Source: Blastococcus mobilis
Lineage (GTDB): Bacteria; Actinomycetota; Actinomycetes; Mycobacteriales; Geodermatophilaceae
NCBI RefSeq assembly: GCF_900188025.1
Contig: NZ_FZNO01000002.1
Span: 186,001-250,000, forward strand
Reading direction: 5' to 3'
DNA: 64,000 bases
The notes under the pieces were generated by a model, which saw only the letters and a list, made by a program, of their open reading frames with translations, made no database searches and was not told the DNA's origin. The translations under genes and the position numbers were made by a program. Positions 1 through 64,000 of the stretch are shown in pieces. Numbering within the stretch: the first letter of the stretch is position 1; each line of letters starts with the position of its first letter.

Positions 1-75
1 ACCGGGGTCTTCGGCGCGCGGATGCAGGTGTCGTCGGTGAACGAGGGGCCCATGACGCTGCTGCTGGAGGTCTGA
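1..75 (+). CDS. dtd: D-aminoacyl-tRNA deacylase, C-terminal end (partial)
   Basis: Only the last 24 codons are present, open at the window edge and ending in TGA at 73-75. The residues read ...FGARMQVSSVNEGPM...LLLEV, which matches the conserved C-terminal segment of Dtd (FGA-MQVSL-NDGPVT in the family). Dtd hydrolyses D-amino acids from mischarged tRNA in the cytoplasm. The active-site threonine region lies outside the window, so the call rests on the tail alone. Confidence 0.75.
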   Translation, partial: TGVFGARMQVSSVNEGPMTLLLEV

Positions 76-180
76 GGAGCATCGATCGGCACGTCGGCCT
101 GGTGAGGCATCACCCCGACGCGGGTACGACGGGGTGACCGAACACACTGCCTGTCGGTTTGCTGTGAACGCGGCATTCAT

Positions 181-208
181 GGAACACCGAACCCCATCAG
201 CGCCGTTG
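181..208 (+). promoter_or_regulatory. Putative ECF-type (SigE/SigH/SigR-like) promoter of the sigma factor gene
   Basis: GGAAC at 181-185 is followed after 18 bases by CGTTG at 204-208. This fits the GGAAC-N18-GTT form recognised by SigR/SigH/SigE-type ECF factors. It lies about 145 bp before the sigma factor start. In mycobacteria sigB is transcribed from a comparable ECF-dependent promoter. The rest of the 278-bp gap (76-353) shows nothing else I recognise. Confidence 0.5.
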
Positions 209-353
209 TGCAGGGCGTACCACACCGGACAGAAGAGCAAGGGGCCGGTCCGGCCACCCCCGGAGCCCCGGAGCTCGACGCCTGGATGCGTCGTCACCGC
301 CAGCCACGCAGCGGCGACTGCATCCGAATCGAAGGCAAGGACGAAGACCCATC

Positions 354-1340
354 GTGACGCTGCTGCAGTCTTCCCCCGACGACACCCTCGCGGTGCGCTC
401 GCCTCGACGTGAGCCCGACGCCAGCGGACTGGTGTCGACCGACCTCGTGCGCGTGTACCTCAACACCATCGGAAAGACCGCGCTGCTGACCGCGGAGCAG
501 GAGGTCGAGCTCGCCAAGCGGATCGAGGCGGGCCTCTACGCGGAGCGCCTGCTCGCCGAGAAGCGGGGCCTCAGCCCGGCGCGCCAGCGCGACTACAAGA
601 TTCTCGCCGTCGACGGCAAGGCCGCGAAGGCCCACCTGCTGGAGGCCAACCTCCGGTTGGTCGTCTCCGTCGCCAAGCGCTACACCGGCCACGGCATGAC
701 GTTCCTGGACCTCATCCAGGAAGGGAACGTCGGCCTGATCCGGGCGGTCGAGAAGTTCGACTACACCAAGGGCTTCAAGTTCTCGACGTACGCCACCTGG
801 TGGATCCGGCAGGCCATCACCCGCGCGATGGCCGACTCCGGGCGCACCATCCGGCTGCCCGTCCACCTGGCCGAGCAGGTCAACAAGGTGGTCCGCACCC
901 GTCGGCGCATGCACCAGGAGCTGGAGCGGGAGCCCACCGCCGAGGAACTGGGCCTCGAGCTGGACATGCCCGAGGCGCGGATCACCGAGCTCCTCGAGTA
1001 CAGCCGCGACCTGGTCAGCCTCGACCAGACCGTCGGAGCCGACGAGGAGTCCCGCCTCGGTGACTTCATCGAGGACGCCGACGCCGCGGTGGCCGAGGAC
1101 GCCGTGGCCTTCCAGATGATGAAGGGCGACGTGCGCAACGTCCTCTCCACCCTGGAGGACCGCGAGCGCGACGTCGTCATGCTTCGCTTCGGCCTGGACG
1201 GTCACCAGCCCCGCACGCTCGAGCAGATCGGCAAGCAGTTCGGTCTCTCCCGCGAGCGGGTCCGGCAGATCGAGCGCGAGACGATGGCCAAGCTCCGCGA
1301 CCCGGAGCGCGCCGACGCCCTGCGCGACTACCTGGCGTAA
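354..1340 (+). CDS. sigB: Group 2 RNA polymerase sigma factor (SigB/HrdB-like)
   Basis: This 328-residue sigma-70 family protein directs RNA polymerase to promoters. Region 1.2 ([17 protein letters not shown]) is near residue 30. Region 2 covers about 95-165 with [18 protein letters not shown] and [10 protein letters not shown], region 3 about 175-240, and region 4 ends with [18 protein letters not shown]. It lacks the long acidic N-terminus of the principal factor, and its length fits mycobacterial SigB. The GTG at 354 has a weak purine-rich stretch (AAGG) upstream. It is probably a general stress or stationary-phase factor; target promoters cannot be told from sequence. Confidence 0.9.
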
Positions 1341-1348
1341 GAGGTAGG

Positions 1349-1392
1349 GGTCCTCGCGGCGCGGGGGCCAGAGGCCTCCCGCCGCGAGGACC
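1349..1392. terminator. Hairpin after sigB
   Basis: GGTCCTCGCGGC (1349-1360) and GCCGCGAGGACC (1381-1392) form a perfect 12-bp inverted repeat around a 20-base loop, starting 9 bases past the sigma factor stop. There is no T-tract, as is usual for GC-rich actinobacterial terminators. Confidence 0.55.
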
Positions 1393-1459
1393 GGACGGCC
1401 TCAGCGCAGACCGGGACGGCACCTGGTCGGCGTGTCGTCCGGAGGACGACGGAACGCAG

Positions 1460-1487
1460 AGCCCGCCACCTCACGGGGTGGCGGGCT
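1460..1487. terminator. Second hairpin, between convergent sigB and luxR-type genes
   Basis: AGCCCGCCACC (1460-1470) pairs with GGTGGCGGGCT (1477-1487) around a 6-base loop. It is just downstream of the stop of the minus-strand regulator (1500), so it can terminate that gene and back up the first hairpin. Confidence 0.6.
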
Positions 1488-1499
1488 CTCGCCGTCTTC

Positions 1500-3161
1500 T
1501 CACCCGCGCACGCCGTGCCGGATGGCGTAGGCAAGCGCCTCCGCCCGCGTCGCGACGCCGAGCTTGGCGAAGATGCTCCCGACGTGGTGTTCCACGGTCC
1601 GCTTGCTCAGGAACAGGCGGTCGGCGATCTGTTGATTCGACAGGCCCTCGACGAGCAGGACCAGGACCTCCCGCTCCCGCCCGGTCAGCGGGCCGGACGT
1701 CCGGGGCGCCGGAACACCGTGGACGTGGGCGCCGAGGGTCCGCAGCACGGTGGCGGCCTCGTCCGCTTCGTGCCGTGCGCCCAGCCTCCGGAACACCTCG
1801 AGCGCGGACCGCGCCTCGGCCACGGCGACGTCGGGAGTGGAGCCGGCCAGCAGGCGGGCGATCAGCAGCCGGCAGCGGGCGGCCTCCCACGGCAGGCCCG
1901 CCTGCAGGAAACCCGAGAGCGCCGACTCGAAGTGCGACAGGGCATCCGCGCCCGACGCCCGGGACAGGACCCCGGCCGACTGCGCCGCCAGCGCGCCGAC
2001 GTTCGGCAGCGCGCACCCGGCGGCGAGGTCCCGCAACTGCTGCTGTGCCGCGTGCGCGTCGTCCAGCCGGCCCCCGACGGCGTGCGCCTCGACCAGCAGC
2101 GCGAGGACGGGGGCGTGCAGCACCGTCGTCCCCCCGGAGCCGAGCGACCGGCGGAGGACCGCGGCGGCCCGGTCCACCTCGCCCCGGACGCGGTACAGCC
2201 GGGCCAGTGGCAGCACCGCCTGCGGGTCGGACTCGTGGTCGGCCAGGAGCATCGCCGCCTCCGCCAACCGTCCCTGCCGGATCCGAAGGTCGGCCAGCCG
2301 CACGGCCGCGCCCGACCGCATGGCCCTCATCCCGTCGTCGTAGAGACGCAGGGACGTCGACAGCGCGTCCTCCGCCTCCTGCCACCGCCCGGCCGCGGTC
2401 ATGATCCCGCCGTAGTACATCCGGCAGACCGCCGAGACCCACAGATCGTTCGATCGACGGCCCGCGGACTCAGCGGTGGTGATCCACTGCTGCGCCCTCC
2501 GGACGTCGAGGGTCAGCTCGCAGCAGAGCAACATCGTGCAGAAGATCTCGCCGACGACGAGGTGGTCGCGGACCTCCCCCATGGTCGCCGCGATCGCCGC
2601 CTCGTCGACCCGGCGCATGCCCTCGGCCACCCGCCCGCGCAGGACCAGGCCCAGGCCCCGGTAGCCGAGCGCGCAGAACTCCAGGTCGGCGTCCCCTGCG
2701 CGACGGGCGATCCCGGTCGCCGCCCACGCGTGCGTGTCGATCTCGTCCGGATCCTCGGCCGCCAGAGCCTCGGCCAACTCCACCCAGCCCGTCTCCGGGC
2801 ACTCCCCCGCCTCGTCGGCCAGGCTGCGGGCCCGCGCCAGCCAACCGCCGGCTGCGGCGAGGTTCCCGAACACGGCGGCGTGCAGGAAGCTCAGTTTCCG
2901 ACCGGCGATCAGGGCCGGCAGCCGCGTCTCCCCGCGGGCTCGGTAGCCGGCGAACGCGCGTTCGTAGAGGCGCACGGCGGCGTCGAAGTCGCCGGCCCAC
3001 TCCTCGGCGCAGGCGAGTCCGTGGCACGCCTCGGGCGTGTCCGCCCGCGCCAGCGCCGCCCGGAACGCCGACCGCGCACCTGCCCAGTCACCTCGCGCGA
3101 GCGCCGCCCGGCCCGCTCGGATCAGTTCATCGTGCGGCAGGCCCCCACCCGCTGCTGCCAT
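1500..3161 (-). CDS. LuxR-family transcriptional regulator with TPR-like helical N-terminus
   Basis: 553 residues. The C-terminal ~65 residues are a LuxR/FixJ helix-turn-helix: LTGREREVLVLLVEGLSNQQ, then IADRLFLSKRTVEHHVGSIF. The rest is Ala/Leu/Arg-rich, repeated helical hairpins resembling the TPR-like region of LAL/MalT-type regulators. No Walker A motif is visible, so unlike true LAL regulators it lacks the ATPase module. The ATG at 3161 was taken as the first reasonable start. It diverges from the methyltransferase gene at 3309. Ligand and targets are unknown. Confidence 0.8.
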   Translation of the reverse strand: MAAAGGGLPHDELIRAGRAALARGDWAGARSAFRAALARADTPEACHGLACAEEWAGDFDAAVRLYERAFAGYRARGETRLPALIAGRKLSFLHAAVFGNLAAAGGWLARARSLADEAGECPETGWVELAEALAAEDPDEIDTHAWAATGIARRAGDADLEFCALGYRGLGLVLRGRVAEGMRRVDEAAIAATMGEVRDHLVVGEIFCTMLLCCELTLDVRRAQQWITTAESAGRRSNDLWVSAVCRMYYGGIMTAAGRWQEAEDALSTSLRLYDDGMRAMRSGAAVRLADLRIRQGRLAEAAMLLADHESDPQAVLPLARLYRVRGEVDRAAAVLRRSLGSGGTTVLHAPVLALLVEAHAVGGRLDDAHAAQQQLRDLAAGCALPNVGALAAQSAGVLSRASGADALSHFESALSGFLQAGLPWEAARCRLLIARLLAGSTPDVAVAEARSALEVFRRLGARHEADEAATVLRTLGAHVHGVPAPRTSGPLTGREREVLVLLVEGLSNQQIADRLFLSKRTVEHHVGSIFAKLGVATRAEALAYAIRHGVRG

Positions 3162-3308
3162 GCATCAAGGGTCCCACCGACGTGGCCGCCCCGATGCTCC
3201 GTCGTACGCCCGGATCGGGTGCGAAACCGGGTGCCGGCACCCATGTCCACGCGGCCGCCGGACGGGAGGGTGGGCGGCGTCCACACAGGTCCGTGAAGGG
3301 AGTGCGTC

Positions 3309-4114
3309 ATGACGGCTACCGACGACTTCCAGGTCTCGCTCGAGGTGGCCGAGCAGTACGAGGCGAGGTTCGTGCCGGCGATCTTCGCCGAGTGGGCTCC
3401 GCTACTGGCCGACGTCGCCGGGCTCGCGCCGGGCCAGTCCGTGCTGGACGTCGCCTGCGACACCGGGATCGTCGCCAGGACGGTGGCCGACCGGCTGGCC
3501 GGCACCGGGCGGGTGGTGGGGGTGGACCTCAACACCGGCATGCTCGCCGTCGCCCGCAGGGTGCGACCTGACCTCGAGTGGCGGCAGGCCGACGTCGTCG
3601 ACCTCCCCTTCGCAGACGGGTCGTTCGACGCCGTGCTGTGCCAGATGGCGCTGATGTTCTTCCCCGACCGGACCGCGGCGATACGGGAGATGGCCGCGGG
3701 ACCCGGCCGGGCGGTGTCGTCGCACTCGTGGTGCCTGCGTCCCTGGACGACCAGCCGGCCTACGGGCCGTTCGTCGAGATGGCGGCCCGGGTCGCCGGCG
3801 CGGAGGCGGTCTCGCTGCTCAGCACCTACTGGTCGTGCGGCGATCTCCACGAGTTGCGCGGTGCCGTCACCACGGCCGGCCTGGAGGTCCGCGAGGTCCG
3901 GACGCACGCCGGCACCGCGCGCTTCGCTTCCCCCGACGAGCTGGCGGTGACCGAGGTGGAGGCGTCCCCGCTGGCCGCGCGGCTGGACCGGGAGCAGTAC
4001 GCCGCCATCAGGGCGGGCGCCCGTGAGGTGCTGGCTCCGTTCATCGCCCCGGACGGCACGCTCGCCGCACCGCTGCACGGGCACCTGGTAGCCGCCCGCG
4101 TGCCACCGTCCTGA
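3309..4114 (+). pseudogene. Class I SAM-dependent methyltransferase, frameshifted
   Basis: Two overlapping reading frames together make one methyltransferase of about 268 residues. The first part, from ATG 3309 behind an AAGGGAG ribosome site, has motif I VLDVACDTGIVAR, then VVGVDLN and FDAVLCQMALMFFPD, up to about 3695. The protein then continues in another frame (RPGGVVALVVP and a normal C-terminus) to 4114. Family members read EMARVLRPGGVV here; the sequence from 3696 to 3703 is one base short of the three expected codons, so a single-base deletion is the simplest explanation. Whether this is real decay or an assembly error cannot be told. Substrate unknown. Confidence 0.75.
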
Positions 4115-4135
4115 GTCGGCCTCGGGCCGGCTGGG

Positions 4136-6856
4136 TCACATCGGGCTGCGCATCCGTCGGGCACCGGGGTCGACGCGGGCGGTCGGCGGGCCGACGCGCC
4201 CCCTGGCCCCGGCCACCACGAGCGAGCGACCGCCGTGCCAGGGGCGGGGCGGCCCGACGATCACCGGCTCCAGCGTCAGCCGCAGCACCTCGGGCAGGTC
4301 GTCGGCGAGGCGCGCGACCCGGAGCAGCAGGTTCTCCAGCGCCGCGAGGTCGACGGGCTCGGACCCCCGGTAGCCGTCGAGCAGTGGGAATGCGCGCGGG
4401 GCGCGCACGAGCTCCGCCGCGTCCAGGTCGGTCAGCGGCAGCGTCCGGTAGGCGCGGTCGCCGAGCAGGTCGGTGGCCACTCCCCCGAGGCCGAAGCTGA
4501 CCAGGGCACCGAAGGAGGGGTCGTCGACGATCTCCACGACCGTCGCGACGCCGGGTGCCGCCATCTCCTGGACGACCACGGGGTCGCCCGACGGGATCGC
4601 GGCGAACGCGGCCCGCACCGCGTCGGCGTCGATGAGATCCAGGCGCACTCCACCCAGGTCGGATCGGTGCCGCAGCCACGGTGCCGTCGACTTCAGCACC
4701 ACCGGGTAGCCGATCTCCCCGGCGGCGGCGACCGCCTCGTCGGCGTCGGTGGCCGTCCGCGTGCCGAGCAGCGGCACCCCGTAGCCGGCCAGCAGCGTGA
4801 TGAGCTCCTCGTCGGTGAGCTCCCGGCCGGCCGGGGCGTCGGCCAGCACCCGCCGCACGAGGGCCTTCCCCGCCGGCTCGTCCACGTCGGACAGCTCGGG
4901 CACCTGACCGACCGGCCGCCGCCGCCAGCGGGCGTACTCCGCGACCTTCGCCAGCGCGATGACCGCCCGCTCCGGCGTGGAGTACGAGGGCACCGAACCG
5001 CGGGCCGGCATGCCGTCCTGGTCCAGGACGGCGAGCTCCGGTGGGATGCCCTCGGTGGACAGGAAGCTCGCCACGATGGGCTTGGCCGACCCCTGGGCGA
5101 CGTCGCGCAGCGCGGGCCCGTACTCCTGGGACCCCGCCATGAGCGGCGGCAGGAACACCGCGACCACGGCGTCCACGTCGTCGTCGTCGACCGCCGCCTG
5201 CAGCGCTGCCCGGAACTGCTCGGGCCCGCCGTTCACACCGATGTCGACCGGCGCCTCGTGCGCCAGCTCCAGCCTCTCCTCCAGGACGGCATCGGCCACC
5301 AGGACGCCGATCGCGGTGGAGTTCCCCACGACGGCGACCCGCGGCCCGTCGGGCAGCGGCTGGTGGGCCAGCAGGCTGCCCACGTCGAACATCTGTGCCA
5401 CGGTGTCCACCCGGATGACACCCGCGGACGCGAAGAGGGCCGCCACCGACTGCTCGGGCACGGTGACCGACGTGCCCACCAGCCCGGGGGTGACGCTCAC
5501 GTGCCGGCCGCTCTTCACCGCCACGACGGGCTTGGTCCGCCCGACGCTGCGGGCCAGCCGCGCGAACTTCCGTGGGTTCCCGAAGCTCTCCAGGTGCAGG
5601 AGCACCACCTCGGTGCCCGGGTCGGTGGCCCAGTACTGGAGCAGGTCGTTGCCGCTGACATCAGCCCGGTTGCCGGCGGAGACGAAGGTGGACAACCCCA
5701 GGTCGCGGCTGCGCGCCCGCTCGAGCAGCGCGACCCCCAGCGCGCCGGACTGGGCGAAGAACCCGACCCGGCCGCGGCCGGGGATCATCGGCGCGAGGCT
5801 GGCGTTCAACCGAACCTCGGGATCGGTGTTGACCATGCCCAGGCAGTTCGGGCCGACCACCCGCATCCCCGAGGCGCGAGCGGCCGCTACGAGCTGCCGC
5901 TCGGCCGCCCGCCCCTCCGGCCCGGTCTCCCCGAACCCGCCGGAGACGACGACCAGGCCCCGGACCCGCTTGCGCCGGCAGGCCTCGACCACGGCGGCGA
6001 CCTCATCGGCCGGAACGGCCAGGACCGCGAGGTCGATGTCGTCGGGGATCGACTCGATGTCGGCGTAGGAGGGCACGCCGCGGACGTGCCGCACGCCGGG
6101 ATTGACCGGGTAGACCGGCCCGGCGAAGCCGTAGTCGAGCAGGTGCCGGAGCAGCGCGTTGCCGATCTTGCCGTCGTCGTTGCTGGCACCGACGACCGCG
6201 ACCGACGAGGGCTTGAGCAGCCGGGCGATGGACCGGGACTCGCTGCGCTGCTCCCGCTCGTAGGTGACGGCGAGCGCGTCCTCGGTCTGCTCGATCGGGA
6301 AGGTCAGATGGACGACGCCCTCCTCGTAGGAGCGCTCGGCCTTGTAACCGGCGTCCTGGAAGACCCGCACCATCCTGCTGTTCTGGGCCAGCACCTCGGC
6401 GACGAAGTTCTTGATCCCCCGCTCCCGCCCGGCGGCAGCCAGGTGCTCCAGCAGCACCGACCCCAGGCCACGGCCCTGGTGGGCGTCCTCGATGAGGAAG
6501 GCGATCTCGGCATCGTCGGTGCCGGGGTACCGGTCGAACCGGCCCACACCGATGATCTGATCGCCCAGCAGCACGACGAAGGCCACCCGGTCGACGTGGT
6601 CGACGTGGGTGAACCGGTGCAGGTCGCGGTCGGAGAGCCGCTTCATCGGGCCGAAGAAGCGGTAGTAGCGGGTCTGGTCGCTGCTGCGCTCCATCAACCC
6701 GACCAGGGCCTCGGCGTCCTCCGGGCAGATCGGCCGCAGATGGACCGTCCCGCCGTCGGCGGCCACGATGTCAGCCTCCCAGTGCGGAGGCGGCGCCGGG
6801 CGGTCCTCGGGTGCGTCGGGGGTGGCGTCGAGGTCGGTGGTGGTCTGCTCAGTCAC
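4136..6856 (-). CDS. Protein acetyltransferase: N-terminal GNAT fused to ADP-forming acyl-CoA synthetase-like domains (Pat/PatA-like)
   Basis: 906 residues. The GNAT domain is at about 25-195 (FLIEDAHQGRGLGSVLLEHL is the acetyl-CoA loop). The CoA-binding domain begins with SVAVVGASNDDGKIGNALL near 215, followed by succinyl-CoA-ligase-like and ATP-grasp regions to about 885. GNAT-first order is typical of actinomycete lysine acetyltransferases such as Streptomyces PatA; E. coli PatZ has it last. These enzymes acetylate acyl-CoA synthetases and switch them off. The GTG start (6854-6856) lies inside the end of acuC (GTGACTGA overlap), so the pair is co-transcribed and probably translationally coupled. 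Confidence 0.88.
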   Translation of the reverse strand: MTEQTTTDLDATPDAPEDRPAPPPHWEADIVAADGGTVHLRPICPEDAEALVGLMERSSDQTRYYRFFGPMKRLSDRDLHRFTHVDHVDRVAFVVLLGDQIIGVGRFDRYPGTDDAEIAFLIEDAHQGRGLGSVLLEHLAAAGRERGIKNFVAEVLAQNSRMVRVFQDAGYKAERSYEEGVVHLTFPIEQTEDALAVTYEREQRSESRSIARLLKPSSVAVVGASNDDGKIGNALLRHLLDYGFAGPVYPVNPGVRHVRGVPSYADIESIPDDIDLAVLAVPADEVAAVVEACRRKRVRGLVVVSGGFGETGPEGRAAERQLVAAARASGMRVVGPNCLGMVNTDPEVRLNASLAPMIPGRGRVGFFAQSGALGVALLERARSRDLGLSTFVSAGNRADVSGNDLLQYWATDPGTEVVLLHLESFGNPRKFARLARSVGRTKPVVAVKSGRHVSVTPGLVGTSVTVPEQSVAALFASAGVIRVDTVAQMFDVGSLLAHQPLPDGPRVAVVGNSTAIGVLVADAVLEERLELAHEAPVDIGVNGGPEQFRAALQAAVDDDDVDAVVAVFLPPLMAGSQEYGPALRDVAQGSAKPIVASFLSTEGIPPELAVLDQDGMPARGSVPSYSTPERAVIALAKVAEYARWRRRPVGQVPELSDVDEPAGKALVRRVLADAPAGRELTDEELITLLAGYGVPLLGTRTATDADEAVAAAGEIGYPVVLKSTAPWLRHRSDLGGVRLDLIDADAVRAAFAAIPSGDPVVVQEMAAPGVATVVEIVDDPSFGALVSFGLGGVATDLLGDRAYRTLPLTDLDAAELVRAPRAFPLLDGYRGSEPVDLAALENLLLRVARLADDLPEVLRLTLEPVIVGPPRPWHGGRSLVVAGARGRVGPPTARVDPGARRMRSPM

Positions 6857-8030
6857 GTGGGTCGTCCGGGTCGAGGCCGAAGTAGGGGAAGGTCGCGCGC
6901 CGGGTGCGCATCACGGCCCGGTCGACGCGGGACTCGGTGAAGGTGTCCCACCGCGAGAACCCGGTGTAGCCGCCCTCGGTCATGTGGGTCGGCGGCCTCG
7001 CCCGCAGACCACGCCGGACGACGTCCTCGCGCCAGGACTCGGGGATCTCCGTCGCCGGATCGAGCGGAGCGCCGGCCACCTCAGCGAGCAGGTGGGTCCA
7101 GGCACGGGGCACGCAGCGCACCAGGCCGTAGCCACCCCCGCCGAGGACGACCCACCGTCCCTCGCAGATCTCGTGGGCCAGCTCGTGCATCGCCTTGTAG
7201 CTGGCGCGCTGCCCGTCGACGGTCAGGGACAGATCGGCCAGTGGGTCCTCGTGGTGGGCGTCGCAGCCGCACTGGGTGACGATGATCTGCGGCTGGAAGG
7301 CCCGGAGCACGCCGGGGACGACGGCGGTGAACGCCCGCAGCCAGGCGGAGTCGTCGGTCCCGTTGGGCAGGGCCAGGTTCACCGCGCTGCCCATCGCCTT
7401 GTCGGGATCACCGGTCTCCTCGGGATAACCAGTGCCGGGGAACAGTGTGAGCGGGGTCTGGTGGACGCTCACCGTGAGGACGCGGGGGTCGTCGTAGAAG
7501 GCGGCCTGGACGCCGTCGCCGTGGTGCACGTCGAGGTCGACGTAGGCGATCCGCTCGTACCCCTTGCCGAGCAGCCAGGCGATGGCGATCGCCGCGTCGT
7601 TGAACACGCAGAATCCGGACGCGGAGCTGCGCATCGCGTGGTGCAGGCCACCGGAGATGTTGACCGCGTGCTGGGCCTGCCCCTCGTGCACCCGCTGGGC
7701 GGCCAGGACGGTGCCGCCGGTGATCAGGGCGGCGGCGTCGTACATGTCCTCGAAGATCGGGTTGTCGGCCGTGCCCAGGCCGTGCCCGACGCCGGGATCG
7801 GTAGGAGCCCGCCGGACCGCTTCCAGGTAGGCCGGGTCGTGCACGAGGGTCAGCAGGTCGACGTCGGCCGGCGTGGGCTTCAGCAGCTCGAGCCGATCGT
7901 TCCCCAGCACGCCGAGGCTGTCGGCCAGCCGCATGGTCAGGTCCAGGCGGACCGGGTGGAGCGGGTGGTCGCCACCCATCGTGTAGCCCAGCAGCGAGTC
8001 GTCCCAGACCACGGTGATCGCGTCGCTCAC
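6849..8030 (-). CDS. acuC: Acetoin utilization protein AcuC (class I/II HDAC-family deacetylase)
   Basis: 393 residues with the zinc-dependent deacetylase core: GGLHHAMRSSASGFCVFNDA, then YVDLDVHHGDGVQAAFYDD and a late GGGGYG motif. AcuC deacetylates acetyl-CoA synthetase and opposes a GNAT acetyltransferase; here that partner is the next gene, overlapping by 8 bases. An upstream in-frame start at 8174 only translates repeat DNA. I chose GTG 8030 because it has GAGGAGG just upstream and the protein then begins SDAITVVWDDSLLGY, as in homologues. Its GTG overlaps the TGA of the preceding repeat mini-ORF. Confidence 0.9.
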   Translation of the reverse strand: MSDAITVVWDDSLLGYTMGGDHPLHPVRLDLTMRLADSLGVLGNDRLELLKPTPADVDLLTLVHDPAYLEAVRRAPTDPGVGHGLGTADNPIFEDMYDAAALITGGTVLAAQRVHEGQAQHAVNISGGLHHAMRSSASGFCVFNDAAIAIAWLLGKGYERIAYVDLDVHHGDGVQAAFYDDPRVLTVSVHQTPLTLFPGTGYPEETGDPDKAMGSAVNLALPNGTDDSAWLRAFTAVVPGVLRAFQPQIIVTQCGCDAHHEDPLADLSLTVDGQRASYKAMHELAHEICEGRWVVLGGGGYGLVRCVPRAWTHLLAEVAGAPLDPATEIPESWREDVVRRGLRARPPTHMTEGGYTGFSRWDTFTESRVDRAVMRTRRATFPYFGLDPDDPRD

Positions 8031-8107
8031 GTGTCCTCCTCGCTGGCGCTCGTCGCCCCCGTTCGCGGCGCTGCTCTGCCCCTGCGTGAACTCGCAAGCT
8101 CGCTCAC
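8027..8107 (-). CDS. Repeat-encoded 26-codon mini-ORF 1, coupled to acuC
   Basis: GTG at 8105-8107 follows a GAGGAGG ribosome-site-like stretch; the TGA at 8027-8029 overlaps the acuC GTG as GTGA. The peptide starts VSELASSRRGRAAPRTG and ends EEDT. It is a copy of a 77-bp tandem repeat. Translation is inferred from the ribosome site and overlap only. Confidence 0.35.
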   Translation of the reverse strand: MSELASSRRGRAAPRTGATSASEEDT

Positions 8108-8184
8108 GGGCCCTCCTCGCTGGCGCTCGTCGCCCCCGTTCGCGGCGCTGCTCTGCCCCTGCGTGAACTCGCAAGCTCGCTCAC
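8104..8184 (-). CDS. Repeat-encoded 26-codon mini-ORF 2
   Basis: Same layout as mini-ORF 1: GAGGAGG, GTG at 8182-8184, and a TGA at 8104-8106 overlapping the next GTG as GTGA. The peptide is identical except that it ends EEGP. Confidence 0.3.
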   Translation of the reverse strand: MSELASSRRGRAAPRTGATSASEEGP

Positions 8185-8261
8185 GGGCCCTCCTCGCTGG
8201 CGCTCGTCGCCCCCGTTCGCGGCGCTGCTCTGCCCCTGCGTGAACTCGCAAGCTCGCTCAC
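8181..8261 (-). CDS. Repeat-encoded 26-codon mini-ORF 3 (first in transcription order)
   Basis: GTG at 8259-8261 with GAGGAGGGCCC directly upstream; the stop at 8181-8183 overlaps the mini-ORF 2 start as GTGA. Same peptide as mini-ORF 2. Confidence 0.3.
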   Translation of the reverse strand: MSELASSRRGRAAPRTGATSASEEGP

Positions 8262-8366
8262 GGGCCCTCCTCGCACTGTCCCCGGACGTGAGCCGGCACA
8301 CGCACGCTCGCGCCGGACGCTACCCGGTGACCACCGGCCAGGCTCGTTCCCGGACCACTCGTCCGG

Positions 8367-8399
8367 TTGACCGGCGCAGATCGTGCTCCCCCGTAGACT
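8367..8399 (+). promoter_or_regulatory. Possible ideR promoter
   Basis: TTGACC (8367-8372) and TAGACT (8394-8399) resemble -35 and -10 boxes, but the 21-base spacer is long. The TAGACT box is the better-supported half. No IdeR box (TTAGGTTAGGCTAACC type) was seen. Confidence 0.3.
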
Positions 8400-8422
8400 T
8401 GCCGTGACACGGAGGAGTACCT

Positions 8423-9148
8423 GTGAACGACCTCATCGACACCACGGAGATGTACCTCCGGACGATCTTCGAGCTGGAGGAGGAGGGGATCGTCCCGCTG
8501 CGCGCGCGCATCGCGGAACGGCTCCACCAGAGCGGCCCCACGGTCAGCCAGACGGTGGCCCGGATGGAGCGCGACGGCCTGCTGACCGTCGAGGGCGACC
8601 GGCACCTGCAGCTCTCGGACGAGGGACGCCAGCTGGCGACGGCGGTCATGCGCAAGCACCGGCTGGCCGAGTGCCTGCTCGTCGACGTCATCGGCCTCGA
8701 CTACGCCGACGTGCACGAAGAGGCGTGCCGGTGGGAGCACGTCATGAGCGAGGCGGTGGAGCGCAAGCTGCTCAGCCTGCTCGGCAACCCGTCGGTCTCT
8801 CCCTTCGGCAACCCGATCCCGGGCCTCGACGCGCTGCGCGGAGAGGACGGCCGGGCTGGGGAGACCTCGGCGGTGCTCGACTCCCTCACGCTGCTGAGCA
8901 CGACGGCCACCGTGGAGGGCCGCCCGGTGATCATCCGGCGGATCAGCGAGCAGCTGCAGGAGAACACCGAACTGCTGCGCCTGCTGGCCCGGCAGGGCGT
9001 GCGGCCGGGCGCGACCATGACCGCACGGCTGGTGGAGGGCTCGGTCAGCCTCGACGGCGAGCTCCTGCCCATGGGCGTCGCCCACCACCTGTTCGTCAGC
9101 GCTGTCGACGAGGAGCTCACCCCGCTGGAGGCCGCGCCCCGGCTCTGA
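8423..9148 (+). CDS. ideR: Iron-dependent repressor IdeR (DtxR family)
   Basis: 241 residues. The winged helix is at 1-70 (MYLRTIFELEEEGIVPLRAR; SGPTVSQTVARMERDGLL). The metal-binding and dimerisation domain carries the family signature EEACRWEHVMSEAVERKLL and SPFGNPIPGLD, including the Cys, Glu and His metal ligands. The C-terminal SH3-like domain is complete, as in the long IdeR/DtxR form. It should sense Fe2+ and repress iron uptake and siderophore genes; none lie nearby. ATG 8423 follows ACACGGAGGAG. It diverges from the acuC operon. Confidence 0.93.
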   Translation: MNDLIDTTEMYLRTIFELEEEGIVPLRARIAERLHQSGPTVSQTVARMERDGLLTVEGDRHLQLSDEGRQLATAVMRKHRLAECLLVDVIGLDYADVHEEACRWEHVMSEAVERKLLSLLGNPSVSPFGNPIPGLDALRGEDGRAGETSAVLDSLTLLSTTATVEGRPVIIRRISEQLQENTELLRLLARQGVRPGATMTARLVEGSVSLDGELLPMGVAHHLFVSAVDEELTPLEAAPRL

Positions 9149-9304
9149 CGGGTCCAGGAGCGGGAGCCACGCAGGCGGGACTCCCCTCGGACAGGTGCTC
9201 GGTGACGGGACACGGCCGGTCGGCTGAGCCGCCGGTTCCGGCGCGGTCTAACTACTGTGGCGCGCACCGCGCCGCCCTGCCCGCGAGCTGGAAGGAAGAC
9301 CCCG

Positions 9305-11380
9305 GTGAGCCCGTCCGCTCCCGCACCGCACGACCCGACCACCGAAGTGGAGCACAGTCCTTTCGCGGACCTCGCCCAGTTCGTGGCCCTTCCCCGTGTC
9401 ACCGGGCTCGCCCTGTCCCGCGACGGCTCCCGGCTGGCGGTGGCGGTGCAGACGCTGGACCCGCAGAGGAAGAAATGGCAGTCCTCGCTCTGGGAGGTCG
9501 ACCCCGCGGGGAGCCGGCCGGCGCGACGGCTCACCCGCAGCGCCCCGGGCGAGTCGTCCCCGGTGTGGGCACCCGACGGGTCGCTGCTGTTCACCTCCGC
9601 GCGTCCTGATCCCGACGCGGCGGAGAGCGGCGACCCCGTACCCGGGCTGTGGAGCCTGCCGGCGGGAGGAGGCGAGGCGCGGCTGGTGCTGACCCGTCCG
9701 GGAGGCGTCTCCGCCGTCACGGTCGCGGGCGACACCGGCGACGTCGTCATCGCGGCGGCGACGATGCCCGGCGGCTCGGACGCCGAGGCGGACGAGGAGC
9801 GGCGCACCAGGCGCAAGGACGCCGGGGTCTCGGCGATCCTGCACGAGGCCTATCCGGTGCGGTACTGGGACCACGACCTCGGGCCGGCCACACCGCACCT
9901 GTTCTGGGCCCGTCGGCTGCCGGCCGAGGAGCCACACCCGGACGAGTCCGTCGAGCTGCGTGACCTGACCCCGGACGCCGTCCCGCCGAGTGGCGCCGGT
10001 GAGGACTTCACGCTCTCCCCCGACGGCCGCTTCCTCGCCCGCGCCGAGGAGGTACCGGACGGTCCGGCGGGTCGCCGGACGCGCATCGTGCTCACCGGGA
10101 CCGACGACGGCCGCACCCGTCCGCTCGTCGACGATCCGCTGGCCGACGTCTCCGCGCCCCGCTTCTCCCCCGACGGCGCGATGCTGGTGTGCGTCCGCGA
10201 GTCCCTGTCGACCTACGCCGAGCCGCCGGACTACACGCTGCTGCTGGTCGACGTCGCCGACGGCGCGGCCCGCGAGCTCACCGCGGGCTTCGACCGGTGG
10301 CCCAGCGCGCCGCAGTTCAGCGCCGACGGCTCGGCCGTCTACTTCCTCGCCGACGACGACGGCCGCCACGCGATCTTCCGCGTCCCGGCCGACGGAGGCA
10401 CACCCGTGCGACTCACCGGCGACGGCGCCTACAGCGACCTGCAGGTGGCGCCGGACGGCAGTGCCCTCTATGCGCTGCGGTCGGCCTACGACTCCCCCGC
10501 GGTGCCTGTCCGGCTCGACCCGGAGGCGCCGCTGCAGGACCCGCTCGTGCTGCCGAACCCCGGAACCCTCGACCGCCTGCCCGGGACGCTGCACGAGGTG
10601 GAAGCCACCGCGGCCGACGGCACCCGCGTCCAGTCCTGGCTCGTGCTGCCCGAGGGCGCGTCCGCCGACAGTCCGGCGCCGCTGGTGCTCTGGGTCCACG
10701 GCGGCCCGCTGATGAGCTGGAACTCCTGGTCCTGGCGGTGGTGCCCCTGGGTGCTGGCCGCTCGGGGATACGCCGTGCTCCTGCCCAACCCCGCGCTCTC
10801 CCAGGGCTTCGGCCTGGACTTCGTCCGCCGCGGATGGGGTGAGTGGGGTGGCGCGCCCTACACCGACCTCATGGCCGCCGTCGACGCGGCGGAGCAGCGC
10901 CCCGACATCGACGCCTCCCGCACCGCCGCGATGGGCGGCTCCTTCGGCGGCTACATGGCCAACTGGATCGCCACCCAGACCGACCGGTTCCGCGCCATCG
11001 TCACCCATGCCAGCCTCTGGGACCTCGACTCCTTCACCGGCACGACGGACGCCGCCTACTACTGGGAGAAGGAGTGGGGCGATCCGCTGCGCGCCCCCAA
11101 GCGCTACGAGCAGAACTCCCCGCACCGCTACGCCGACGCCATCCGGACGCCGATGCTGGTCATCCACGGCGACAAGGACTACCGCGTCCCGATCAGCGAG
11201 GCGCTGCGCCTCTGGTACGACCTGCAGAAGCGCGGCGTCCCCTCCAAGTTCCTGTACTTCCCGGACGAGAACCACTGGGTGCTGACCCCGGGCAACAGCC
11301 AGGTCTGGTACTCGACGGTGCTGGCCTTCCTCGACGAGCACGTCCTGGACGAGGAGTGGCAGCGACCCGAACTGCTCTGA
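9305..11380 (+). CDS. S9 family serine peptidase (prolyl oligopeptidase/acylaminoacyl-peptidase type)
   Basis: 691 residues from GTG 9305, which has a strong GGAAGGAAGA site; an in-frame GTG at 9257 is the alternative. The N-terminal ~400 residues form a WD40/PD40-like beta-propeller (repeated LSPDGRFLA, FSPDGAMLV, FSADGSAVY). The C-terminal alpha/beta hydrolase has GGSFGGYM with nucleophile Ser546, the acid in HGDKDYRVP and the His in FPDENHWV. It cleaves short peptides or acylated N-termini, probably in the cytoplasm, as no signal peptide is seen. It converges with the DUF4192 gene 12 bp away. Confidence 0.9.
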   Translation: MSPSAPAPHDPTTEVEHSPFADLAQFVALPRVTGLALSRDGSRLAVAVQTLDPQRKKWQSSLWEVDPAGSRPARRLTRSAPGESSPVWAPDGSLLFTSARPDPDAAESGDPVPGLWSLPAGGGEARLVLTRPGGVSAVTVAGDTGDVVIAAATMPGGSDAEADEERRTRRKDAGVSAILHEAYPVRYWDHDLGPATPHLFWARRLPAEEPHPDESVELRDLTPDAVPPSGAGEDFTLSPDGRFLARAEEVPDGPAGRRTRIVLTGTDDGRTRPLVDDPLADVSAPRFSPDGAMLVCVRESLSTYAEPPDYTLLLVDVADGAARELTAGFDRWPSAPQFSADGSAVYFLADDDGRHAIFRVPADGGTPVRLTGDGAYSDLQVAPDGSALYALRSAYDSPAVPVRLDPEAPLQDPLVLPNPGTLDRLPGTLHEVEATAADGTRVQSWLVLPEGASADSPAPLVLWVHGGPLMSWNSWSWRWCPWVLAARGYAVLLPNPALSQGFGLDFVRRGWGEWGGAPYTDLMAAVDAAEQRPDIDASRTAAMGGSFGGYMANWIATQTDRFRAIVTHASLWDLDSFTGTTDAAYYWEKEWGDPLRAPKRYEQNSPHRYADAIRTPMLVIHGDKDYRVPISEALRLWYDLQKRGVPSKFLYFPDENHWVLTPGNSQVWYSTVLAFLDEHVLDEEWQRPELL

Positions 11381-11392
11381 CCGGGACAACGG

Positions 11393-12478
11393 CTATCGGC
11401 CGTCCGGGCTCCCGGCGGCCGCGCGGATGAGCCCCCGCAGCTCGGCGGGAGGAAGGCAGGCCGCGAGCGCCTGGGTCAGGAGCCGGGCCAGGGTGTAGTC
11501 CGGGTCGCTCGTCAGTGCCCGGCTGAGCGCGACGTCGGCCATGGCGCCGTCGCCGCGCAGCCAGGCGCTGACCGCCAGCAGCGTCGCCGGTGCCGCGTCC
11601 AGGGGAGCAGGTGACCGTCGGGTGCACTCGGTCCACAGCTGCTCGGCGGCTGCTGAGTCGGGGCCCAGTGCCAGCTCCAGCGCCCGGTCGCGCACCGCGT
11701 GGTCGCGCAGACCACACACCAGCCGGGCGACCTCGAGGTCGTCCAGCGCCGCCCGGGCCGCCCGCGCCCCCGGCCGGCAGCGCGTGAGGGCGTCGAGGAC
11801 CGCTGTCCACGACCGCTCGCCCACCGCGTCCGGGCCGTCCTCGAGGATCGCTTCCGAGCACTCCACGGCGATGGCGGCGCACGCCGCCGCCATCGCCTCC
11901 CGGGCGGGAGCGCCCGGCGGCGCGATCCGCGCGGCGAGGCCGTCCCGGTCCTCCTCCACGACCACGCCGGTGGCCACGGCAGCGACCTCCAGTTCCGTCA
12001 CGCCCGTCGGCAGCGGCGTGCCCGCGGTGGGCGCGCAGCAGGCGTGCGGACAGTCGTAGGACCACCAGCGCCCGTCCCGGACCAGGATCGCGTCCGGCAC
12101 CGGGACGCCGCGGGCGGCCAGCGCGACGACCACGGCGCGGACCAGCCCCCGATGCGGCAGCCCGTCCCCACCGTCGCAGTCGCCGTCGGCGGCCTCGGAG
12201 ACGACGGCCAGCAGCACCCCGCCGGGCCGGTCGGTCAGCACGCTGCGCGTCAGCACCGCCGCCACGGCGCCGGCGTGCTCGTCCGGCGGGATGTCGGCCC
12301 GCACGGTCAGCCCGACGCGACCGCCTCCCGGGCCGGCGATGCTCACCAGGACGACCGACTCACGCGGCCGGAAGCCGAGCAGGTGCGGGATCGACGCCGC
12401 CAGCTCGCCGAGGTCGTCGATCCGGACGTCGATGCGCCCGGGAACGGGGAGAGGGGGCCGGCCGGTGCGTGCGTCCAT
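11393..12478 (-). CDS. DUF4192 domain-containing protein
   Basis: 361 residues from ATG 12478. The start of the conserved region, LGELAASIPHLLGFRPRESV, followed by VVLVSIAGPGGGRVGLTVRAD, is diagnostic of DUF4192, an actinobacterial family of unknown function often found next to sigma factors or helicases. A Cys-rich patch (YDCPHACC) lies in the middle and the C-terminus is helical. The frame stays open upstream to 12667, but those codons look non-coding. Confidence 0.82.
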   Translation of the reverse strand: MDARTGRPPLPVPGRIDVRIDDLGELAASIPHLLGFRPRESVVLVSIAGPGGGRVGLTVRADIPPDEHAGAVAAVLTRSVLTDRPGGVLLAVVSEAADGDCDGGDGLPHRGLVRAVVVALAARGVPVPDAILVRDGRWWSYDCPHACCAPTAGTPLPTGVTELEVAAVATGVVVEEDRDGLAARIAPPGAPAREAMAAACAAIAVECSEAILEDGPDAVGERSWTAVLDALTRCRPGARAARAALDDLEVARLVCGLRDHAVRDRALELALGPDSAAAEQLWTECTRRSPAPLDAAPATLLAVSAWLRGDGAMADVALSRALTSDPDYTLARLLTQALAACLPPAELRGLIRAAAGSPDGR

Positions 12479-12784
12479 GGGATGACCCTCGCCGCCGACA
12501 CGGGCGTCGAGGACCGTCCCGGGCGATCTGTGGACGCGCCTCCCGGCTGTGGACGAGGTCCCGCCCGGGATCAGTCCAGCGCCTCCGCCTGGGCCGGCAG
12601 GCCTGTTCCAGCAGATCGGTGAACGCCGCCGGGTCCGCCGGTGCGGCGCCGACCGCTGGGCCCCCACCGGTCAGGTCCCCGGTCCCGAGGTGGAGCAGGA
12701 CGAGCAGCCGGTCGTCGAACGTAGCCCGTGCGCGGAGCGCCCACGACCGGTCCGATCCCGCGGACGCGCCCGCCGGCGCGTCCC
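12479..12784. other. Gap between DUF4192 and Dabb genes
   Basis: No gene is supported. One minus-strand frame across about 12590-12760 has protein-like composition (FDDRLLVLLHLGTGDLTG) but no usable start or ribosome site. It may be a remnant. Confidence 0.4.
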
Positions 12785-13078
12785 TCAGATGCGGTACTGG
12801 ACGGCGCTCCGAGCGGCCAGCCAGGGGCGCACGTGCTCGGCGAGGACGGAGAGGTGCACGGGGTCCTGGGCGTAGCGGTGGAAGGCCTCGACGTCGGGGA
12901 AGTCCGCGATCAGCACCGTGTCGGCGTTGCCGTCCGAGAGCCCGGCGTCCTCGGCCACCACGAGGGAGGTCATGCCCCCGACGTCCTGGCGCAGCCGGCG
13001 CAGCGCCTCCAGGGTCGTCGCCCGGCGCTCGGCGTCCGCGGCCGGGGACCAGGTGAACACCACGACATGACGGATCAT
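12785..13078 (-). CDS. Dabb-family stress-responsive alpha/beta-barrel protein
   Basis: 97 residues starting MIRHVVVFTWSPAAD, with the Dabb signature HVVVF near the N-terminus and FPDVEAFHRYAQDPVHLSVL near residue 65. These small ferredoxin-like dimers often have unknown function; some are polyketide cyclases or stress proteins. It is divergent from the GT4 gene at 13175. Confidence 0.85.
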   Translation of the reverse strand: MIRHVVVFTWSPAADAERRATTLEALRRLRQDVGGMTSLVVAEDAGLSDGNADTVLIADFPDVEAFHRYAQDPVHLSVLAEHVRPWLAARSAVQYRI

Positions 13079-13161
13079 GTCCGGCACCTTGCCAGCGGCC
13101 CGGACCAGCGTTCCACGGGGGTGGCGACCGGCTACCGGCCGGAGGTCCGGACCCGGCTCGT

Positions 13162-13167
13162 TAGAGT
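13162..13167 (+). promoter_or_regulatory. -10 box of a probable leaderless transcript (GT4 gene)
   Basis: TAGAGT is 7 bases before the ATG at 13175, so transcription would start at the ATG itself. No ribosome site is present, consistent with a leaderless mRNA. Confidence 0.5.
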
Positions 13168-13174
13168 CCGGCGC

Positions 13175-14449
13175 ATGGGACGGTCGCTGCGCATCGCACT
13201 GCTGTCCTACCGGAGCAAGCCGCACAGCGGTGGTCAGGGCATCTATGTGCGGGCGCTGTCCCGGGAGCTCCGCGAGCTCGGGCACCGGGTGGAGGTGTTC
13301 AGCGGGCAGCCCTATCCCCTGCTGGACGACGGGGTCCCGCTGACCCCGCTGCCCAGCCTGGACCTCTACCGCGAGCCCGATCCCTTCCGCACCCCACGGC
13401 CGTCGGAGTTCCGCGACTGGATCGACGTCGCCGAGTGGGCGGCCATGTGCACCGCCGGCTTCCCCGAGCCGATGACCTTCAGCCTCCGCGCGGCACGGCA
13501 CCTGCTGCCACGCGCCGGCGACTTCGACGTCGTGCACGACAACCAGTCCCTCGGCTGGGGCCTGCTGCGGCTGATCCGGGTGGGGATGCCGACGGTCGCC
13601 ACGATCCACCATCCGATCGCGATCGACCGCGACCTCGAACTCGCGGCCACGACCTCTCTGCGCCGGCGGCTGACGCTGCGCCGCTGGTACGGCTTCACCG
13701 GCATGCAGGCACGGGTCGCGCGGCAGCTGGACGCCGTCACCACGGTCTCGGAGAACTCCCGACGCGACATCGCGACGCACCTGGGCCTGCCCGCCGAGGG
13801 CATCGACGTGATCCCCGTGGGCATCGACCCCGATGAGTTCGCCCCGCCGCCCCCCGGGCAACCACGCGATCCGGACTCCATCCTGGTCATCACCAGTGCC
13901 GACGTCGCCCTCAAGGGCCTCGTGCACCTGCTGGAGGCACTGGCCAAGCTGCGCACCGAGCGGCCGGTGCGGCTCACGGTCGTGGGCACCGCGCGTCCCG
14001 GCGGCCCGGCCGAGGCGGCCCTGGACCGTCTCGCGCTGCGCGACGCCGTGCGATTCACCGGGCCGGTCCCCGAAGCCGAGCTGGTCGAGCTGCTGCAGCG
14101 GGCGTCGGTCGTGGCGATCCCTTCCCTCTACGAGGGCTTCTCCCTGCCGGCGATCGAGGCGATGGCCTGCGCCACCCCCCTGGTCACGACCGACGCGGGT
14201 GCGCTGCCCGAGGTCGTCGGCACCAGGGCGGGCCTGCGCGTCCGGGCCGGCGACGTCGGCGAGCTGACCGCCGCGCTGCAGCTGGTGCTGGGCTCCCCCG
14301 CGCTGGCCGAGCAACTCGGCCGGGCCGGCCGGCGGCGGGTCCTGGACGGCTTCACCTGGCGGTCGACGGCGCAGCGGACGGCCGACTGGTACGCCGAGAC
14401 CCTGGAACGCAAGGGGACGACCGACCGCAAGGGGACGACGCAGTGCTGA
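13175..14449 (+). CDS. Glycosyltransferase family 4 protein
   Basis: 424 residues with a GT-B fold. The N-terminal donor loop is YRSKPHSGGQGIYVRALSRE. The C-terminal domain carries VISTNS-like VTTVSENSRRDI, IPVGIDPDEF and the nucleotide-sugar motif PSLYEGFSLPAIEAMACATP with its E-x7-E pair. It transfers a sugar from a nucleotide-sugar to an unknown acceptor. The C-terminus holds a tiny duplication (RKGTT twice). The stop overlaps the start of the next gene by 7 bases, so the two are coupled. Confidence 0.88.
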   Translation: MGRSLRIALLSYRSKPHSGGQGIYVRALSRELRELGHRVEVFSGQPYPLLDDGVPLTPLPSLDLYREPDPFRTPRPSEFRDWIDVAEWAAMCTAGFPEPMTFSLRAARHLLPRAGDFDVVHDNQSLGWGLLRLIRVGMPTVATIHHPIAIDRDLELAATTSLRRRLTLRRWYGFTGMQARVARQLDAVTTVSENSRRDIATHLGLPAEGIDVIPVGIDPDEFAPPPPGQPRDPDSILVITSADVALKGLVHLLEALAKLRTERPVRLTVVGTARPGGPAEAALDRLALRDAVRFTGPVPEAELVELLQRASVVAIPSLYEGFSLPAIEAMACATPLVTTDAGALPEVVGTRAGLRVRAGDVGELTAALQLVLGSPALAEQLGRAGRRRVLDGFTWRSTAQRTADWYAETLERKGTTDRKGTTQC

Positions 14450-15243
14450 CCGTCGACTACGACCGCCTCGACCTGCGGCCGGGGATGACCGTGCTCGACC
14501 TGGGCTGCGGCGAGGGACGGCACGCCTTCGAGGCCTACCGCCGGGGCGCCTCCGTGGTGGCCGTCGACTGGGGTGTCTCCGAGGTGGAGACGACGAAGCG
14601 GTGGCTGGGCGCCATCGACGCGGCCGGTGAGGCGGGCGCGGCGGGCGCCGGTGGGACCGCCCGCTACGAGGTGGTCCGCGGAGACCTGCTGCACCTGCCC
14701 TTTCCCGACGCCAGCGTCGACCGCGTCATCGCGTCGGAGGTGCTCGAGCACATCCCGGACGACGTCACGGCGATGGCCGAGATCTTCCGTGTGCTCAAGC
14801 CGGGCGGCCGCGTCGCGGTGACGGTGCCGCGCTACGGGCCGGAGCGGATCTGCTGGGCGTTGTCGGACGAGTACCACGCCAACGAGGGCGGGCACATCCG
14901 CATCTACCGGGCCGACGTACTGCGGACCCGGCTCGCCTCCGTCGGCCTCACCCCCGGCGCCAGTCACCACGCGCACGCCCTGCACGCGCCCTTCTGGTGG
15001 CTGAAGTGCGCGGTGGGGGTGGAGCGGAACGCCGCCGCCGTCCGGGCCTATCACCGGCTGCTGGTCTGGGACCTCACGAAGCGGCCGTGGATCACGCGGA
15101 CGGCCGAGCGGCTGCTCGACCCGCTGTTCGGCAAGAGCCTGGTCGTCTACGCCGACAAGCCCGCGGCGGTCGCCCCGGTGAGCGAGGCCGGCGCGGGCGG
15201 CACGCTCCTCGCGGAGCGGGAGCAGACCGCTGCCGCCCGCTGA
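14443..15243 (+). CDS. Class I SAM-dependent methyltransferase in GT cassette
   Basis: 266 residues. Motif I is TVLDLGCGEGRHAFEAYRRG at about 15-35, followed by VVAVDWG, the post-I loop RGDLLHLPFPDASVDRVIAS, and EVLEHIPDDV...VLKPGGRVAVTVP. The type is UbiE/methyltransferase 11. Start GTG 14443 overlaps the GT4 stop. The position between a glycosyltransferase and a toroid enzyme suggests it modifies the same glycan or lipid product, but the substrate is not known. Confidence 0.87.
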   Translation: MLTVDYDRLDLRPGMTVLDLGCGEGRHAFEAYRRGASVVAVDWGVSEVETTKRWLGAIDAAGEAGAAGAGGTARYEVVRGDLLHLPFPDASVDRVIASEVLEHIPDDVTAMAEIFRVLKPGGRVAVTVPRYGPERICWALSDEYHANEGGHIRIYRADVLRTRLASVGLTPGASHHAHALHAPFWWLKCAVGVERNAAAVRAYHRLLVWDLTKRPWITRTAERLLDPLFGKSLVVYADKPAAVAPVSEAGAGGTLLAEREQTAAAR

Positions 15244-15253
15244 CCGGCCGGGG

Positions 15254-16339
15254 ATGCTCCCGGAGCTGCCGGGCGTCTTGACCGGGGACCAGCTGCGCGC
15301 GACCGTCGCCTCGATCGCCGCCGAACAGGACGCCGACGGCGCCCTGCCCTGGTTCCGCGGCGGGCAGCTGGACCCCTGGGACTCGGTCGAGGCGGCGATG
15401 GCGCTCGACATCGGCGGGGCCCACGACCGGGCCGCCGCCGCCTATCGGTGGCTGGCCGCACGCCAGCGGCCGGACGGCTCGTGGGCGGCCGAGTACCGCG
15501 CGGGGGCCGAGTCCGCCCCCGCCGCCGAGAGCAACCATGCCGGATACCTCGCCGTCGGGGCCTGGCACAGCTGGCTGATCACCGGTGACGAGCACCTGGC
15601 CACCGAACTGTGGCCGGCGGTCCGCCGCGGGCTGGACCTGGTGACCCGCATGCAGCTGGCCGGCGGGGCGATCGGCTGGGCCCTGCGCCCGGACGGCACC
15701 GCTGACGACACCGCGCTGCTGACCGGCAACGCCAGCCTGTTCCAGGCGCTGCGCTGCGGGATCGCGCTGGCCGGGTTGGCCGGCGACGCGCAGCCGGACT
15801 GGGAGCTCGCCGTCGCCGACCTCGGCGCGGCGCTGCGCAGCCGGCCGGACGCGTTCGCCGACCGGTCGCGCTATTCGATGGACTGGTACTACCCGGTCCT
15901 CGGCGGCGCGGTCACGGGCACCGCGGCCGGCGAGCGGCTGGCCGCCGACTGGGACCGGTTCGTCGTCCCCGGGCTCGGCGCCCGGTGCGTGTCCGACCGG
16001 CCCTGGGTCACCGGCGCCGAGACCTGCGAACTCGCGCTCGCCCTCGCCGCCGCCGGGCAGCGCGATGCCGCCGTCGAGCAGGTCGCCGCGATGCAGCACC
16101 TGCGCCACGACGACGGTTCCTACTGGACCGGGTACGTCTACGCCGATGACGCGCGCTGGCCGGTCGAGCGGACCACCTGGACCGCGGCGGCCGTCGTCCT
16201 GGCCGCGGACGCCCTGTCCGGGGCGACGCCGGCGTCGGGGTTGTTCAGCGACCCGAGTGCACTGCCGCCCGCCGGAATGCCGGAGCCCGGGCAGCACGCC
16301 GGGTGGGTCCCCGGTGGCGCAGGCACCGTCTCCCCCTGA
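15254..16339 (+). CDS. Prenyltransferase/squalene-cyclase-like alpha/alpha-toroid protein
   Basis: 361 residues of repeating helical hairpins with QDADGALPWF and RQRPDGSW QW-like motifs and many Trp/Asp residues. This resembles the terpene cyclase/prenyltransferase alpha-alpha barrel as well as GH-type toroids. The DXDD motif of squalene cyclases is not evident, so catalysis is uncertain. It starts 10 bp after the methyltransferase stop and completes a three-gene unit. Confidence 0.7.
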   Translation: MLPELPGVLTGDQLRATVASIAAEQDADGALPWFRGGQLDPWDSVEAAMALDIGGAHDRAAAAYRWLAARQRPDGSWAAEYRAGAESAPAAESNHAGYLAVGAWHSWLITGDEHLATELWPAVRRGLDLVTRMQLAGGAIGWALRPDGTADDTALLTGNASLFQALRCGIALAGLAGDAQPDWELAVADLGAALRSRPDAFADRSRYSMDWYYPVLGGAVTGTAAGERLAADWDRFVVPGLGARCVSDRPWVTGAETCELALALAAAGQRDAAVEQVAAMQHLRHDDGSYWTGYVYADDARWPVERTTWTAAAVVLAADALSGATPASGLFSDPSALPPAGMPEPGQHAGWVPGGAGTVSP

Positions 16340-17080
16340 CCGACCACCGCACACTACTGCCCCGACCGGTCTCGTCCTGGCCGGAACATCCGAGCGGTGA
16401 CACCGGGGGCGACGAAGCCTGGCCATGACACCCGGGCCATGACTCACCGTGATCGGCTGCGCGGCTGCCCTGCGACATCGGGCCGGCCGACCCGCAGGAG
16501 CCGTTCAACCAAATCCTTCGTCGCGCCCCCGTGGACCGGATGGGATGCCGACCGCCACCGGAGCAGCGGCGCGTGATTCCGAGACAGGTCGGCCCCACAC
16601 TTTCCACGGCCTTCGACCATCCATTCAGCGATCATCGGATGAACAATCCGAATGGGCTGACACGTCGAGAGGGAATGGTGCACAGCGCCTGATCACGCGA
16701 CTGTGCGAAATGCACGCCGACGGGTGATTGACGGTGACCGAACGTGGCGAGCCGGCGGTCGGGCGCCGCAGTGTGCGCGCTCATTTCTGTCGCGCCCCAC
16801 CCCCGAGCGCCTGCTCATCGGCCCGGAACGGGGCGGGATACCGGCCACGAAGACCCGCGCCGGGCGGCGCGGACCAGGGTCGTCCGGGCATTACGCTACG
16901 TAATCATTACAGCGCTTGACGTCATATCGGCTCACTCTCTCGATCTACATCGCGCACTCCGCGTTGCGCGCCGCTCCCCTCGGTCCCTCACTCGTCTGGA
17001 ACACGACCACCGCCCTTCACAGGGCGCCGCGGGGGATTCCGGCCGACCCGGCCGACGCGGTCGAGAGACGGGGACATGAC
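16340..17080. other. 741-bp non-coding region upstream of the surface protein
   Basis: No convincing gene; short frames here are Arg-rich and unlike their neighbours. Base composition is less GC-rich from about 16560. It contains an inverted repeat TCGGAT-gaaca-ATCCGA at 16635-16651 and the palindrome at 16890-16904. A TTGACG at 16916-16921 could be a -35 box, but no well-spaced -10 follows. A long regulated leader is possible; no known riboswitch was recognised. Confidence 0.4.
16890..16904. promoter_or_regulatory. Perfect palindrome, candidate operator of the surface-protein gene
   Basis: ATTACG-cta-CGTAAT is a perfect 6-bp dyad in an unusually AT-rich spot, about 180 bp before the gene. 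The regulator is unknown. Confidence 0.4.
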
Positions 17081-18166
17081 ATGACCATCACGACGACGAC
17101 CCGGCGGGACCGGATGCTTCGGACTGCAGCGGTCCCCACCGCTATTGCGGCCGCTTCCGCATTTCTGCTGGTTTCGGCACTGCCTGCATCGGCGGGTCCG
17201 GGCGGCGGCGAGAACGAGCCGAAGGTGACGCTCTCTCACGCGACCGGGTCGGCGGCCAATCCCTACGTCCAGATCACCGTGGCGGCGGCGGGGGCCTACA
17301 ACGGCCACTACAGCCAGCACGAGCACCATGGCGAAGGCGACATCATCCCGCCCTTCAGCTACCAGGGGCAGACGTACTCGCTGAACTGGGACGCCGCCGG
17401 CCAGGCGACCTTCGGCAACGGCTGCGAGGCACCCGCCGACTCCGCCAACCCGAGCAACCCCGGCAACCCGAGCAACCCCGGCAACCCGAGCAACCCGAGC
17501 AACCCGAGCCCCCCGAGTCACCCCGGCAACCCGAGCAACCCGAGCCCCCCGAGTCACCCCGGCAACCCGAGCAACCCGGGCAACCCGAGCAACCCCGGCA
17601 ACGAGCCGAAGGTGACGCTCTGCCACGCGACCGGATCGGCGACCAATCCCTACGTCCAGATCACCGTGGCGGCGGCGGGGGCCTACAACGGCCACTACAG
17701 CCAGCACGAGGACCTCGGCCAGGGCGACATCATCCCGCCCTTCAGCTACCAGGGGCAGACCTACTCCCTGAACTGGGACGCCGCCGGCCAGGCGACCTTC
17801 CGCAACGGCTGCAAGGCGCCTGCCACGCCGGGCACCCCCGGGACTCCGGGCACCCCGGGCACTCCGGGCACCCCGGGCACTCCGGGCCCCCCCGGCACCC
17901 CGGGCACCCCCGGCACCCCGGGCACCCCCGGCACCCCGGGCGGGGGTGGCCAGGTGGTCGTCGCCGCCCCGCAGGCCGGCACCCCGCAGAGCCGGCCGTC
18001 GACCGCTGCGACGCCGTCCTCCGTGGCCGGTCCCATTCCCGGGGCCGCGGATGCCGGTAAGGGTCTGGCCGGCGGATGGCAGCTTCCCGCAGGCCTGACG
18101 CTCGCCACGCTGGGGGCGCTCGCCGGCGGGACCGCCCTCTACCGCCGCAAGCTCCTCGGCAGCTGA
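17081..18166 (+). CDS. Secreted surface protein with two duplicated domains, Pro-rich and collagen-like stalks and a sortase-type C-terminus
   Basis: 361 residues. Signal peptide 1-38 ends ALPASA. Domain copy 1 (46-115) and copy 2 (175-244) share HATGSA-NPYVQITVAAAGAY and GDIIPPFSYQGQTYSLNWDA. They are joined by an Asn-Pro-Ser/Gly linker (122-174). A Gly-Thr-Pro collagen-like run spans 251-286. The C-terminus has LPAG (335-338), a hydrophobic stretch and YRRK, a cell-wall sorting signal. Copy 2 has Cys181 and Cys244, a likely disulfide. Copy 1 has Ser52 in place of the first Cys, leaving Cys115 unpaired. ATG 17081 follows GAGACGGGG. The next gene is a sortase. Domain function is unknown. Confidence 0.85.
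   Translation: MTITTTTRRDRMLRTAAVPTAIAAASAFLLVSALPASAGPGGGENEPKVTLSHATGSAANPYVQITVAAAGAYNGHYSQHEHHGEGDIIPPFSYQGQTYSLNWDAAGQATFGNGCEAPADSANPSNPGNPSNPGNPSNPSNPSPPSHPGNPSNPSPPSHPGNPSNPGNPSNPGNEPKVTLCHATGSATNPYVQITVAAAGAYNGHYSQHEDLGQGDIIPPFSYQGQTYSLNWDAAGQATFRNGCKAPATPGTPGTPGTPGTPGTPGTPGPPGTPGTPGTPGTPGTPGGGGQVVVAAPQAGTPQSRPSTAATPSSVAGPIPGAADAGKGLAGGWQLPAGLTLATLGALAGGTALYRRKLLGS
17216..17812 (+). repeat. Internal tandem domain duplication in the surface protein
   Basis: Segments 17216-17425 and 17603-17812 (387-bp offset) are nearly identical in DNA, including long stretches of unchanged third codon positions, so the duplication is recent or kept alike by conversion. The spacer between them is built of short CCGAGCAACCCCGGCAA-type units. 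Confidence 0.85.
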
Positions 18167-18176
18167 GGTACCTCGG

Positions 18177-18929
18177 ATGCCCCGGCTGGCACTGGTCGTC
18201 CTGAGTTCGCTGCTGTCCCTCTCGGGAGCTGCTCTCCTCGTCGAGCACGGGTGGGGGCCGGATCCGGAGATCCAGCTGGGGTCGGAGACATCGTCGGCCG
18301 GGGCCGCCCGAGAGACGGCGTCCTCGGCGGTGGGTCTGCCGCTGCCGGGGACGCCCGACCGGTCGGGCGTCCCGGTCCAGCTGGTCATCCCTTTCGCGAG
18401 CAGCAATCACTCCGAGGGCGTCACGGCGCCGGTCTCCGCCGATCCGCTCACCGACGACGGTGACCTGTTCGTCCCCCCGGACCCGCGGGCCGTGAGCTGG
18501 GCCCGGGAGGACGCGGCACCCGGCGCCCCCCGCGGCACGGCGATCCTGGTCGGCCACGTCAACTACGTGGTGGAGGGGAAGTTGGTCCGCGGGGCACTCT
18601 CCGACCTCGCGGAGTACGCGGTCGAGCACGTCGGGAAGACCTTCACCGTGGTGCTCGACGACGGTCGGCACCTGACCTACCGGATCACCGGCGGCGAGCA
18701 GTACGACAAAGACCAGCTGGCTGCCCAGCCCGAGCTTCGAAGGGCGCTGTACGACCAGGAGAGCGCGTTCGGTCCGGGCGCCGGCACGGGAAGGCTGGTG
18801 CTGGTCTCCTGTGGCGGGGCGTTGGACCCGGACACCGGGAACTACGAGGACAACGTGTTCCTCTTCGCGCTGCCGGTGGATGCGTCCGCCGAGGAGGCGT
18901 CCACCGAGGAGGCGTTGGCGGCCGGCTGA
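18177..18929 (+). CDS. Sortase, probably class F
   Basis: 250 residues with an N-terminal membrane anchor (3-22) and an extracytoplasmic sortase domain. His127 is in ILVGHVNY and Cys212 in LVLVSCGG. It is placed 10 bp after the surface protein whose sorting signal it should process, so it is probably a dedicated sortase attaching that protein to the cell envelope. No Arg occurs after the Cys; the catalytic Arg of other sortases is not obvious. The Asp-Asn-Val strand (YEDNVF) after the Cys resembles class F enzymes. Confidence 0.82.
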   Translation: MPRLALVVLSSLLSLSGAALLVEHGWGPDPEIQLGSETSSAGAARETASSAVGLPLPGTPDRSGVPVQLVIPFASSNHSEGVTAPVSADPLTDDGDLFVPPDPRAVSWAREDAAPGAPRGTAILVGHVNYVVEGKLVRGALSDLAEYAVEHVGKTFTVVLDDGRHLTYRITGGEQYDKDQLAAQPELRRALYDQESAFGPGAGTGRLVLVSCGGALDPDTGNYEDNVFLFALPVDASAEEASTEEALAAG

Positions 18930-18999
18930 CAGCGCGGCCCGCGGAGGAAGGAGCCGGACCGGCTGATTGGCTGCCGCGGAGTGCGGGCACGGTCGGTCC

Positions 19000-19878
19000 G
19001 TGACCTCCACACCGTCCGGGCGCTCCGGGCACACACCCTCCGATGTCACCGTCGTCGTGGCCAGTCAGAACCGGCGGGAGGACCTGCTCGCCACCCTCCC
19101 CCGCCACGAGGCCCCCGTGATCCTGGTCGACAACGCCTCCACCGACGGCACGGTCGAGGCCGTCCGGGAGGCGCACCCCGAGGTCACCGTGCTCCCCCTG
19201 GAACGGAACCAGGGCGCCCACGGCCGGACCCTCGGCGTGGCACGGGCGGGCACGACGTTCGCGGCGTTCGCGGACGACGACTCGTGGTGGGCGCCCGGGG
19301 ACCTCGCCCGGGCAGTCGCGATCATGCGCGCCCACCCGCGGCTCGCGGTGCTCAACGCCCGGATCCTGGTGGGAGAGGAGGAGCGACTCGACCCCGTCTG
19401 CACCGAGATGGCCGACAGCGCCCTGGGCACCGCCCCCGATCTCCCGGGCCCCTCGCTGCTCGGCTTCGTCGCGTGCGGGGCGATCGTCCGCACCGAGGCG
19501 TTCGAGGCCGTCGGGGGCTTCGATCCCGTCGTCCGGTTCCCCGGCGAGGAGGAGCGCTTGGCGCTCGACCTGGCGGCGGCCGGCTGGGGCCTGGCCTACG
19601 TCGACTCCGTGACGGTGCACCACCACCCCTCCCCCCGGCGGCACGCCCCGGGTCGGCGGCAGGCGGGCATCTGGCGGAGCAAGGTGCTGACCGCGGTCAT
19701 GCGCTACCCGGTCGCGGACCTCACGGGAGTGCTGGCGACCGCGGTCCGCTCCGGCCGTCCGGGCCGCGCGGGGCTGCTGCGCGCGGTCCCGGATCTTCCC
19801 GGCGCGCTGCGCCGCCGCCGTCCCATCCCGCCGGAGGTGCGGGCCGCCGTTCGGCTGCTGGCCGGTGAGCCCGCGTGA
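19000..19878 (+). CDS. Glycosyltransferase family 2 protein (first of a pair)
   Basis: 292 residues from GTG 19000; a TTG at 18967 is possible. GT-A fold: VTVVVASQNRREDLLATLPR, VDNASTDGTVEAVR, and the DXD-type AAFADDDSWWAPGD. The C-terminal half has the acceptor-side GGFDPVVRFPGEEERLALDL. No membrane segments are seen, so it is cytoplasmic. The next gene encodes a close relative and overlaps by GTGA, so they likely act on one glycan, perhaps for the nearby surface protein; this is inference. Confidence 0.85.
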   Translation: MTSTPSGRSGHTPSDVTVVVASQNRREDLLATLPRHEAPVILVDNASTDGTVEAVREAHPEVTVLPLERNQGAHGRTLGVARAGTTFAAFADDDSWWAPGDLARAVAIMRAHPRLAVLNARILVGEEERLDPVCTEMADSALGTAPDLPGPSLLGFVACGAIVRTEAFEAVGGFDPVVRFPGEEERLALDLAAAGWGLAYVDSVTVHHHPSPRRHAPGRRQAGIWRSKVLTAVMRYPVADLTGVLATAVRSGRPGRAGLLRAVPDLPGALRRRRPIPPEVRAAVRLLAGEPA

Positions 19879-20927
19879 GAGAGGACCCTCCTGCCTCCCA
19901 CCACTCGGGGAAGGACCCCGGCCTCCCCACCCCTCCGAAAAGGACCCCGTCCTCCTCACCGGTCGCGAGCTCGCGGCGAGCCTCGGGACGGGGCCGACCC
20001 GGGGCGGGGCCGGGGACCCTCCAGGAGGGCGGACCCGACCCCCGCGTCGCCGTCGTCGTCATCACCCACCAGCGGCGCGACGAGCTCGTCCTCGCCGTCG
20101 AGCGACTGCTCGCCCTCCCGGAGCAGCCGCACGTCGTGGTGGTGGACAACGGCTCGACCGACGGCACCGCCGACGCCGTCCGTGCCCGCTTCCCCCAGGT
20201 GGAGCTGGTCGCGAGTCCGGAGAACCTGGGGGCCGTGGGGCGCAACGTCGGTGTCGCGCGGCTGGACGTCCCCTACGTCGCCTTCTGCGACGACGACACG
20301 TGGTGGGACCCCGGCTCGCTGCGGACCGCGGCCGACGTCCTCGACCGCCATCCGGGCCTGGCCGTCGTGACCGCGCGCATCCTGGTGGAACCGGGCGGGA
20401 TCGAGGACCCCATCGTCGCGGAGCTGCGCGACTCCCCCGTGCACGGTCCCGACTGGCTTCCCGGACCCGCCCTCGGGTCGTTCCTCGCCGGCGCCTCCGT
20501 CGTGCGGCGGAAGCCGTTCCTCGAGGTGGGCGGCTTCTCCGAGCGGCTGTGGCTGGGCGGCGAGGAGGAGCTGATGGCCGGTGACCTCGCCGCCGCCGGC
20601 TGGGAGCTGTGCTACCTGCCCGAACTCACCGTCCACCACCAGGCCAGCCGGGCACGGGACCCCCATCTGCGGCGGCGGCACGGCATCCGCAACACCCTCT
20701 GGACGACGTGGCTGCGCCGTCCGGTGCGGCCCGCGCTGCGGCGCACGTGGCAGTTGCTCCGCACCGTCCCACGCGACCGGGTGAGCGCCCTCGGGTTGCT
20801 GGAGGCGGTCCGCGGCATCCCGTGGGTGCTGGGGGAACGGCGGGTCCTGCCCCCGCACGCCGAAGCGCGGTTCGCCGCGCTCGAGGACTCCCAGCGCCGC
20901 TCCACCGCCCGCCGCTACGTCAGCTGA
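19875..20927 (+). CDS. Glycosyltransferase family 2 protein (second of a pair)
   Basis: 350 residues with VAVVVITHQRRDELVLAVER, VVDNGSTDGTADAVRARF and CDDDTWWDPGS as the DXD region, then GGFSERLWLGGEEELMAGDL. The only usable start is GTG 19875, overlapping the previous stop as GTGA. The first ~55 residues are then encoded by an intergenic-type hairpin repeat (19879-20030), and homology begins after them. Either these residues are a tolerated extension or initiation is unconventional. Confidence 0.82.
   Translation: MREDPPASHHSGKDPGLPTPPKRTPSSSPVASSRRASGRGRPGAGPGTLQEGGPDPRVAVVVITHQRRDELVLAVERLLALPEQPHVVVVDNGSTDGTADAVRARFPQVELVASPENLGAVGRNVGVARLDVPYVAFCDDDTWWDPGSLRTAADVLDRHPGLAVVTARILVEPGGIEDPIVAELRDSPVHGPDWLPGPALGSFLAGASVVRRKPFLEVGGFSERLWLGGEEELMAGDLAAAGWELCYLPELTVHHQASRARDPHLRRRHGIRNTLWTTWLRRPVRPALRRTWQLLRTVPRDRVSALGLLEAVRGIPWVLGERRVLPPHAEARFAALEDSQRRSTARRYVS
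19879..20030 (+). repeat. Post-stop hairpin repeat, copy A (expanded)
   Basis: It begins directly after TGA 19876-19878 with GAGAGGACCC. CCCTCCTG (19886-19893) pairs with CAGGAGGG (20022-20029). Two further partial left arms (AAGGACCCCGGCCTCCCCAC at 19911 and AAGGACCCCGTCCTCCTCAC at 19940) lie between. It falls inside the second GT2 reading frame. Confidence 0.7.
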
Positions 20928-20986
20928 AGAAGGACCCCGTCCTCCCCACCTTCTCGGGAGCTCAAGACGGGGCCCTGGACGGGGCC
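20928..20986. repeat. Post-stop hairpin repeat, copy B (bidirectional terminator-like)
   Basis: It starts right after the GT2 stop. AAGGACCCCGTCCTCCCCAC is at 20930-20949; GGACCCCGTCC (20932-20942) pairs with GGACGGGGCC (20977-20986) through CCCCGTCC/GGACGGGG. The minus-strand zinc-finger gene also ends inside it (TGA 20962-20964), so it can serve both convergent genes. Confidence 0.75.
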
Positions 20987-21366
20987 TGGCGGGCGCAGTC
21001 GATGCACGTGCGGGCGGCCGGGCGGGCGGCGAGGCGTTCGGGGGCGATCGGGCGGCCGCAGCTCTCGCAGATCCCGTAGCCGCCGGTGTCGCGACGCGCC
21101 AGGGCCGCCTCGACGTCGGCCAGCCGCCGCCGCGCCTGCTCCAGCAGCGCTGCCACCTGCTGCCGCTCGAACGCGATCGTCGCGCCCTCCGGGTCGTGCT
21201 CGTCGTCGGCGTTGGACGCCCTGGAGGCGGCGACCACGCCGTCGAACTCGCGGCTCAGCGCCTCGATCTGGGCCAGCGCCGCCGCCCGCTCGGCCTCCAG
21301 CCGGCCCTCCTGCAGGGCCCCGCCGCGAGCTTGCGAGTGGTGGGGAGCAGGGGGGTCCTCTTTCAC
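20962..21366 (-). CDS. TraR/DksA-type C4 zinc-finger protein
   Basis: 134 residues. A coiled-coil region (EAERAAALAQIEALSREFD) is followed by DDEHDPEGATIAFERQQVAAL and a C-terminal zinc finger CESCGRPIAPERLAARP...CIDC. The DksA-like family binds RNA polymerase or acts as a small stress regulator. Start GTG 21366 overlaps the upstream methyltransferase stop as GTGA. The first ~20 residues are encoded by hairpin repeat copy D; no better start exists downstream without losing the coiled coil. Confidence 0.8.
   Translation of the reverse strand: MKEDPPAPHHSQARGGALQEGRLEAERAAALAQIEALSREFDGVVAASRASNADDEHDPEGATIAFERQQVAALLEQARRRLADVEAALARRDTGGYGICESCGRPIAPERLAARPAARTCIDCARQAPSRAPS
21301..21362 (-). 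repeat. Post-stop hairpin repeat, copy D
   Basis: On the minus strand, AGAGGACCCCCCTGCTCCCC directly follows the methyltransferase stop. Its CCCCCCTGC arm pairs with GCAGGAGGG (21313-21305) with one mismatch. The loop carries CCACTCGCAAGCTCGCGGC, related to the 77-bp repeats at 8035. Confidence 0.7.
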
Positions 21367-22001
21367 CGGAGCCTGCGCAGGAGCCGCAACGAGCCCGTGC
21401 CCGGCAGCTCCTCGAAGTTCCCGGATGCGATCACCCGGGTGTACACCCCGAAGGGCGCCTGCCCGCCGTCGGCCGGATCGGGGAAGACGTCGTGGATCGC
21501 GAGGGTGCCGCCGACCGCCAGCTTCGCGACCCACGCGTCCTGGTCGCGCCGCGCGGACTCCTCCGTGTGGCTGCCGTCGAGGAACAGCAGGGCCAGCGGC
21601 GAGGTCCACAGCGGGGCGAGCGTCTCCGACCGGGTGACGACGGCGACGACGACGTCCTCGGCTCCGGCGTCGGCGATGGTGCGGCGGAAGTGCGGCAGGG
21701 TGTCGATCCGGCCCACGGCGGGGTCGACCAGGGACGGGTCGTGGTACTCCCATCCGGGCTGGTGTTCCTCCGACCCGCGGTGGTGGTCCACGGTCACGAC
21801 CTGCCGTCCGGTCTCGCGCGCCGCGGCCGCCAGGTACAGCGCGGACTTCCCCATCCAGCTGCCGACCTCCAGCAGCGGTCCGGGGACGGCGACGGCGCGC
21901 GCGGCCTCGTAGAGCGCGCGCCCCTCGTCGTCGGGCATGAACCCGGGGGCGGCCTGCGCGGCGGCGAGAAGATCGGTGCTCACCACGACAGCCTCGCTCA
22001 T
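21363..22001 (-). CDS. Class I SAM-dependent methyltransferase (methyltransferase 24 type)
   Basis: 212 residues. Motif I is LLEVGSWMGKSALYLAAAAR, followed by VVTVDHHRGSEEH, LFLDGSHTEESARRDQDAW and LAIHDVFPDP. This is the family of small methyltransferases with the LDGSH motif often linked to glycan or natural-product genes. ATG 22001 overlaps the YibE/F stop by 4 bases and its stop overlaps the zinc-finger gene, so three genes form one minus-strand operon. Confidence 0.83.
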   Translation of the reverse strand: MSEAVVVSTDLLAAAQAAPGFMPDDEGRALYEAARAVAVPGPLLEVGSWMGKSALYLAAAARETGRQVVTVDHHRGSEEHQPGWEYHDPSLVDPAVGRIDTLPHFRRTIADAGAEDVVVAVVTRSETLAPLWTSPLALLFLDGSHTEESARRDQDAWVAKLAVGGTLAIHDVFPDPADGGQAPFGVYTRVIASGNFEELPGTGSLRLLRRLR

Positions 22002-23269
22002 CGGGCGAAGCGCGCCCGCAGCGCGGTCATGCGGCGCTCGGTCGCCGCACCCGCCTGGGTGTCCGCGGCCTTCGCGAAGAACGCCCCGGTCGCGGTCGTG
22101 ACCGGAACGGCGAGGACGAGGGCGATGGCGCCGACGAGGGTGCGGATCACCTCCTCGGCCAGTACCGAGCTGGTGACCGTCGTCCACAACGGCTGGGGCG
22201 AGAGCTCGAAGGTCAGCAGGAGCGGGAGCGCGGCCCCCGCGTAGGCGAAGACGATCGTGTAGACCGTCGAGGCGATGTGGTCGCGCCCCACCGCCATCCC
22301 CCGCGTGTACAGCTCCCGCCAGGTGATCTCCGGCGACACCTCTCTGAGCTGCCAGATCGCCGACGCCTGGGTGATGGTGACGTCGTTGAGGACGCCGAGC
22401 CCTGCCACGACGATGCCCGCGAGCACCAGCGCGGAGAAGTCGAGGGTCGGGTCGTACCCCTGCAACCGCACCGTCTCCTCGCTGGTCAGCCCGGTCAGGC
22501 GAGCGGCGGAGACGGCGAACGAGCCCATGACGGCGACCAGGGCGAGCCCGAAGAGGGTCCCCACGAGCGCAGTCGTCGTCCGCGCGGAGAAGCCGTGCGC
22601 GAGGTACAGGACGACGAACATGATCGCCGCCGAACCCACCAGGCTGACCAGCGTCGGGTTCTCCTCCGCGAGCAGGCCCGGCAGCACGAACTGCAGCAGG
22701 ACGAAGAACGCGAAGGCGAGACCGACCAGGGACGCCAGACCGCGCGCCCGCGCCACCACCCCGACGACGACGGCGAACACGAGCGCCAGAACGATGATCG
22801 GGAGGTCCCTGGCGTAGTCGAAGAAGCCGTAGGCGACCCCACCCTCGGCCCCGGCGTCGCGGGTGAGCACCAGCGTGTCCCCCTCCTCCACGCCGCCCGC
22901 GACGACCTCCGGCGGGAGCTCGACCTGCTGGAAGTCCCCGGCCCCCGGCCCCTCGAGGACCTCCACCACGGCGTTCGCGCAGGTCTGCGCCGGCACCGTG
23001 GGGTCGATGCCGCAGTCGAAGGGCTCGACCGAGACGACCCGGGCATCGGGAAAGGTGGTGCCGGGTGGCTGAGCGATCGCGGCGGCCTGCTGGGCCCGGG
23101 TCGGCTCCCCGTCCGGCCACAGGACGATGAGCCCGATGACGGTGGCGAGACCCACGGGGACGAGGAGCAGCAGCATGAGCCAGACGGCGCGCCGCCGTCT
23201 GCCCAGCGCCTCGTGGCTCGGCGGTGGCGCGTCGGGGTCTGGTCCGTGGCTGTGAGTACTGGGCGGCAC
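21998..23269 (-). CDS. YibE/F-like integral membrane protein
   Basis: 423 residues with about eight membrane segments. An N-terminal helix (29-50) precedes an extracytoplasmic region with two Cys (DCGIDPTVPAQTCANAV, probably disulfide-bonded). The YibE/F core follows, including GVLNDVTITQASAIWQLRE. The family's function is unknown; transport has been suggested. Start ATG 23269 (PPSTHSHGPD) begins a His/Pro-rich cytoplasmic tail. Confidence 0.85.
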   Translation of the reverse strand: MPPSTHSHGPDPDAPPPSHEALGRRRRAVWLMLLLLVPVGLATVIGLIVLWPDGEPTRAQQAAAIAQPPGTTFPDARVVSVEPFDCGIDPTVPAQTCANAVVEVLEGPGAGDFQQVELPPEVVAGGVEEGDTLVLTRDAGAEGGVAYGFFDYARDLPIIVLALVFAVVVGVVARARGLASLVGLAFAFFVLLQFVLPGLLAEENPTLVSLVGSAAIMFVVLYLAHGFSARTTTALVGTLFGLALVAVMGSFAVSAARLTGLTSEETVRLQGYDPTLDFSALVLAGIVVAGLGVLNDVTITQASAIWQLREVSPEITWRELYTRGMAVGRDHIASTVYTIVFAYAGAALPLLLTFELSPQPLWTTVTSSVLAEEVIRTLVGAIALVLAVPVTTATGAFFAKAADTQAGAATERRMTALRARFAR

Positions 23270-23278
23270 CCCGTCAGG

Positions 23279-23779
23279 CTAGGAGCCGCCGCGCACGGCT
23301 CCCCGGTCGACACCACCACGACGCGACAGGCCTCCGGGGTCGTAGGCCTCCGGGACCGCACCTCCGAGGGGGAAGCGGTGCCAGAGCCCACTCAGCTGCA
23401 GGGGCCGGACCACGGCGGCAGGCGGATCGACCAGCACGAGGTCGATCCCCCGCGGCGCGGTGAGGCGCTGCAACTGGACCAGCACGGCCATGCCGGCGGA
23501 GTTCATGAACGTCACGGCGGACAGGGCGAGCTCGATCCGCGCCGGTGCGGGCTGGGTCAGGAGCAGGTCGGTGACCACCCGGACCAGGGGCCGGCGGGCC
23601 AGGTCCGTGAGCTCCCCCGTCACGGTCAGTCGGGCGGTTCCGCCGACGACCTGGTGAGTGACCTCCGGTTCGATCCCGGCCTGCTCCCGCGAGTTCGTCT
23701 CCTTCACGGACGAACTCTGCCCCCGGCGGCCGGGATCCACGCGCCGGTTCAGCGCACCCATCGGGAAGAAGTTTCGCAC
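23279..23779 (-). CDS. STAS-domain anti-sigma factor antagonist-like protein
   Basis: 166 residues. The STAS domain spans about 40-145 with ARLTVTGELTDLARRPLVRV and the phosphorylation-site motif TFMNSAGMAVLVQ, whose Ser is the residue kinase-type anti-sigma factors would phosphorylate. No anti-sigma factor lies nearby. GTG 23779 lacks a clear ribosome site; GTG near 23710 (KETNSREQAG) is the alternative. It diverges from hsp20 and shares its 107-bp promoter region. Confidence 0.75.
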   Translation of the reverse strand: MRNFFPMGALNRRVDPGRRGQSSSVKETNSREQAGIEPEVTHQVVGGTARLTVTGELTDLARRPLVRVVTDLLLTQPAPARIELALSAVTFMNSAGMAVLVQLQRLTAPRGIDLVLVDPPAAVVRPLQLSGLWHRFPLGGAVPEAYDPGGLSRRGGVDRGAVRGGS

Positions 23780-23787
23780 AGTGGAGG

Positions 23788-23842
23788 TTTACACCAGTGC
23801 CCGGTCGAGGTAATCTCCAGTCGCCACTAGAGGTTATCCCTC
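23788..23842 (+). promoter_or_regulatory. hsp20 promoter with two candidate operator sites
   Basis: TTTACA (23788-23793) and TAATCT (23811-23816) have the ideal 17-base spacing. GAGGTAATCTC (23807-23817), over the -10 box, and GAGGTTATCCCTC (23830-23842), just downstream, are similar imperfect dyads 23 bp apart. They are plausible sites for the MerR/HspR-like protein encoded after hsp20. Confidence 0.5.
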
Positions 23843-23886
23843 GGGCAGTGAACTCCACAGACGCAGATCCAGGAGGTTGGAGGACC

Positions 23887-24381
23887 ATGATGCTGACCGC
23901 CTACGACCCGTTCGCCGCCACGAACGCCGCCTTCCGTGCGCTGGACCAGCTGACCGGTCGTGCGGGGGCCGGCACCGCTCGCCCGCTCTCGGGCATGCCG
24001 ATGGACGCCTACCGGGTCGGCGACAACTTCGTCGCCCACTTCGACCTGCCCGGCGTCGACCCCGGCTCGATCGACCTGGCGGTGGAGGGCAACACGCTGA
24101 CGATCAGCGCCGAGCGATCGGTTCCGCAGTTGGAGAACGCCGAGTGGACCGTCGCGGAACGGCCGTTCGGCAGCTACACCCGCCAACTGGTGCTCGGGCG
24201 CAGCCTCGACACCGACCGGCTCGAGGCCAGCTACCACGACGGCGTTCTGACCGTGAGCATCCCGGTGGCCGAGAAGGCGAAGGCCCGGAAGATCACGGTG
24301 ACCCGAGCGGACACACCCGCCGCGGTGGAGGGCCGCACGATCGAGGGCGAGTCCTCGGAGCAGAAGGCAGTCGAGAGCTGA
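23887..24381 (+). CDS. Hsp20/alpha-crystallin family small heat-shock protein
   Basis: 164 residues. The alpha-crystallin domain starts MDAYRVGDNFVAHFDLPGVD near 38 and contains the ERPFGSYTRQLVLGRSLD strand and YHDGVLTVSIPVAEKAKARK (G-V-L-T-V-x-I-P). It is an ATP-independent holdase that forms oligomers in the cytoplasm. ATG 23887 has GGAGGTTGGAGGA upstream; a second ATG follows at once. A MerR-type regulator comes next, so the unit is probably autoregulated. Confidence 0.92.
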   Translation: MMLTAYDPFAATNAAFRALDQLTGRAGAGTARPLSGMPMDAYRVGDNFVAHFDLPGVDPGSIDLAVEGNTLTISAERSVPQLENAEWTVAERPFGSYTRQLVLGRSLDTDRLEASYHDGVLTVSIPVAEKAKARKITVTRADTPAAVEGRTIEGESSEQKAVES

Positions 24382-24394
24382 TCGACCGCCGTTC

Positions 24395-24422
24395 GGGGGC
24401 CGGGTCCACGGACCCGGCCCCC
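24395..24422 (+). terminator. Strong GC hairpin between hsp20 and merR
   Basis: GGGGGCCGGGTCC (24395-24407) and GGACCCGGCCCCC (24410-24422) are a perfect 13-bp inverted repeat around 2 bases. It could attenuate transcription into the regulator gene or protect the hsp20 mRNA 3' end. Confidence 0.6.
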
Positions 24423-24454
24423 GGCATGTACCCGAGCCGACAGGAGGGACGGCG

Positions 24455-24859
24455 ATGACCACCGACGACAGCCGTTCCGGCGCGCCGACCCCTGACCCGG
24501 TGAGCCGACTCGACGATCCCGACTACCCGACGCTGACCATGAGCCAGGCCGCCGAGCTGCTCGGCGTCCAGGCCGCCTTCCTGCGCAGCCTCGACGCCTC
24601 CGGCGTCCTCCAGCCCTATCGGTCCCCCGGTGGGCACCGGCGCTACTCCCGCCATCAGCTCGACCTCGCCGCGCGCATGCGCGGACTCCTGGACGACGGT
24701 CACTCCCTGGCCTCCGCAGAGACGATCGTCGGCCTGCAGGACGAGCTCGCCTCCGCGCGTGCGGACGCCGAGCGCCTGCGGACGACCGCTGCCCAGCTCC
24801 GCTCCGACGTCGACCGACTCCGGCTCGGCTCCGGTGACCCCGGCCCCCTTGGCAAATAA
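24455..24859 (+). CDS. MerR-family regulator (HspR-like)
   Basis: 134 residues. The winged helix near 25-90 reads YPTLTMSQAAELLGVQAAFL then GVLQPYRSPGGHRRYSRHQL, with the HRRYS motif of HspR/MerR recognition wings. A C-terminal coiled coil (DELASARADAERLRTTAAQL) is for dimerisation. No Cys, so it is not a metal sensor. Its place after hsp20 suggests it controls that promoter. Confidence 0.8.
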   Translation: MTTDDSRSGAPTPDPVSRLDDPDYPTLTMSQAAELLGVQAAFLRSLDASGVLQPYRSPGGHRRYSRHQLDLAARMRGLLDDGHSLASAETIVGLQDELASARADAERLRTTAAQLRSDVDRLRLGSGDPGPLGK

Positions 24860-24877
24860 ACCCTAGGGGGGTATGGT
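24857..24877 (+). promoter_or_regulatory. Candidate CsoR operator/promoter of the copper operon
   Basis: AACCCTAGGGGGGTATGG (24859-24876) contains an ACCC-ta-GGGGGGT dyad overlapping a TATGGT -10-like box. This matches the GC-rich palindromes bound by CsoR-type repressors, 45 bp before csoR. Confidence 0.55.
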
Positions 24878-24921
24878 TCTTGCCGTGCCGCAGTCCGCGC
24901 GGCCGGCAGGAAGGGAACCGC

Positions 24922-25263
24922 ATGGAGATCGTCGAGCACGGCAGCCCTGCCGGCGCGCCCGACCATGGTGCCCAGGACCACCAGCACGGCTACATCCACC
25001 GCAAGGACGACTACCTCAAGCGGCTGCGCCGCATCGAGGGTCAGGCCCGCGGCCTGCAGCGCATGGTCGAGGACGAGAAGTACTGCATCGACATCCTCAC
25101 CCAGGTTTCAGCGATGACGAAGGCGCTGCAGTCGGTCGCGCTGGGCCTGCTCGAGGAGCACATGAGCCACTGCCTCGTGGAGGCCGCTGCTGCCGGCGGC
25201 CGCGAGGCCGAGGAGAAGGTGCGCGAGGCCTCCGAGGCCATCGCCCGCCTCGTCCGATCGTGA
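24922..25263 (+). CDS. csoR: Copper-sensing repressor CsoR
   Basis: 113 residues of the all-helical CsoR/RcnR family: YLKRLRRIEGQARGLQRMVE with the Cu(I) ligands in KYCIDIL (Cys) and EEHMSHC (His and Cys). The tetramer releases DNA when Cu(I) binds. ATG 24922 follows GGAAGGGAA. It leads the operon csoR-copZ-membrane protein-copA, so it is autoregulated. Confidence 0.92.
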   Translation: MEIVEHGSPAGAPDHGAQDHQHGYIHRKDDYLKRLRRIEGQARGLQRMVEDEKYCIDILTQVSAMTKALQSVALGLLEEHMSHCLVEAAAAGGREAEEKVREASEAIARLVRS

Positions 25264-25305
25264 CCGTCCGATCCTGACCAGTTGGCACCCCCCGGAGGGA
25301 ACCCC

Positions 25306-25515
25306 ATGAGCACCACCACCTACACCGTCGTCGGCATGACCTGCGGCCACTGCGTCAGCGCGGTGACCGAGGAGGTCTCCCAGGTGCCTGGCGTCACCGG
25401 CGTCGACGTCGACCTGGCCAGCGGCGGGCTGACCGTGACCAGCGAGGCACCGGTCGACGAGAGCGCCGTCCGGGCGGCCGTCGAGGAGGCCGGTTACGAG
25501 GTGGCCGGCCGCTGA
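25306..25515 (+). CDS. copZ: Copper chaperone CopZ (HMA domain)
   Basis: 69 residues, a single heavy-metal-associated domain with VVGMTCGHCVSAV (CxxC-type Cu(I) site, Cys13 and Cys16). It passes Cu(I) to CopA or CsoR in the cytoplasm. ATG 25306 has CCGGAGGGAACCCC upstream. Confidence 0.92.
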   Translation: MSTTTYTVVGMTCGHCVSAVTEEVSQVPGVTGVDVDLASGGLTVTSEAPVDESAVRAAVEEAGYEVAGR

Positions 25516-25545
25516 CGCGGTCGTGCCACTGCTGACCGGATCACC

Positions 25546-26465
25546 ATGAACACGCCGCTCAAGCTCGCCGGCTTCGCCCTGGGGCTGGTCGCCGTCTTCG
25601 CCGCCGCCGTGGGCGTCGGCACCGCGGTCGGCCCGGTCGGGCCGGCCGCCGAGTCCTCCGCCGGCGGCCACGACATGGGCACCGAGGCGGCCGGCGGGCA
25701 CGACGAAGCGGGGGGTCACGAGGCGACCGCCCCAGCCCTCCCAGCCGGACTGACCGTCTCCGAGAGCGGCTACACCCTCGACCTCGGCGAACGCTCGCTG
25801 CCGGCCGGCGCGGCGACACCCGTCTCCTTCCGTGTGCTGGGTCCCGACGGCGATCCGGTCACGCAGTACGACGTCGACCACGAGGTCGACCTGCACCTGA
25901 TCGCCGTCCGCCGCGACCTCACCGGCTTCCAGCACGTCCACCCGGAGCTGGGTGCCGACGGCGTCTGGCGGACCGCGCTCGCGCTCGACCCGGGCGCCTG
26001 GCGGCTGTTCGCCGACTTCACTCCGAGCGCTCTCGGTGAGGACCTGACGCTCGGCGCCGACCTCGCCGTCCCCGGGGATTTCGCACCGGCGCCGCTGCCG
26101 GCGGAGTCGCTCACTGCCGAGGTCGACGGCTTCACGGTCGTGCTGACCGGGGAGCTGGACCCCGGCCGCGAGTCCGAGCTGACCCTCAGCGTGAGCCGCG
26201 ACGGCCGCCCCGTCACCGATCTGCAGCCCTATCTGGGGGCCTACGGCCACCTGGTGGTGCTGCGCGACGGCGACCTCGCCTACCTGCACGCCCACCCGGT
26301 GGACGAGCCCGGCGGCGCGGCCCCCACCCCCGGGCCGCACGTCCGGTTCGCGACCACCGCCCCGTCCGCCGGCGACTACCGGCTGTTCCTGGACTTCAAG
26401 CACGACGGCGTCGTCCGGACGGCGGCCTTCACCGTTCCCGCCGGCGCACACGAGGAGAACCACGG

Positions 26466-26469
<4 letters not shown>
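25546..26469 (+). CDS. Membrane-anchored His-rich protein of the copper operon
   Basis: 307 residues. One N-terminal membrane helix (5-27) is followed by a His/Gly stretch ([20 protein letters not shown]) and two beta-sandwich-like regions with [20 protein letters not shown] and [20 protein letters not shown], similar to each other. These His motifs could bind copper outside the membrane. The family is seen in actinobacterial copZ-copA operons, but I know of no assigned function. Its stop overlaps copA by ATGA. Confidence 0.75.
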
Positions 26470-28769
<2,300 letters not shown>

Positions 28770-28940
28770 AAGAGCGCCGACCTCACCTACCCAGGCCATG
28801 AGCCAGTGCTGGAGGACTGTCGTCGCGCCGAGGACCCACCTCATCGCTCTGTCCGGCCTGAGCGTCGTCAGGTGTCCCTGATGGGGCACCTGCGCGAATG
28901 CGCTGTAGGGGATCGGGCGAGTGACCAGGGTGGAGTTCGG

Positions 28941-30529
28941 TCAAGGGTGGCTTGCGTGCGCGGCCGAGCGCTCGCGCTCGATCAGTCCGCGGCGGACGAT
29001 CTTGCCGGACGGCGTCCGAGGAATCGCCTCGACGAACTCGTAGCGGCGCACCCGCTTGTAGGGCGCCACTTGTTCTGCCAGGTAGGCCATGACCTGCTTG
29101 GCGACGTCTTCTCGATCGGCGGTTTCCTGGTCCTGTAGGACGAGGAAGGCCTTGGGCACCTCGCCGGCCTCCTCGTCCGGGCTTGCGACTACGGCGGCGT
29201 CGGCGATCAGGGGATGAGAGATCAGCGCTGCTTCCAGCTCGGCCGGGGCGACGTGGTAGGCCTTGTACTTGATCAGCTCCTTGAGCCGGTCCACGATCTG
29301 CACGAAGCCGTCGCCGTCGACATGGCCGACATCACCGGTTCGGCACCAGCCATCGTCGGTGATGGTCGCGGCGGTCGCCGCCGCCTCGCGCAGGTAGCCC
29401 TTCATCACGTTGGGCCCCCGAAACCAGAGCTCCCCCAACTCGCCGACCCCCAGCTCGGCGCCGCTGGCCGGATCCACGATCCGCAGTTCGGCGCCGGGGA
29501 CACCCCAGCCCACCGTGCCTGGCTTGTCCGCAGCCTGGTCGGCCGGGGGAGAGACCGATCCGGCACCCAGCTCGGTCATCCCCCACCCCTGGCCGTCCGG
29601 CATCCCAGCCGCTCAGCACAGGCCTGCTGCACTCCGGCGCCCAGCGGCGCGCCACCGCTGGTGAGCAGGCGCAGACTCGACAGGTCGTAGCTGTCCACCA
29701 GCGGGTGCTTGGCCAGCGCGACGGTGACCGGCGGGGCCACCACCGTGCTGGTCACCCCATGGTCCTGGATCGCGCGCAGGCACTGCTCGAAGTCGAACCG
29801 GGGCATGGTCACCAGCGTCGCGCCGCGGCACAGCCCACCGATCATCGTCACGGCCATGCCCATGATGTGGAAGAACGGGGCGACCGCGAGCACGACATCG
29901 CCGGGACCGGTGTAGAACGGGCCGCACTGCACCGCATTGGCGACCAGGTTGCGGTGGGTGAGCATCACGCCCTTGGGCAGGCCGGTGGTGCCGCTGGAGT
30001 ACGGCAACGCGGCCAGGTCCTCCGCCGGATCGATGTCGACCGTCGGCGCCGGCCCCCCGGCGCCGAGCAGGGCGCCGAAACCGATCGCCTCACCGGACGC
30101 CTCGCCGAGCACGACCAGTCGGACGCCGGGCCCGCTGGCGGCTCGGGCCTTGTCGAGGCTCTCCGGGGTCGTGACCACGACGCCGGCCTCCGAATCGGCC
30201 AACTGCGCCGCGATCTCCCGGGCTGTGTAGGCGGGGTTGAGCGTCGTGCTGGCCGCACCCACCCTGGCGATGCCGAGGAAGACCACCGGGTACTCCGGCA
30301 GATTGGGTAGCAGGATCGCCACCACGTCGCCCTTGCCGACCCCCAACTCCGCCAGGCCGCCGGCGAAGCGGTCGACCTGCGCGAGGAGGTCGCCGTAGCT
30401 GAGTCGGCGTCCGCTGACGGCGTCGATCATCGCCGGCCGGTCGGGGTGGTCCCCCGCGTCCGCGAGCACGAACGCCGACAGGTCTCGGTCGGGGATGGAT
30501 GACTTCGGGAACCGACTCGCGAAGATCAT
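28941..30529 (-). pseudogene. 4-coumarate-CoA ligase-like acyl-CoA synthetase, frameshifted
   Basis: Start ATG 30529 (GGAGGGGTAGCA upstream). The first frame carries the AMP-binding motif YSSGTTGLPKGVMLTHRN and runs to AERLGCRTA at about 29604. The protein continues in another frame as QGWGMTELGAGS with GELWFRGPNVMKGY, GWCRTGDVG, DRLKELIKYKAYHVAP and the C-terminal catalytic Lys in PRTPSGKIVRR. One missing base in GCC-CAG (about 29600) joins the frames, giving about 530 residues. It would activate an aromatic or fatty carboxylate as its CoA ester. Recent loss or a sequence error; every motif is intact. Confidence 0.82.
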
Positions 30530-30768
30530 TGCTACCCCTCCGAGCCGCGGGGTGCCCACCTACAAGCGACGGTCGCAGCACCCGTCCGTCCGGTCAAGAC
30601 CGAGCCCCACCCGGACCATCGGAGCAGCACTCGCGACGGCGATCTCCGGGGCCGACGCGGAGATCGTCGTCCATCGCGGGCTCACGATTCCACGACTATG
30701 TCTGCTGGGTGCCCGTGCACTCGGAGACGTAGCGTGCACCGACGCCCCTGGACCCGCGGAGGACATCG

Positions 30769-31143
30769 ATGACCGCACCTGCCGACTCTTCACGCCGGAT
30801 CCTCACCCGGCTGCTGGCCGGCGCGGGTGCTGCGACCGGCGTGCTTCTGCTGGCGCGGCCGCAACAGGTCGTCGACGCCGTCGCCCCCGCGTTCCCGCGG
30901 GAACGGCTGTGGCTCGCCCGGGCCCTCGGCGCCCGACTGCTGGCCCAGCACGGGGCGGTGCTCGTCGCGGCCCGGCCCGGGCTCGTCCGGCTCGGCTCGG
31001 CGGTGGACCTGGTGCACGCGGCGAGCATGGTGCCGTTCGTCGCCTCGCCCCGGTACGGCCGTGCGGCGAGGGTCAGCGGCGGGCTGGCGGCGGCCTGTGC
31101 AGCGGTCGCACTGGCCCTTGCTCCCCGGTCACAGGGCCGGTAG
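30769..31143 (+). CDS. Small predicted membrane protein, unknown function
   Basis: 124 residues, not recognised. Hydrophobic segments lie near 12-28, 55-70 and 98-118, with Arg-rich loops. ATG 30769 has GGAGGACATCG just upstream. The end overlaps the M56 peptidase gene on the other strand by 15 bp. Confidence 0.6.
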   Translation: MTAPADSSRRILTRLLAGAGAATGVLLLARPQQVVDAVAPAFPRERLWLARALGARLLAQHGAVLVAARPGLVRLGSAVDLVHAASMVPFVASPRYGRAARVSGGLAAACAAVALALAPRSQGR

Positions 31144-32055
31144 CACCAGGAGGCCGGTCGGCACCAGGAGGAGCAGACCCGCCGACGCCAGTGCCGCCCA
31201 CCGAACGGGCACCGGCAGCGGGGACGGCGGCTCCAGCAACCGCACCACCCGCGCGCCCGTCGCGCCGCCGCTGACCGCGAGGGCGCCCCTGGGCACCTCC
31301 TCTCCCCCGCCCGCGGCGGCCACGATCGCCCGCGCGAGCGTCCGCCTCGGCGCCGTCCCGGACAGCGAACCCAGCGCGACGTCGTCGGCGCGCATCTCGA
31401 CCAGTTCCCGCACGGCCGCGTGGGCCCGGCCGGCCGCCGGGAGCACCGGCAGCGCCGCCTCCCAGGCCACGAACGGCAGCAGCAGCAGGTGGTGGTGCTC
31501 CCGCAGGTGCGCACGCTCGTGGGCGACGACCGCGGCCAGCTGGTCCCCGTCGAGCTCGGCCACCATGCCCGACGAGAGCACCAGCAGCGGGCGGGCCCCC
31601 GGGATGCAGAACGCGACCGGCGCCGGGTGATCGAGCAGCCGGGTGTCGGGGAGCTCTGCCGAGGGCTCGACGACGAGCTCGAGCAGCTCCCGGTGCCGTC
31701 GCCGGGTGCGGGTGGTCCGCACCCACGACAGCACCAGCACCCCGAGCAGCTCGGACGCGAGCACCCCGGCGAGGGTCAGGGCCGCCCAGTGGTCGCCGCG
31801 CACGGGGTCGGCGGCAGGATGCGCGGTGAGCACCGACCGGAGCGCCTCGGGCAGCGAGTGACCCCACGGCGACAGGCCGTGGACGAGCAGCGCGCCGATC
31901 ATCGACAGCCCACCGGCCAGTCCGATCGCCTGCCAGCACACGAGGGCCACGAGCGGGTCGCGCCGGGGCCACCGCGCCCGGGCGAGCAGAGCCGGCACCG
32001 GCCAGGCCAGCAGCGCGGCCAGGACGGCGAGCGAGACCGCGGTCGCGGGCAGCAC
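31129..32055 (-). CDS. M56 family (BlaR1-like) membrane metallopeptidase
   Basis: 308 residues from GTG 32055; the frame is open further but then overlaps blaI. Membrane helices flank a zinc peptidase with AHERAHLREHHHLLL (HExxH) and the downstream VEMRADDVAL (E/D third ligand). There is no C-terminal penicillin-binding sensor domain, as usual in actinobacterial BlaR/Rv1845c-type proteins. It probably cleaves or inactivates the adjacent BlaI repressor on a membrane signal. Confidence 0.85.
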   Translation of the reverse strand: MLPATAVSLAVLAALLAWPVPALLARARWPRRDPLVALVCWQAIGLAGGLSMIGALLVHGLSPWGHSLPEALRSVLTAHPAADPVRGDHWAALTLAGVLASELLGVLVLSWVRTTRTRRRHRELLELVVEPSAELPDTRLLDHPAPVAFCIPGARPLLVLSSGMVAELDGDQLAAVVAHERAHLREHHHLLLLPFVAWEAALPVLPAAGRAHAAVRELVEMRADDVALGSLSGTAPRRTLARAIVAAAGGGEEVPRGALAVSGGATGARVVRLLEPPSPLPVPVRWAALASAGLLLLVPTGLLVLPAL

Positions 32056-32071
32056 GGGGCCGGCTACGCCG

Positions 32072-32446
32072 TCAGCGAGCCGGGGCGTCGGCCGAGGTGT
32101 CCGGGGCGCCGGCGAGCAGCTCCCGGAGCATCCGCGCCTCGTCGGCGTCGACGCTGCCGACGAACCGGGCGAGGACCGCCTGCCGGTCACCGGCCTGGCC
32201 GAGCACCTCGCGCATGAGCTCGGCTGCGTGGTCGGCGCGGCTGCTGCGGGCGGAGAACCGGCGCGGCCGGGCGTCGTCGTGGACCACGAAGCCCTTCTGC
32301 TCCAGCCGGGACAGCACGGTGTGCACGGTCGTCAGTGCCACCCCGCGATCCGCGAGCCCGTCCCGCAGCGCGGTCGCAGCGACCGGGCCGTCCGCGGCCC
32401 ACAGCCGCTCCATCACGGCGCGCTCCAGTTCGCCGAGCGAGGCCAT
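32072..32446 (-). CDS. blaI: BlaI/CopY-family transcriptional repressor
   Basis: 124 residues. The winged helix is LGELERAVMERLWAADGPVA then RGVALTTVHTVLSRLEQKGF, and a C-terminal dimerisation helix carries the site usually cut by M56 peptidases. ATG 32446 follows GGAGGGTCG. It is divergent from cydA, and two BlaI-type dyads lie between them, so it probably represses both its own operon and cytochrome bd. Confidence 0.9.
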   Translation of the reverse strand: MASLGELERAVMERLWAADGPVAATALRDGLADRGVALTTVHTVLSRLEQKGFVVHDDARPRRFSARSSRADHAAELMREVLGQAGDRQAVLARFVGSVDADEARMLRELLAGAPDTSADAPAR

Positions 32447-32475
32447 CGACCCTCCTGTCACCCGTCTCACACCGC

Positions 32476-32519
32476 GTTCTTCTACGTGTCGTAGAAGAAC
32501 TCTTCTACTCGGCGTAGAA
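32476..32519. promoter_or_regulatory. Twin BlaI-type operators between blaI and cydA
   Basis: Site 1 (32476-32500) is GTTCTTCTAC-gtgtc-GTAGAAGAAC, perfect 10-bp arms. Site 2 (32503-32519) is TTCTAC-tcggc-GTAGAA, perfect 6-bp arms. Their centres are 23 bp apart, and the CTAC/GTAG core resembles known BlaI/MecI boxes. They are the only strong dyads in the 121-bp region. Confidence 0.8.
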
Positions 32520-32567
32520 AGGACTCGTCGATAGTACGTCGACCTCGACGACGAGGGGACAGGTGCC

Positions 32568-34133
32568 GTGGACGTCCTGGACGTGGCGCGCTGGCAGTTC
32601 GGGATCACGACCGTCTACCACTTCCTGATGGTCCCGCTGACCATCGGACTGGGAATCCTGGTCGCGGTCATGCACACGATGTGGGTGCGGACCGACAAGC
32701 CCGAGTGGCTGCGCATGACCCGCTTCTGGGGCCGCATCTACCTGATCAACTTCGTCCTCGGCGTCGCCACCGGCCTGGTCCAGGAGTTCCAGTTCGGACT
32801 GGCCTGGAGCGAGTACTCCCGCTTCGTCGGCGACGTCTTCGGCTCGCTCCTGGCGCTGGAGGCGCTGCTCGCCTTCTTCCTCGAGTCGACGTTCCTCGGC
32901 CTCTGGATCTTCGGCTGGGGCCGCATTCCCAAGAAGGTGCACCTCGGCGCGCTCTGGGCCGCCGTCATCGGCTCGATCGTCAGCGCGTACTTCATCATCG
33001 CGGCCAACTCCTGGATGCAGCACCCGGTCGGCGTCGTCACCGACGACGAGACCGGTCGGCCGCTGCAGGTCGACTTCCTCGCCGTCCTCACCAACAACAC
33101 CGCGCTGGCCGCCTTCAGCCACGCGATCGTCGCCGCGCTGATGGTCGCCGGCGCGCTCCTGGTGGGCGTCGGGCTGTGGCACCTGCGCCGGAGGAAGCTG
33201 GCCGAAGCCCCCACCACCGACGTGGACCACACCGTGTGGCGGCGCTCCGTGCGGCTGGGCGGGTGGGTCTCGCTCGCGGCGTTCGTGCTGGTCGCGCTCA
33301 CCGGTGACTGGCAGGGCAAGCTCATGTACGAGCAGCAGCCGCTGAAGATGAGCTCGGCGGAGGCCCTCTGCGAGACCGAGGCACCGGCGTCCTTCTCGAT
33401 CTTCGCCTGGGGCAAGCTCGGCTCCAACGAGTGCGACGACGTCCACTCGATCACCGTCCCGTACCTGCTCTCCTACCTCGCGCACGGCGACTTCTCGACC
33501 GCCGTCCCAGGCGTCAACGAGCTGCAGCAGGAGTACGCCGCGGTCTACGGCGAGACCTACCCCGACGACCCGTCGTTCGGCGACAAGGCCGGCGAGCCGA
33601 TCGACTACACCCCGCTGCTCGCCGTCACCTACTGGAGCTTCCGGCTCATGATCGGCATGGGCGCGGTGTCGGCCGGTGTCGCGGCGTACGCGCTGTGGGC
33701 GACGCGCAAGGGCCGGGTGCCGACGTCGCGGATCGGCGTCTACGGCGCGCTGCTCGCCGTCGCCGCACCGTTCGTGGCGAACGCGACCGGCTGGATCTTC
33801 ACCGAGATGGGCCGCCAGCCCTTCGTCGTCCACCCGAACCCCGACGTCCCGGTCGAGGACCAGGTGTACTTCTTCACCGCCCAGGCCGTCTCCCCGGGCA
33901 TCTCGGCCGCCGAGGTCTGGACGTCGCTGATCGCGCTCACCCTCGTCTACGGCGCGCTCGCCGTCGTCGAGCTGTGGCTGCTCACCGGGTTCGTCCGGCG
34001 CGGCGTGACCACCGGGGACGGCGCACCCGTGCCGGGCTCCACCCCCGAGGGCACGCCGGACGACGACGTCCCCGGCGGCGCGAACGGCCCGCGGTCGGAC
34101 CGCGACGACGACGTCCTCTCCTTCGCCTACTGA
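32568..34133 (+). CDS. cydA: Cytochrome bd oxidase subunit I
   Basis: 521 residues, about nine membrane helices. It has the heme ligand His in TTVYHFLMVPLTIGL, glutamates in LEALLAFFLESTF, and the GRQP motif written FTEMGRQPFVVH (Phe for the usual Trp). The short Q-loop is typical of Gram-positive enzymes. It oxidises quinol and reduces O2 with high affinity. GTG 32568. It leads the operon cydA-cydB-cydDC. Confidence 0.95.
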   Translation: MDVLDVARWQFGITTVYHFLMVPLTIGLGILVAVMHTMWVRTDKPEWLRMTRFWGRIYLINFVLGVATGLVQEFQFGLAWSEYSRFVGDVFGSLLALEALLAFFLESTFLGLWIFGWGRIPKKVHLGALWAAVIGSIVSAYFIIAANSWMQHPVGVVTDDETGRPLQVDFLAVLTNNTALAAFSHAIVAALMVAGALLVGVGLWHLRRRKLAEAPTTDVDHTVWRRSVRLGGWVSLAAFVLVALTGDWQGKLMYEQQPLKMSSAEALCETEAPASFSIFAWGKLGSNECDDVHSITVPYLLSYLAHGDFSTAVPGVNELQQEYAAVYGETYPDDPSFGDKAGEPIDYTPLLAVTYWSFRLMIGMGAVSAGVAAYALWATRKGRVPTSRIGVYGALLAVAAPFVANATGWIFTEMGRQPFVVHPNPDVPVEDQVYFFTAQAVSPGISAAEVWTSLIALTLVYGALAVVELWLLTGFVRRGVTTGDGAPVPGSTPEGTPDDDVPGGANGPRSDRDDDVLSFAY

Positions 34134-34163
34134 GCTCTGCCTCTCCCACCCAGGAGCCTGACC

Positions 34164-35180
34164 ATGGATCTGCAGACCCTCTGGTTCGCCGCCGTCGCGG
34201 TGCTCTGGATCGGCTTCCTGCTGCTCGAGGGGTTCGACTTCGGCGTCGCCGCCCTGCTGCCGGTGCTCGGCCGGCACACCTCCGACCGGCACCTCATGCT
34301 GCGCAGCATCGGCCCCCTGTGGGACGGCAACGAGGTATGGCTGATCACCGCCGTCGGCGCGGTGTTCGCCGCCTTCCCCGGCTGGTACGCCACCTGGCTG
34401 CCGGCGCTCTACCTGCCGTTCGTGCTGGTGCTGTTCGGGCTGATCATCCGGGCGGTCGCCTTCGAGTGGCGGCACTCGCACCACACCCCCGCCTGGGACT
34501 CCAGCTGGACGTGGGTCATCACCACCGGCTCGCTGATCGCCGCGCTCGGCATCGGCGCCGCGCTGGGTGCGACGACGCTCGGCCTGCCCATCGACGCCGC
34601 CGGGAACCGGGTCGGCGGCGCGTTCTCCGGGCTGGGCTGGCCGGCGCTGCTCGGGGCCGTGGCGGTCCTGACGTTCTCGCTGGTGCACGGCGCGATGTTC
34701 CTGGCGCTGAAGACCGACGGTTCGCTCCGGGGCGCCGCCCGCGCGTTCGCCCGCCGGTGGGCGCCGGTCGCCGCGCTCCCGCTGCTGGGCTGGGCCGCGG
34801 TGGTGCACCTGCGGTACGGGACCCCCGTCACCGCGGCGCTCTGGCTGCTCGCCGCGCTCGCCGTCCTCGTCGCCTGGGCCCGGATCGTGGTCGGGCGGGA
34901 GGGCCAGGCGTTCGCCGCCTGGGGCGCGATGCTGATCGCCGCCGCGGCCACCATCTTCGGTGCCGCCTATCCGGTCGTCGTCCCCTCGACGGTCGACGCC
35001 GCGTTCGACGTGACCGTCGCCGATGCGTCGGTCAGCGACTACACGCTGACCGTCATGACCTGGGCCGCCGGGTTCGGCCTGCCGGTGGTGCTGGCCTACC
35101 AGGCGTGGACCTACTGGGTGTTCCGCAAGCGGCTGACCGCCGAGCCGGTGCACGAGGAGCCGGTCGAGGCACCCGCATGA
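34164..35180 (+). CDS. cydB: Cytochrome bd oxidase subunit II
   Basis: 338 residues, eight or nine membrane helices, beginning MDLQTLWFAAVAVLWIGFLL with the conserved LLEGFDFGVAALLP and GPLWDGNEVWLITAVGAVFA. It is the structural partner of CydA. It starts 30 bp after cydA and its stop overlaps cydDC by ATGA. Confidence 0.95.
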   Translation: MDLQTLWFAAVAVLWIGFLLLEGFDFGVAALLPVLGRHTSDRHLMLRSIGPLWDGNEVWLITAVGAVFAAFPGWYATWLPALYLPFVLVLFGLIIRAVAFEWRHSHHTPAWDSSWTWVITTGSLIAALGIGAALGATTLGLPIDAAGNRVGGAFSGLGWPALLGAVAVLTFSLVHGAMFLALKTDGSLRGAARAFARRWAPVAALPLLGWAAVVHLRYGTPVTAALWLLAALAVLVAWARIVVGREGQAFAAWGAMLIAAAATIFGAAYPVVVPSTVDAAFDVTVADASVSDYTLTVMTWAAGFGLPVVLAYQAWTYWVFRKRLTAEPVHEEPVEAPA

Positions 35181-38100
35181 CGGGGCGGGGGCCGCTGGGC
35201 GCCCTGGCCGGGGTCCCGGGGCTGACCGGCGCGCTGGCGCGGGCAGCGCTCGCCGCGCTCGCGCAGACCGCCGGGCTGGTGCTGCTCGCCACCGGGCTCG
35301 CGCACGCGGTCGCGCGGATCGCCGGCTTCGCCGACGGCGCGATCACCACCCCGCTGGCCCTCGCCGCCGCCGGCGTGGCACTGCGGGCGGGCGCGGGGAC
35401 CGCCGGTGAGGTCCTCGCCGCCCGCGACGCCCGCCGCGCCGAGGACCGGCTGCGCCGCGAGCTGCTCGACCGGCTCGCCTCCTCCCCCGCCGCCGTGTCC
35501 GCCGCGGGCGGCCCGGGCCCGGCCGCGGTGCTCACCACCACCCGGCTGCACGACCTCGGGCCGGCGCTGACCAGCTACCTGCCCGCGCTGGCGCAGACCC
35601 TCGTCGTCCCGCCGGCGCTGCTGCTGGTGCTCGCCTGGACCGACCTGCTGTCAGCGGTCCTGGTCGCGGTGACCCTGCCCCTCGTGCCGGTGTTCATGGT
35701 GCTGGTCGGCATCCACACCCGGGATGCCACGGCCGACTCGGCCCGCGCCCTGGACCGGATCGCGGCGCACGTCGCCGAACTGGTGCGCGGCCTGCCGGTG
35801 CTCGTCGGCCTGGGTCGGGCCACCGACCAGGCTGCCGCCCTCGCCCGGCTCGGGGAGGCCCATCGGACCCGCACGCTGGCCACGCTGCGGATCGCCTTCC
35901 TGTCGGCACTGGTGCTGGAGCTGATCGCCACGCTCTCCGTCGCGCTGGTGGCGGTGACCGTCGGCCTGCGGCTGGTGCACGGGGACGTGGCACTGGCCGT
36001 GGGGCTCACCGCGCTGGTGCTCGCACCGGAGGCGTTCGCGCCGCTGCGCGCCCTCGGTTCGGCGCACCACGCGTCGGAGGACGCCGCGCTCGCCGCCGCC
36101 GAGGCCCGCGCCGTGCTGGCGGTGCCCGTGCCCGCTCGGGTCCGGCCGCCCGTGGACGAGGACCCGCGCGGGGCCGACGTCGCCGTCGCCGGGTTGACCG
36201 TGCGCTTCCCGGGCCGTTCCCTGCCGGCCCTGCCGCCGGTCGACCTCACCGTCCGGCCGGGCGAACTCGTGGCCCTCCGTGGCCCGAGCGGATCGGGCAA
36301 GACGACGCTGCTGGCCGCCCTGGCGGGGCTGGTCGGTCCGGACGCGCACGTCGGCGGTGCGGTGGACGGCGTCCCCGGCGCGGTGGCGTACGTGCCGCAG
36401 TTCCCCCGGACCACCGGGGCGACGGTCGCCGACGAGCTGCGCCGGCACGCGGGCTCCGACGCCGGGGCCGACGAGGTCGTCGGCGAGGCCTACGTCGTCG
36501 AGGCGCTCGCACGGGTGGGGGCCTCCGCGCTGGCCGGCCGGGCGCCGGAGTCGCTCTCCCCCGGGGAGCTGCAGAAGGTCGCGTTCGCCCGCGCCCTGGT
36601 GCGCATCCGCCGGGGCGCCCGGCTGCTGCTGCTCGACGAGCCCACGGCCCACCTGGACGACGACGCCCGTGCCCTCGTCATGGAGGTGCTGCTCGGCCTG
36701 CGCGGCACCGTGACGACGCTGCTGGTGGCCCACGACCCGATGCTCGCCGCCCTGGCCGACCGCACCGTCGACCTCCCCTCCCGGACTTCCTGTACAGAGA
36801 GTCCGGCTCCGACGGGGGACTCTCTGTACAGAAGGTCCGAGGGGGCGGGTGGGGACGACGGAACCGGTGACCCCGTCGCCGGGGAACGACAGGGGGACGA
36901 CGCCGGCGACGGCGCCGGGCCGGCGTGGGGGCGGGCGGGGCTGGCGGGGTCGCTCTCGGCGGGCGCCGGGATCGCGCTGACCGCGGTGTCGGGCTGGCTG
37001 ATCGTGCGGGCCGCGGAGATGCCGCCGGTCCTCACCCTGCTGGTCGCGATCGTGGGCGTGCGGTTCTTCGGCCTCGGCCGGGCGCTGCTGCGCTGGCTGG
37101 AGCGGATGACCGCCCATGACGCCGCCCTGGGCCTCGCCGCGGCCACCCGGGTCCGGGTCTGGGCCGCGCTCGCGGCGCAGGGGATGGCGGCCGACCGGAC
37201 CCCGGGCTCGGCACTGGCCCGCGTGGTCGGCGACGTCGGGCTGGTCCAGGACCTCACCGTGCGGGTGCGGCCGCCGGCCATGGTGGCCGGGGTGGTCACC
37301 GCAGGGACCGTGGCCGCCCTCGCGCTCGTCGACGCGGCCGCCGCCGGCGCGGTCGCGCTGGTGCTGGGGCTCGCCCTCGCCCTGCTCCTCGTGGTGCACC
37401 GCCGGGTGGACGCCGGGGCCGCCCGTGCCGAGAGCGCGCTCCGGGTGGGCGCGCTGCAGGACACCACGACCGTGCTGACGGGGGCGCCCGATCTGCGGGC
37501 CCACGGTCTGGCCGGCCGGGTCGCCGGCGACCTGGACCGGCTGGCCGACCGCCAGGCGGCGGCCGCCCGCACCGGGACCCGCGCCACCGCGATCGGCACC
37601 GGCCTGGTCGTGCTCGGCACCGGGCTGGCCGCCGTCCTGGCTACGGCGGTGGGCGCCCGGAGCGGCCTGGACGGCCCGGCGGTGGCCGTCCTCGCCCTCG
37701 CGCCGCTGGCGCTCGCCGATCCGCTCGCCGGTCTCGTCGGCGCGTTGCAGCGGCGGGGCGCGCTCGCCGACGCCCGGGCCCGCATCGACGCCGTCCTCAC
37801 CGCCCCCGTGCCGGCCGACCCGGCCGATCCGCTGTCCGTCCCCGTGCCGGTGCGCGAGGTCGCCGTCGACCGACTCACCGCCGGGTGGCCGGGCGGCCCC
37901 GATGTCCTGCGGGGCCTCGACGCCGCCGCGCGGGCGGGCGAGGGCTGGCTGGTGGTCCGGGGCCCCTCGGGCTCGGGCAAATCGACGTTCCTCGCCGTGC
38001 TCATGGCGGCGCTGCGCCCACGGGCGGGCACGTACGCCGTGGACGGCGTGGACACGGCCCGGATCGCCGGGGACGACGTCCGGTCGCGGATCGCCTGGCT

Positions 38101-38527
38101 GCCGCAGGAGGCGCACGTCTTCGCCTCGACGATCCGCGCGAACCTGGCGCTGGCCGCCCCGCGCGGTGAGCTCTCCGGGGCCGACGGCGAGCCCCGGATG
38201 CGGGCCGCGTTGACCGCGACCGGCCTCGGCGCCCTGCTCGCCTCACTTCCTGCCGGGCTCGACACGCAGGTGGGCGCCGGCGGCACGGCCCTGTCCGGCG
38301 GTGAGCGGCGTCGCCTCGCCGCGGCCCGCGCGCTGCTGGCCGACCGGGACGTCGTCCTCCTCGACGAGCCGACCGCGCACCTGGACGCACCGACCGCCGC
38401 GGCGCTCCTGGCCGACCTGCGCACGGCCCTGGCCGACCGGGTCGTCGTCTGCGTCACCCATGACAGCGACGTGGAGCAGCCCGGCGACACGGTGGTGCGG
38501 CTCACCGCCGCGTCGGCGCGGGTGTGA
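35177..38527 (+). CDS. cydDC: Fused CydDC thiol-reductant ABC exporter
   Basis: 1116 residues, two half-transporters in one chain. CydD membrane domain about 1-330; its ATPase has RGPSGSGKTTLLAALAG near 370 and SPGELQKVAFARALV...LLLLDEPTAHLD. A linker at about 535-590 holds an inverted DNA repeat. CydC membrane domain about 590-880; its ATPase has RGPSGSGKSTFLAVL near 930 and LSGGERRRLAAARALLADRD...LLDEPTAHLD. It exports cysteine/glutathione-type thiols needed for cytochrome bd assembly. Fusion is common in actinobacteria. ATG 35177 overlaps cydB. Confidence 0.92.
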   Translation: MTGRGPLGALAGVPGLTGALARAALAALAQTAGLVLLATGLAHAVARIAGFADGAITTPLALAAAGVALRAGAGTAGEVLAARDARRAEDRLRRELLDRLASSPAAVSAAGGPGPAAVLTTTRLHDLGPALTSYLPALAQTLVVPPALLLVLAWTDLLSAVLVAVTLPLVPVFMVLVGIHTRDATADSARALDRIAAHVAELVRGLPVLVGLGRATDQAAALARLGEAHRTRTLATLRIAFLSALVLELIATLSVALVAVTVGLRLVHGDVALAVGLTALVLAPEAFAPLRALGSAHHASEDAALAAAEARAVLAVPVPARVRPPVDEDPRGADVAVAGLTVRFPGRSLPALPPVDLTVRPGELVALRGPSGSGKTTLLAALAGLVGPDAHVGGAVDGVPGAVAYVPQFPRTTGATVADELRRHAGSDAGADEVVGEAYVVEALARVGASALAGRAPESLSPGELQKVAFARALVRIRRGARLLLLDEPTAHLDDDARALVMEVLLGLRGTVTTLLVAHDPMLAALADRTVDLPSRTSCTESPAPTGDSLYRRSEGAGGDDGTGDPVAGERQGDDAGDGAGPAWGRAGLAGSLSAGAGIALTAVSGWLIVRAAEMPPVLTLLVAIVGVRFFGLGRALLRWLERMTAHDAALGLAAATRVRVWAALAAQGMAADRTPGSALARVVGDVGLVQDLTVRVRPPAMVAGVVTAGTVAALALVDAAAAGAVALVLGLALALLLVVHRRVDAGAARAESALRVGALQDTTTVLTGAPDLRAHGLAGRVAGDLDRLADRQAAAARTGTRATAIGTGLVVLGTGLAAVLATAVGARSGLDGPAVAVLALAPLALADPLAGLVGALQRRGALADARARIDAVLTAPVPADPADPLSVPVPVREVAVDRLTAGWPGGPDVLRGLDAAARAGEGWLVVRGPSGSGKSTFLAVLMAALRPRAGTYAVDGVDTARIAGDDVRSRIAWLPQEAHVFASTIRANLALAAPRGELSGADGEPRMRAALTATGLGALLASLPAGLDTQVGAGGTALSGGERRRLAAARALLADRDVVLLDEPTAHLDAPTAAALLADLRTALADRVVVCVTHDSDVEQPGDTVVRLTAASARV
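36783..36838. repeat. Inverted repeat at the CydD-CydC junction
   Basis: Arms 36783-36804 and 36817-36838 are 22 bp with 2 mismatches and a 12-base loop. Each contains the palindrome CTCTGTACAGA/TCTGTACAGAG core. It is distinctly less GC-rich than its surroundings and lies in frame in the interdomain linker (SCTESPAPTGDSLYRR). Confidence 0.85.
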
Positions 38528-38558
38528 ATCGTCGTACCGCTGCGGCACGGTGTCGGCC

Positions 38559-39113
38559 ATGACGTCCTCCTTCACCGGGTCGGTGTTCCTCGGCATGAGC
38601 GTCGACGGGTTCATCGCCCGCCTCGACGGCGACCTCTCCTGGCTCACCGGCGACAGTGAGGTCGGCGGCGCACCCGATGACGGCGCCGGCGGCGACTTCG
38701 GGTTCTCGGAGTTCGTCTCCGGCATCGACGCGCTGGTCATGGGCCGCGGCACGTACGACGTCATCGCGCCGATGGACGAGTGGGCCTACCAGGGGAAGCC
38801 GGTGCACGTGCTGAGCAGGACGCTTCCGCCCGGCGCCGATCCACGGATCGTGGTGCACGGTTCCTTCGAGGACGCGGTGGCCGGGCTCGAGGCGGCCGGG
38901 TACCGGCGGGTGTACGTCGACGGCGGGCGGACGGTGCACGCGTTCCTGCGGGCCGGTCTCATCTCGGACCTGACGCTCTCGCGCGTGCCGGTCCTCATCG
39001 GGACGGGGCACACGCCGTTCGGCGAGCTGGCGGCCGACGTGCCGCTGGAGCACGTCCGCACGCAGACGTTCCCCGGCGGCATGGTGCAGACCACCTACCG
39101 GGTGCGCCGGTAG
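38559..39113 (+). CDS. Dihydrofolate reductase-family protein (RibD C-terminal type)
   Basis: 184 residues: SVFLGMSVDGFIARLDGDLS, then ALVMGRGTYDVI and RRVYVDGGRTVHAFLRAGLI. This is the YyaP/YwjB-like branch of the DHFR fold, NADPH-dependent reductases of unknown substrate rather than the folate enzyme. ATG 38559; no clear ribosome site. It follows cydDC by 31 bp and ends 16 bp from a convergent gene. Confidence 0.82.
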   Translation: MTSSFTGSVFLGMSVDGFIARLDGDLSWLTGDSEVGGAPDDGAGGDFGFSEFVSGIDALVMGRGTYDVIAPMDEWAYQGKPVHVLSRTLPPGADPRIVVHGSFEDAVAGLEAAGYRRVYVDGGRTVHAFLRAGLISDLTLSRVPVLIGTGHTPFGELAADVPLEHVRTQTFPGGMVQTTYRVRR

Positions 39114-39129
39114 CCGTGGCCCCCTCGAC

Positions 39130-39756
39130 TCAGGCCGGGACGTCGACGGCGATTTCCGGGCCGAGCCGCGCCCCCTGCAGCAGCTCCAGGTCGTCGCCGG
39201 ACCAGAAGCTGCCGGGGTCGTAGGCGTTGAGCGGGCGGTCGCCGGGCAGCAGTCCCATCGCGGTGTAGGTGGCGGCCACCAACTCCGCGCAGAACACCGT
39301 CTCTGCCGCGATCTGCCGGCGGAGCCGGCCGTTCACCCAGCCGCGGACCAGCGCGCGGGTGGTCGGGAAGGGCCGCCCGTCCAGCCGGGCGATCGTGCGC
39401 AGGACGGCGCCCTCCATCGACGGCGTCACCCCGCCGTCCTCCGCGGGCCCGACCAGCTGCCGCAGCCAGGGCCGCTGGCCGTACCGGCGGCGCCAGGTGA
39501 GCACGGCGTCGCGCAGGTCGTGCAACTGGACCCCGCGCTGGTGCTCCCCGGTCCAGGCGTCGGGCAGCGACTTCCCCAGTTCGGCGTGCCACAGCAGCGG
39601 GGGCAGGTCCTCCACGACGACGGCCATGCCGACGTGGTTGACCGGTGCGTTGGTCAGCGCGCGGATGGCGCGGTCGGCCAGGGAGGGGCCGCGGAAGACC
39701 CAGACGTCGCCGGTGCGGGTGAGCTCCACGGCCGCGTCGAGGGAGAGGGCGGGCAC
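39130..39756 (-). CDS. Possible permuted papain-fold (YiiX/YaeF-like) protein
   Basis: 208 residues. DVWVFRGPSLADRAIRALTN and NHVGMAVV supply a His, and a later ETVFCAELVAATYTAMGLL supplies a Cys; this His-before-Cys order matches the circularly permuted NlpC/P60 (peptidase C92-like) proteins. Target unknown; no signal peptide. GTG 39756. It diverges from the next gene with only 20 bp between starts. Confidence 0.55.
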   Translation of the reverse strand: MPALSLDAAVELTRTGDVWVFRGPSLADRAIRALTNAPVNHVGMAVVVEDLPPLLWHAELGKSLPDAWTGEHQRGVQLHDLRDAVLTWRRRYGQRPWLRQLVGPAEDGGVTPSMEGAVLRTIARLDGRPFPTTRALVRGWVNGRLRRQIAAETVFCAELVAATYTAMGLLPGDRPLNAYDPGSFWSGDDLELLQGARLGPEIAVDVPA

Positions 39757-39763
39757 GGGGCGC

Positions 39764-39769
39764 TACGTT
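39764..39769 (+). promoter_or_regulatory. -10 box of a probable leaderless transcript
   Basis: TACGTT is 7 bases before GTG 39777, with no ribosome site. Confidence 0.45.
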
Positions 39770-39776
39770 ACGGACC

Positions 39777-40019
39777 GTGCGCCTCTGGAAGCTGCTGGGA
39801 GTGGCCGGACTCGCGGGAGTCGCGGCCGGTGGTGTCGTACTGGCCCGCAACGAGCGGCAGCGCCGCGCCTACACCCCCGACGACGTCCGGGCCCGGCTGC
39901 ACGAGCGGGCGGCCGCAGCGACCGAGGCCCCCTCGACCGAGCTCCTCGCGCCGGCGGCGCCCGGCGAGCTGGTCGCCGGGCGCACCCACCGCCTGGCCCG
40001 CATCCTGCGCCGCCGCTGA
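39777..40019 (+). CDS. Small single-pass membrane protein, unknown
   Basis: 80 residues: an N-terminal membrane helix (KLLGVAGLAGVAAGGVVLA) and a basic cytoplasmic tail with AYTPDDVRARLHERAA. Similar tiny proteins are widespread in actinobacteria without known function. Probably leaderless. Confidence 0.65.
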   Translation: MRLWKLLGVAGLAGVAAGGVVLARNERQRRAYTPDDVRARLHERAAAATEAPSTELLAPAAPGELVAGRTHRLARILRRR

Positions 40020-40075
40020 CCCTGCGCGCGGCGCGAGCGACGCCGGACCTGGCCGACCCGGGAGGAGGAACCGGT

Positions 40076-40564
40076 TCAGCGCTGGACGGGCGCCTCGGGC
40101 AGCACGACGATCCCGTCCCGGTCGGCGCACAGCCACGCGCCCTCTCTGAAGGTGACCCCCGCGAAGACGACCGACCGGCCGGCCTGCCCAGAGTGCAGCC
40201 CGCGCTCACTCTTGCGCGGGAACGCCCCCAGGGCCCGCACGCCCAGCGGCTGCTCGGCGAGTTCATCGGCATCCCGGATGTAGCCGTACACGACCAGGCC
40301 GGCCCAGCCATTGGTCGCCGCGGAGACCGCCAGGTTCCCGCCGACCAGGCCGCAGCGCCGCGATCCGCCGCCGTCGACCACGAGCACCCGGCCCCCACCC
40401 GGGCTCTCCAGGGCCTGCTTGATCAGCGTGTTGTCCTCGAAGACCTTGAGCGTGCTGATCGGTCCGCTGAACCGGACGCTGCCGCCGAAGATCTGGAACA
40501 CCGGCTCGCAGACCTGGATCTCCGGGTGCTCGTCGCAGAGGTCGGTGGTGGCAGGAGTGCTCAC
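40076..40564 (-). CDS. rraA: RraA-like protein (RNase E regulator / HMG-CHA aldolase fold)
   Basis: 162 residues from GTG 40564: TTDLCDEHPEIQVCEPVFQI, then RVLVVDGGGSRRCGLVGGN and GLVVYGYIRD. In HMG/CHA aldolases the metal site is D/E-X20-R-D. The Arg-Asp pair is present (YIRD), but the acidic residue 21 positions before it is Gly (VGGN where family members have GDN). Aldolase activity is therefore doubtful and an RNase-E-regulator role possible. The frame extends upstream to 40672, but homology starts here. It is divergent from a GntR regulator. Confidence 0.82.
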   Translation of the reverse strand: MSTPATTDLCDEHPEIQVCEPVFQIFGGSVRFSGPISTLKVFEDNTLIKQALESPGGGRVLVVDGGGSRRCGLVGGNLAVSAATNGWAGLVVYGYIRDADELAEQPLGVRALGAFPRKSERGLHSGQAGRSVVFAGVTFREGAWLCADRDGIVVLPEAPVQR

Positions 40565-40594
40565 GAGGGCTCGCTCTCGGACGACGACGGGACC

Positions 40595-40609
40595 GTTATA
40601 ACCTATAAC
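40595..40609. promoter_or_regulatory. Candidate GntR operator/-10 region between rraA and gntR
   Basis: GTTATAAC (40595-40602) is a perfect 8-bp palindrome followed by CTATAAC, giving two TATAAC boxes in a GC-rich region. It lies between divergent starts at 40564 and 40629 and could serve both promoters and bind the FCD regulator. Confidence 0.5.
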
Positions 40610-40628
40610 CGTCCCCACAAGGAGCGCC

Positions 40629-41321
40629 ATGCCTGATTCCTCGTCTTCCGGTCCCCCCGCCTTCGCGACCAAGAGCGACCTCGCCTACACCCGCGTCCGG
40701 GACCTCATCCTCTCCGGCGACCTCGAGCCGGGCGCAGTGCTCCCCCAGGCAGCTCTCGCCCAGACCATCGGCATCAGCACCACTCCTCTTCGTGAGGCGT
40801 TGCGCCGGCTCAAGCAGGAGGGCCTGGTGGAGCTCGACGCCCACCGGGACGCCCGCGTCCGGCCGTTGGATGCCACCGAGGCCCGAGACCTGCTGGAGCT
40901 GCGGCGGAGCCTCGACCCGCTGGCCGCCTCCCTGGCCGCGCAGCGCCGGACGGAGGCCGACCTCGCCGACATCCGGGCCGCCCTCGACGGGCTCGAGGCG
41001 CTGAGCGCCCGTCCATCGGTCCCTCAGCTCGAGAGCCACCATCGCTTCCACGCGGCCATCCACCGCGCCTCGCACAACGCCCTGCTGATGGAAACCCTCG
41101 ACGGGCTCTGGGTGAAGAGCGACCGCTACCGCCGGCACGGACTCGAGGCCGGCCGGAGCGACGAGGAGCGCGACGCTCGCGCGACCGAGCACCGCCTGCT
41201 GTTCGAAGCGGTGCGGGACGGCGACGAGAAGACCGCCGCGGAGCTGATGTGCCGGCACGTGGAGACGAGCCTCGGGGCGCGGTCGCTCGACCGGCTGGGC
41301 GACCCGGAACAGCCCCGGTGA
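40629..41321 (+). CDS. GntR-family regulator, FCD subfamily
   Basis: 230 residues. The winged helix reads AYTRVRDLILSGDLEPGAVL then TIGISTTPLREALRRLKQEG. The FCD effector domain follows with LLELRRSLDPLAASLAAQ, FHAAIHRASHNALL and EHRLLFEAVRDGD, the His residues forming the usual metal/organic-acid pocket. ATG 40629 has AAGGAGCGCC. The stop overlaps the MFS gene by GTGA. It probably responds to an organic acid used by the surrounding enzymes. Confidence 0.88.
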   Translation: MPDSSSSGPPAFATKSDLAYTRVRDLILSGDLEPGAVLPQAALAQTIGISTTPLREALRRLKQEGLVELDAHRDARVRPLDATEARDLLELRRSLDPLAASLAAQRRTEADLADIRAALDGLEALSARPSVPQLESHHRFHAAIHRASHNALLMETLDGLWVKSDRYRRHGLEAGRSDEERDARATEHRLLFEAVRDGDEKTAAELMCRHVETSLGARSLDRLGDPEQPR

Positions 41322-42502
41322 GCGGCCCGGGACGCACGCTGCTCGCCGTCCTGCTGCTGCACTCCACGCTGACGCAGGTCATCACGTTCGTCCTCCGACC
41401 CACGTCGGCCTACCGGGCGCTGGAGCTCGACGTACCCACGGCCTGGCTGGGTGCGCTCACCGCCTCGTTCGCCGTCGTGCCCCTGCTGCTGGCCGTGCCG
41501 TCGGGCCAGGCCACCGACCGCTTCGGTGAGCGACGGGTGATGCTCGTCGGCGCGGTCCTCCTGGCACTGTCCGGTGCGGTCTTCGCGACCGAGCGAGGAG
41601 GCGCGGCCGGGCTGGTCCTGGGCAGCGTGGTCCTGGGCACGGGGCACCTGCTGTCGGTCGTCGGTCAACAGGCCGCCGTCGCCAACACGGCCGGGCCCGG
41701 CCGGTTCGACACGGCTTTCGGCTACTACACGTTCGCAGCATCGCTCGGGCAGGCCGTCGGGCCTGCCCTCATCACGCTCATCGGCGGCAAGGGCGAACTG
41801 CCCGACACCACGCCCATCTTCGTGACCGCCACCGTGCTGGGCGTCGTCCTCCTGGCGTGCACCGCGTTCTTGCGGATGCCCACCCGCGAACGGTCGGCCG
41901 GCAGTGCCGAACACGGCGCCATGGGCACGTTGCTGCGTCTGCCCGGGCTCCTCCGTGCGCTGCTGATCAGCTGCGTCGTGCTGGCCGCCGTGGACATCAC
42001 CGTCGTCTACCTGCCCGCCCTCGGCGCGGACCGCGGCCTGGCTGCGGGCTTCGTCGGACTGCTGCTGACCCTGCGCGCCGTGGCCTCGATGTCCTCACGT
42101 CTGTTCCTCGGGCGCCTGGTCCACTGGATCGGTCGGCGTCGGCTGATGATCGTGAGCGTGGCGCTGTCGGCGGTGTCGATGGCCGCGGTCGCGGCCCCGA
42201 TGCCCCCGGTCGCCGTGGCGGTCGTCGTCGTCCTCCTCGGTCTGGGCCTCGGGGTGGGGCAGCCACTCACGATGTCGTGGCTCGCCGAGGTCGCTCCCGC
42301 CGGACTCCGGGGACGTGCCATGTCGCTGCGGCTGACCGGGAACCGGCTCGGCCAGGTGCTCATCCCGAGCACAGTGGGCCTGGTGGCTGCCGGGGTCGGT
42401 GCGGCCGGCGTGCTCTGGGCCACCGCCGCCGCGCTCGCAGTCGTCGGGGTGGCGGCCCGGCGCCTCGCCGTGGACGGCGACGCGGGACCTAGCCCGGGGT
42501 GA
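41318..42502 (+). CDS. MFS transporter
   Basis: 394 residues, 12 predicted membrane helices. The loop 2-3 signature is PSGQATDRFGERRVMLVG and the second-half counterpart is RLVHWIGRRRLMIVSV. GTG 41318 is coupled to the regulator. Its 3' end overlaps the convergent dehydrogenase gene by 14 bp. Substrate unknown, perhaps the ligand of the regulator. Confidence 0.85.
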   Translation: MSGPGRTLLAVLLLHSTLTQVITFVLRPTSAYRALELDVPTAWLGALTASFAVVPLLLAVPSGQATDRFGERRVMLVGAVLLALSGAVFATERGGAAGLVLGSVVLGTGHLLSVVGQQAAVANTAGPGRFDTAFGYYTFAASLGQAVGPALITLIGGKGELPDTTPIFVTATVLGVVLLACTAFLRMPTRERSAGSAEHGAMGTLLRLPGLLRALLISCVVLAAVDITVVYLPALGADRGLAAGFVGLLLTLRAVASMSSRLFLGRLVHWIGRRRLMIVSVALSAVSMAAVAAPMPPVAVAVVVVLLGLGLGVGQPLTMSWLAEVAPAGLRGRAMSLRLTGNRLGQVLIPSTVGLVAAGVGAAGVLWATAAALAVVGVAARRLAVDGDAGPSPG

Positions 42503-43571
42503 CGCGCTCGACCACCGCGGCGGTGAACTCGTCGGTGGAGGCCGTGCCACCCAGGTCCCGGGTGCAGACCCCACCCCGCACGGCCGCGCGGACGCCCTCC
42601 TCGACCCGCGCGGCGGCGTCGAGCGCCCGCTCGTCGCCGTGCCGAGTGCCCAGCCAGTCGAGCAGCATCCCCGACGACAGGATCATCGCGACGGGGTTGG
42701 CCAGATCCTTCCCCGCGATGTCCGGAGCGGACCCGTGCGCGGCCTGCGCCATGCAGCGGTCGTCCGAGGCGTTGATCGACGGCGCGATGCCCAGCGAACC
42801 GGCCAGTTCGCCGGCCATGTCGGAGAGGATGTCCCCGAACATGTTCTCGGCGACCACGACGTCGAAGGACGACGCCCGGCGCAGCAGGTGGACCGTCATC
42901 GCGTCGATGTGGAAGTCGTCCACCTCGACGTCGGGGTAGCCCTCGGCAACTTCCAGGCAGACCCGCTTGAACAGCCCGGAACTCAGCTGCAGGACGTTCG
43001 CCTTGTGCACGATCGTGACCTTCTTCCGGCGGCGCTGCGCCAGCTCGAACGCGGCGCGGGCGATCCGCTCGACGGCCGGTCGGGTGAAAATCCCCATGGC
43101 GACGGCGACGTCCGGTGACGGCATGAACTCGCCGGTGCCCGCGTAGGTGTTGCGGTCGGCGTAGAAGCCCTCGGTGTTCTCCCGGACGACCACCAGGTCG
43201 GTGTCCGGCGCGATCGCCTTCCCACCCTCGAAGCCCCGCGCCGGCCGGATGTTCGCGTAGAGGTCGAAGTGCTTGCGGATGGCGCCGCTCGGGTTGAGCT
43301 GCGATCGGAACGGCTCGGGGTAGGCCGCGCTGTCGTGCGGCCCGAGCAGCCAGCCGTCCAGCTCGGCCAGCGCCGACATCGTGGCGGCGGGGATGGCGCT
43401 GCCGTGCTCCTCGATGGCCGCGGCGCCGAGGGGCAGCTCCTGCCAGTCGACGGCGTCCGCACCTGCGGCGGCCAGGGCGGCGTCGACGACCCGCACGGAT
43501 GCGGGGACGATCTCGGGCCCGATGCCGTCGCCGAGCATCACGCCGAGGCGGTAGCGGCGGGTGGTGGTCAT
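42489..43571 (-). CDS. Isocitrate/isopropylmalate dehydrogenase-family enzyme
   Basis: 360 residues with GVMLGDGIGPEIVPASVRVV, the substrate-Arg/Tyr region LYANIRPARGFEG and VVRENTEGFYADRN, the Lys in VHKANVLQLSSGLF, metal Asp in FDVVVAENMFGDILSDMAGE and NAD motif AAHGSAPDIAGKDLANP. NAD+-dependent oxidative decarboxylation of a 2-hydroxy acid (isopropylmalate, tartrate or malate type) is expected. The context is catabolic rather than leucine synthesis. ATG 43571 follows GGAGAGAC. Confidence 0.85.
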   Translation of the reverse strand: MTTTRRYRLGVMLGDGIGPEIVPASVRVVDAALAAAGADAVDWQELPLGAAAIEEHGSAIPAATMSALAELDGWLLGPHDSAAYPEPFRSQLNPSGAIRKHFDLYANIRPARGFEGGKAIAPDTDLVVVRENTEGFYADRNTYAGTGEFMPSPDVAVAMGIFTRPAVERIARAAFELAQRRRKKVTIVHKANVLQLSSGLFKRVCLEVAEGYPDVEVDDFHIDAMTVHLLRRASSFDVVVAENMFGDILSDMAGELAGSLGIAPSINASDDRCMAQAAHGSAPDIAGKDLANPVAMILSSGMLLDWLGTRHGDERALDAAARVEEGVRAAVRGGVCTRDLGGTASTDEFTAAVVERVTPG

Positions 43572-43588
43572 GTCTCTCCTCGGGTGGG

Positions 43589-45001
43589 TCACTCGCTGAC
43601 GGGGGCGGAACCAGCGGGCTGGTCCAGGACCCACCAGGTGCGGACGTTCACGAACTCGCGGATCCCCGCCGCGGCCAGCTCGCGGCCGTAGCCGCTGGCC
43701 CGCGTGCCGCCGAAGGGCATCCGCGCGTCGGAGGCGACCAGCGCGTTGACGAAGGCCGCACCGGAGCGAATCCGGCGGGCGACGGCGATGCCACGCTCGG
43801 GGTCCGTCGTCCACACGCTGGCGCCGAGGCCGAAGCGGGTGTCGTTGGCGATGCGCACCGCGTCGTCCTCGTCCTGGGCGACGATGACCGCGGCGACCGG
43901 GCCGAAGACCTCCTCGTCGTACGCGGGCACCCCGGGGACGACGTCGCCGAGCACGGTGGGGGCGTAGAAGCACCCCGGGCCGGGCAGCGGCCGGCCGCCG
44001 GCGAGCAGCCGCGCACCGGCCGCGACGGAGGCCTCCACCTGACGGTGCACGCCGTCGCGCAGGTCGGCGCGAGCCATCGGCCCGACGTGCGTGCCGGGCG
44101 CCTCGGGGTCGCCGACGACGAGGGCCTCGACCTCGGCCACGAGCAGCCGGGTGAACTCCTCGGCCACCGACGCGTCGACGATCAGCCGCTTCGGCGAGAT
44201 GCAGCTCTGCCCGGCGTTCATCAGCCGCCCGCGCGCCGCCAGCGCCGCCACCCGCGGCAGGTCGGCGTCGGCGAGCACGACGAACGCGTCGGAGCCGCCC
44301 AGCTCGAGCACCGACTTCTTGATCGCGTCCCCGGCGGCGACGCCGACCGCCCGGCCGGCCCGCTCACTGCCGGTGATGGTGACCGCGCCGACCCGCGGGT
44401 CGCCGATCAGCCGCCGGGTGACGGTGGGGACGTCGGCCTCCGCGACGACGAGCGCGCCGAACAGGCCATCCGGCGCCCCCGCCGCGGTGACGACCCGCTG
44501 GACCGCCAGCGCGCAGCCGGTCGTGTTCGGCGAGTGCTTGAGCAGCGCGCCGTTGCCGGCCATCAGCGCCGGAGCGGCGAAGCGCAGCACCTGCCACAGC
44601 GGGAAGTTCCACGGCATGACGGCGAGCACGACGCCGACCGGCTCGTAGGAGATCCAGCTGCGGTCGGCGGAGGTCACCACCGACTCGTCGGCGAGGAACG
44701 CGGCGGCGTTGTCGGCGTAGAAGTCGCAGGTGGTCGCGCACTTCTCCACCTCGGCCCGCGCCTCGACGAGCGGCTTGCCCATCTCCCGGGTCATCAGCAG
44801 GGCCAGGTCGTCGATCTCGTCCCGGAGGATCGCGGCCACCCGGCGGAGCACGACGGCGCGCTCCCCGATCGGCCGTGCTGCCCACTCCTGCTGCGCCTCG
44901 GCGGCGCGGTCCAGTGCGGCATCGACGTCGGCGTCGGTGAACGTGGCGTACTCGGCCAGCGGCTCGCCGGTCGCGGGGTTGGAGGTGACGAGGGCGCTCA
45001 T
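43589..45001 (-). CDS. NAD(P)-dependent aldehyde dehydrogenase (succinate-semialdehyde type)
   Basis: 470 residues. MPWNFPLWQVLRFAAPALMA and ITGSERAGRAVGVAAGDAIK form the cofactor fold; the general base is Glu in SVLELGGSDAFVV and the nucleophile Cys in NAGQSCISPKRL. It oxidises a small aldehyde such as succinate semialdehyde or glycolaldehyde. ATG 45001 overlaps the cupin stop by 4 bases and the dehydrogenase follows 17 bp later. Confidence 0.9.
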   Translation of the reverse strand: MSALVTSNPATGEPLAEYATFTDADVDAALDRAAEAQQEWAARPIGERAVVLRRVAAILRDEIDDLALLMTREMGKPLVEARAEVEKCATTCDFYADNAAAFLADESVVTSADRSWISYEPVGVVLAVMPWNFPLWQVLRFAAPALMAGNGALLKHSPNTTGCALAVQRVVTAAGAPDGLFGALVVAEADVPTVTRRLIGDPRVGAVTITGSERAGRAVGVAAGDAIKKSVLELGGSDAFVVLADADLPRVAALAARGRLMNAGQSCISPKRLIVDASVAEEFTRLLVAEVEALVVGDPEAPGTHVGPMARADLRDGVHRQVEASVAAGARLLAGGRPLPGPGCFYAPTVLGDVVPGVPAYDEEVFGPVAAVIVAQDEDDAVRIANDTRFGLGASVWTTDPERGIAVARRIRSGAAFVNALVASDARMPFGGTRASGYGRELAAAGIREFVNVRTWWVLDQPAGSAPVSE

Positions 45002-45453
45002 GCCGGCTCCCCTGAGGACGGCACGGCGGGAACAGCGCCACGGTCGGCCTCGGACAGGTGCTCGAAGGTCTCCCCCGTCGCCGTGATGGTGCGCGTGACG
45101 TTCCGTCCGCCGTAGACCCAGTAGATGGTCATGGAGCCCTCGCCGCGGTTCCGGAAGCAGTGCGGAACGCCGGCCGGCACCCAGGTCGCCTGACCGGCGA
45201 CGAGGTCGAACTCCTCGTTCCCGATGACCGCGGTGGCCTCGCCCTCGTAGACGAGCACCGATTCCTCGACGTTGTGCGAGTGCAGCGGGATGCCGGTGCC
45301 GGGCGAGAAGACCGTCATGCCGGTGGTGACCTCGTTCCCCTCGCAGTTCCACTTCCCGACGAACGGGATCGTGACGACGCCGTTGCCGCGATCGAAGCGC
45401 TCGATCTCCTCCGGGCGCAGGACCATCGACGGCGGGACCGGCTGGGAACTCAT
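44998..45453 (-). CDS. Cupin-domain protein
   Basis: 151 residues with a single cupin barrel: GIPLHSHNVEESVLVYEGEA (His-His-Glu metal ligands) and GQATWVPAGVPHCFRN (last His). It may be an isomerase, decarboxylase or dioxygenase; the small cupin fold does not tell. It overlaps genes on both sides by ATGA. Confidence 0.85.
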   Translation of the reverse strand: MSSQPVPPSMVLRPEEIERFDRGNGVVTIPFVGKWNCEGNEVTTGMTVFSPGTGIPLHSHNVEESVLVYEGEATAVIGNEEFDLVAGQATWVPAGVPHCFRNRGEGSMTIYWVYGGRNVTRTITATGETFEHLSEADRGAVPAVPSSGEPA

Positions 45454-45767
45454 GCGGACTCCTCGGAGGCGTGGGTGGTGAGCAGCTCGCCAGCGGTGTT
45501 GACCTGGGAGCCGGGGACGAGCACCCGCTCGGCGATCTCGCGCCACCGGGCGAAGTGCGGGGACGCCTTGTGCGCGGCGAAGGCCTCGGCGTCGGTGTAC
45601 AGCTCGTACAGGAAGAAGCGGTTCGAATCGGTCGCGACCGCGGAGACGTCGAAGCGCAGGCACCCCGGCTCGTCCCGGACGGACGCTTCCGCATTGGCGG
45701 CGATACCGGCGACGAACTCCTCCCGCCGGCCGGGGTGCACCTCGACCTGGACCACCAGGCTGAACAT
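45450..45767 (-). CDS. Antibiotic biosynthesis monooxygenase (ABM) domain protein
   Basis: 105 residues, dimeric ferredoxin-like fold: FSLVVQVEVHPGRREEFVAG, then EPGCLRFDVSAVATDSNRFF and YELYTDAEAFAAHKASPHFA. Small ABM proteins act in quinone or sugar-acid metabolism (LsrG type), often as isomerases. First gene of a four-gene minus-strand operon. Confidence 0.85.
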   Translation of the reverse strand: MFSLVVQVEVHPGRREEFVAGIAANAEASVRDEPGCLRFDVSAVATDSNRFFLYELYTDAEAFAAHKASPHFARWREIAERVLVPGSQVNTAGELLTTHASEESA

Positions 45768-45793
45768 TCGCCGTCCTCCGCTTCTCGTCGATC

Positions 45794-45829
45794 GCTGTAT
45801 GCCTTACTGTATACAGCACTGAGTACAGC
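45794..45829. promoter_or_regulatory. Nested dyad operator between ABM and Ldh2 genes
   Basis: CTGTATACAG (45807-45816) is a perfect palindrome. GCTGTA (45794-45799) and TACAGC (45824-45829) form an outer dyad about the same centre (45811.5). The TGTA/TACA core is typical of FCD-GntR sites, and a GntR gene lies in the right-hand operon. It separates divergent starts at 45767 and 45848. Confidence 0.7.
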
Positions 45830-45847
45830 AGAGCGCAAGGGGCAGCC

Positions 45848-46909
45848 ATGACGGAAGCACGGATCGCGCCGGACACCCTCCGGGAATTCGGGACGCGCGT
45901 CCTCGTCTCCCTGGGCATCCCCGAAGATGACGGCGCCCTGGTCGCGGACAGCCTCGTCCAGGCCGACCTGTGGGGCCACCAGTCGCACGGGTTCCTGCGG
46001 CTGCCCTGGTACGCCGCCCGCCTGCGTTCCGGCGCGATGCGGGCGGTCACCGATCCGGCGGTCCTGTCCGACACCGGTCCCCTGGTGCTGCTCGACGGCC
46101 GTGACGGCGTCGGGCAGGTGCTCACCGAGCGCGCCCGCCTGTTGGCGGTCGAGCGGGCGCGGACCCACGGCGTCGGCGTCGTGGGCGTGCGCAACTCCAA
46201 TCACTTCGGCACGGCCATGTACTTCACCCGCCGGGCGGCCCGCGACGGGTGCGTCGCCGTCCTCACCACCAACGCCAGTCCGGCCATGGCCCCCTGGGGC
46301 GGCCGGGAGAAGCGGCTGGGCACCAACCCGTGGTCGATCTCCGCGCCCGGCCCCGACGGCCGGGTCGTCACCGTCGACATCGCCAACACCGCGGTGGCGC
46401 GGGGCAAGATCTATCTCGCCAAGAACCGCGGCGAGCCGATCCCGGAGACGTGGGCGCTCACGGCGGACGGCGCACCGACGACGGACCCGGCGGAAGGAGT
46501 GCTCGGCGTGATCCTGCCGATGGCCGGCCACAAGGGCTACGCCATCACGTTCCTGATGGACGTGCTCTCCGGCGCCCTGACCGGCAGCTCCGTGGGCACC
46601 GGGGTCGGCGGCCCCTACGAGGCCGACCGGCCCAGCGGCTGCGGTCACCTCTTCCTCGCCCTCGACCCCGACGCCTTCGGTGACCGCGCCGGGTACGAGG
46701 CGCGGGTGCGCCAGCTGATCGACGAGGTCAAGACCGTCCCCCTCGCCCGGGGCTTCGACGAGGTCTTCTACCCCGGTGAGGTGGAGGACCGGGCCGAGGC
46801 GGCGAACCGCGCCGCCGGCGGCGTCGTCCTGGCCGAGCAGTCGCTGGCCGACCTCCGCGCCCTGGGTGCCGAGGCCGGCGTGCCGTTCCCTGCGGAGGGT
46901 GCTCGATGA
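45848..46909 (+). CDS. Malate/L-lactate dehydrogenase family (Ldh2) oxidoreductase
   Basis: 353 residues. DLWGHQSHGFLRLPWYAARL, VRNSNHFGTAMYFTRRAARD, LTTNASPAMAPWGG and MAGHKGYAITFLMDVLSGAL mark the Ldh2/YlbC family (malate, ureidoglycolate, sulfolactate, 2,3-diketogulonate reductases), with the catalytic His in NSNHFG. NAD(P)-dependent interconversion of a 2-hydroxy and a 2-keto acid. ATG 45848. It is coupled to the GntR gene by ATGA. Confidence 0.88.
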   Translation: MTEARIAPDTLREFGTRVLVSLGIPEDDGALVADSLVQADLWGHQSHGFLRLPWYAARLRSGAMRAVTDPAVLSDTGPLVLLDGRDGVGQVLTERARLLAVERARTHGVGVVGVRNSNHFGTAMYFTRRAARDGCVAVLTTNASPAMAPWGGREKRLGTNPWSISAPGPDGRVVTVDIANTAVARGKIYLAKNRGEPIPETWALTADGAPTTDPAEGVLGVILPMAGHKGYAITFLMDVLSGALTGSSVGTGVGGPYEADRPSGCGHLFLALDPDAFGDRAGYEARVRQLIDEVKTVPLARGFDEVFYPGEVEDRAEAANRAAGGVVLAEQSLADLRALGAEAGVPFPAEGAR

Positions 46910-47616
46910 CCACCGCCGAAGGGGCCGTACCCGACGTCAGCAAGGCCGACCTGGTCCACCGGCAGATCAAGGAGGAGATCGAGCTCGGTGAGCTGGCGCC
47001 CGGCACACCGCTGTCGGAGCTCGCGCTGGTCGAGCGCACCGGCGCGTCCCGCACGCCGGTCCGGGAGGCGCTGCGCCGGCTGGCGGCCGAGGGTCTGGTC
47101 GACCTGGTGCCACGGCAGGGAGCCCGGGTGTCGCGGGTGTCCCTGCGGAGCGTGCGCGACCTGTTCGACTTCCGGTCGCTGCTCGAGCCGGCCGCGATGC
47201 GCCAGGCGACCGAGGCCGCGGCCGCCGATCCGGAGCTGCGCCGCGCGTTCGCCTCGATGCGGACCGAGTTCACCCGCGTCGTGCGCCGGGCGCCCTCGCA
47301 GGCCCGCTCCCGGGCGTTCTACGAGCTGGCCGACCGGTTCGACTGGGCCATCATCGGTGCGACCCGCAACGAGCACCTCCGGCGGACCATCGCCGAGCTG
47401 CGGCCGCACACCGCCCGGCTGCGCAACCTCTCCCACGTCGACCCCCGGCGCGTGGAGGTCTCGGTCAGCGAGCACCTGCGCATGTGCGACGCGCTGCTGG
47501 CCGGGGATCCCGACGAGGCGGCGGCCGCGATCACCGAGCACCTCGCGGAGAGCCTGCGGACGATCTTCCGCAACCTCGCCTCCGGGCCCGGAGACGGCCT
47601 CGACCTCCTCGACTGA
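46906..47616 (+). CDS. GntR-family regulator, FCD subfamily (second)
   Basis: 236 residues: winged helix VHRQIKEEIELGELAPGTPL and ERTGASRTPVREALRRLAAE, then an FCD domain with DLFDFRSLLEPAAMRQATEA and SEHLRMCDALLAGDPDEAA. It probably binds the nested dyad at 45794-45829 and controls both divergent operons. The end is 4 bp from the convergent usp gene. Confidence 0.88.
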   Translation: MTTAEGAVPDVSKADLVHRQIKEEIELGELAPGTPLSELALVERTGASRTPVREALRRLAAEGLVDLVPRQGARVSRVSLRSVRDLFDFRSLLEPAAMRQATEAAAADPELRRAFASMRTEFTRVVRRAPSQARSRAFYELADRFDWAIIGATRNEHLRRTIAELRPHTARLRNLSHVDPRRVEVSVSEHLRMCDALLAGDPDEAAAAITEHLAESLRTIFRNLASGPGDGLDLLD

Positions 47617-47620
47617 TGCG

Positions 47621-48016
47621 TCAGTAGGAGGCCTTCACCGCCAGCACCGGGCAGTGCGCGTCGAGCAGGATCCGCTGCGCCTGGCTGCCAGTGATGAGCT
47701 TGCCGGTGGCGCTGCGACGGCGCAGTCCGATGACGATCATGCTCGCCTTGATCCGGTCAGCGGTCCGGACGAGCTCCTCGGAGGCCTCGTGCCCGCCCAC
47801 CTGCTGGTCGATCTCGAACACGACACCGGACTCCTCCAGCCGGGTCCGCACCGCCTCGAGGGCGTCCTCCGAGGCGAACCGGTTGTCCACCAGCGAGTCG
47901 CCGCGGGAGGTGTTGACGACGTGCAGCGGCTCCTCGCGGAGACCGGCCTCGCGGATGCCGGCGGCCAGCGCGGCCTCGCCCTCGGGGGTGGGGACGTAGC
48001 CCACGACGATGGTCAT
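47621..48016 (-). CDS. Universal stress protein (UspA family)
   Basis: 131 residues: TIVVGYVPTPEGEAALAAGI and SMIVIGLRRRSATGKLITGS then DAHCPVLAV. The ATP motif G-2X-G-9X-G(S/T) has Arg in place of the second Gly (GLRR), so nucleotide binding may differ. ATG 48016 was chosen over an upstream start at 48046 because homology begins there. Confidence 0.85.
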   Translation of the reverse strand: MTIVVGYVPTPEGEAALAAGIREAGLREEPLHVVNTSRGDSLVDNRFASEDALEAVRTRLEESGVVFEIDQQVGGHEASEELVRTADRIKASMIVIGLRRRSATGKLITGSQAQRILLDAHCPVLAVKASY

Positions 48017-48122
48017 GCGGGCAGCTTCTCCGACCCTGCCCAGCACGTCAGCATTACGGCCCTAACGGACGTTTCGGTCGTTGCGTGCACGGCGGCCGCC
48101 CGGACGCCGCCGGAACGGCTCC

Positions 48123-48818
48123 TCAGCCGGGACGCCGCTGACCGCGGATCGTGAAGCGGCGCTCCGGCCGCCCGGCGGTGCCGTACCTCTGGCGGACGTC
48201 GGCCTCCTGCTGCGTGACCATCTGCTCCAGGTAGCGCCGGGCGCTGACCCGCGCCAGGCCGGTGCGCTCGCTGCACTCGGTGGCCGACAGTCCGTCGGAC
48301 CCGGCGGCCGCAAGGGCCCCGCGCACCAGCTGCAGCGTCTCCGGAGCGATCCCCTTGGGGGTCGGTGCGGGCGCCGCGACGGTCCCGCGGGAGAACCCGA
48401 ACACCCGGTCGACGTCGATCTGGCCGGCCTCGCCGAGCTCACCGAGGTTCTCGCGGAGCGCGGCGTAGTCCCGCAGCCGGGTCTCGAACGTCTGCCGGTC
48501 GAACGGCTTGACCAGGTAGTGCAGGACACCGCCGTGCAGCGCGCTGCGGATGCTGTCGACGTCCCGGGCAGCGCTGATGACGATGACGTCGACCTCCGAG
48601 CCGGACGCGCGCAGGCGCCGCAGGATCTCCAGCCCGGTCATGTCGGGCAGGTAGACGTCGAGCAGCACGAGGTCCGGACGCAACCGCTCGATCTCCTCCA
48701 GGGCCTGTGCACCGGTGGACGCGGTGCCCACGACGTCGAAGCCGTCGAGGGCCCGCACGAACCCGGCGTGCACCTTGGCGACCATGAAGTCGTCGTCGAC
48801 GATGAGGACGCCGATCAT
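48123..48818 (-). CDS. Response regulator of the CitB/DcuR type
   Basis: 231 residues. Receiver domain: VLIVDDDFMVAKVHAGFVRA, phospho-acceptor Asp in DLVLLDVYLPDMTGLEI, and Lys in LHYLVKPFDRQTFETRL. The C-terminal helix-turn-helix near 160-215 (LSATECSERTGLARVSARRY) is typical of citrate/C4-dicarboxylate regulators. ATG 48818 overlaps the kinase gene. It probably activates the tctCBA genes across the divergent gap. Confidence 0.9.
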   Translation of the reverse strand: MIGVLIVDDDFMVAKVHAGFVRALDGFDVVGTASTGAQALEEIERLRPDLVLLDVYLPDMTGLEILRRLRASGSEVDVIVISAARDVDSIRSALHGGVLHYLVKPFDRQTFETRLRDYAALRENLGELGEAGQIDVDRVFGFSRGTVAAPAPTPKGIAPETLQLVRGALAAAGSDGLSATECSERTGLARVSARRYLEQMVTQQEADVRQRYGTAGRPERRFTIRGQRRPG

Positions 48819-50419
48819 GCGTCCACCAGGGCGCCGTCGACCGTCCTGGAGTCGGCCGGGAGACGGGCGGTGAAGGTGGAGCCGCCCACCGAGGTGGCCG
48901 TCACGTCCCCACCCCGGCGGGTGCACACCAGGTGCACCAGCGACAGCCCGATGCCCCGCTCCCCCGATCCGGGACCGTCCTTGGTCGAGACCCCCCGCCG
49001 GAAGATCTCGCGCTCCATGCCGGGCGGAACGCCCGGGCCGGAGTCCCGGACGACGACGTCGACCTCGCCGTCGACCAGGCCGAGTCCGACCTCGACCCAG
49101 CGCTCGGGAGCCGTGCCGGCCGCGTCCATGGCGTTGTCCACCAGGTTGCCGACGACGGTGGCGACGTCGGCGCTGAGCCCGTCGCTCAGGACCGGCAGGG
49201 CGGAGTCGGGGGCGATCCGCAGGTCGACGCCCAGCTCGGCCGCCTGGCTGGCCTTGGCGATCAGCAGGGCGGCGATGGCGGGGTCGCGCACCGCCCCGGT
49301 CACGGTCCCGCTGAACTCCGACCGGCTGGAGCTCACCCGGTGCACGAAGCGCACGGCCTCCTCCCCCTCCCCCAGCTCGATGAGGCCCGCGATCGTGTGC
49401 AGCCGGTTGTCGAACTCGTGCGCCTGGGCCCGCAGGGTGTCGGTGACGTGCCGGGTGAGGTCCAGCTCGCGGCGCAGCTCCAGGAGCTCGGTGCGGTCGC
49501 GCAGTGTCGTGACCGACCCGATCCGCCTGCCGCGGCTGGAGATGGGCAGCCGGTTGAGCACCAGCACGCGCCCGGCGCTCGCCACCGGCCGGTCGCGCTC
49601 GACCTCCGCCGAGAGCAGTGCGTCGAGCAGCTCGTCCCCCACCCCGAGATCGGCCAGGGTCCGGCCGAGGGCGTCCCCCGGGATGCGCAGCAGCCGGATC
49701 GCCTCGTCGTTGACCAGGGTCACCCGGCCCCGCAGGTCCAGCCCCACCACACCTTCACGGATGCCGTGCAGCATCGCGTCCCGGTGCTCCACCAGGCCGG
49801 CGATCTCGGGGGGTTCCAGCCCGAGGGTCTGCCGCTTCACCCGCCGGGCCACCAGCAGCGAGCCGCCGATGCCGATGGCGCTGGCCAGCCCGAGGTAGGT
49901 GAGCAGATTGGGCAAGGCTGCGGCGAGCCCGTCGAGGACGCCCGGAAAGGACCGCCGCACCGCCACGAGGCCGACCAGGGCGTTGCCGCGGGGGGCGTAG
50001 ACCGGAGCCATCGCGATCGCGGCGCGACGGCCGTGGGACTCCACGTCGCCGACCCAGGACCGCCCCGTCAGCACGTCGGAGTTCCCGAGGTCGAGTCGCT
50101 CCCCCATCTGGGCCGGGTCCGCGGTCGCGACGACCGTCCGGTCGGGGCGGGCCACCACCACCGACTCCGAGAACGACGCGCTGCGCAGGTTCTCGGCGGC
50201 CACCCGGACGTACTCCACCTCGTCCTCCGCCAGCGCCTCCCGGGTCGCCCGGGCGTTGGCCAGCGTCTCGGCCACCGCGAGAGCCCGCCGGCCCTCCTCC
50301 TCCTCCGCCCGCTCGGTCGACTGCGCGACCGTCACGGCGGCCACGCCGACGAGGACCACGCAGATGATGACCACCTGGAGGGCCAGCAGCTGGCCGGCCA
50401 GCGACAGCCGCCTGCTCAC
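48815..50419 (-). CDS. CitA/DcuS-type sensor histidine kinase
   Basis: 534 residues from GTG 50419, preceded by CAGGAG. Membrane helix 1 (RLSLAGQLLALQVVIICVVL), an extracytoplasmic PAS-like (CACHE) domain, helix 2 (NLLTYLGLASAIGIGGSLLV), a cytoplasmic PAS (HGIREGVVGLDLRGRVTLVN), H-box AHEFDNRLHTIAGLIELG, and ATPase boxes NLVDNAMDAAG and GIGLSLVHLV. This family senses citrate or dicarboxylates outside the cell. It is divergent from tctC. Confidence 0.9.
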   Translation of the reverse strand: MSRRLSLAGQLLALQVVIICVVLVGVAAVTVAQSTERAEEEEGRRALAVAETLANARATREALAEDEVEYVRVAAENLRSASFSESVVVARPDRTVVATADPAQMGERLDLGNSDVLTGRSWVGDVESHGRRAAIAMAPVYAPRGNALVGLVAVRRSFPGVLDGLAAALPNLLTYLGLASAIGIGGSLLVARRVKRQTLGLEPPEIAGLVEHRDAMLHGIREGVVGLDLRGRVTLVNDEAIRLLRIPGDALGRTLADLGVGDELLDALLSAEVERDRPVASAGRVLVLNRLPISSRGRRIGSVTTLRDRTELLELRRELDLTRHVTDTLRAQAHEFDNRLHTIAGLIELGEGEEAVRFVHRVSSSRSEFSGTVTGAVRDPAIAALLIAKASQAAELGVDLRIAPDSALPVLSDGLSADVATVVGNLVDNAMDAAGTAPERWVEVGLGLVDGEVDVVVRDSGPGVPPGMEREIFRRGVSTKDGPGSGERGIGLSLVHLVCTRRGGDVTATSVGGSTFTARLPADSRTVDGALVDA

Positions 50420-50603
50420 GGTCACTCCTGACGGGGGCTCGGGATCGGTATCCGGCGTCCAGCTGACCACGGCCGTCGGCGGGACCGGACCGTGGACACA
50501 ACGACCACAAAGCTCATTGCGCACTCAAGGGTGACACGGCCCCCCGCGGTGTCCATCGTTCCTTCAACCGGCGGGAACCCGCCGGACACACAGGAGGAAC
50601 CAG

Positions 50604-51608
50604 ATGCGCACTGCTTCCCTGCGGAGGCTCACCGTCGGCGCCGTCGCCGCCGGACTCGTGCTCACCGGCTGCGGTACGACGGCCGAGGGCGGCTCGGCAG
50701 CAGGCGGCGGCGAGGAGGGCGCGATCAGCGGGCTGCGGCTCATGGTCCCCAACTCCCCCGGCAGCGGGTACGACACCACCGGCCGGGCCGTCGCCCAGGT
50801 GCTGGAGGACGAGGAGCTCGCCTCGGGCATCGAGGTGTTCAACCTCGAGGGTGCCGGCGGCACCGTCGGCCTCCAGCGCCTCGTCAACGAGGAGGGGAAC
50901 GCCGAGATGCTCATGCAGATGGGCCTCGGCGTCGTCGGCGCCCAGTTCAGCAACCAGTCCGAGGCCACCCTCGACGAGACCACGCCGATCGCCAAGCTCA
51001 TCGAGGAGGCCGAGGCGATCGTCGTCCCCGGCGACTCCCCGTTCCAGTCGATCGACGACCTCGTCCAGGCGTGGAAGGCCGACCCCGGCAACACCCCGGT
51101 CGGCGGCGCGTCCAACCCGGGCGGCCCGGATCACCTGACCCCGATGCTCCTGGCCCAGGAGGTCGGCGTGGACCCGGCGACCGTCAACTACGTGGCCTAC
51201 GACGGCGGCGGCGAGCTGCTGGCCGGCATCCTCGGTGGCGACGTGGCGTTCGCGGCGACCGGCGTGGGCGAGGTGGAGGAGTCGGCCGCCGCCGGTGACG
51301 TCCGCATCCTCGCGGTGACCACCGACGAGCCCGTGGAGGGGGTGGACGCGCCGACGCTGGCCGACGAGGGCGTGGACCTGGTCTTCAGCAACTGGCGCGG
51401 CATCGTGGCCCCTCCCGGCATCTCCGAGGAGGAGACGCAGCGCTTCGTCGACGCGATCACCGAGATGCACGACAGCGAGGCCTGGCAGCAGGTCCTCCAG
51501 GACCAGGGCTGGACCGACGCCTTCGTCACCGGTGACGAGTTCTCCCAGTTCCTGGCCGACGAGAGCGACCGCGTCCAGTCCGTCATGAGCGAGCTGGGGC
51601 TGGCGTGA
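50604..51608 (+). CDS. tctC: Tripartite tricarboxylate transporter substrate-binding protein
   Basis: 334 residues. Lipoprotein signal with lipobox LTGC (Cys23), then the TctC fold: LRLMVPNSPGSGYDTTGRAV, GNTPVGGASNPGGPDHLTPM and YVAYDGGGELLAGILGGDVA. It binds a carboxylic acid outside the membrane. ATG 50604 follows CAGGAGGAACCAG. First gene of tctCBA. Confidence 0.93.
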   Translation: MRTASLRRLTVGAVAAGLVLTGCGTTAEGGSAAGGGEEGAISGLRLMVPNSPGSGYDTTGRAVAQVLEDEELASGIEVFNLEGAGGTVGLQRLVNEEGNAEMLMQMGLGVVGAQFSNQSEATLDETTPIAKLIEEAEAIVVPGDSPFQSIDDLVQAWKADPGNTPVGGASNPGGPDHLTPMLLAQEVGVDPATVNYVAYDGGGELLAGILGGDVAFAATGVGEVEESAAAGDVRILAVTTDEPVEGVDAPTLADEGVDLVFSNWRGIVAPPGISEEETQRFVDAITEMHDSEAWQQVLQDQGWTDAFVTGDEFSQFLADESDRVQSVMSELGLA

Positions 51609-52117
51609 GCTCGGCCGCCCCCGGCAGCACCGAGGAGCAGGGCCGCTCCGAGCTCGGCGTGGCCCTGTTCCTCGGGGCGCTCGGTGTCCTCGTCATCGTG
51701 CAGGCGCTGCTCCTGCCCGAGAGCCGGATCGCACGCGGTCCGGTCGGGCCTGCCGCTGTCCCCGTGGTGGTCGGCTCGCTGCTCGTCGTCGTCGCGGGAT
51801 TCCTCGCCGTCGACGTGTGGCGCGGGGGCCGTGGTGAGCCGGAGGGCGGCGAGGACATCGAGCTGACCGGCCGCAGCGACTGGCGCACGATCGCGATGCT
51901 GGCGGCGGCGTTCATCGCCAACGCCCTGCTGATCGAGCCGCTCGGGTGGCCCGTCTCCGGCGCCATCCTCTTCTGGGGGTCGGCCTTCGCGCTGGGCAGC
52001 CGGCACTACGTCCGGGATGCCGCCATCGCCGTCGTCCTGTCCGTCGGCTCCTGGTACCTGTTCGTCCTCGGCCTCGGCATCAGCCTGCCCGTGGGCATCC
52101 TGAGGGGGATCCTCTGA
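51605..52117 (+). CDS. tctB: Tripartite tricarboxylate transporter, small membrane subunit
   Basis: 170 residues, four membrane helices ([40 protein letters not shown]; a pair near 98-135; a final helix near 140-160). GTG 51605 overlaps tctC by GTGA and its stop overlaps tctA as TGATG. Confidence 0.88.
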
Positions 52118-53712
52118 TGGACGCACTGAACGAGCTCATGGGCGGTTTCGCCACCGCGCTGACGCCGACGAACCTCTTCTACGTACTGCTCGGCGTGCTC
52201 CTCGGCACCGCGATCGGCGTGCTCCCCGGCATCGGCCCCGCCATGACGGTGGCCCTGCTGCTGCCCCTGACGCGGGGCCTGGAGGTGGAGACGGCGCTCA
52301 TCATGTTCGCCGGCATCTACTACGGCGGGATGTACGGCGGATCCACGACGTCGATCCTGCTGAACACCCCCGGCGAGAGCGCGTCGGTGGTGACCGCCAT
52401 CGAGGGCAACAAGATGGCCAGGAGCGGGCGCGCAGCCCAGGCGCTGGCCACCGCGGCGATCGGGTCCTTCGTCGCCGGGACCATCGCCACCCTCCTGCTG
52501 GCGCTCGTGGCACCCACGGTCGCCGACCTGGCCGTGGAGGTCTCCCCCGCGGACACCTTCGCGATCATGGTGCTGGCCTTCATCGCCGTGACGTCGGTCC
52601 TCGGCAGCTCCCGGCTCCGTGGCCTGGCCGCGCTGGGCCTGGGCCTGACCATCGGCCTGATCGGCATCGACCCGACCTCCGGTCAGCAGCGGCTCACCTT
52701 CGGCATCCCGGAGCTGGCCGACGGCATCGACGTCGTCGTCGTGGCGGTCGGTCTGTTCGCCGTCGGGGAGGCGCTGTGGACGGCGGCTCACCTGCGCCGG
52801 CGTCCGATCGACGTGATCCCGGTCGGCAACCCGCGGATGAGCCGGCAGGACTTCCGGCGGTCCTGGAAGCCCTGGCTGCGCGGTACCGCCATCGGCTTCC
52901 CCTTCGGTGCCGTGCCCGCCGGCGGCGCGGAGATCCCGACGTTCCTCTCCTACGTCAGCGAGAAGCGGCTCTCCAAGCACCCCGAGGAGTTCGGAGAGGG
53001 CGCCATCGAGGGCGTGGCCGGTCCGGAGGCGACCAACAACGCCTCCGCAGCCGGCGGCCTGGTCCCGCTGCTGACCCTCGGCATCCCGGTCACGGCGACG
53101 GCGGCGGTCATGCTCGCGGCCATCCAGAGCTACGGCATCGAGCCCGGGCCCCGGCTGTTCGAGACCGAGCCCGTGCTGGTCTGGGGTCTCATCGCCAGCC
53201 TGTTCATCGGCAACACCGCCCTGCTGGTGCTCAACCTGCCGCTGGCACCGGTCTGGGCGCGCCTGCTGCGGATCCCGCGCTCGTACCTCTACGCGGGAAT
53301 CCTGTTCTTCTCCAGCCTCGGCGCCTACGCAGCCAACGCCTCGCCGTTCGACCTCCTCCTCCTGCTGGCGATCGGGGCGCTGGGGTTCATGATGCGCCGG
53401 TACGGCCTGCCGATCCTGCCGGCGATCATCGGCGTGATCCTGGGGCCGTTCGCCGAGGAGGAGCTGCGCCAGGCGCTGCAGATCAGCAACGGTCAGCTCA
53501 GCGGGCTGGTCACCCCGTTGACCGTGATCGTGTACGTCATCGTGGCGCTGGTCCTGCTGTGGCCGCTCGTCCGCCGGTTCCTGCCGCGCAAGGCGGCAGT
53601 ACCGGTGCTCGCCGACGCGGTGCACGAGATCGAGGAGGCCCACCACCACCACGGGCTCACCGACTCGGTCTCGGTGGAACGGCACGCCGACGACGGGGAC
53701 CGCACGTCCTGA
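52117..53712 (+). CDS. tctA: Tripartite tricarboxylate transporter, large membrane subunit
   Basis: 531 residues, about 12 membrane helices, with the TctA signature [20 protein letters not shown] and [20 protein letters not shown], and [20 protein letters not shown] in the second half. It ends in a His-rich tail (EEAHHHHGL). Na+- or H+-coupled uptake is expected. Confidence 0.93.
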
Positions 53713-53734
53713 CCCTGCCGGACCGTTCGATCGT

Positions 53735-53795
53735 CGAGGGCCCCGTGCACGCGTCCGCCGCTCAGCCGGCGTCGGACGGGAGCGCGGGGCCCTCG
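53735..53795. terminator. Terminator-like hairpin between convergent tctA and MFS genes
   Basis: CGAGGGCCCCG (53735-53745) and CGGGGCCCTCG (53785-53795) are a perfect 11-bp inverted repeat in the 99-bp gap. Confidence 0.6.
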
Positions 53796-53811
53796 TCGTC
53801 GGGGTCTCGGC

Positions 53812-55239
53812 CTACCCCGACTGCGTGGCGTCCTGGAGTTCCAGGGCGCGGACGTTCGGGACGCGGGTGCGATCGGCGGGCCGCTCGTCGGGAAAGAGTG
53901 ACCGGAGATCCCGCACGTAGACACCGGTGCCGTGCCCGAAGCCGGACACCACCGGCTGCAGCCGTCCGCTGACGGTAGCGACGGCCCGGTCGAGCAGGGC
54001 GCGGGGCTGCGGCATCCGGACCCGCTCGCCGGAGACGGTCAGCACGAGCACGGCGGCGACGAGCGCCAGGACCGCGACCGAGCCGACCGCGGCGGGGAGG
54101 CCGGCGGACTCGGCCAGGAAGCCGATCGCGGGTGGCCCACCGAGGAGGCCCGTGTAGCCCACCGTGGTGGACAGTGCGATGCCGCGCGCACCCCCGAGCA
54201 GACCGGCGCGGGCGATCGCCAGCGGGAACACGTTGGCCAGCCCCAGGCCGACGGCCACGAAGCCGCCGAGGGCGACGGCCAGGGAGCTGGTCGTCACTGC
54301 GGCGACGGCGCCGGTCGCCGCCAGCACCGCACCGCCCACGAGCAGCTGCCGCTCCCCCAGGGCGAGCACCAGCCGTCCGCCTGCCAGTCGGCCGCAGGCC
54401 ATGGCGAGGGAGAAGCCGGCGTATCCCGCGGCGGCTACGGTGGCCGGCGCGCCGAGCTGCTCACGCAGCAGCAGGGCACCCCAGTCGGTCAGGGCCCCCT
54501 CGCCGAACGCCGTACAACCCGCGATCACGCCGAGCACGACCAGGACGGCGGTCGGCCGTCGGTGCACGCCACCGGGCGGCGCGTGCGGCTCCGCGGCCTC
54601 GGTCCCGCGCCCCGCGGCGAGGAGGGCCGGCAGCGCCCAGGCGCTGGCGAACAACCCCGCCGCGGCGACGAGCGTCAGGTGCGCGCCCACGCCGAGCACG
54701 GAGGAGGCGGCACCGCCGAGCAGCGCGCCACCGAGCCCGCCGAAGCTGAAGCCGGCGTGCAGCCCGGACAGGATCGGCCGGCCGACGGCGGCCTCCACCT
54801 GCACCCCGACGGAGTTGGCCGCGACGTTCACCATGCCGGTCGCGGCGCCGAAGACGAAGAGCGCGACGCACAGCGCCGGGACGGAGTACACCAGCCCCGG
54901 CAGGACGGCGGCCGCCGACACCGCGACCGCGGCGACGGCGCTCACCGGCCCGGCGCCGAACCGGACGCACCAGGCGCCGGTGAAGCGCATGCAGACGAGG
55001 GCACCGAGGGACAGGGAGAGCAGCGCGATCCCGAGCGTGCTATGGCCGGCACCCACACGGGCGGCGACGTCGGGGACGCGCGCGGCCCAACTGCCGAAGA
55101 CGGCGCCGTCGAGGACGAAGAGCACGGTGACGGCGGCACGGAGGCGGGCGACGGACGGCGGGGGGACGCGGGTGCCGGCGGACCGGGCGAGACCGGGGAC
55201 CGGCACGCGGGCGCGCGGAAGCAGGGAAAGGGCGGGCAC
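53812..55239 (-). CDS. MFS transporter (FucP/YbjJ-like group)
   Basis: 475 residues, 12 predicted helices: LDGAVFGSWAARVPDVAARV near the start is the YbjJ-type signature, then FGAATGMVNVAANSVGVQVE and SGLHAGFSFGGLGGALLGG. A hydrophilic ~60-residue C-terminal tail (VRDLRSLFPDERPADRTRVP) extends past the last helix. GTG 55239 follows AGAGGTCTCCC. Substrate unknown. Confidence 0.83.
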   Translation of the reverse strand: MPALSLLPRARVPVPGLARSAGTRVPPPSVARLRAAVTVLFVLDGAVFGSWAARVPDVAARVGAGHSTLGIALLSLSLGALVCMRFTGAWCVRFGAGPVSAVAAVAVSAAAVLPGLVYSVPALCVALFVFGAATGMVNVAANSVGVQVEAAVGRPILSGLHAGFSFGGLGGALLGGAASSVLGVGAHLTLVAAAGLFASAWALPALLAAGRGTEAAEPHAPPGGVHRRPTAVLVVLGVIAGCTAFGEGALTDWGALLLREQLGAPATVAAAGYAGFSLAMACGRLAGGRLVLALGERQLLVGGAVLAATGAVAAVTTSSLAVALGGFVAVGLGLANVFPLAIARAGLLGGARGIALSTTVGYTGLLGGPPAIGFLAESAGLPAAVGSVAVLALVAAVLVLTVSGERVRMPQPRALLDRAVATVSGRLQPVVSGFGHGTGVYVRDLRSLFPDERPADRTRVPNVRALELQDATQSG

Positions 55240-55429
55240 GGGAGACCTCTCAGGGAAGACGCCGGCCACTCGCGTCTTCGAGAGGTGGCCACGGGAACGG
55301 GGGCGGAGCCACGAGCTCGGGCACCCGATCTCCACGGTGACAGCGGTTCGCGGCCCTCGCCGCCTCACCCGCCCGATCGGCGCGTGAGAGTCACCACACG
55401 CTGCCGTAGCCGGGTCGACCGCGCCAGGC

Positions 55430-56329
55430 TCAGATGCTGCGCCAGCGCCCCTCGGTGGCGTTGCCCGCCGGCTTGGACTCGAAGACGTTCCCCTCGGTCG
55501 GCGGGACGTCGTCGTTCGCCATCGCCATGCGCTGCAGCAGCGGCCCGACCAGGGTGTCGAACACGCCCGGCACGAGCCGGAAGCCGGCGGTGAACAGTGA
55601 GTTGAACAGCCCGGCCTGCACGATCCGCCGCGGCCGGTCCAGCGTGGACAGGACCGCGCGGGCGACCCGCTGCGGCGAGTACACCGGCGGCGGGGGCCGG
55701 CCGGTGCTCCCCGCCCACGTCGCGCCCTGGAAGTAGATCGGGGTGTCGACGCCCCCGGGCTGCACCGCGGACACGGAGATGCCCGGCTCGTCCCGGGTCT
55801 CCTGCTGCAGCACCCGGACGAGCCCGAGCTGCCCCCACTTCGCCGTCACGTAGCTGCCCATCAGGGGCGCGGCGATGCTGCCGAGCAGCGAGTTGACGAC
55901 GACCAGATGACCGGCGCCCTGCTTGCGGAACACGGGCAGGACGACGCGGGCCACCGTTGCGGTGCCGTGCACCGCGACGTCGACGACCTGCTCGTAGACC
56001 TCACGCGGCACGTCCTCGATGCGGCCGTAGGCCATCACCTGGGCTGCGTGGACGACGACGTCGAGGCGGCCGAACTCGGCGACGGCGTCGTCGACGGCCG
56101 CCTGGATCGCGTCCTCGTCGGTGACGTCCGCCGGCCGGACGAGCACGGCCTGCGCCCCGGCGGCCAGCGCCTCGGCGGCGGCCTCCGCCAAGGGCTCCCG
56201 CCCGCGGGCGACCAGTACCAGCCGGGAGCCCCGGCCGGCCAGCTGCTGCGCCGTGGCACGGCCGATGCCGCTCGAGGCGCCGGTGATGAGCACCGTCTGC
56301 GGGCTCGCGGGATCAGTGGGTGTGGGCAC
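55430..56329 (-). CDS. Short-chain dehydrogenase/reductase (SDR)
   Basis: 299 residues. Cofactor motif TVLITGASSGIGRATAQQLA (TGxxxGIG), VVVHAAQVMAYGR (NNAG-type, here HAA), catalytic Ser in VNSLLGSIAAP and Tyr/Lys in YVTAKWGQLG. GTG 56329 has GGAGCTGAG upstream. The C-terminal extension (about 230-299) is longer than the classical core. Substrate unknown. Confidence 0.87.
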   Translation of the reverse strand: MPTPTDPASPQTVLITGASSGIGRATAQQLAGRGSRLVLVARGREPLAEAAAEALAAGAQAVLVRPADVTDEDAIQAAVDDAVAEFGRLDVVVHAAQVMAYGRIEDVPREVYEQVVDVAVHGTATVARVVLPVFRKQGAGHLVVVNSLLGSIAAPLMGSYVTAKWGQLGLVRVLQQETRDEPGISVSAVQPGGVDTPIYFQGATWAGSTGRPPPPVYSPQRVARAVLSTLDRPRRIVQAGLFNSLFTAGFRLVPGVFDTLVGPLLQRMAMANDDVPPTEGNVFESKPAGNATEGRWRSI

Positions 56330-56420
56330 GGACTCAGCTCCTCGGGGCGGAAGGGGGAGGGCGGTCCACCCACGTGCGTCCGCTCGGCATCCCCGTCCCG
56401 CTACCCGGGCGCCGACGCCC

Positions 56421-56834
56421 TCATGCGGGTGGTGCACAACCGATCTCGTCGAGCAGCCGCCACAGCCAGCCCGGCCCGGCCACCGGGGTCGCCGGCGGCA
56501 ACCGGGCGCGGAGACCACGGTCCGCGGTGACGACCAGCAGCCGGGTCCCGTCGGCCGTCAGCCGGGCCGCGCAGGCGGCGAGGGCGTCGTCCCCGCTGCC
56601 GATCGCGCGCTCGACCCGGACGCCGACGGGTGCGGTCACGTCCCGCGCCTGACCCTCGACCACGGCCACCACCTCGTCGCAGACCACGACCCCGCCGTCC
56701 GGCCCCGGGAGCGAGCGGCCGGGCAGCCCGGCGAGGCGGCCCAGCAGGCGGGTGGCCGCGCCGGCGCGGTCGCGCCACCAGCCGTCCGGGCGCGCGCCGA
56801 CGACGTTGGCGGCATCGACGAGCAGCACGGTCAT
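56421..56834 (-). CDS. NYN (YacP/PIN-like) RNase-domain protein
   Basis: 137 residues: TVLLVDAANVVGARPDGWWR (first Asp and Asn of the PIN/NYN centre), ERAIGSGDDALAACAARL and LLVVTADRGLRARL (further acidic residues). Small actinobacterial members of this family are uncharacterised; RNA cleavage is inferred from the fold. Confidence 0.78.
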   Translation of the reverse strand: MTVLLVDAANVVGARPDGWWRDRAGAATRLLGRLAGLPGRSLPGPDGGVVVCDEVVAVVEGQARDVTAPVGVRVERAIGSGDDALAACAARLTADGTRLLVVTADRGLRARLPPATPVAGPGWLWRLLDEIGCAPPA

Positions 56835-56971
56835 CGGCGTCCCTCGTTCAGGTGGTCGCGGTCACCCGGACGGGCGGCCGCGCTCCCCCGCCGTTTGCCC
56901 CCGGTACCCCGCCGGCAAGCCGGGCCCGGATGGCAGGGGATCGACTCAGCCCACCGGCACGAAGGAGACCC

Positions 56972-57673
56972 ATGATGGCCGGCAACGACCGCACCCGGCA
57001 GGACCACACCCGGCACGACGGCAGCCAGCACGACGGCACCCGGCACGACACCACCCCGCACCTGCCCCACCCCGGACCGGCGGCACCGAGCCGCACCGAG
57101 GATGCGACGGTGACGCTCGGCACGGCCCGCGATGCGGTGGCCGCCCAGCGCGCGGTGTTCGGCGGGATCAAGTGGGGGGCGGCCTTCTTCGGCTGGCTCT
57201 CGGCCAACGGTCTGGCGGTCCTGCTGGTGGCGCTGCTGTCGGCGGCCGGGGTCGCTCTCGGTCTCGCCCAGGGGGTCGACACCGCCGACGAGGCCGCCCA
57301 GCAGGTGGAGACCCTGGGCATCGGGGGCGGCATCGCCGTCCTGGTCGTCCTCTTCCTGGCCTACCTGGCCGGTGGGTACGTGGCCGGGCGGATGGCCCGG
57401 TTCGACGGTGCCCGCCAGGGCGTGGCCGTGTGGCTGATCGGCCTGCTCGTGGTCCTGCTCCTGGCCGCGGCCGGGGCGCTCCTGGGCGCGCAGTACAACG
57501 TGCTGCAGCAGCTGAACCTGCCGCGCATCCCGGTCGACGAGGGCACCGCCACCACCGCCGGGATCGTCACGCTGGTGGCCATCCTGCTGGTCACGCTGCT
57601 GGGGGCGCTCGTCGGCGGCAAGGTCGGCGAGCGCTACCACCGCAAGGTCGACCGGGCCGGCTTCGGCGCCTGA
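56972..57673 (+). CDS. Four-helix membrane protein with His/Asp-repeat N-terminus
   Basis: 233 residues. Residues 5-30 are a hydrophilic repeat of TRHDG/SQHDG type. After about 65 come four membrane segments (AAFFGWLSANGLAVLLVALL; GIAVLVVLFLAYLAGGYVAG; AVWLIGLLVVLLLAAAGALL; VTLVAILLVTLLGALVGG) and a short basic tail. ATG 56972 follows GAAGGAGACC. Function unknown; the His-rich tail might bind metal. Confidence 0.7.
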   Translation: MMAGNDRTRQDHTRHDGSQHDGTRHDTTPHLPHPGPAAPSRTEDATVTLGTARDAVAAQRAVFGGIKWGAAFFGWLSANGLAVLLVALLSAAGVALGLAQGVDTADEAAQQVETLGIGGGIAVLVVLFLAYLAGGYVAGRMARFDGARQGVAVWLIGLLVVLLLAAAGALLGAQYNVLQQLNLPRIPVDEGTATTAGIVTLVAILLVTLLGALVGGKVGERYHRKVDRAGFGA

Positions 57674-57731
57674 GAAAGGACCCCGTCCTCCCCACCCCTC
57701 GCACCCTCGGGGCGGTGCCCTGGACGGGGCC
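57674..57731 (+). repeat. Post-stop hairpin repeat, copy E
   Basis: It begins directly after the TGA at 57671-57673. GGACCCCGTCC (57678-57688) and GGACGGGGCC (57722-57731) pair, and CATTT follows. AAGGACCCCGTCCTCCCCAC at 57676-57695 and the CCCTGGACGGGGCC arm are identical to copy B, 37 kb away. Confidence 0.8.
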
Positions 57732-57755
57732 ATTTCGTGCCCGCCGGTACGCACC

Positions 57756-57761
57756 TACGCT
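57756..57761 (+). promoter_or_regulatory. -10 box of a probable leaderless transcript (DUF2277 gene)
   Basis: TACGCT lies 7 bases before ATG 57769, with no ribosome site. Confidence 0.45.
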
Positions 57762-57768
57762 CGGCGCC

Positions 57769-58038
57769 ATGTGCCGGAACATCCGTCCGCTCTCGAACTT
57801 CGAGCCACCGGCGACCGACGACGAGATCCAGGCCGCGGCCCTGCAGTACGTACGCAAGATCAGCGGCACGACGAAGCCGTCCCGGGCCAACGCCGAGGCC
57901 TTCGACCGGGCCGTCGCCGAGGTCGCCGCGGCCTCGGTCCGCCTGCTCGATTCCCTCGTCACCACGGCAGCACCCAAGGACCGCGAGGTGGAAGCGGCCA
58001 AGGCGCGGGAGCGGGCCGCCCTGCGCTACGGCACCTGA
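57769..58038 (+). CDS. DUF2277 domain-containing protein
   Basis: 89 residues opening with MCRNIRPLSNFEPPATDDEI, the diagnostic start of DUF2277, followed by YVRKISGTTKPSRANAEAFD. Widespread in actinobacteria and proteobacteria, function unknown. The start is fixed by the conserved MCRNI. Confidence 0.88.
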   Translation: MCRNIRPLSNFEPPATDDEIQAAALQYVRKISGTTKPSRANAEAFDRAVAEVAAASVRLLDSLVTTAAPKDREVEAAKARERAALRYGT

Positions 58039-58130
58039 GCGACGCATGGTTTGCATTGCGCACAACCGGCATGACGGCGGACGACCGGGGTAAGGAGGCT
58101 CACACCAACCTCCCGGTCTAGGAGCTCGCC

Positions 58131-58679
58131 ATGGCGCGCAACACCCTGTCCCGCACCCTGCACGATGTCGGCCTGTCCGCCTGGTTCGGCGGCACGCTGG
58201 CCAATGCCGTAGCCCTCAACGCCGCTGCCGGCGAGGCCGGGAGCGACTCGGCCACCGGCCGCGTGGCCAACGCCGGCTGGGACCGCTGGACGCCGGTCAA
58301 CGCCGTCGCCATCGGCGCCCACCTGCTCGGCAGCATCGGCCAGCTGCGTGCCAACAGGGCGCGCATGGCCCAGCAGGAGGGGGTCGCCTCGATGTCCCTG
58401 CTCAAGACATTGCTGACCGCCGGGGCTCTCGGCGCCACCGCCTACAGCCGGGTCCTCGGCCAGCGTGTGTCGGCCGCCGGCAACCCGCCGTCCAAGCGCG
58501 GCACCAGGCCCAGCAAGCGCACGCAGGCCCTGCAGGCCGACGTCGCGGCCGCGCAGCAGCAGCTGGACACCCTGCAGTGGGTGATCCCGGCCCTCACCGG
58601 TGCCCTTGTCGCGGTCAGCTCCTACGCCGGCGAGCAGCAGCGCCCCTCCGAGGTGGCGGCGGGCACGGCCGCCGCCTGA
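58131..58679 (+). CDS. Predicted membrane protein, unknown function
   Basis: 182 residues. GLSAWFGGTLANAVALNAAA and NAVAIGAHLLGSIGQL suggest weak N-terminal membrane segments, then LLKTLLTAGALGATAYSRVL. A basic loop (PPSKRGTRPSKRTQALQADV) leads into a final helix. ATG 58131 follows TAGGAGCTCGCC. Similar proteins occur in actinobacteria without a known role. Confidence 0.68.
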   Translation: MARNTLSRTLHDVGLSAWFGGTLANAVALNAAAGEAGSDSATGRVANAGWDRWTPVNAVAIGAHLLGSIGQLRANRARMAQQEGVASMSLLKTLLTAGALGATAYSRVLGQRVSAAGNPPSKRGTRPSKRTQALQADVAAAQQQLDTLQWVIPALTGALVAVSSYAGEQQRPSEVAAGTAAA

Positions 58680-58709
58680 CCCGCTCCCCGCCGACGAGGG
58701 TTGCCGACC

Positions 58710-59177
58710 ATGACCGAGACCGCTGCTGCCTCCCACGCACCCCGTGGGAAGACCCCCGGCGCCACCCGCTGCCCGGACTGCACCGACGGGCTCGGCCAGC
58801 CGCGGCCGGCCCAGCCGGGTTCGTGGCGGGCGCGCATCCACGACACCCCCGGCCTGGTGGTGCCCTATCGCATCGCCGTCTTCGTGGTCGGGCTGCTGTT
58901 CGTGATGCTGGGCATCGCACTCACCGCCCTGCCTGGTCCGCTCACCATCCCGCCGATCCTGATCGGCCTCTGGATCTGGTCGAGCGAGTTCCTGTGGGCC
59001 GCCCGCATCTTCGCCACGTTCCGGCGCAAGGCACAGGAGACCTGGCGGCACGCCAGGCAGCACCCGGTGTCCTCCGCCGCTGTCACCCTCGGTGGCCTCG
59101 CCGCCGCCGGACTCGCCTTCTGGGCGGTCGGGCACTACCAGCTCGTGGATCAGGCGAAGGAGGCACTGGGGCTCTGA
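58710..59177 (+). CDS. TIGR02611-type membrane protein
   Basis: 155 residues. The core GIALTALPGPLTIPPILIGL then WIWSSEFLWAARIF is the PGPGW-like signature of the TIGR02611 family. An N-terminal Cys pair (TRCPDC) precedes it. Two or three membrane helices; function unknown. A TTG at 58701 is an alternative start. Confidence 0.78.
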   Translation: MTETAAASHAPRGKTPGATRCPDCTDGLGQPRPAQPGSWRARIHDTPGLVVPYRIAVFVVGLLFVMLGIALTALPGPLTIPPILIGLWIWSSEFLWAARIFATFRRKAQETWRHARQHPVSSAAVTLGGLAAAGLAFWAVGHYQLVDQAKEALGL

Positions 59178-59214
59178 TGCCCGGCGCCGGCACGTCGCCG
59201 GTCGACTGATCGTC

Positions 59215-59367
59215 ATGTCCACCGGTCATCCGTTCGCGTGGGATCGGCGTGGGCGGGCGCAGGCGTGGCTCGCGGCCGGGGTGGTGGCCGCCCTGCTCGT
59301 GTGGTGGTGGATGCTCGCGCCCTTCTGGCAGCGCGCCCGCAACACGCTGGACCGGCCTGACGACTGA
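59215..59367 (+). CDS. Very small single-pass membrane protein
   Basis: 50 residues: AWLAAGVVAALLVWWWMLAP is a clear membrane helix, followed by FWQRARNTLDRPDD. ATG 59215. It lies between two genes on the same strand; coding is supported only by the helix and spacing. Confidence 0.45.
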   Translation: MSTGHPFAWDRRGRAQAWLAAGVVAALLVWWWMLAPFWQRARNTLDRPDD

Positions 59368-59415
59368 GCGCACGCCGACGACCGGGCGCGCACCGGGGTG
59401 GGCTACAACTCCAGC

Positions 59416-59874
59416 ATGAGCTCCAGCACCGCCGTCGACTCCCTCCTGCCCCGCCGGGCCCACTTCGCCGAGCTGACGCCGTTCGAGGTGTACGCCCTCT
59501 GCCGGCTACGGGTCGACGTGTTCGTCGTCGAACAGGAGTGCCCCTATCCCGAGCTGGACGGCCGCGACACCGAACCGGGCACGGTGCACCTGTGGCTGGA
59601 ATCCGGCGGCGTGCCGGCCGCGACCATCCGGGTCCTCGACGACGGGCCGACCCGGGCCATCGGGCGGGTCGCGACCGCGGCCGCCTTCCGCGGTCGGGGT
59701 CTGGCGGCGCGGCTGATGGCCGAGGGCATCGCCCTGTGCGAGGGATTCCCGATCACGCTGGGCGCGCAGGCACACCTGGAGGGGTGGTACGAGCGATTCG
59801 GCTTCCGGCGCAGCGGCCCGGGTTACATCGAGGACGGCATCCCGCACGTGCCGATGCGGCGCGAGCCCGTCTGA
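59416..59874 (+). CDS. ElaA-like GNAT acetyltransferase
   Basis: 152 residues: ELTPFEVYALCRLRVDVFVV and EQECPYPELDGRDTEP are the ElaA signature, with acetyl-CoA loop GRVATAAAFRGRGLAARLMA. Substrate unknown. TACAAC 7 bases before the ATG (59404-59409) with no ribosome site suggests a leaderless mRNA. It converges with the rhodopsin gene 3 bp away. Confidence 0.85.
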   Translation: MSSSTAVDSLLPRRAHFAELTPFEVYALCRLRVDVFVVEQECPYPELDGRDTEPGTVHLWLESGGVPAATIRVLDDGPTRAIGRVATAAAFRGRGLAARLMAEGIALCEGFPITLGAQAHLEGWYERFGFRRSGPGYIEDGIPHVPMRREPV

Positions 59875-59877
59875 CCC

Positions 59878-60777
59878 TCATCTCGGTGCCGCCGGCACGG
59901 CAGCGCCCGACGCCACCCCTCGGATCCGGGGCTGGACGGCGTCGCTCTTGTGCACGTGGCTGGACCAGACGGGCTCGGGGTGGGTGTCGATGCCGGCGGC
60001 CACGTCCTCGGCGGTGCGCAGCTTGGCGACCTTGTGGACCAGGACACCGAAGCCGACCTTCGCCACGACGTCGTTGGCGGAGTAGGCCAGTTGCATCGTG
60101 GTGAACCAGGCCGGGGTCACGTCGGCGAAGACGGGGACGGCGTACACGAGCGGGTAGATGCCGAAGCTGCCGAGCAGCACGATCGCCGCGTTCCGGAGGC
60201 TCAGAGCGGCCTCGCGCCCCATGGTGGGCAGCGACACCCGGACGGCACCGATCAGCGCGACGTACAGGTAGACGAAGAAGACGGTGCTGATCAGTCCCCA
60301 GACGACCAGCGCCGTCCGGTCGCGCCCCTCGGCCAGCACCTGGGAGCCCAGGTACCCGGTGACGATCATCAGGAAGGCCGCGGCCATGGTGGTGAAGCGC
60401 AGGGTCCGCGCCTTCGCGCCCGCCACCGAGCAGACGGCGAGCAGTTCCACGGTGAGCAGGGGAACCGTCACCGACCAGTCGATGTAGCGCGTCGCCTCCG
60501 ACGTCCGTGCCTCCTCGTTCGGCACGTACACCCCGCCCTCGAGGCGGAAGCCGCTGTCCCAGTCCAGGTAGAGGATGAGGTAGGCCAGCGCCGCCACACC
60601 GGCGAGGCACAACCCGGCCAGGGCCGACGGCCGGTAGCGGACCGACACCTCGTCCTTGCTGTTCCACGCGTAGACGAAGTACGCGAACAGCGCGAAACCG
60701 GCGCCGAGCAGTGCCAACTGCACGAGGTCGTACAGCCCGAGCGGCATCGTCTGCAGCTCCGGGGTCGGGGTGTCCAT
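59878..60777 (-). CDS. Microbial (type 1) rhodopsin, predicted light-driven proton pump
   Basis: 299 residues, seven membrane helices. Helix C is RYIDWSVTVPLLTVELL: Asp100 (acceptor), Thr104 and Glu111 (donor) give the DTE triad of proteorhodopsin-type pumps. Helix G has Asp236 and the retinal Schiff-base Lys240 in ANDVVAKVGFG. Leu108 aligns with proteorhodopsin 105 (green tuning). Gly161 in VVWGLISTVFF sits where bacteriorhodopsin has Trp138 and xanthorhodopsin has the carotenoid-admitting Gly156. ATG 60777 follows ACGGAGCCCCC. No retinal or carotenoid genes are in the window. Confidence 0.92.
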   Translation of the reverse strand: MDTPTPELQTMPLGLYDLVQLALLGAGFALFAYFVYAWNSKDEVSVRYRPSALAGLCLAGVAALAYLILYLDWDSGFRLEGGVYVPNEEARTSEATRYIDWSVTVPLLTVELLAVCSVAGAKARTLRFTTMAAAFLMIVTGYLGSQVLAEGRDRTALVVWGLISTVFFVYLYVALIGAVRVSLPTMGREAALSLRNAAIVLLGSFGIYPLVYAVPVFADVTPAWFTTMQLAYSANDVVAKVGFGVLVHKVAKLRTAEDVAAGIDTHPEPVWSSHVHKSDAVQPRIRGVASGAAVPAAPR

Positions 60778-61047
60778 GGGGGCTCCGTTGCTGCTGTGGG
60801 CCGACGCCGGACGGGTCCCGCACGGCCCGCCCCGGTCGACCGGCCCTACCCCGCAGACCCGGCCACAACCGAACCCCGCCTTTGGGCAGGCTGCTCGCCA
60901 CGCGGCCGGAGGTGGTCGCGCGCGCGGCCGCCGGCGACCCGGTGGACGACGACGCGCCGCCGTCGTCCGCCTCCTGCTCCAGCGACTTCCCCCGCGCGAG
61001 ACCACCTCTGACGGTGCGCATCGCGGCACGCGGGTATGAGGTCGCTC

Positions 61048-61344
61048 ATGGGCGTGCGCAACGCGGCGGTCGCGGCCGCGGACCAGTGGACCGACCCCGA
61101 CGACGGCATCCGCTACCCCGCCGGTGAGGTCCACGCGTGGGAGCGCGGGCGCAACGAGACGGCCTGCGGGCTGTCATTGAGCAGGTCCCGGCTGGCCCGG
61201 TTCCCCCACGTCGGTTGGGCGGACGTCCAGCCGGAGTCCGGCCGGCACGCGGAGGGCGTGCAGGCCGTGTGCCGGCGCTGCCGCGCGGCCCAGGGCGCCC
61301 GCCGGGACGAGCGCGGCTGGACGAGGACCAACCCCCGGCCCTGA
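61048..61344 (+). CDS. Small Cys-containing protein, unknown function
   Basis: 98 residues from ATG 61048, which has TATGAG 7 bases upstream (61035-61040), suggesting a leaderless start; ATG 61036 is in frame. Features: ETACGLSLSRSRLARFPHVG and a C-terminal AVCRRCRAAQ, i.e. three Cys that may bind zinc. The 270-bp region before it (60778-61047) shows nothing else I recognise. Confidence 0.55.
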   Translation: MGVRNAAVAAADQWTDPDDGIRYPAGEVHAWERGRNETACGLSLSRSRLARFPHVGWADVQPESGRHAEGVQAVCRRCRAAQGARRDERGWTRTNPRP

Positions 61345-61394
61345 CCGCCCTCTCCCCGGCCGACCGCGGATGAGCCGCCGTCCAGACTGATGCG

Positions 61395-61607
61395 GTGGAC
61401 GACGTCGCGCTCTGTTCGGCCAAGGGCTGCCGGGAACCCGCCCGCTGGCGGCTGATCTGGAACAACCCCCGGCTGCACACGCCCGACCGCGAGAAGGTCT
61501 GGGCCGCCTGTGACCAGCACCGGGAGTCGCTGTCCCACCACCTGGCGGTCCGCTCGTTCCTGCGACGGGTCGAGCCGCTCCACGACGATGAGACGCCTAA
61601 CGGTTAG
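61395..61607 (+). CDS. Small zinc-ribbon-like protein (annotated elsewhere as acetone carboxylase-like)
   Basis: 70 residues: ALCSAKGCREPARWRLIWNN and VWAACDQHRESLSHHL supply Cys-x4-Cys and Cys-x2-His, a likely metal site. Such small actinobacterial proteins are often labelled acetone carboxylase, which their size does not support. GTG 61395 with CAGACT 7 bases upstream looks leaderless. Confidence 0.6.
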   Translation: MDDVALCSAKGCREPARWRLIWNNPRLHTPDREKVWAACDQHRESLSHHLAVRSFLRRVEPLHDDETPNG

Positions 61608-61618
61608 ACGTCTAAGCT
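61597..61618. promoter_or_regulatory. MarR operator overlapping a leaderless promoter
   Basis: CTAACGGTTAG (61597-61607) and the perfect palindrome TTAGACGTCTAA (61604-61615) overlap, giving three TTAG/CTAA half-sites. TAAGCT (61613-61618), the likely -10 box, is 6 bases before ATG 61625. Repressor binding would block it. Confidence 0.65.
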
Positions 61619-61624
61619 CGGCCG

Positions 61625-62053
61625 ATGGCACCTGGCGAGGAGTCGCTCAGCCTCCTGATCGGCGGCGTCGCCAAGGAGTTGAGCCGGGCGTTCGACGACG
61701 TGCTCGTGGCCGCCGGCGGTTCGAGCCCCACCTGGCAGGTGCTGCGGGCGCTGTCGGCCGGCGACCACCGGACGCAGGCCGACCTCGCCGCGGCGATCGG
61801 GGTCCGGCAGCCGACCCTCACTCATCACCTCGACGCGCTCGAGCGGGCCGGCCTGGTGACCCGCGAACGTGAGGTCGCCAACCGCCGCGTCCAACGCGTC
61901 ACCGTGACGGAATCCGGCCAAGCCTTGTTCCTGCGGCTGCGCCGGGCCGCGGCCTCGTTCGACGGCCGGCTGCGCGCCGGTCTGGACGACAGCGACGTCG
62001 CGGAGCTGCGGCGGCTGCTCGGGCAGCTCACGGAGAACGCGCGACCCGACTGA
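61625..62053 (+). CDS. MarR-family transcriptional regulator
   Basis: 142 residues, winged helix with [40 protein letters not shown] and the wing REREVANRRVQRVTVTESG. No Cys, so a small-molecule rather than oxidant sensor is likely. The operator just upstream suggests autorepression. It may also control the gene at 61395 or a distant target. Confidence 0.88.
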   Translation: MAPGEESLSLLIGGVAKELSRAFDDVLVAAGGSSPTWQVLRALSAGDHRTQADLAAAIGVRQPTLTHHLDALERAGLVTREREVANRRVQRVTVTESGQALFLRLRRAAASFDGRLRAGLDDSDVAELRRLLGQLTENARPD

Positions 62054-62078
62054 GCCCGGCGTCTCGCGCGGAGCCCAC

Positions 62079-63383
62079 TCAGGCGCCGAGCTGCCGTCCG
62101 CACGCCTCCGCGCGGTCGAGCAGCAGCGTCCGCTCCCGCTCGTTGCGGGTGAGGGATGCGGCCCGCTCGAACTCGGCGCGGGCCTCGTCGCGCCGGCCGA
62201 GCTGCTCGAGCAGGTCCCCGCGCACCGTCGGGAGCAGGTGGTAGCCCTGCAGGGCAGGCACGTCGGTGAGCACGTCCACGAGTGCGAGACCGGCGGCCGG
62301 CCCGTAGGCCCGCGACACGGCGACGGCGCGGTTGAGCTCGACCACCGGGGACGGCGTCAGCTCGGCGAGCGCTTCGTACAGGGCGGCGATCCGCGCCCAG
62401 TCGGTGTCCTCGACGGTGGTGGCCCGGGCGTGACAGGCGGCGATCGCGGCCTGGAGCGCGTAGGGCCCGAGCGCTCCACCGGCCCGCTCGGCGCGGTCCA
62501 GGGCGGCGAGGCCCCGGCCGATGAGGACGCGATCCCAGCGGCCACGGTCCTGGTCGGCCAGCAGCACCGGCTCACCCGAGGGGCCGACGCGCGCCCGCAG
62601 CCGCGAGGCCTGGATCTGCATGAGCGCCACCAGGCCGTGCACCTCGGACTCCGCCGGCGTCAGCTCGGCGAGGATGCGGCCCAGCCGCATCGCCTCCTGG
62701 CAGAGGGCCGGCCGCACCCATTCCTGTCCCGAGGTGGCCGAGTAGCCCTCGTTGAACACCAGGTAGATCACCTCGAGCACCGACCCGAGCCGCGCGGTGA
62801 ACTCCGCCCCCGTCGGCACCTCGAACGGCACGCGCGCGGCGGTGAGCGTGCGCTTGGCCCGCACGATCCGCTGCGCGACGGTCGACTCGGCGACGAGGAA
62901 GGCCCGCGCGATCTCGTCGGTGCTCAGGCCGCCGAGCAGCCGCAGGGTGAGCGCGACCCGGGCCTCGCGGGAGAGCACCGGGTGGCACGAGATGAAGACC
63001 AGCCGGAGCAGGTCGTCCTCGACCACCTCGTCGAGGGCGGCCGCCCAGTCCGGCTCCTCGGCCTCGGTCAGCTCGCGGCCCAGCAGGGCGGTCTTGCGCT
63101 CCAGCCGCTCAGCGCGGCGGAAGGTGTCGATGGCCCGGTGCTTCGCGGTGGCCATCAACCAGGCGCCGGGCTTGGTGGGCACACCGGTCTCCGGCCACCG
63201 CTCCAGCGCGGCGACCAACGCGTCCTGCGCCAGTTCCTCGGCCAGCCCGACGTCCCCGGCAACGCGGGTCAGGGCGGCGATCAGCTTCGCCGATTCCATG
63301 CGCCAGACGGCGTCGACGACACGGTGCAGGTCCGCGGTCGCCAGCCCCTGACCCGTGGCCGTCCCGGCCGGCGGGTGGGTCAT
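62079..63383 (-). CDS. ECF42-type RNA polymerase sigma factor
   Basis: 434 residues. Sigma region 2 (AEELAQDALVAALERWPETG, then PGAWLMATAKHRAIDTFRRA) and region 4 (LLGGLSTDEIARAFLVAEST, VAQRIVRAKRTL). A long C-terminal extension of about 230 residues with TPR-like helices is the hallmark of ECF42, replacing an anti-sigma factor; it includes FNEGYSATSGQEWVRPALCQ. ATG 63383 overlaps the DGPF gene stop by one base (TGATG). Confidence 0.92.
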   Translation of the reverse strand: MTHPPAGTATGQGLATADLHRVVDAVWRMESAKLIAALTRVAGDVGLAEELAQDALVAALERWPETGVPTKPGAWLMATAKHRAIDTFRRAERLERKTALLGRELTEAEEPDWAAALDEVVEDDLLRLVFISCHPVLSREARVALTLRLLGGLSTDEIARAFLVAESTVAQRIVRAKRTLTAARVPFEVPTGAEFTARLGSVLEVIYLVFNEGYSATSGQEWVRPALCQEAMRLGRILAELTPAESEVHGLVALMQIQASRLRARVGPSGEPVLLADQDRGRWDRVLIGRGLAALDRAERAGGALGPYALQAAIAACHARATTVEDTDWARIAALYEALAELTPSPVVELNRAVAVSRAYGPAAGLALVDVLTDVPALQGYHLLPTVRGDLLEQLGRRDEARAEFERAASLTRNERERTLLLDRAEACGRQLGA

Positions 63384-63808
63384 CAGGCGCCGTGCTGGGC
63401 CTCGACGGTGGCCCGCATCTCCTCTTCCTTCGCCCGCAGCTCGGGGGTCATCGCGTCACCGAAGTCGTCGCTGCTGAAGACCTGCCGGATCTCGATCTCC
63501 TCGTTGCGGAAGGGGGCCTTCCTCACCCACTCGATGACCTCCTCGCGGGAGGAGACCTCGAGGATCCAGAACCCGGCGACGAGCTCCTTGGTCTCGGCGA
63601 ACGGCCCGTCGATCACGGTGCTGGCGCCGTCCTTGTCGAAGCGCACCCGCGCCCCCTTCGAGGTGGGGTGCAGGCCTTCGCCGGCGAGCATGACGCCGGC
63701 CTTCACCAGCTCCTCGTTGTAGGCGCCCATCGCGGCGAGCTGCTGCTCGGTGGGCATGACGCCGCGCTCGGTGTCCTCGTTGGCCTTGACGATCACCATG
63801 AAACGCAT
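63383..63808 (-). CDS. YCII-related DGPF-motif protein, ECF42 partner
   Basis: 141 residues: MRFMVIVKANEDTERG start, motif VIDGPFAETKELVAGFWILE (DGPF) and EVIEWVRKAPF. DGPF proteins are the conserved targets and neighbours of ECF42 sigma factors, function unknown. It is coupled to the sigma gene. Confidence 0.9.
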   Translation of the reverse strand: MRFMVIVKANEDTERGVMPTEQQLAAMGAYNEELVKAGVMLAGEGLHPTSKGARVRFDKDGASTVIDGPFAETKELVAGFWILEVSSREEVIEWVRKAPFRNEEIEIRQVFSSDDFGDAMTPELRAKEEEMRATVEAQHGA

Positions 63809-63885
63809 CGCTGACTCTCCCTGTCGTGTCCCGCTCGGGAACGGAGGCCGGTCGACCCGACCGGCGCGGACCCCGTTCTACCTAC

Positions 63886-63914
63886 ACGTCGAACGGCCCG
63901 GACCCGGATCGACA
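63886..63914 (-). promoter_or_regulatory. Candidate ECF42-dependent promoter
   Basis: On the minus strand TGTCGA (63914-63909) is followed after 17 bases by CGACGT (63891-63886), 78 bp before the DGPF start. TGTCGA in the -35 region fits what I recall of the ECF42 target motif, and would make the pair autoregulated. Nothing else is recognised from 63915 to 64000. Confidence 0.5.
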
Positions 63915-64000
63915 CGACTCCACGAATTCTTTTCCGGGGTCGCGGCAGTGCCGAAGCGGCGACGAAGGGCTCCGTCCCGGCGCGCATGCCCCAGCGGTCC

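Follow-up and report, generated by a model that had tools for sequence, protein, structure and literature searches.

The tandem array in front of the acuC-like histone deacetylase gene of Blastococcus is probably made up of three tandem copies of an insertion element that lies at start codons, carries its own translational coupling to the gene that follows and resembles the mycobacterial interspersed repetitive units (MIRUs), which Supply et al. reportedly described in 1997. Copies of the element end at gene starts throughout the genome and avoid stop codons in one frame, and two stems at their boundaries are seen by covariation. The array was analyzed within a window of 64,000 nucleotides, the whole stretch of DNA under study, to which all coordinates without a contig label refer.

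The acuC array and its setting

A tandem repeat with a period of 77 (3.3 copies, 98% matches) was detected by TRF at 8023-8274. The array occupies 8274-8027 on the minus strand and, as described in the initial annotation, contains three 77-bp units that each carry GAGGAGG, a GTG and a 26-codon frame. Unit 1, the 5'-most (8185..8261), opens the mini-frame 8261-8181, unit 2 (8108..8184) the mini-frame 8184-8104 and unit 3 (8031..8107) the mini-frame 8107-8027; translation of units 1 and 3 yielded 26 codons and a TGA each. The proposed GTGA chain was also found in the sequence, since the TGA of each mini-frame overlaps the next GTG by 4 bases and the last GTG is that of acuC at 8030. The Shine-Dalgarno sequence of the element, GAGGAGG, is located before units 2 and 3 (8189-8195 and 8112-8118, minus strand) and before acuC (8035..8041, minus strand). 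The units had been called identical, which applies to units 1 and 2; unit 3 deviates from these at 2 bases close to the 3' end (GGGCCC vs GGACAC), and its peptide therefore ends in EEDT, not EEGP.

The start of acuC (6849..8030, minus strand), a GTG, was placed at 8030 by a codon-usage gene finder, and the protein matches Hist_deacetyl (PF00850) with an E of 6.4e-86. A divergent gene on the plus strand (8423..9148) encodes a DtxR/MntR-type regulator according to its domain matches (PF01325, PF02742). An Rfam match to Magnesium-II at 8341-8417 was sub-threshold (22.2 bits, cut-off 40) and was taken as chance. Elsewhere in the window, the ORF 17225-18166 contains nine-base tandem repeats at 17446-17595 and 17824-17941.

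The -10-like motif TAGCGT is found 55 bp before unit 1 (8317..8322, minus strand) and also upstream of acuC in all seven congeners examined, at a distance of 53, 56, 57, 57 and 57 bp in five of them, 79 bp in G015 and 7 bp in G002. As these distances are alike in five of the seven congeners (53-57 bp), unit 1 occupies the position that the acuC start has in most relatives, on the downstream side of a likely promoter, and the array is probably transcribed. In G002 (L250), where TAGCGT precedes the acuC GTG by 7 bp, acuC may be leaderless. The array itself was absent from all seven congeners; a 15-bit match (E 0.0043) in the acuC leader of G015 is perhaps an eroded remnant.

Upstream of the array, GCGAGGAGGGCCC (8262..8274, minus strand) is probably the original acuC Shine-Dalgarno sequence, comparable to GAGGAGGGGCC before the start in G010. 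Nine bases, GCGAGGAGG, are common to the native and the element Shine-Dalgarno sequence. A single insertion at acuC may have been followed by tandem duplication through GCGAGGAGG, which would have moved acuC 231 bp downstream. Both inner junctions have GCGAGGAGGGCCCGTG, which is like the leader that precedes unit 1 and close to GAGGAGGGGCCGTG of G010, and the last junction reads GCGAGGAGGACACGTG, a kind common in the family. Because duplication through GCGAGGAGG would give such a pattern, the acuC junctions fit a simple duplication.

Copies in the genome and their position at gene starts

BLAST with the unit against the 5.09 Mb genome returned at least 52 hits, grouped into at least 40 sites, a count that covers the best 40 of 143 candidates. 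Single copies were present at 36 of the 40 sites, and the remaining four hold arrays of 2, 3 (acuC), 4 and 7 copies. One site of 28 bp (C62) is probably a chance match and is not listed by the covariance model R1, which was built from 32 copies of alignment A1. With R1, 78 matches at E up to 0.001 were obtained in about 65 places of the genome: 51 at the other 39 BLAST sites and another 27 spread over 26 new places, which include one further 2-copy array. One of these 27, C51:18648, lies within a stretch also scanned for BLAST-found copies. The initial annotation had called the repeat dispersed, which is true of the genome but not of the copy it named at 21301-21362. That segment was rejected, as the model assigns only 8.2 bits (E 0.43) to 21324-21339. 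It has one exact 14-mer in common with the unit; when 1991 stretches of 62 bp were drawn at random from the window, 4 had an equally long exact match, and simple arithmetic leads to about two stretches with such a match by chance in 64 kb.

The 7-copy array (G000:C51:4873-5415, L034) is located before a gene for which the 7 congeners examined show one copy or none, one copy being present in 2 of the 7 and decayed in one of these. At G000:C57:22913 and G000:C55:45106 the 5' part of the element is intact, and the 3' part is altered or missing.

ORF starts were assigned by codon-usage score to ORFs of at least 60 codons. All 37 full-length terminal copies at the BLAST-found sites end at an ORF start, as do 23 of the 24 further matches of at least 37 bits, the remaining one having a second unit after it; below 37 bits, 1 of 3 further matches ends at an ORF start. 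The genome-wide comparison that had been proposed thus showed that copies are not placed at random relative to start codons. The unit is oriented in the sense direction of the gene, whose start is usually RTGA and often part of a stop/start overlap. In most copies the 5' end of the unit is RTGA as well, and its 3' end brings its own Shine-Dalgarno sequence before the gene start. Owing to the RTGA at the 5' end, an upstream stop, or the native Shine-Dalgarno sequence with its start, is kept: the first bases of the element double as the stop of the upstream ORF at 15 of the 40 BLAST sites and in 15 of the 24 further matches. In the window, RTGA forms the start of 28 of 60 genes, and 11 genes have it as a stop with no start close by. 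Given these numbers, a result of 0 of 37 copies at a stop-only RTGA would be improbable were every RTGA an equally good target (chance about 5e-6, by arithmetic). The named loci were collected with a pattern demanding RTGA at the 3' end, and counts of position should therefore rest on the own genome. No clear downstream ORF was seen for 18 of the 118 named terminal copies, some of which are truncated where the stretch ends or lie before another copy; these 18 were left out of the spacing count (100 kept). Annotated gene starts in host genomes may be misplaced by such repeats.

For 20 sites, the congeners, 7 in number, were searched for the start of the downstream gene; this gave 129 matches, and 80 of the 129 were examined. 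The element (at least 37 bits) was present at 13 of these 80 orthologous starts. Clear empty sites, at which the upstream gene runs into the RTGA start, were observed in 4 of 4 cases each at C40:127627 and C64:9922; some of the other orthologous sites have an upstream sequence too diverged to judge. We infer that the element is mobile.

Within the Geodermatophilaceae, 24 of the 25 genomes searched have the element, with 2 to 81 model matches each. In a first search of other families, 8 of 16 genomes had weak matches, 1 or 2 in each, the best with an E of 1.3e-5. A sample of 298 genomes of the order, with at most 15 candidates scored per genome, contained 95 genomes that match at E up to 1e-6, 57 from the Geodermatophilaceae and 38 from other families. 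Among the listed genomes of this sample, 57 of 59 Geodermatophilaceae match and 2 do not, and the 183 unlisted misses were taken as other families, as the list runs by kinship. Besides the Geodermatophilaceae, hosts were found in the Pseudonocardiaceae and in four more families of the order, of which one is represented by a single match; those named among the matches listed are Geodermatophilus, Blastococcus, Modestobacter, Pseudonocardia, Amycolatopsis, Actinophytocola, Gandjariella, Sciscionella and Solihabitans. One genome outside the Geodermatophilaceae (G147) has 57 model matches, some in tandem. A copy is also carried by L159 (SPQJ01000049.1), labelled UNVERIFIED_ORG Bacillus sp. AZ43, a label that is probably wrong.

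Coupling of the mini-frame to the downstream gene

The distance from the start of the unit to the start of the gene is 77 in 22 of 37 own, 69 of 100 named and 11 of 23 further own copies. A spacing of 2 mod 3, the coupling frame, was found in 27/37, 86/100 and 18/23 copies of the same sets, and in all 18 of the last set stop and start overlap by exactly 4. From other families, 30 of 101 matches were sampled, 2 of which could not be parsed; 25 of the 28 remaining copies have a 2 mod 3 spacing, with distances of 63 to 80, and 24 of the 28 show a 4-base overlap of stop and start; one of the misses comes from a locus that was read in the wrong direction. Coupled copies occur at distances of 59, 65, 68, 71, 74, 77 and 80, all of which are 2 mod 3. 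In the pooled set, from which 9 of 188 profile hits were set aside as partial, the stop overlaps the start by 4 in 127 of 164 copies, 120 of them with a 5' start codon. Against coupling stand the out-of-frame copies (10/37 own, 14/100 named, 5/23 further own), and the start codon at the 5' end is missing in 16 of 170 distinct copies. At four loci of G070, a genome of another family (L263, L270, L279, L285), start and start are 65 bases apart, with the same ends and the same coupling.

Only 1 of 110 distinct 77-base copies has an internal stop in the mini-frame vs 15.7 expected, with no fewer than 9 in any of 1000 column shuffles, which ignore the kinship of the copies. For frames 2 and 3 of the same copies, stops were close to expectation (29 vs 33.8 and 6 vs 6.8). 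The 2 mod 3 spacing and the stop avoidance in the mini-frame support, as a property of the family, the suggestion of the initial annotation that coupling is built into the repeat. We infer that the mini-frame is translated: a ribosome ending the upstream gene, or initiating at the native site, would translate it and re-initiate at the gene, so that an insertion would be nearly neutral.

The same data might be read as an ordinary neutral dispersed repeat, in which the position at starts and the open mini-frames merely reflect harmless survivors and shared descent and translation of the mini-frame has no role. Copy number indeed varies widely among the 24 matching family genomes, from 2 to 81 model matches, and some copies look decayed (L215). 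Yet stops are avoided in frame 1 only, the coupled distances between 59 and 80 are all 2 mod 3, no copy of 37 lies at a stop-only RTGA, and survival of harmless insertions would itself imply that the mini-frame matters; we consider this reading improbable.

Copy number had further been proposed to act as a dial for acuC, that is for deacetylase output. In its favor, in-frame coupling links the three units, which are probably transcribed, and at another site, C51:165833, copy number differs between species (four in the own genome, at least two in G012, one each in G011, G010 and G002, none in G015 and G009). This proposal was nevertheless not supported: the acuC array is absent from 7/7 congeners, 36/40 BLAST sites hold one copy, and in the 4-copy array G000:C51:165600-165903 (L036) a period of 75 breaks the coupling, so that units and gene form one open frame with no coupled mini-frames. 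Regulation of acuC by the number of units is accordingly judged very unlikely, and a start-codon element with built-in coupling is the preferred explanation of the array.

Boundary stems and related elements

Covariation among the copies pointed to two stems. Stem 1 is formed by unit bases 1-6 with 17-22 at the 5' boundary, and stem 2 by bases 41-50 with 75-84, which reaches the start codon and codons 2-3 of the host gene. Among the strongest position pairs in 102 in-register copies were 5:18, 42:83, 43:82, 41:84, 47:78, 1:22 and 50:75, and the pairs 37:43, 5:43, 18:82 and 18:37, which link positions across the stems, were also high. In alignment A3, 87.5% of the cells of both stems were paired vs 73.8% (sd 0.7) after shuffling, which here too leaves kinship uncorrected, and at most 53.4% after sliding, with a covariation score of 0.366 vs 0.144 and at most 0.062, respectively. 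Stem 2 alone was paired in 85.2% vs 68.5% shuffled and 61.0% in the best slid position; its count of pairs changed on both sides was reached by 79 of 500 shuffles. By family covariation, unit 3 of the acuC array (minus strand throughout) contains the 5' boundary hexamer S1, GTGAGC, at 8102..8107, the segment S2, GTTCAC, at 8086-8091, which pairs with S1 in the family, and the segment M, CGCGAACG, at 8060..8067 (unit positions 41-48). M is complementary to 8024-8031, the first acuC bases (8024..8030) plus the last base of unit 3 (8031), save for two G.A mismatches. At positions 44-45 the 102 copies read GA in 52, GC in 29, TC in 16 and TA in 0 (8.2 expected), as if tandem G.A were standing in for Watson-Crick pairs. 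TA is likewise absent from S2 positions 19-20 (0 vs 11.3 expected), where it is confounded with TAA in the mini-frame, whereas its avoidance at M 44-45 is not confounded.

In the 37 copies in which S1 and S3 are unlike at position 5, S2 matches S1 in 31 and S3 in 2, while M matches S3 in 28 and S1 in 8. The failure of M to match S3 in 9 of these 37 is a further point in favor of the neutral repeat considered above. With regard to a possible simple target-site duplication, S1 and S3 agree at position 5 in 99 of 139 copies vs 58.4, and at position 1 in 114 vs 105.6 (p 0.003). Of the 16 copies that lack the 5' start codon, 7 have stem 1 paired at 6/6 positions and 5 at 5/6; the stem is thus often preserved in copies that have lost the start of the mini-frame.

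Both stems were absent from the minimum-energy fold of the acuC copy (z -1.39), and the stems therefore rest on covariation. The fold energies of the whole acuC array (z -1.38) and of three single copies (z -1.39, -1.04 and -0.04) were within the shuffle range. Stem 2 did appear in the minimum-energy fold of L190 and L306, the two orthologous copies analyzed in this way. An additional stem midway along the element is at most weakly indicated (mean MFE -8.13 vs -7.43 shuffled; 63% of the copies below their own shuffle mean).

Matched changes were sought at 14 sites with a filled orthologue. At C37:12016 the own copy has GTGACA with TGTCAC and that of G014 (L306) GTGAAC with GTTCAC; at C38:13864 ATG occurs with T and GTG with C, and a matched change in stem 1 was found at C85:15004 relative to L186. 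M did not track changes of the gene start at C63:94505 (L289), C77:29538 (own), C42:133545 (L321) and position 82 of C38:13864 (L225). Pairing of stem 1 drops a little with divergence (0.98, 0.97, 0.90; rho -0.26, p 0.009), that of stem 2 does not (0.90, 0.93, 0.93).

The role of the stems may lie in mRNA structure or in guidance at the DNA level. Most likely, stem 2 would hide the start codon in the mRNA until the mini-frame has been translated, which would make the coupling obligatory. On the alternative reading the stems are a DNA-level device, by which a single-stranded element finds its target and its own ends through pairing, S2 guiding the left and M the right junction; the pairing would then record the choice of target, not a function in mRNA. 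Internal guides of IS200/IS605 elements base-pair with end sequences, and the Y1 transposase family works in such a DNA-guide-like way; in the present family, pairing with the junctions is seen by covariation. The correlation of S1, S2, M and S3 at position 5 speaks for DNA guidance, as do the match at position 1, where T22 occurs in 13 of 15 ATGA copies vs 6 of 136 GTGA copies, and the reach of M to host codon 3 (41:84 paired in 82/102 vs 55.6). The uncompensated changes in orthologues and the drop of stem 1 with divergence also resemble decay after a match at insertion. Conversely, a Y1 transposase was found in 0 of the 16 host genomes searched, one of which has 81 model matches (controls positive in 5 of 14), stem 2 pairing is steady with divergence, and two-sided changes are matched in orthologues at C37:12016, C38:13864 and C85:15004, although independent insertion at one start could produce these. 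DNA guidance is thus possible but rather doubtful, and the mRNA switch is preferred.

A broader proposal allows for either role. The elements may be mobile translation adaptors spread through the order, whose two internal sequences match the left junction and the opening codons of the host gene, be it as target guides or as an mRNA switch that re-matches after insertion, and which always land on and restore a working start. We put this forward tentatively, as a real possibility that falls somewhat short of being probable. Should the match of M to the first host codons serve as a guide, such elements would have a rule for their targets; should it serve as an mRNA switch, insertion without harm would have a physical mechanism.

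As short dispersed elements with hairpins, the copies also resemble REP/REPIN sequences and the IS200/IS605 group with their RAYT and Y1 transposases. They differ by the lack of a Y1 transposase in the 16 host genomes searched here and by their location at gene starts in one direction.

The closest likeness is to the MIRUs. In the passages at hand, MIRUs are described as mobile and as inserting at start codons, where their internal ORF is coupled to the gene at -4 and the impact is minimal (PMC12548453); three identical 77-bp MIRUs lie in the senX3-regX3 spacer of H37Rv (PMC4213456), copies range from one to seven between species (PMC2453075), and the 77-nt 5' UTR of M. bovis parA is wholly a class I MIRU (PMC4128351). 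The present family likewise lies at start codons, has an internal ORF coupled at -4 in most, but not all, copies, shares the 77-bp unit class and forms tandem arrays of 2, 3, 4 and 7, and it is dispersed (78 model matches) and polymorphic in presence between congeners. By architecture, set beside these published descriptions, the family appears to work like the MIRUs. The host here is Blastococcus, not Mycobacterium, while the parts of the sources available give the MIRU hosts as only M. leprae and the M. tuberculosis complex (PMC4213456) or as many mycobacteria (PMC12548453). The family also has two boundary-pairing stems, of which the MIRU passages at hand make no mention. New here, on sequence grounds, are thus the two covarying stems and a host range beyond the MIRU descriptions. 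A search by titles and the beginnings of abstracts, with thin coverage of subscription journals, returned no literature on this family outside mycobacteria, and four strings of the 77-bp repeat had no match in the literature text searched. An architecture familiar from tuberculosis typing is hereby extended to further actinobacteria, whose genomes have as many as 81 model matches and where insertion, coupling and copy-number change could be studied in harmless species.

Leader peptides with ribosome re-initiation offer a second parallel. According to the part of the source at hand, leader genes are found in excess 10-11 bp upstream in Actinobacteria, and there, too, a short frame is proposed to hand ribosomes to the next gene (PMC4833913). 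In the present family the leader is itself a repeat element and overlaps the gene by 4 bases.
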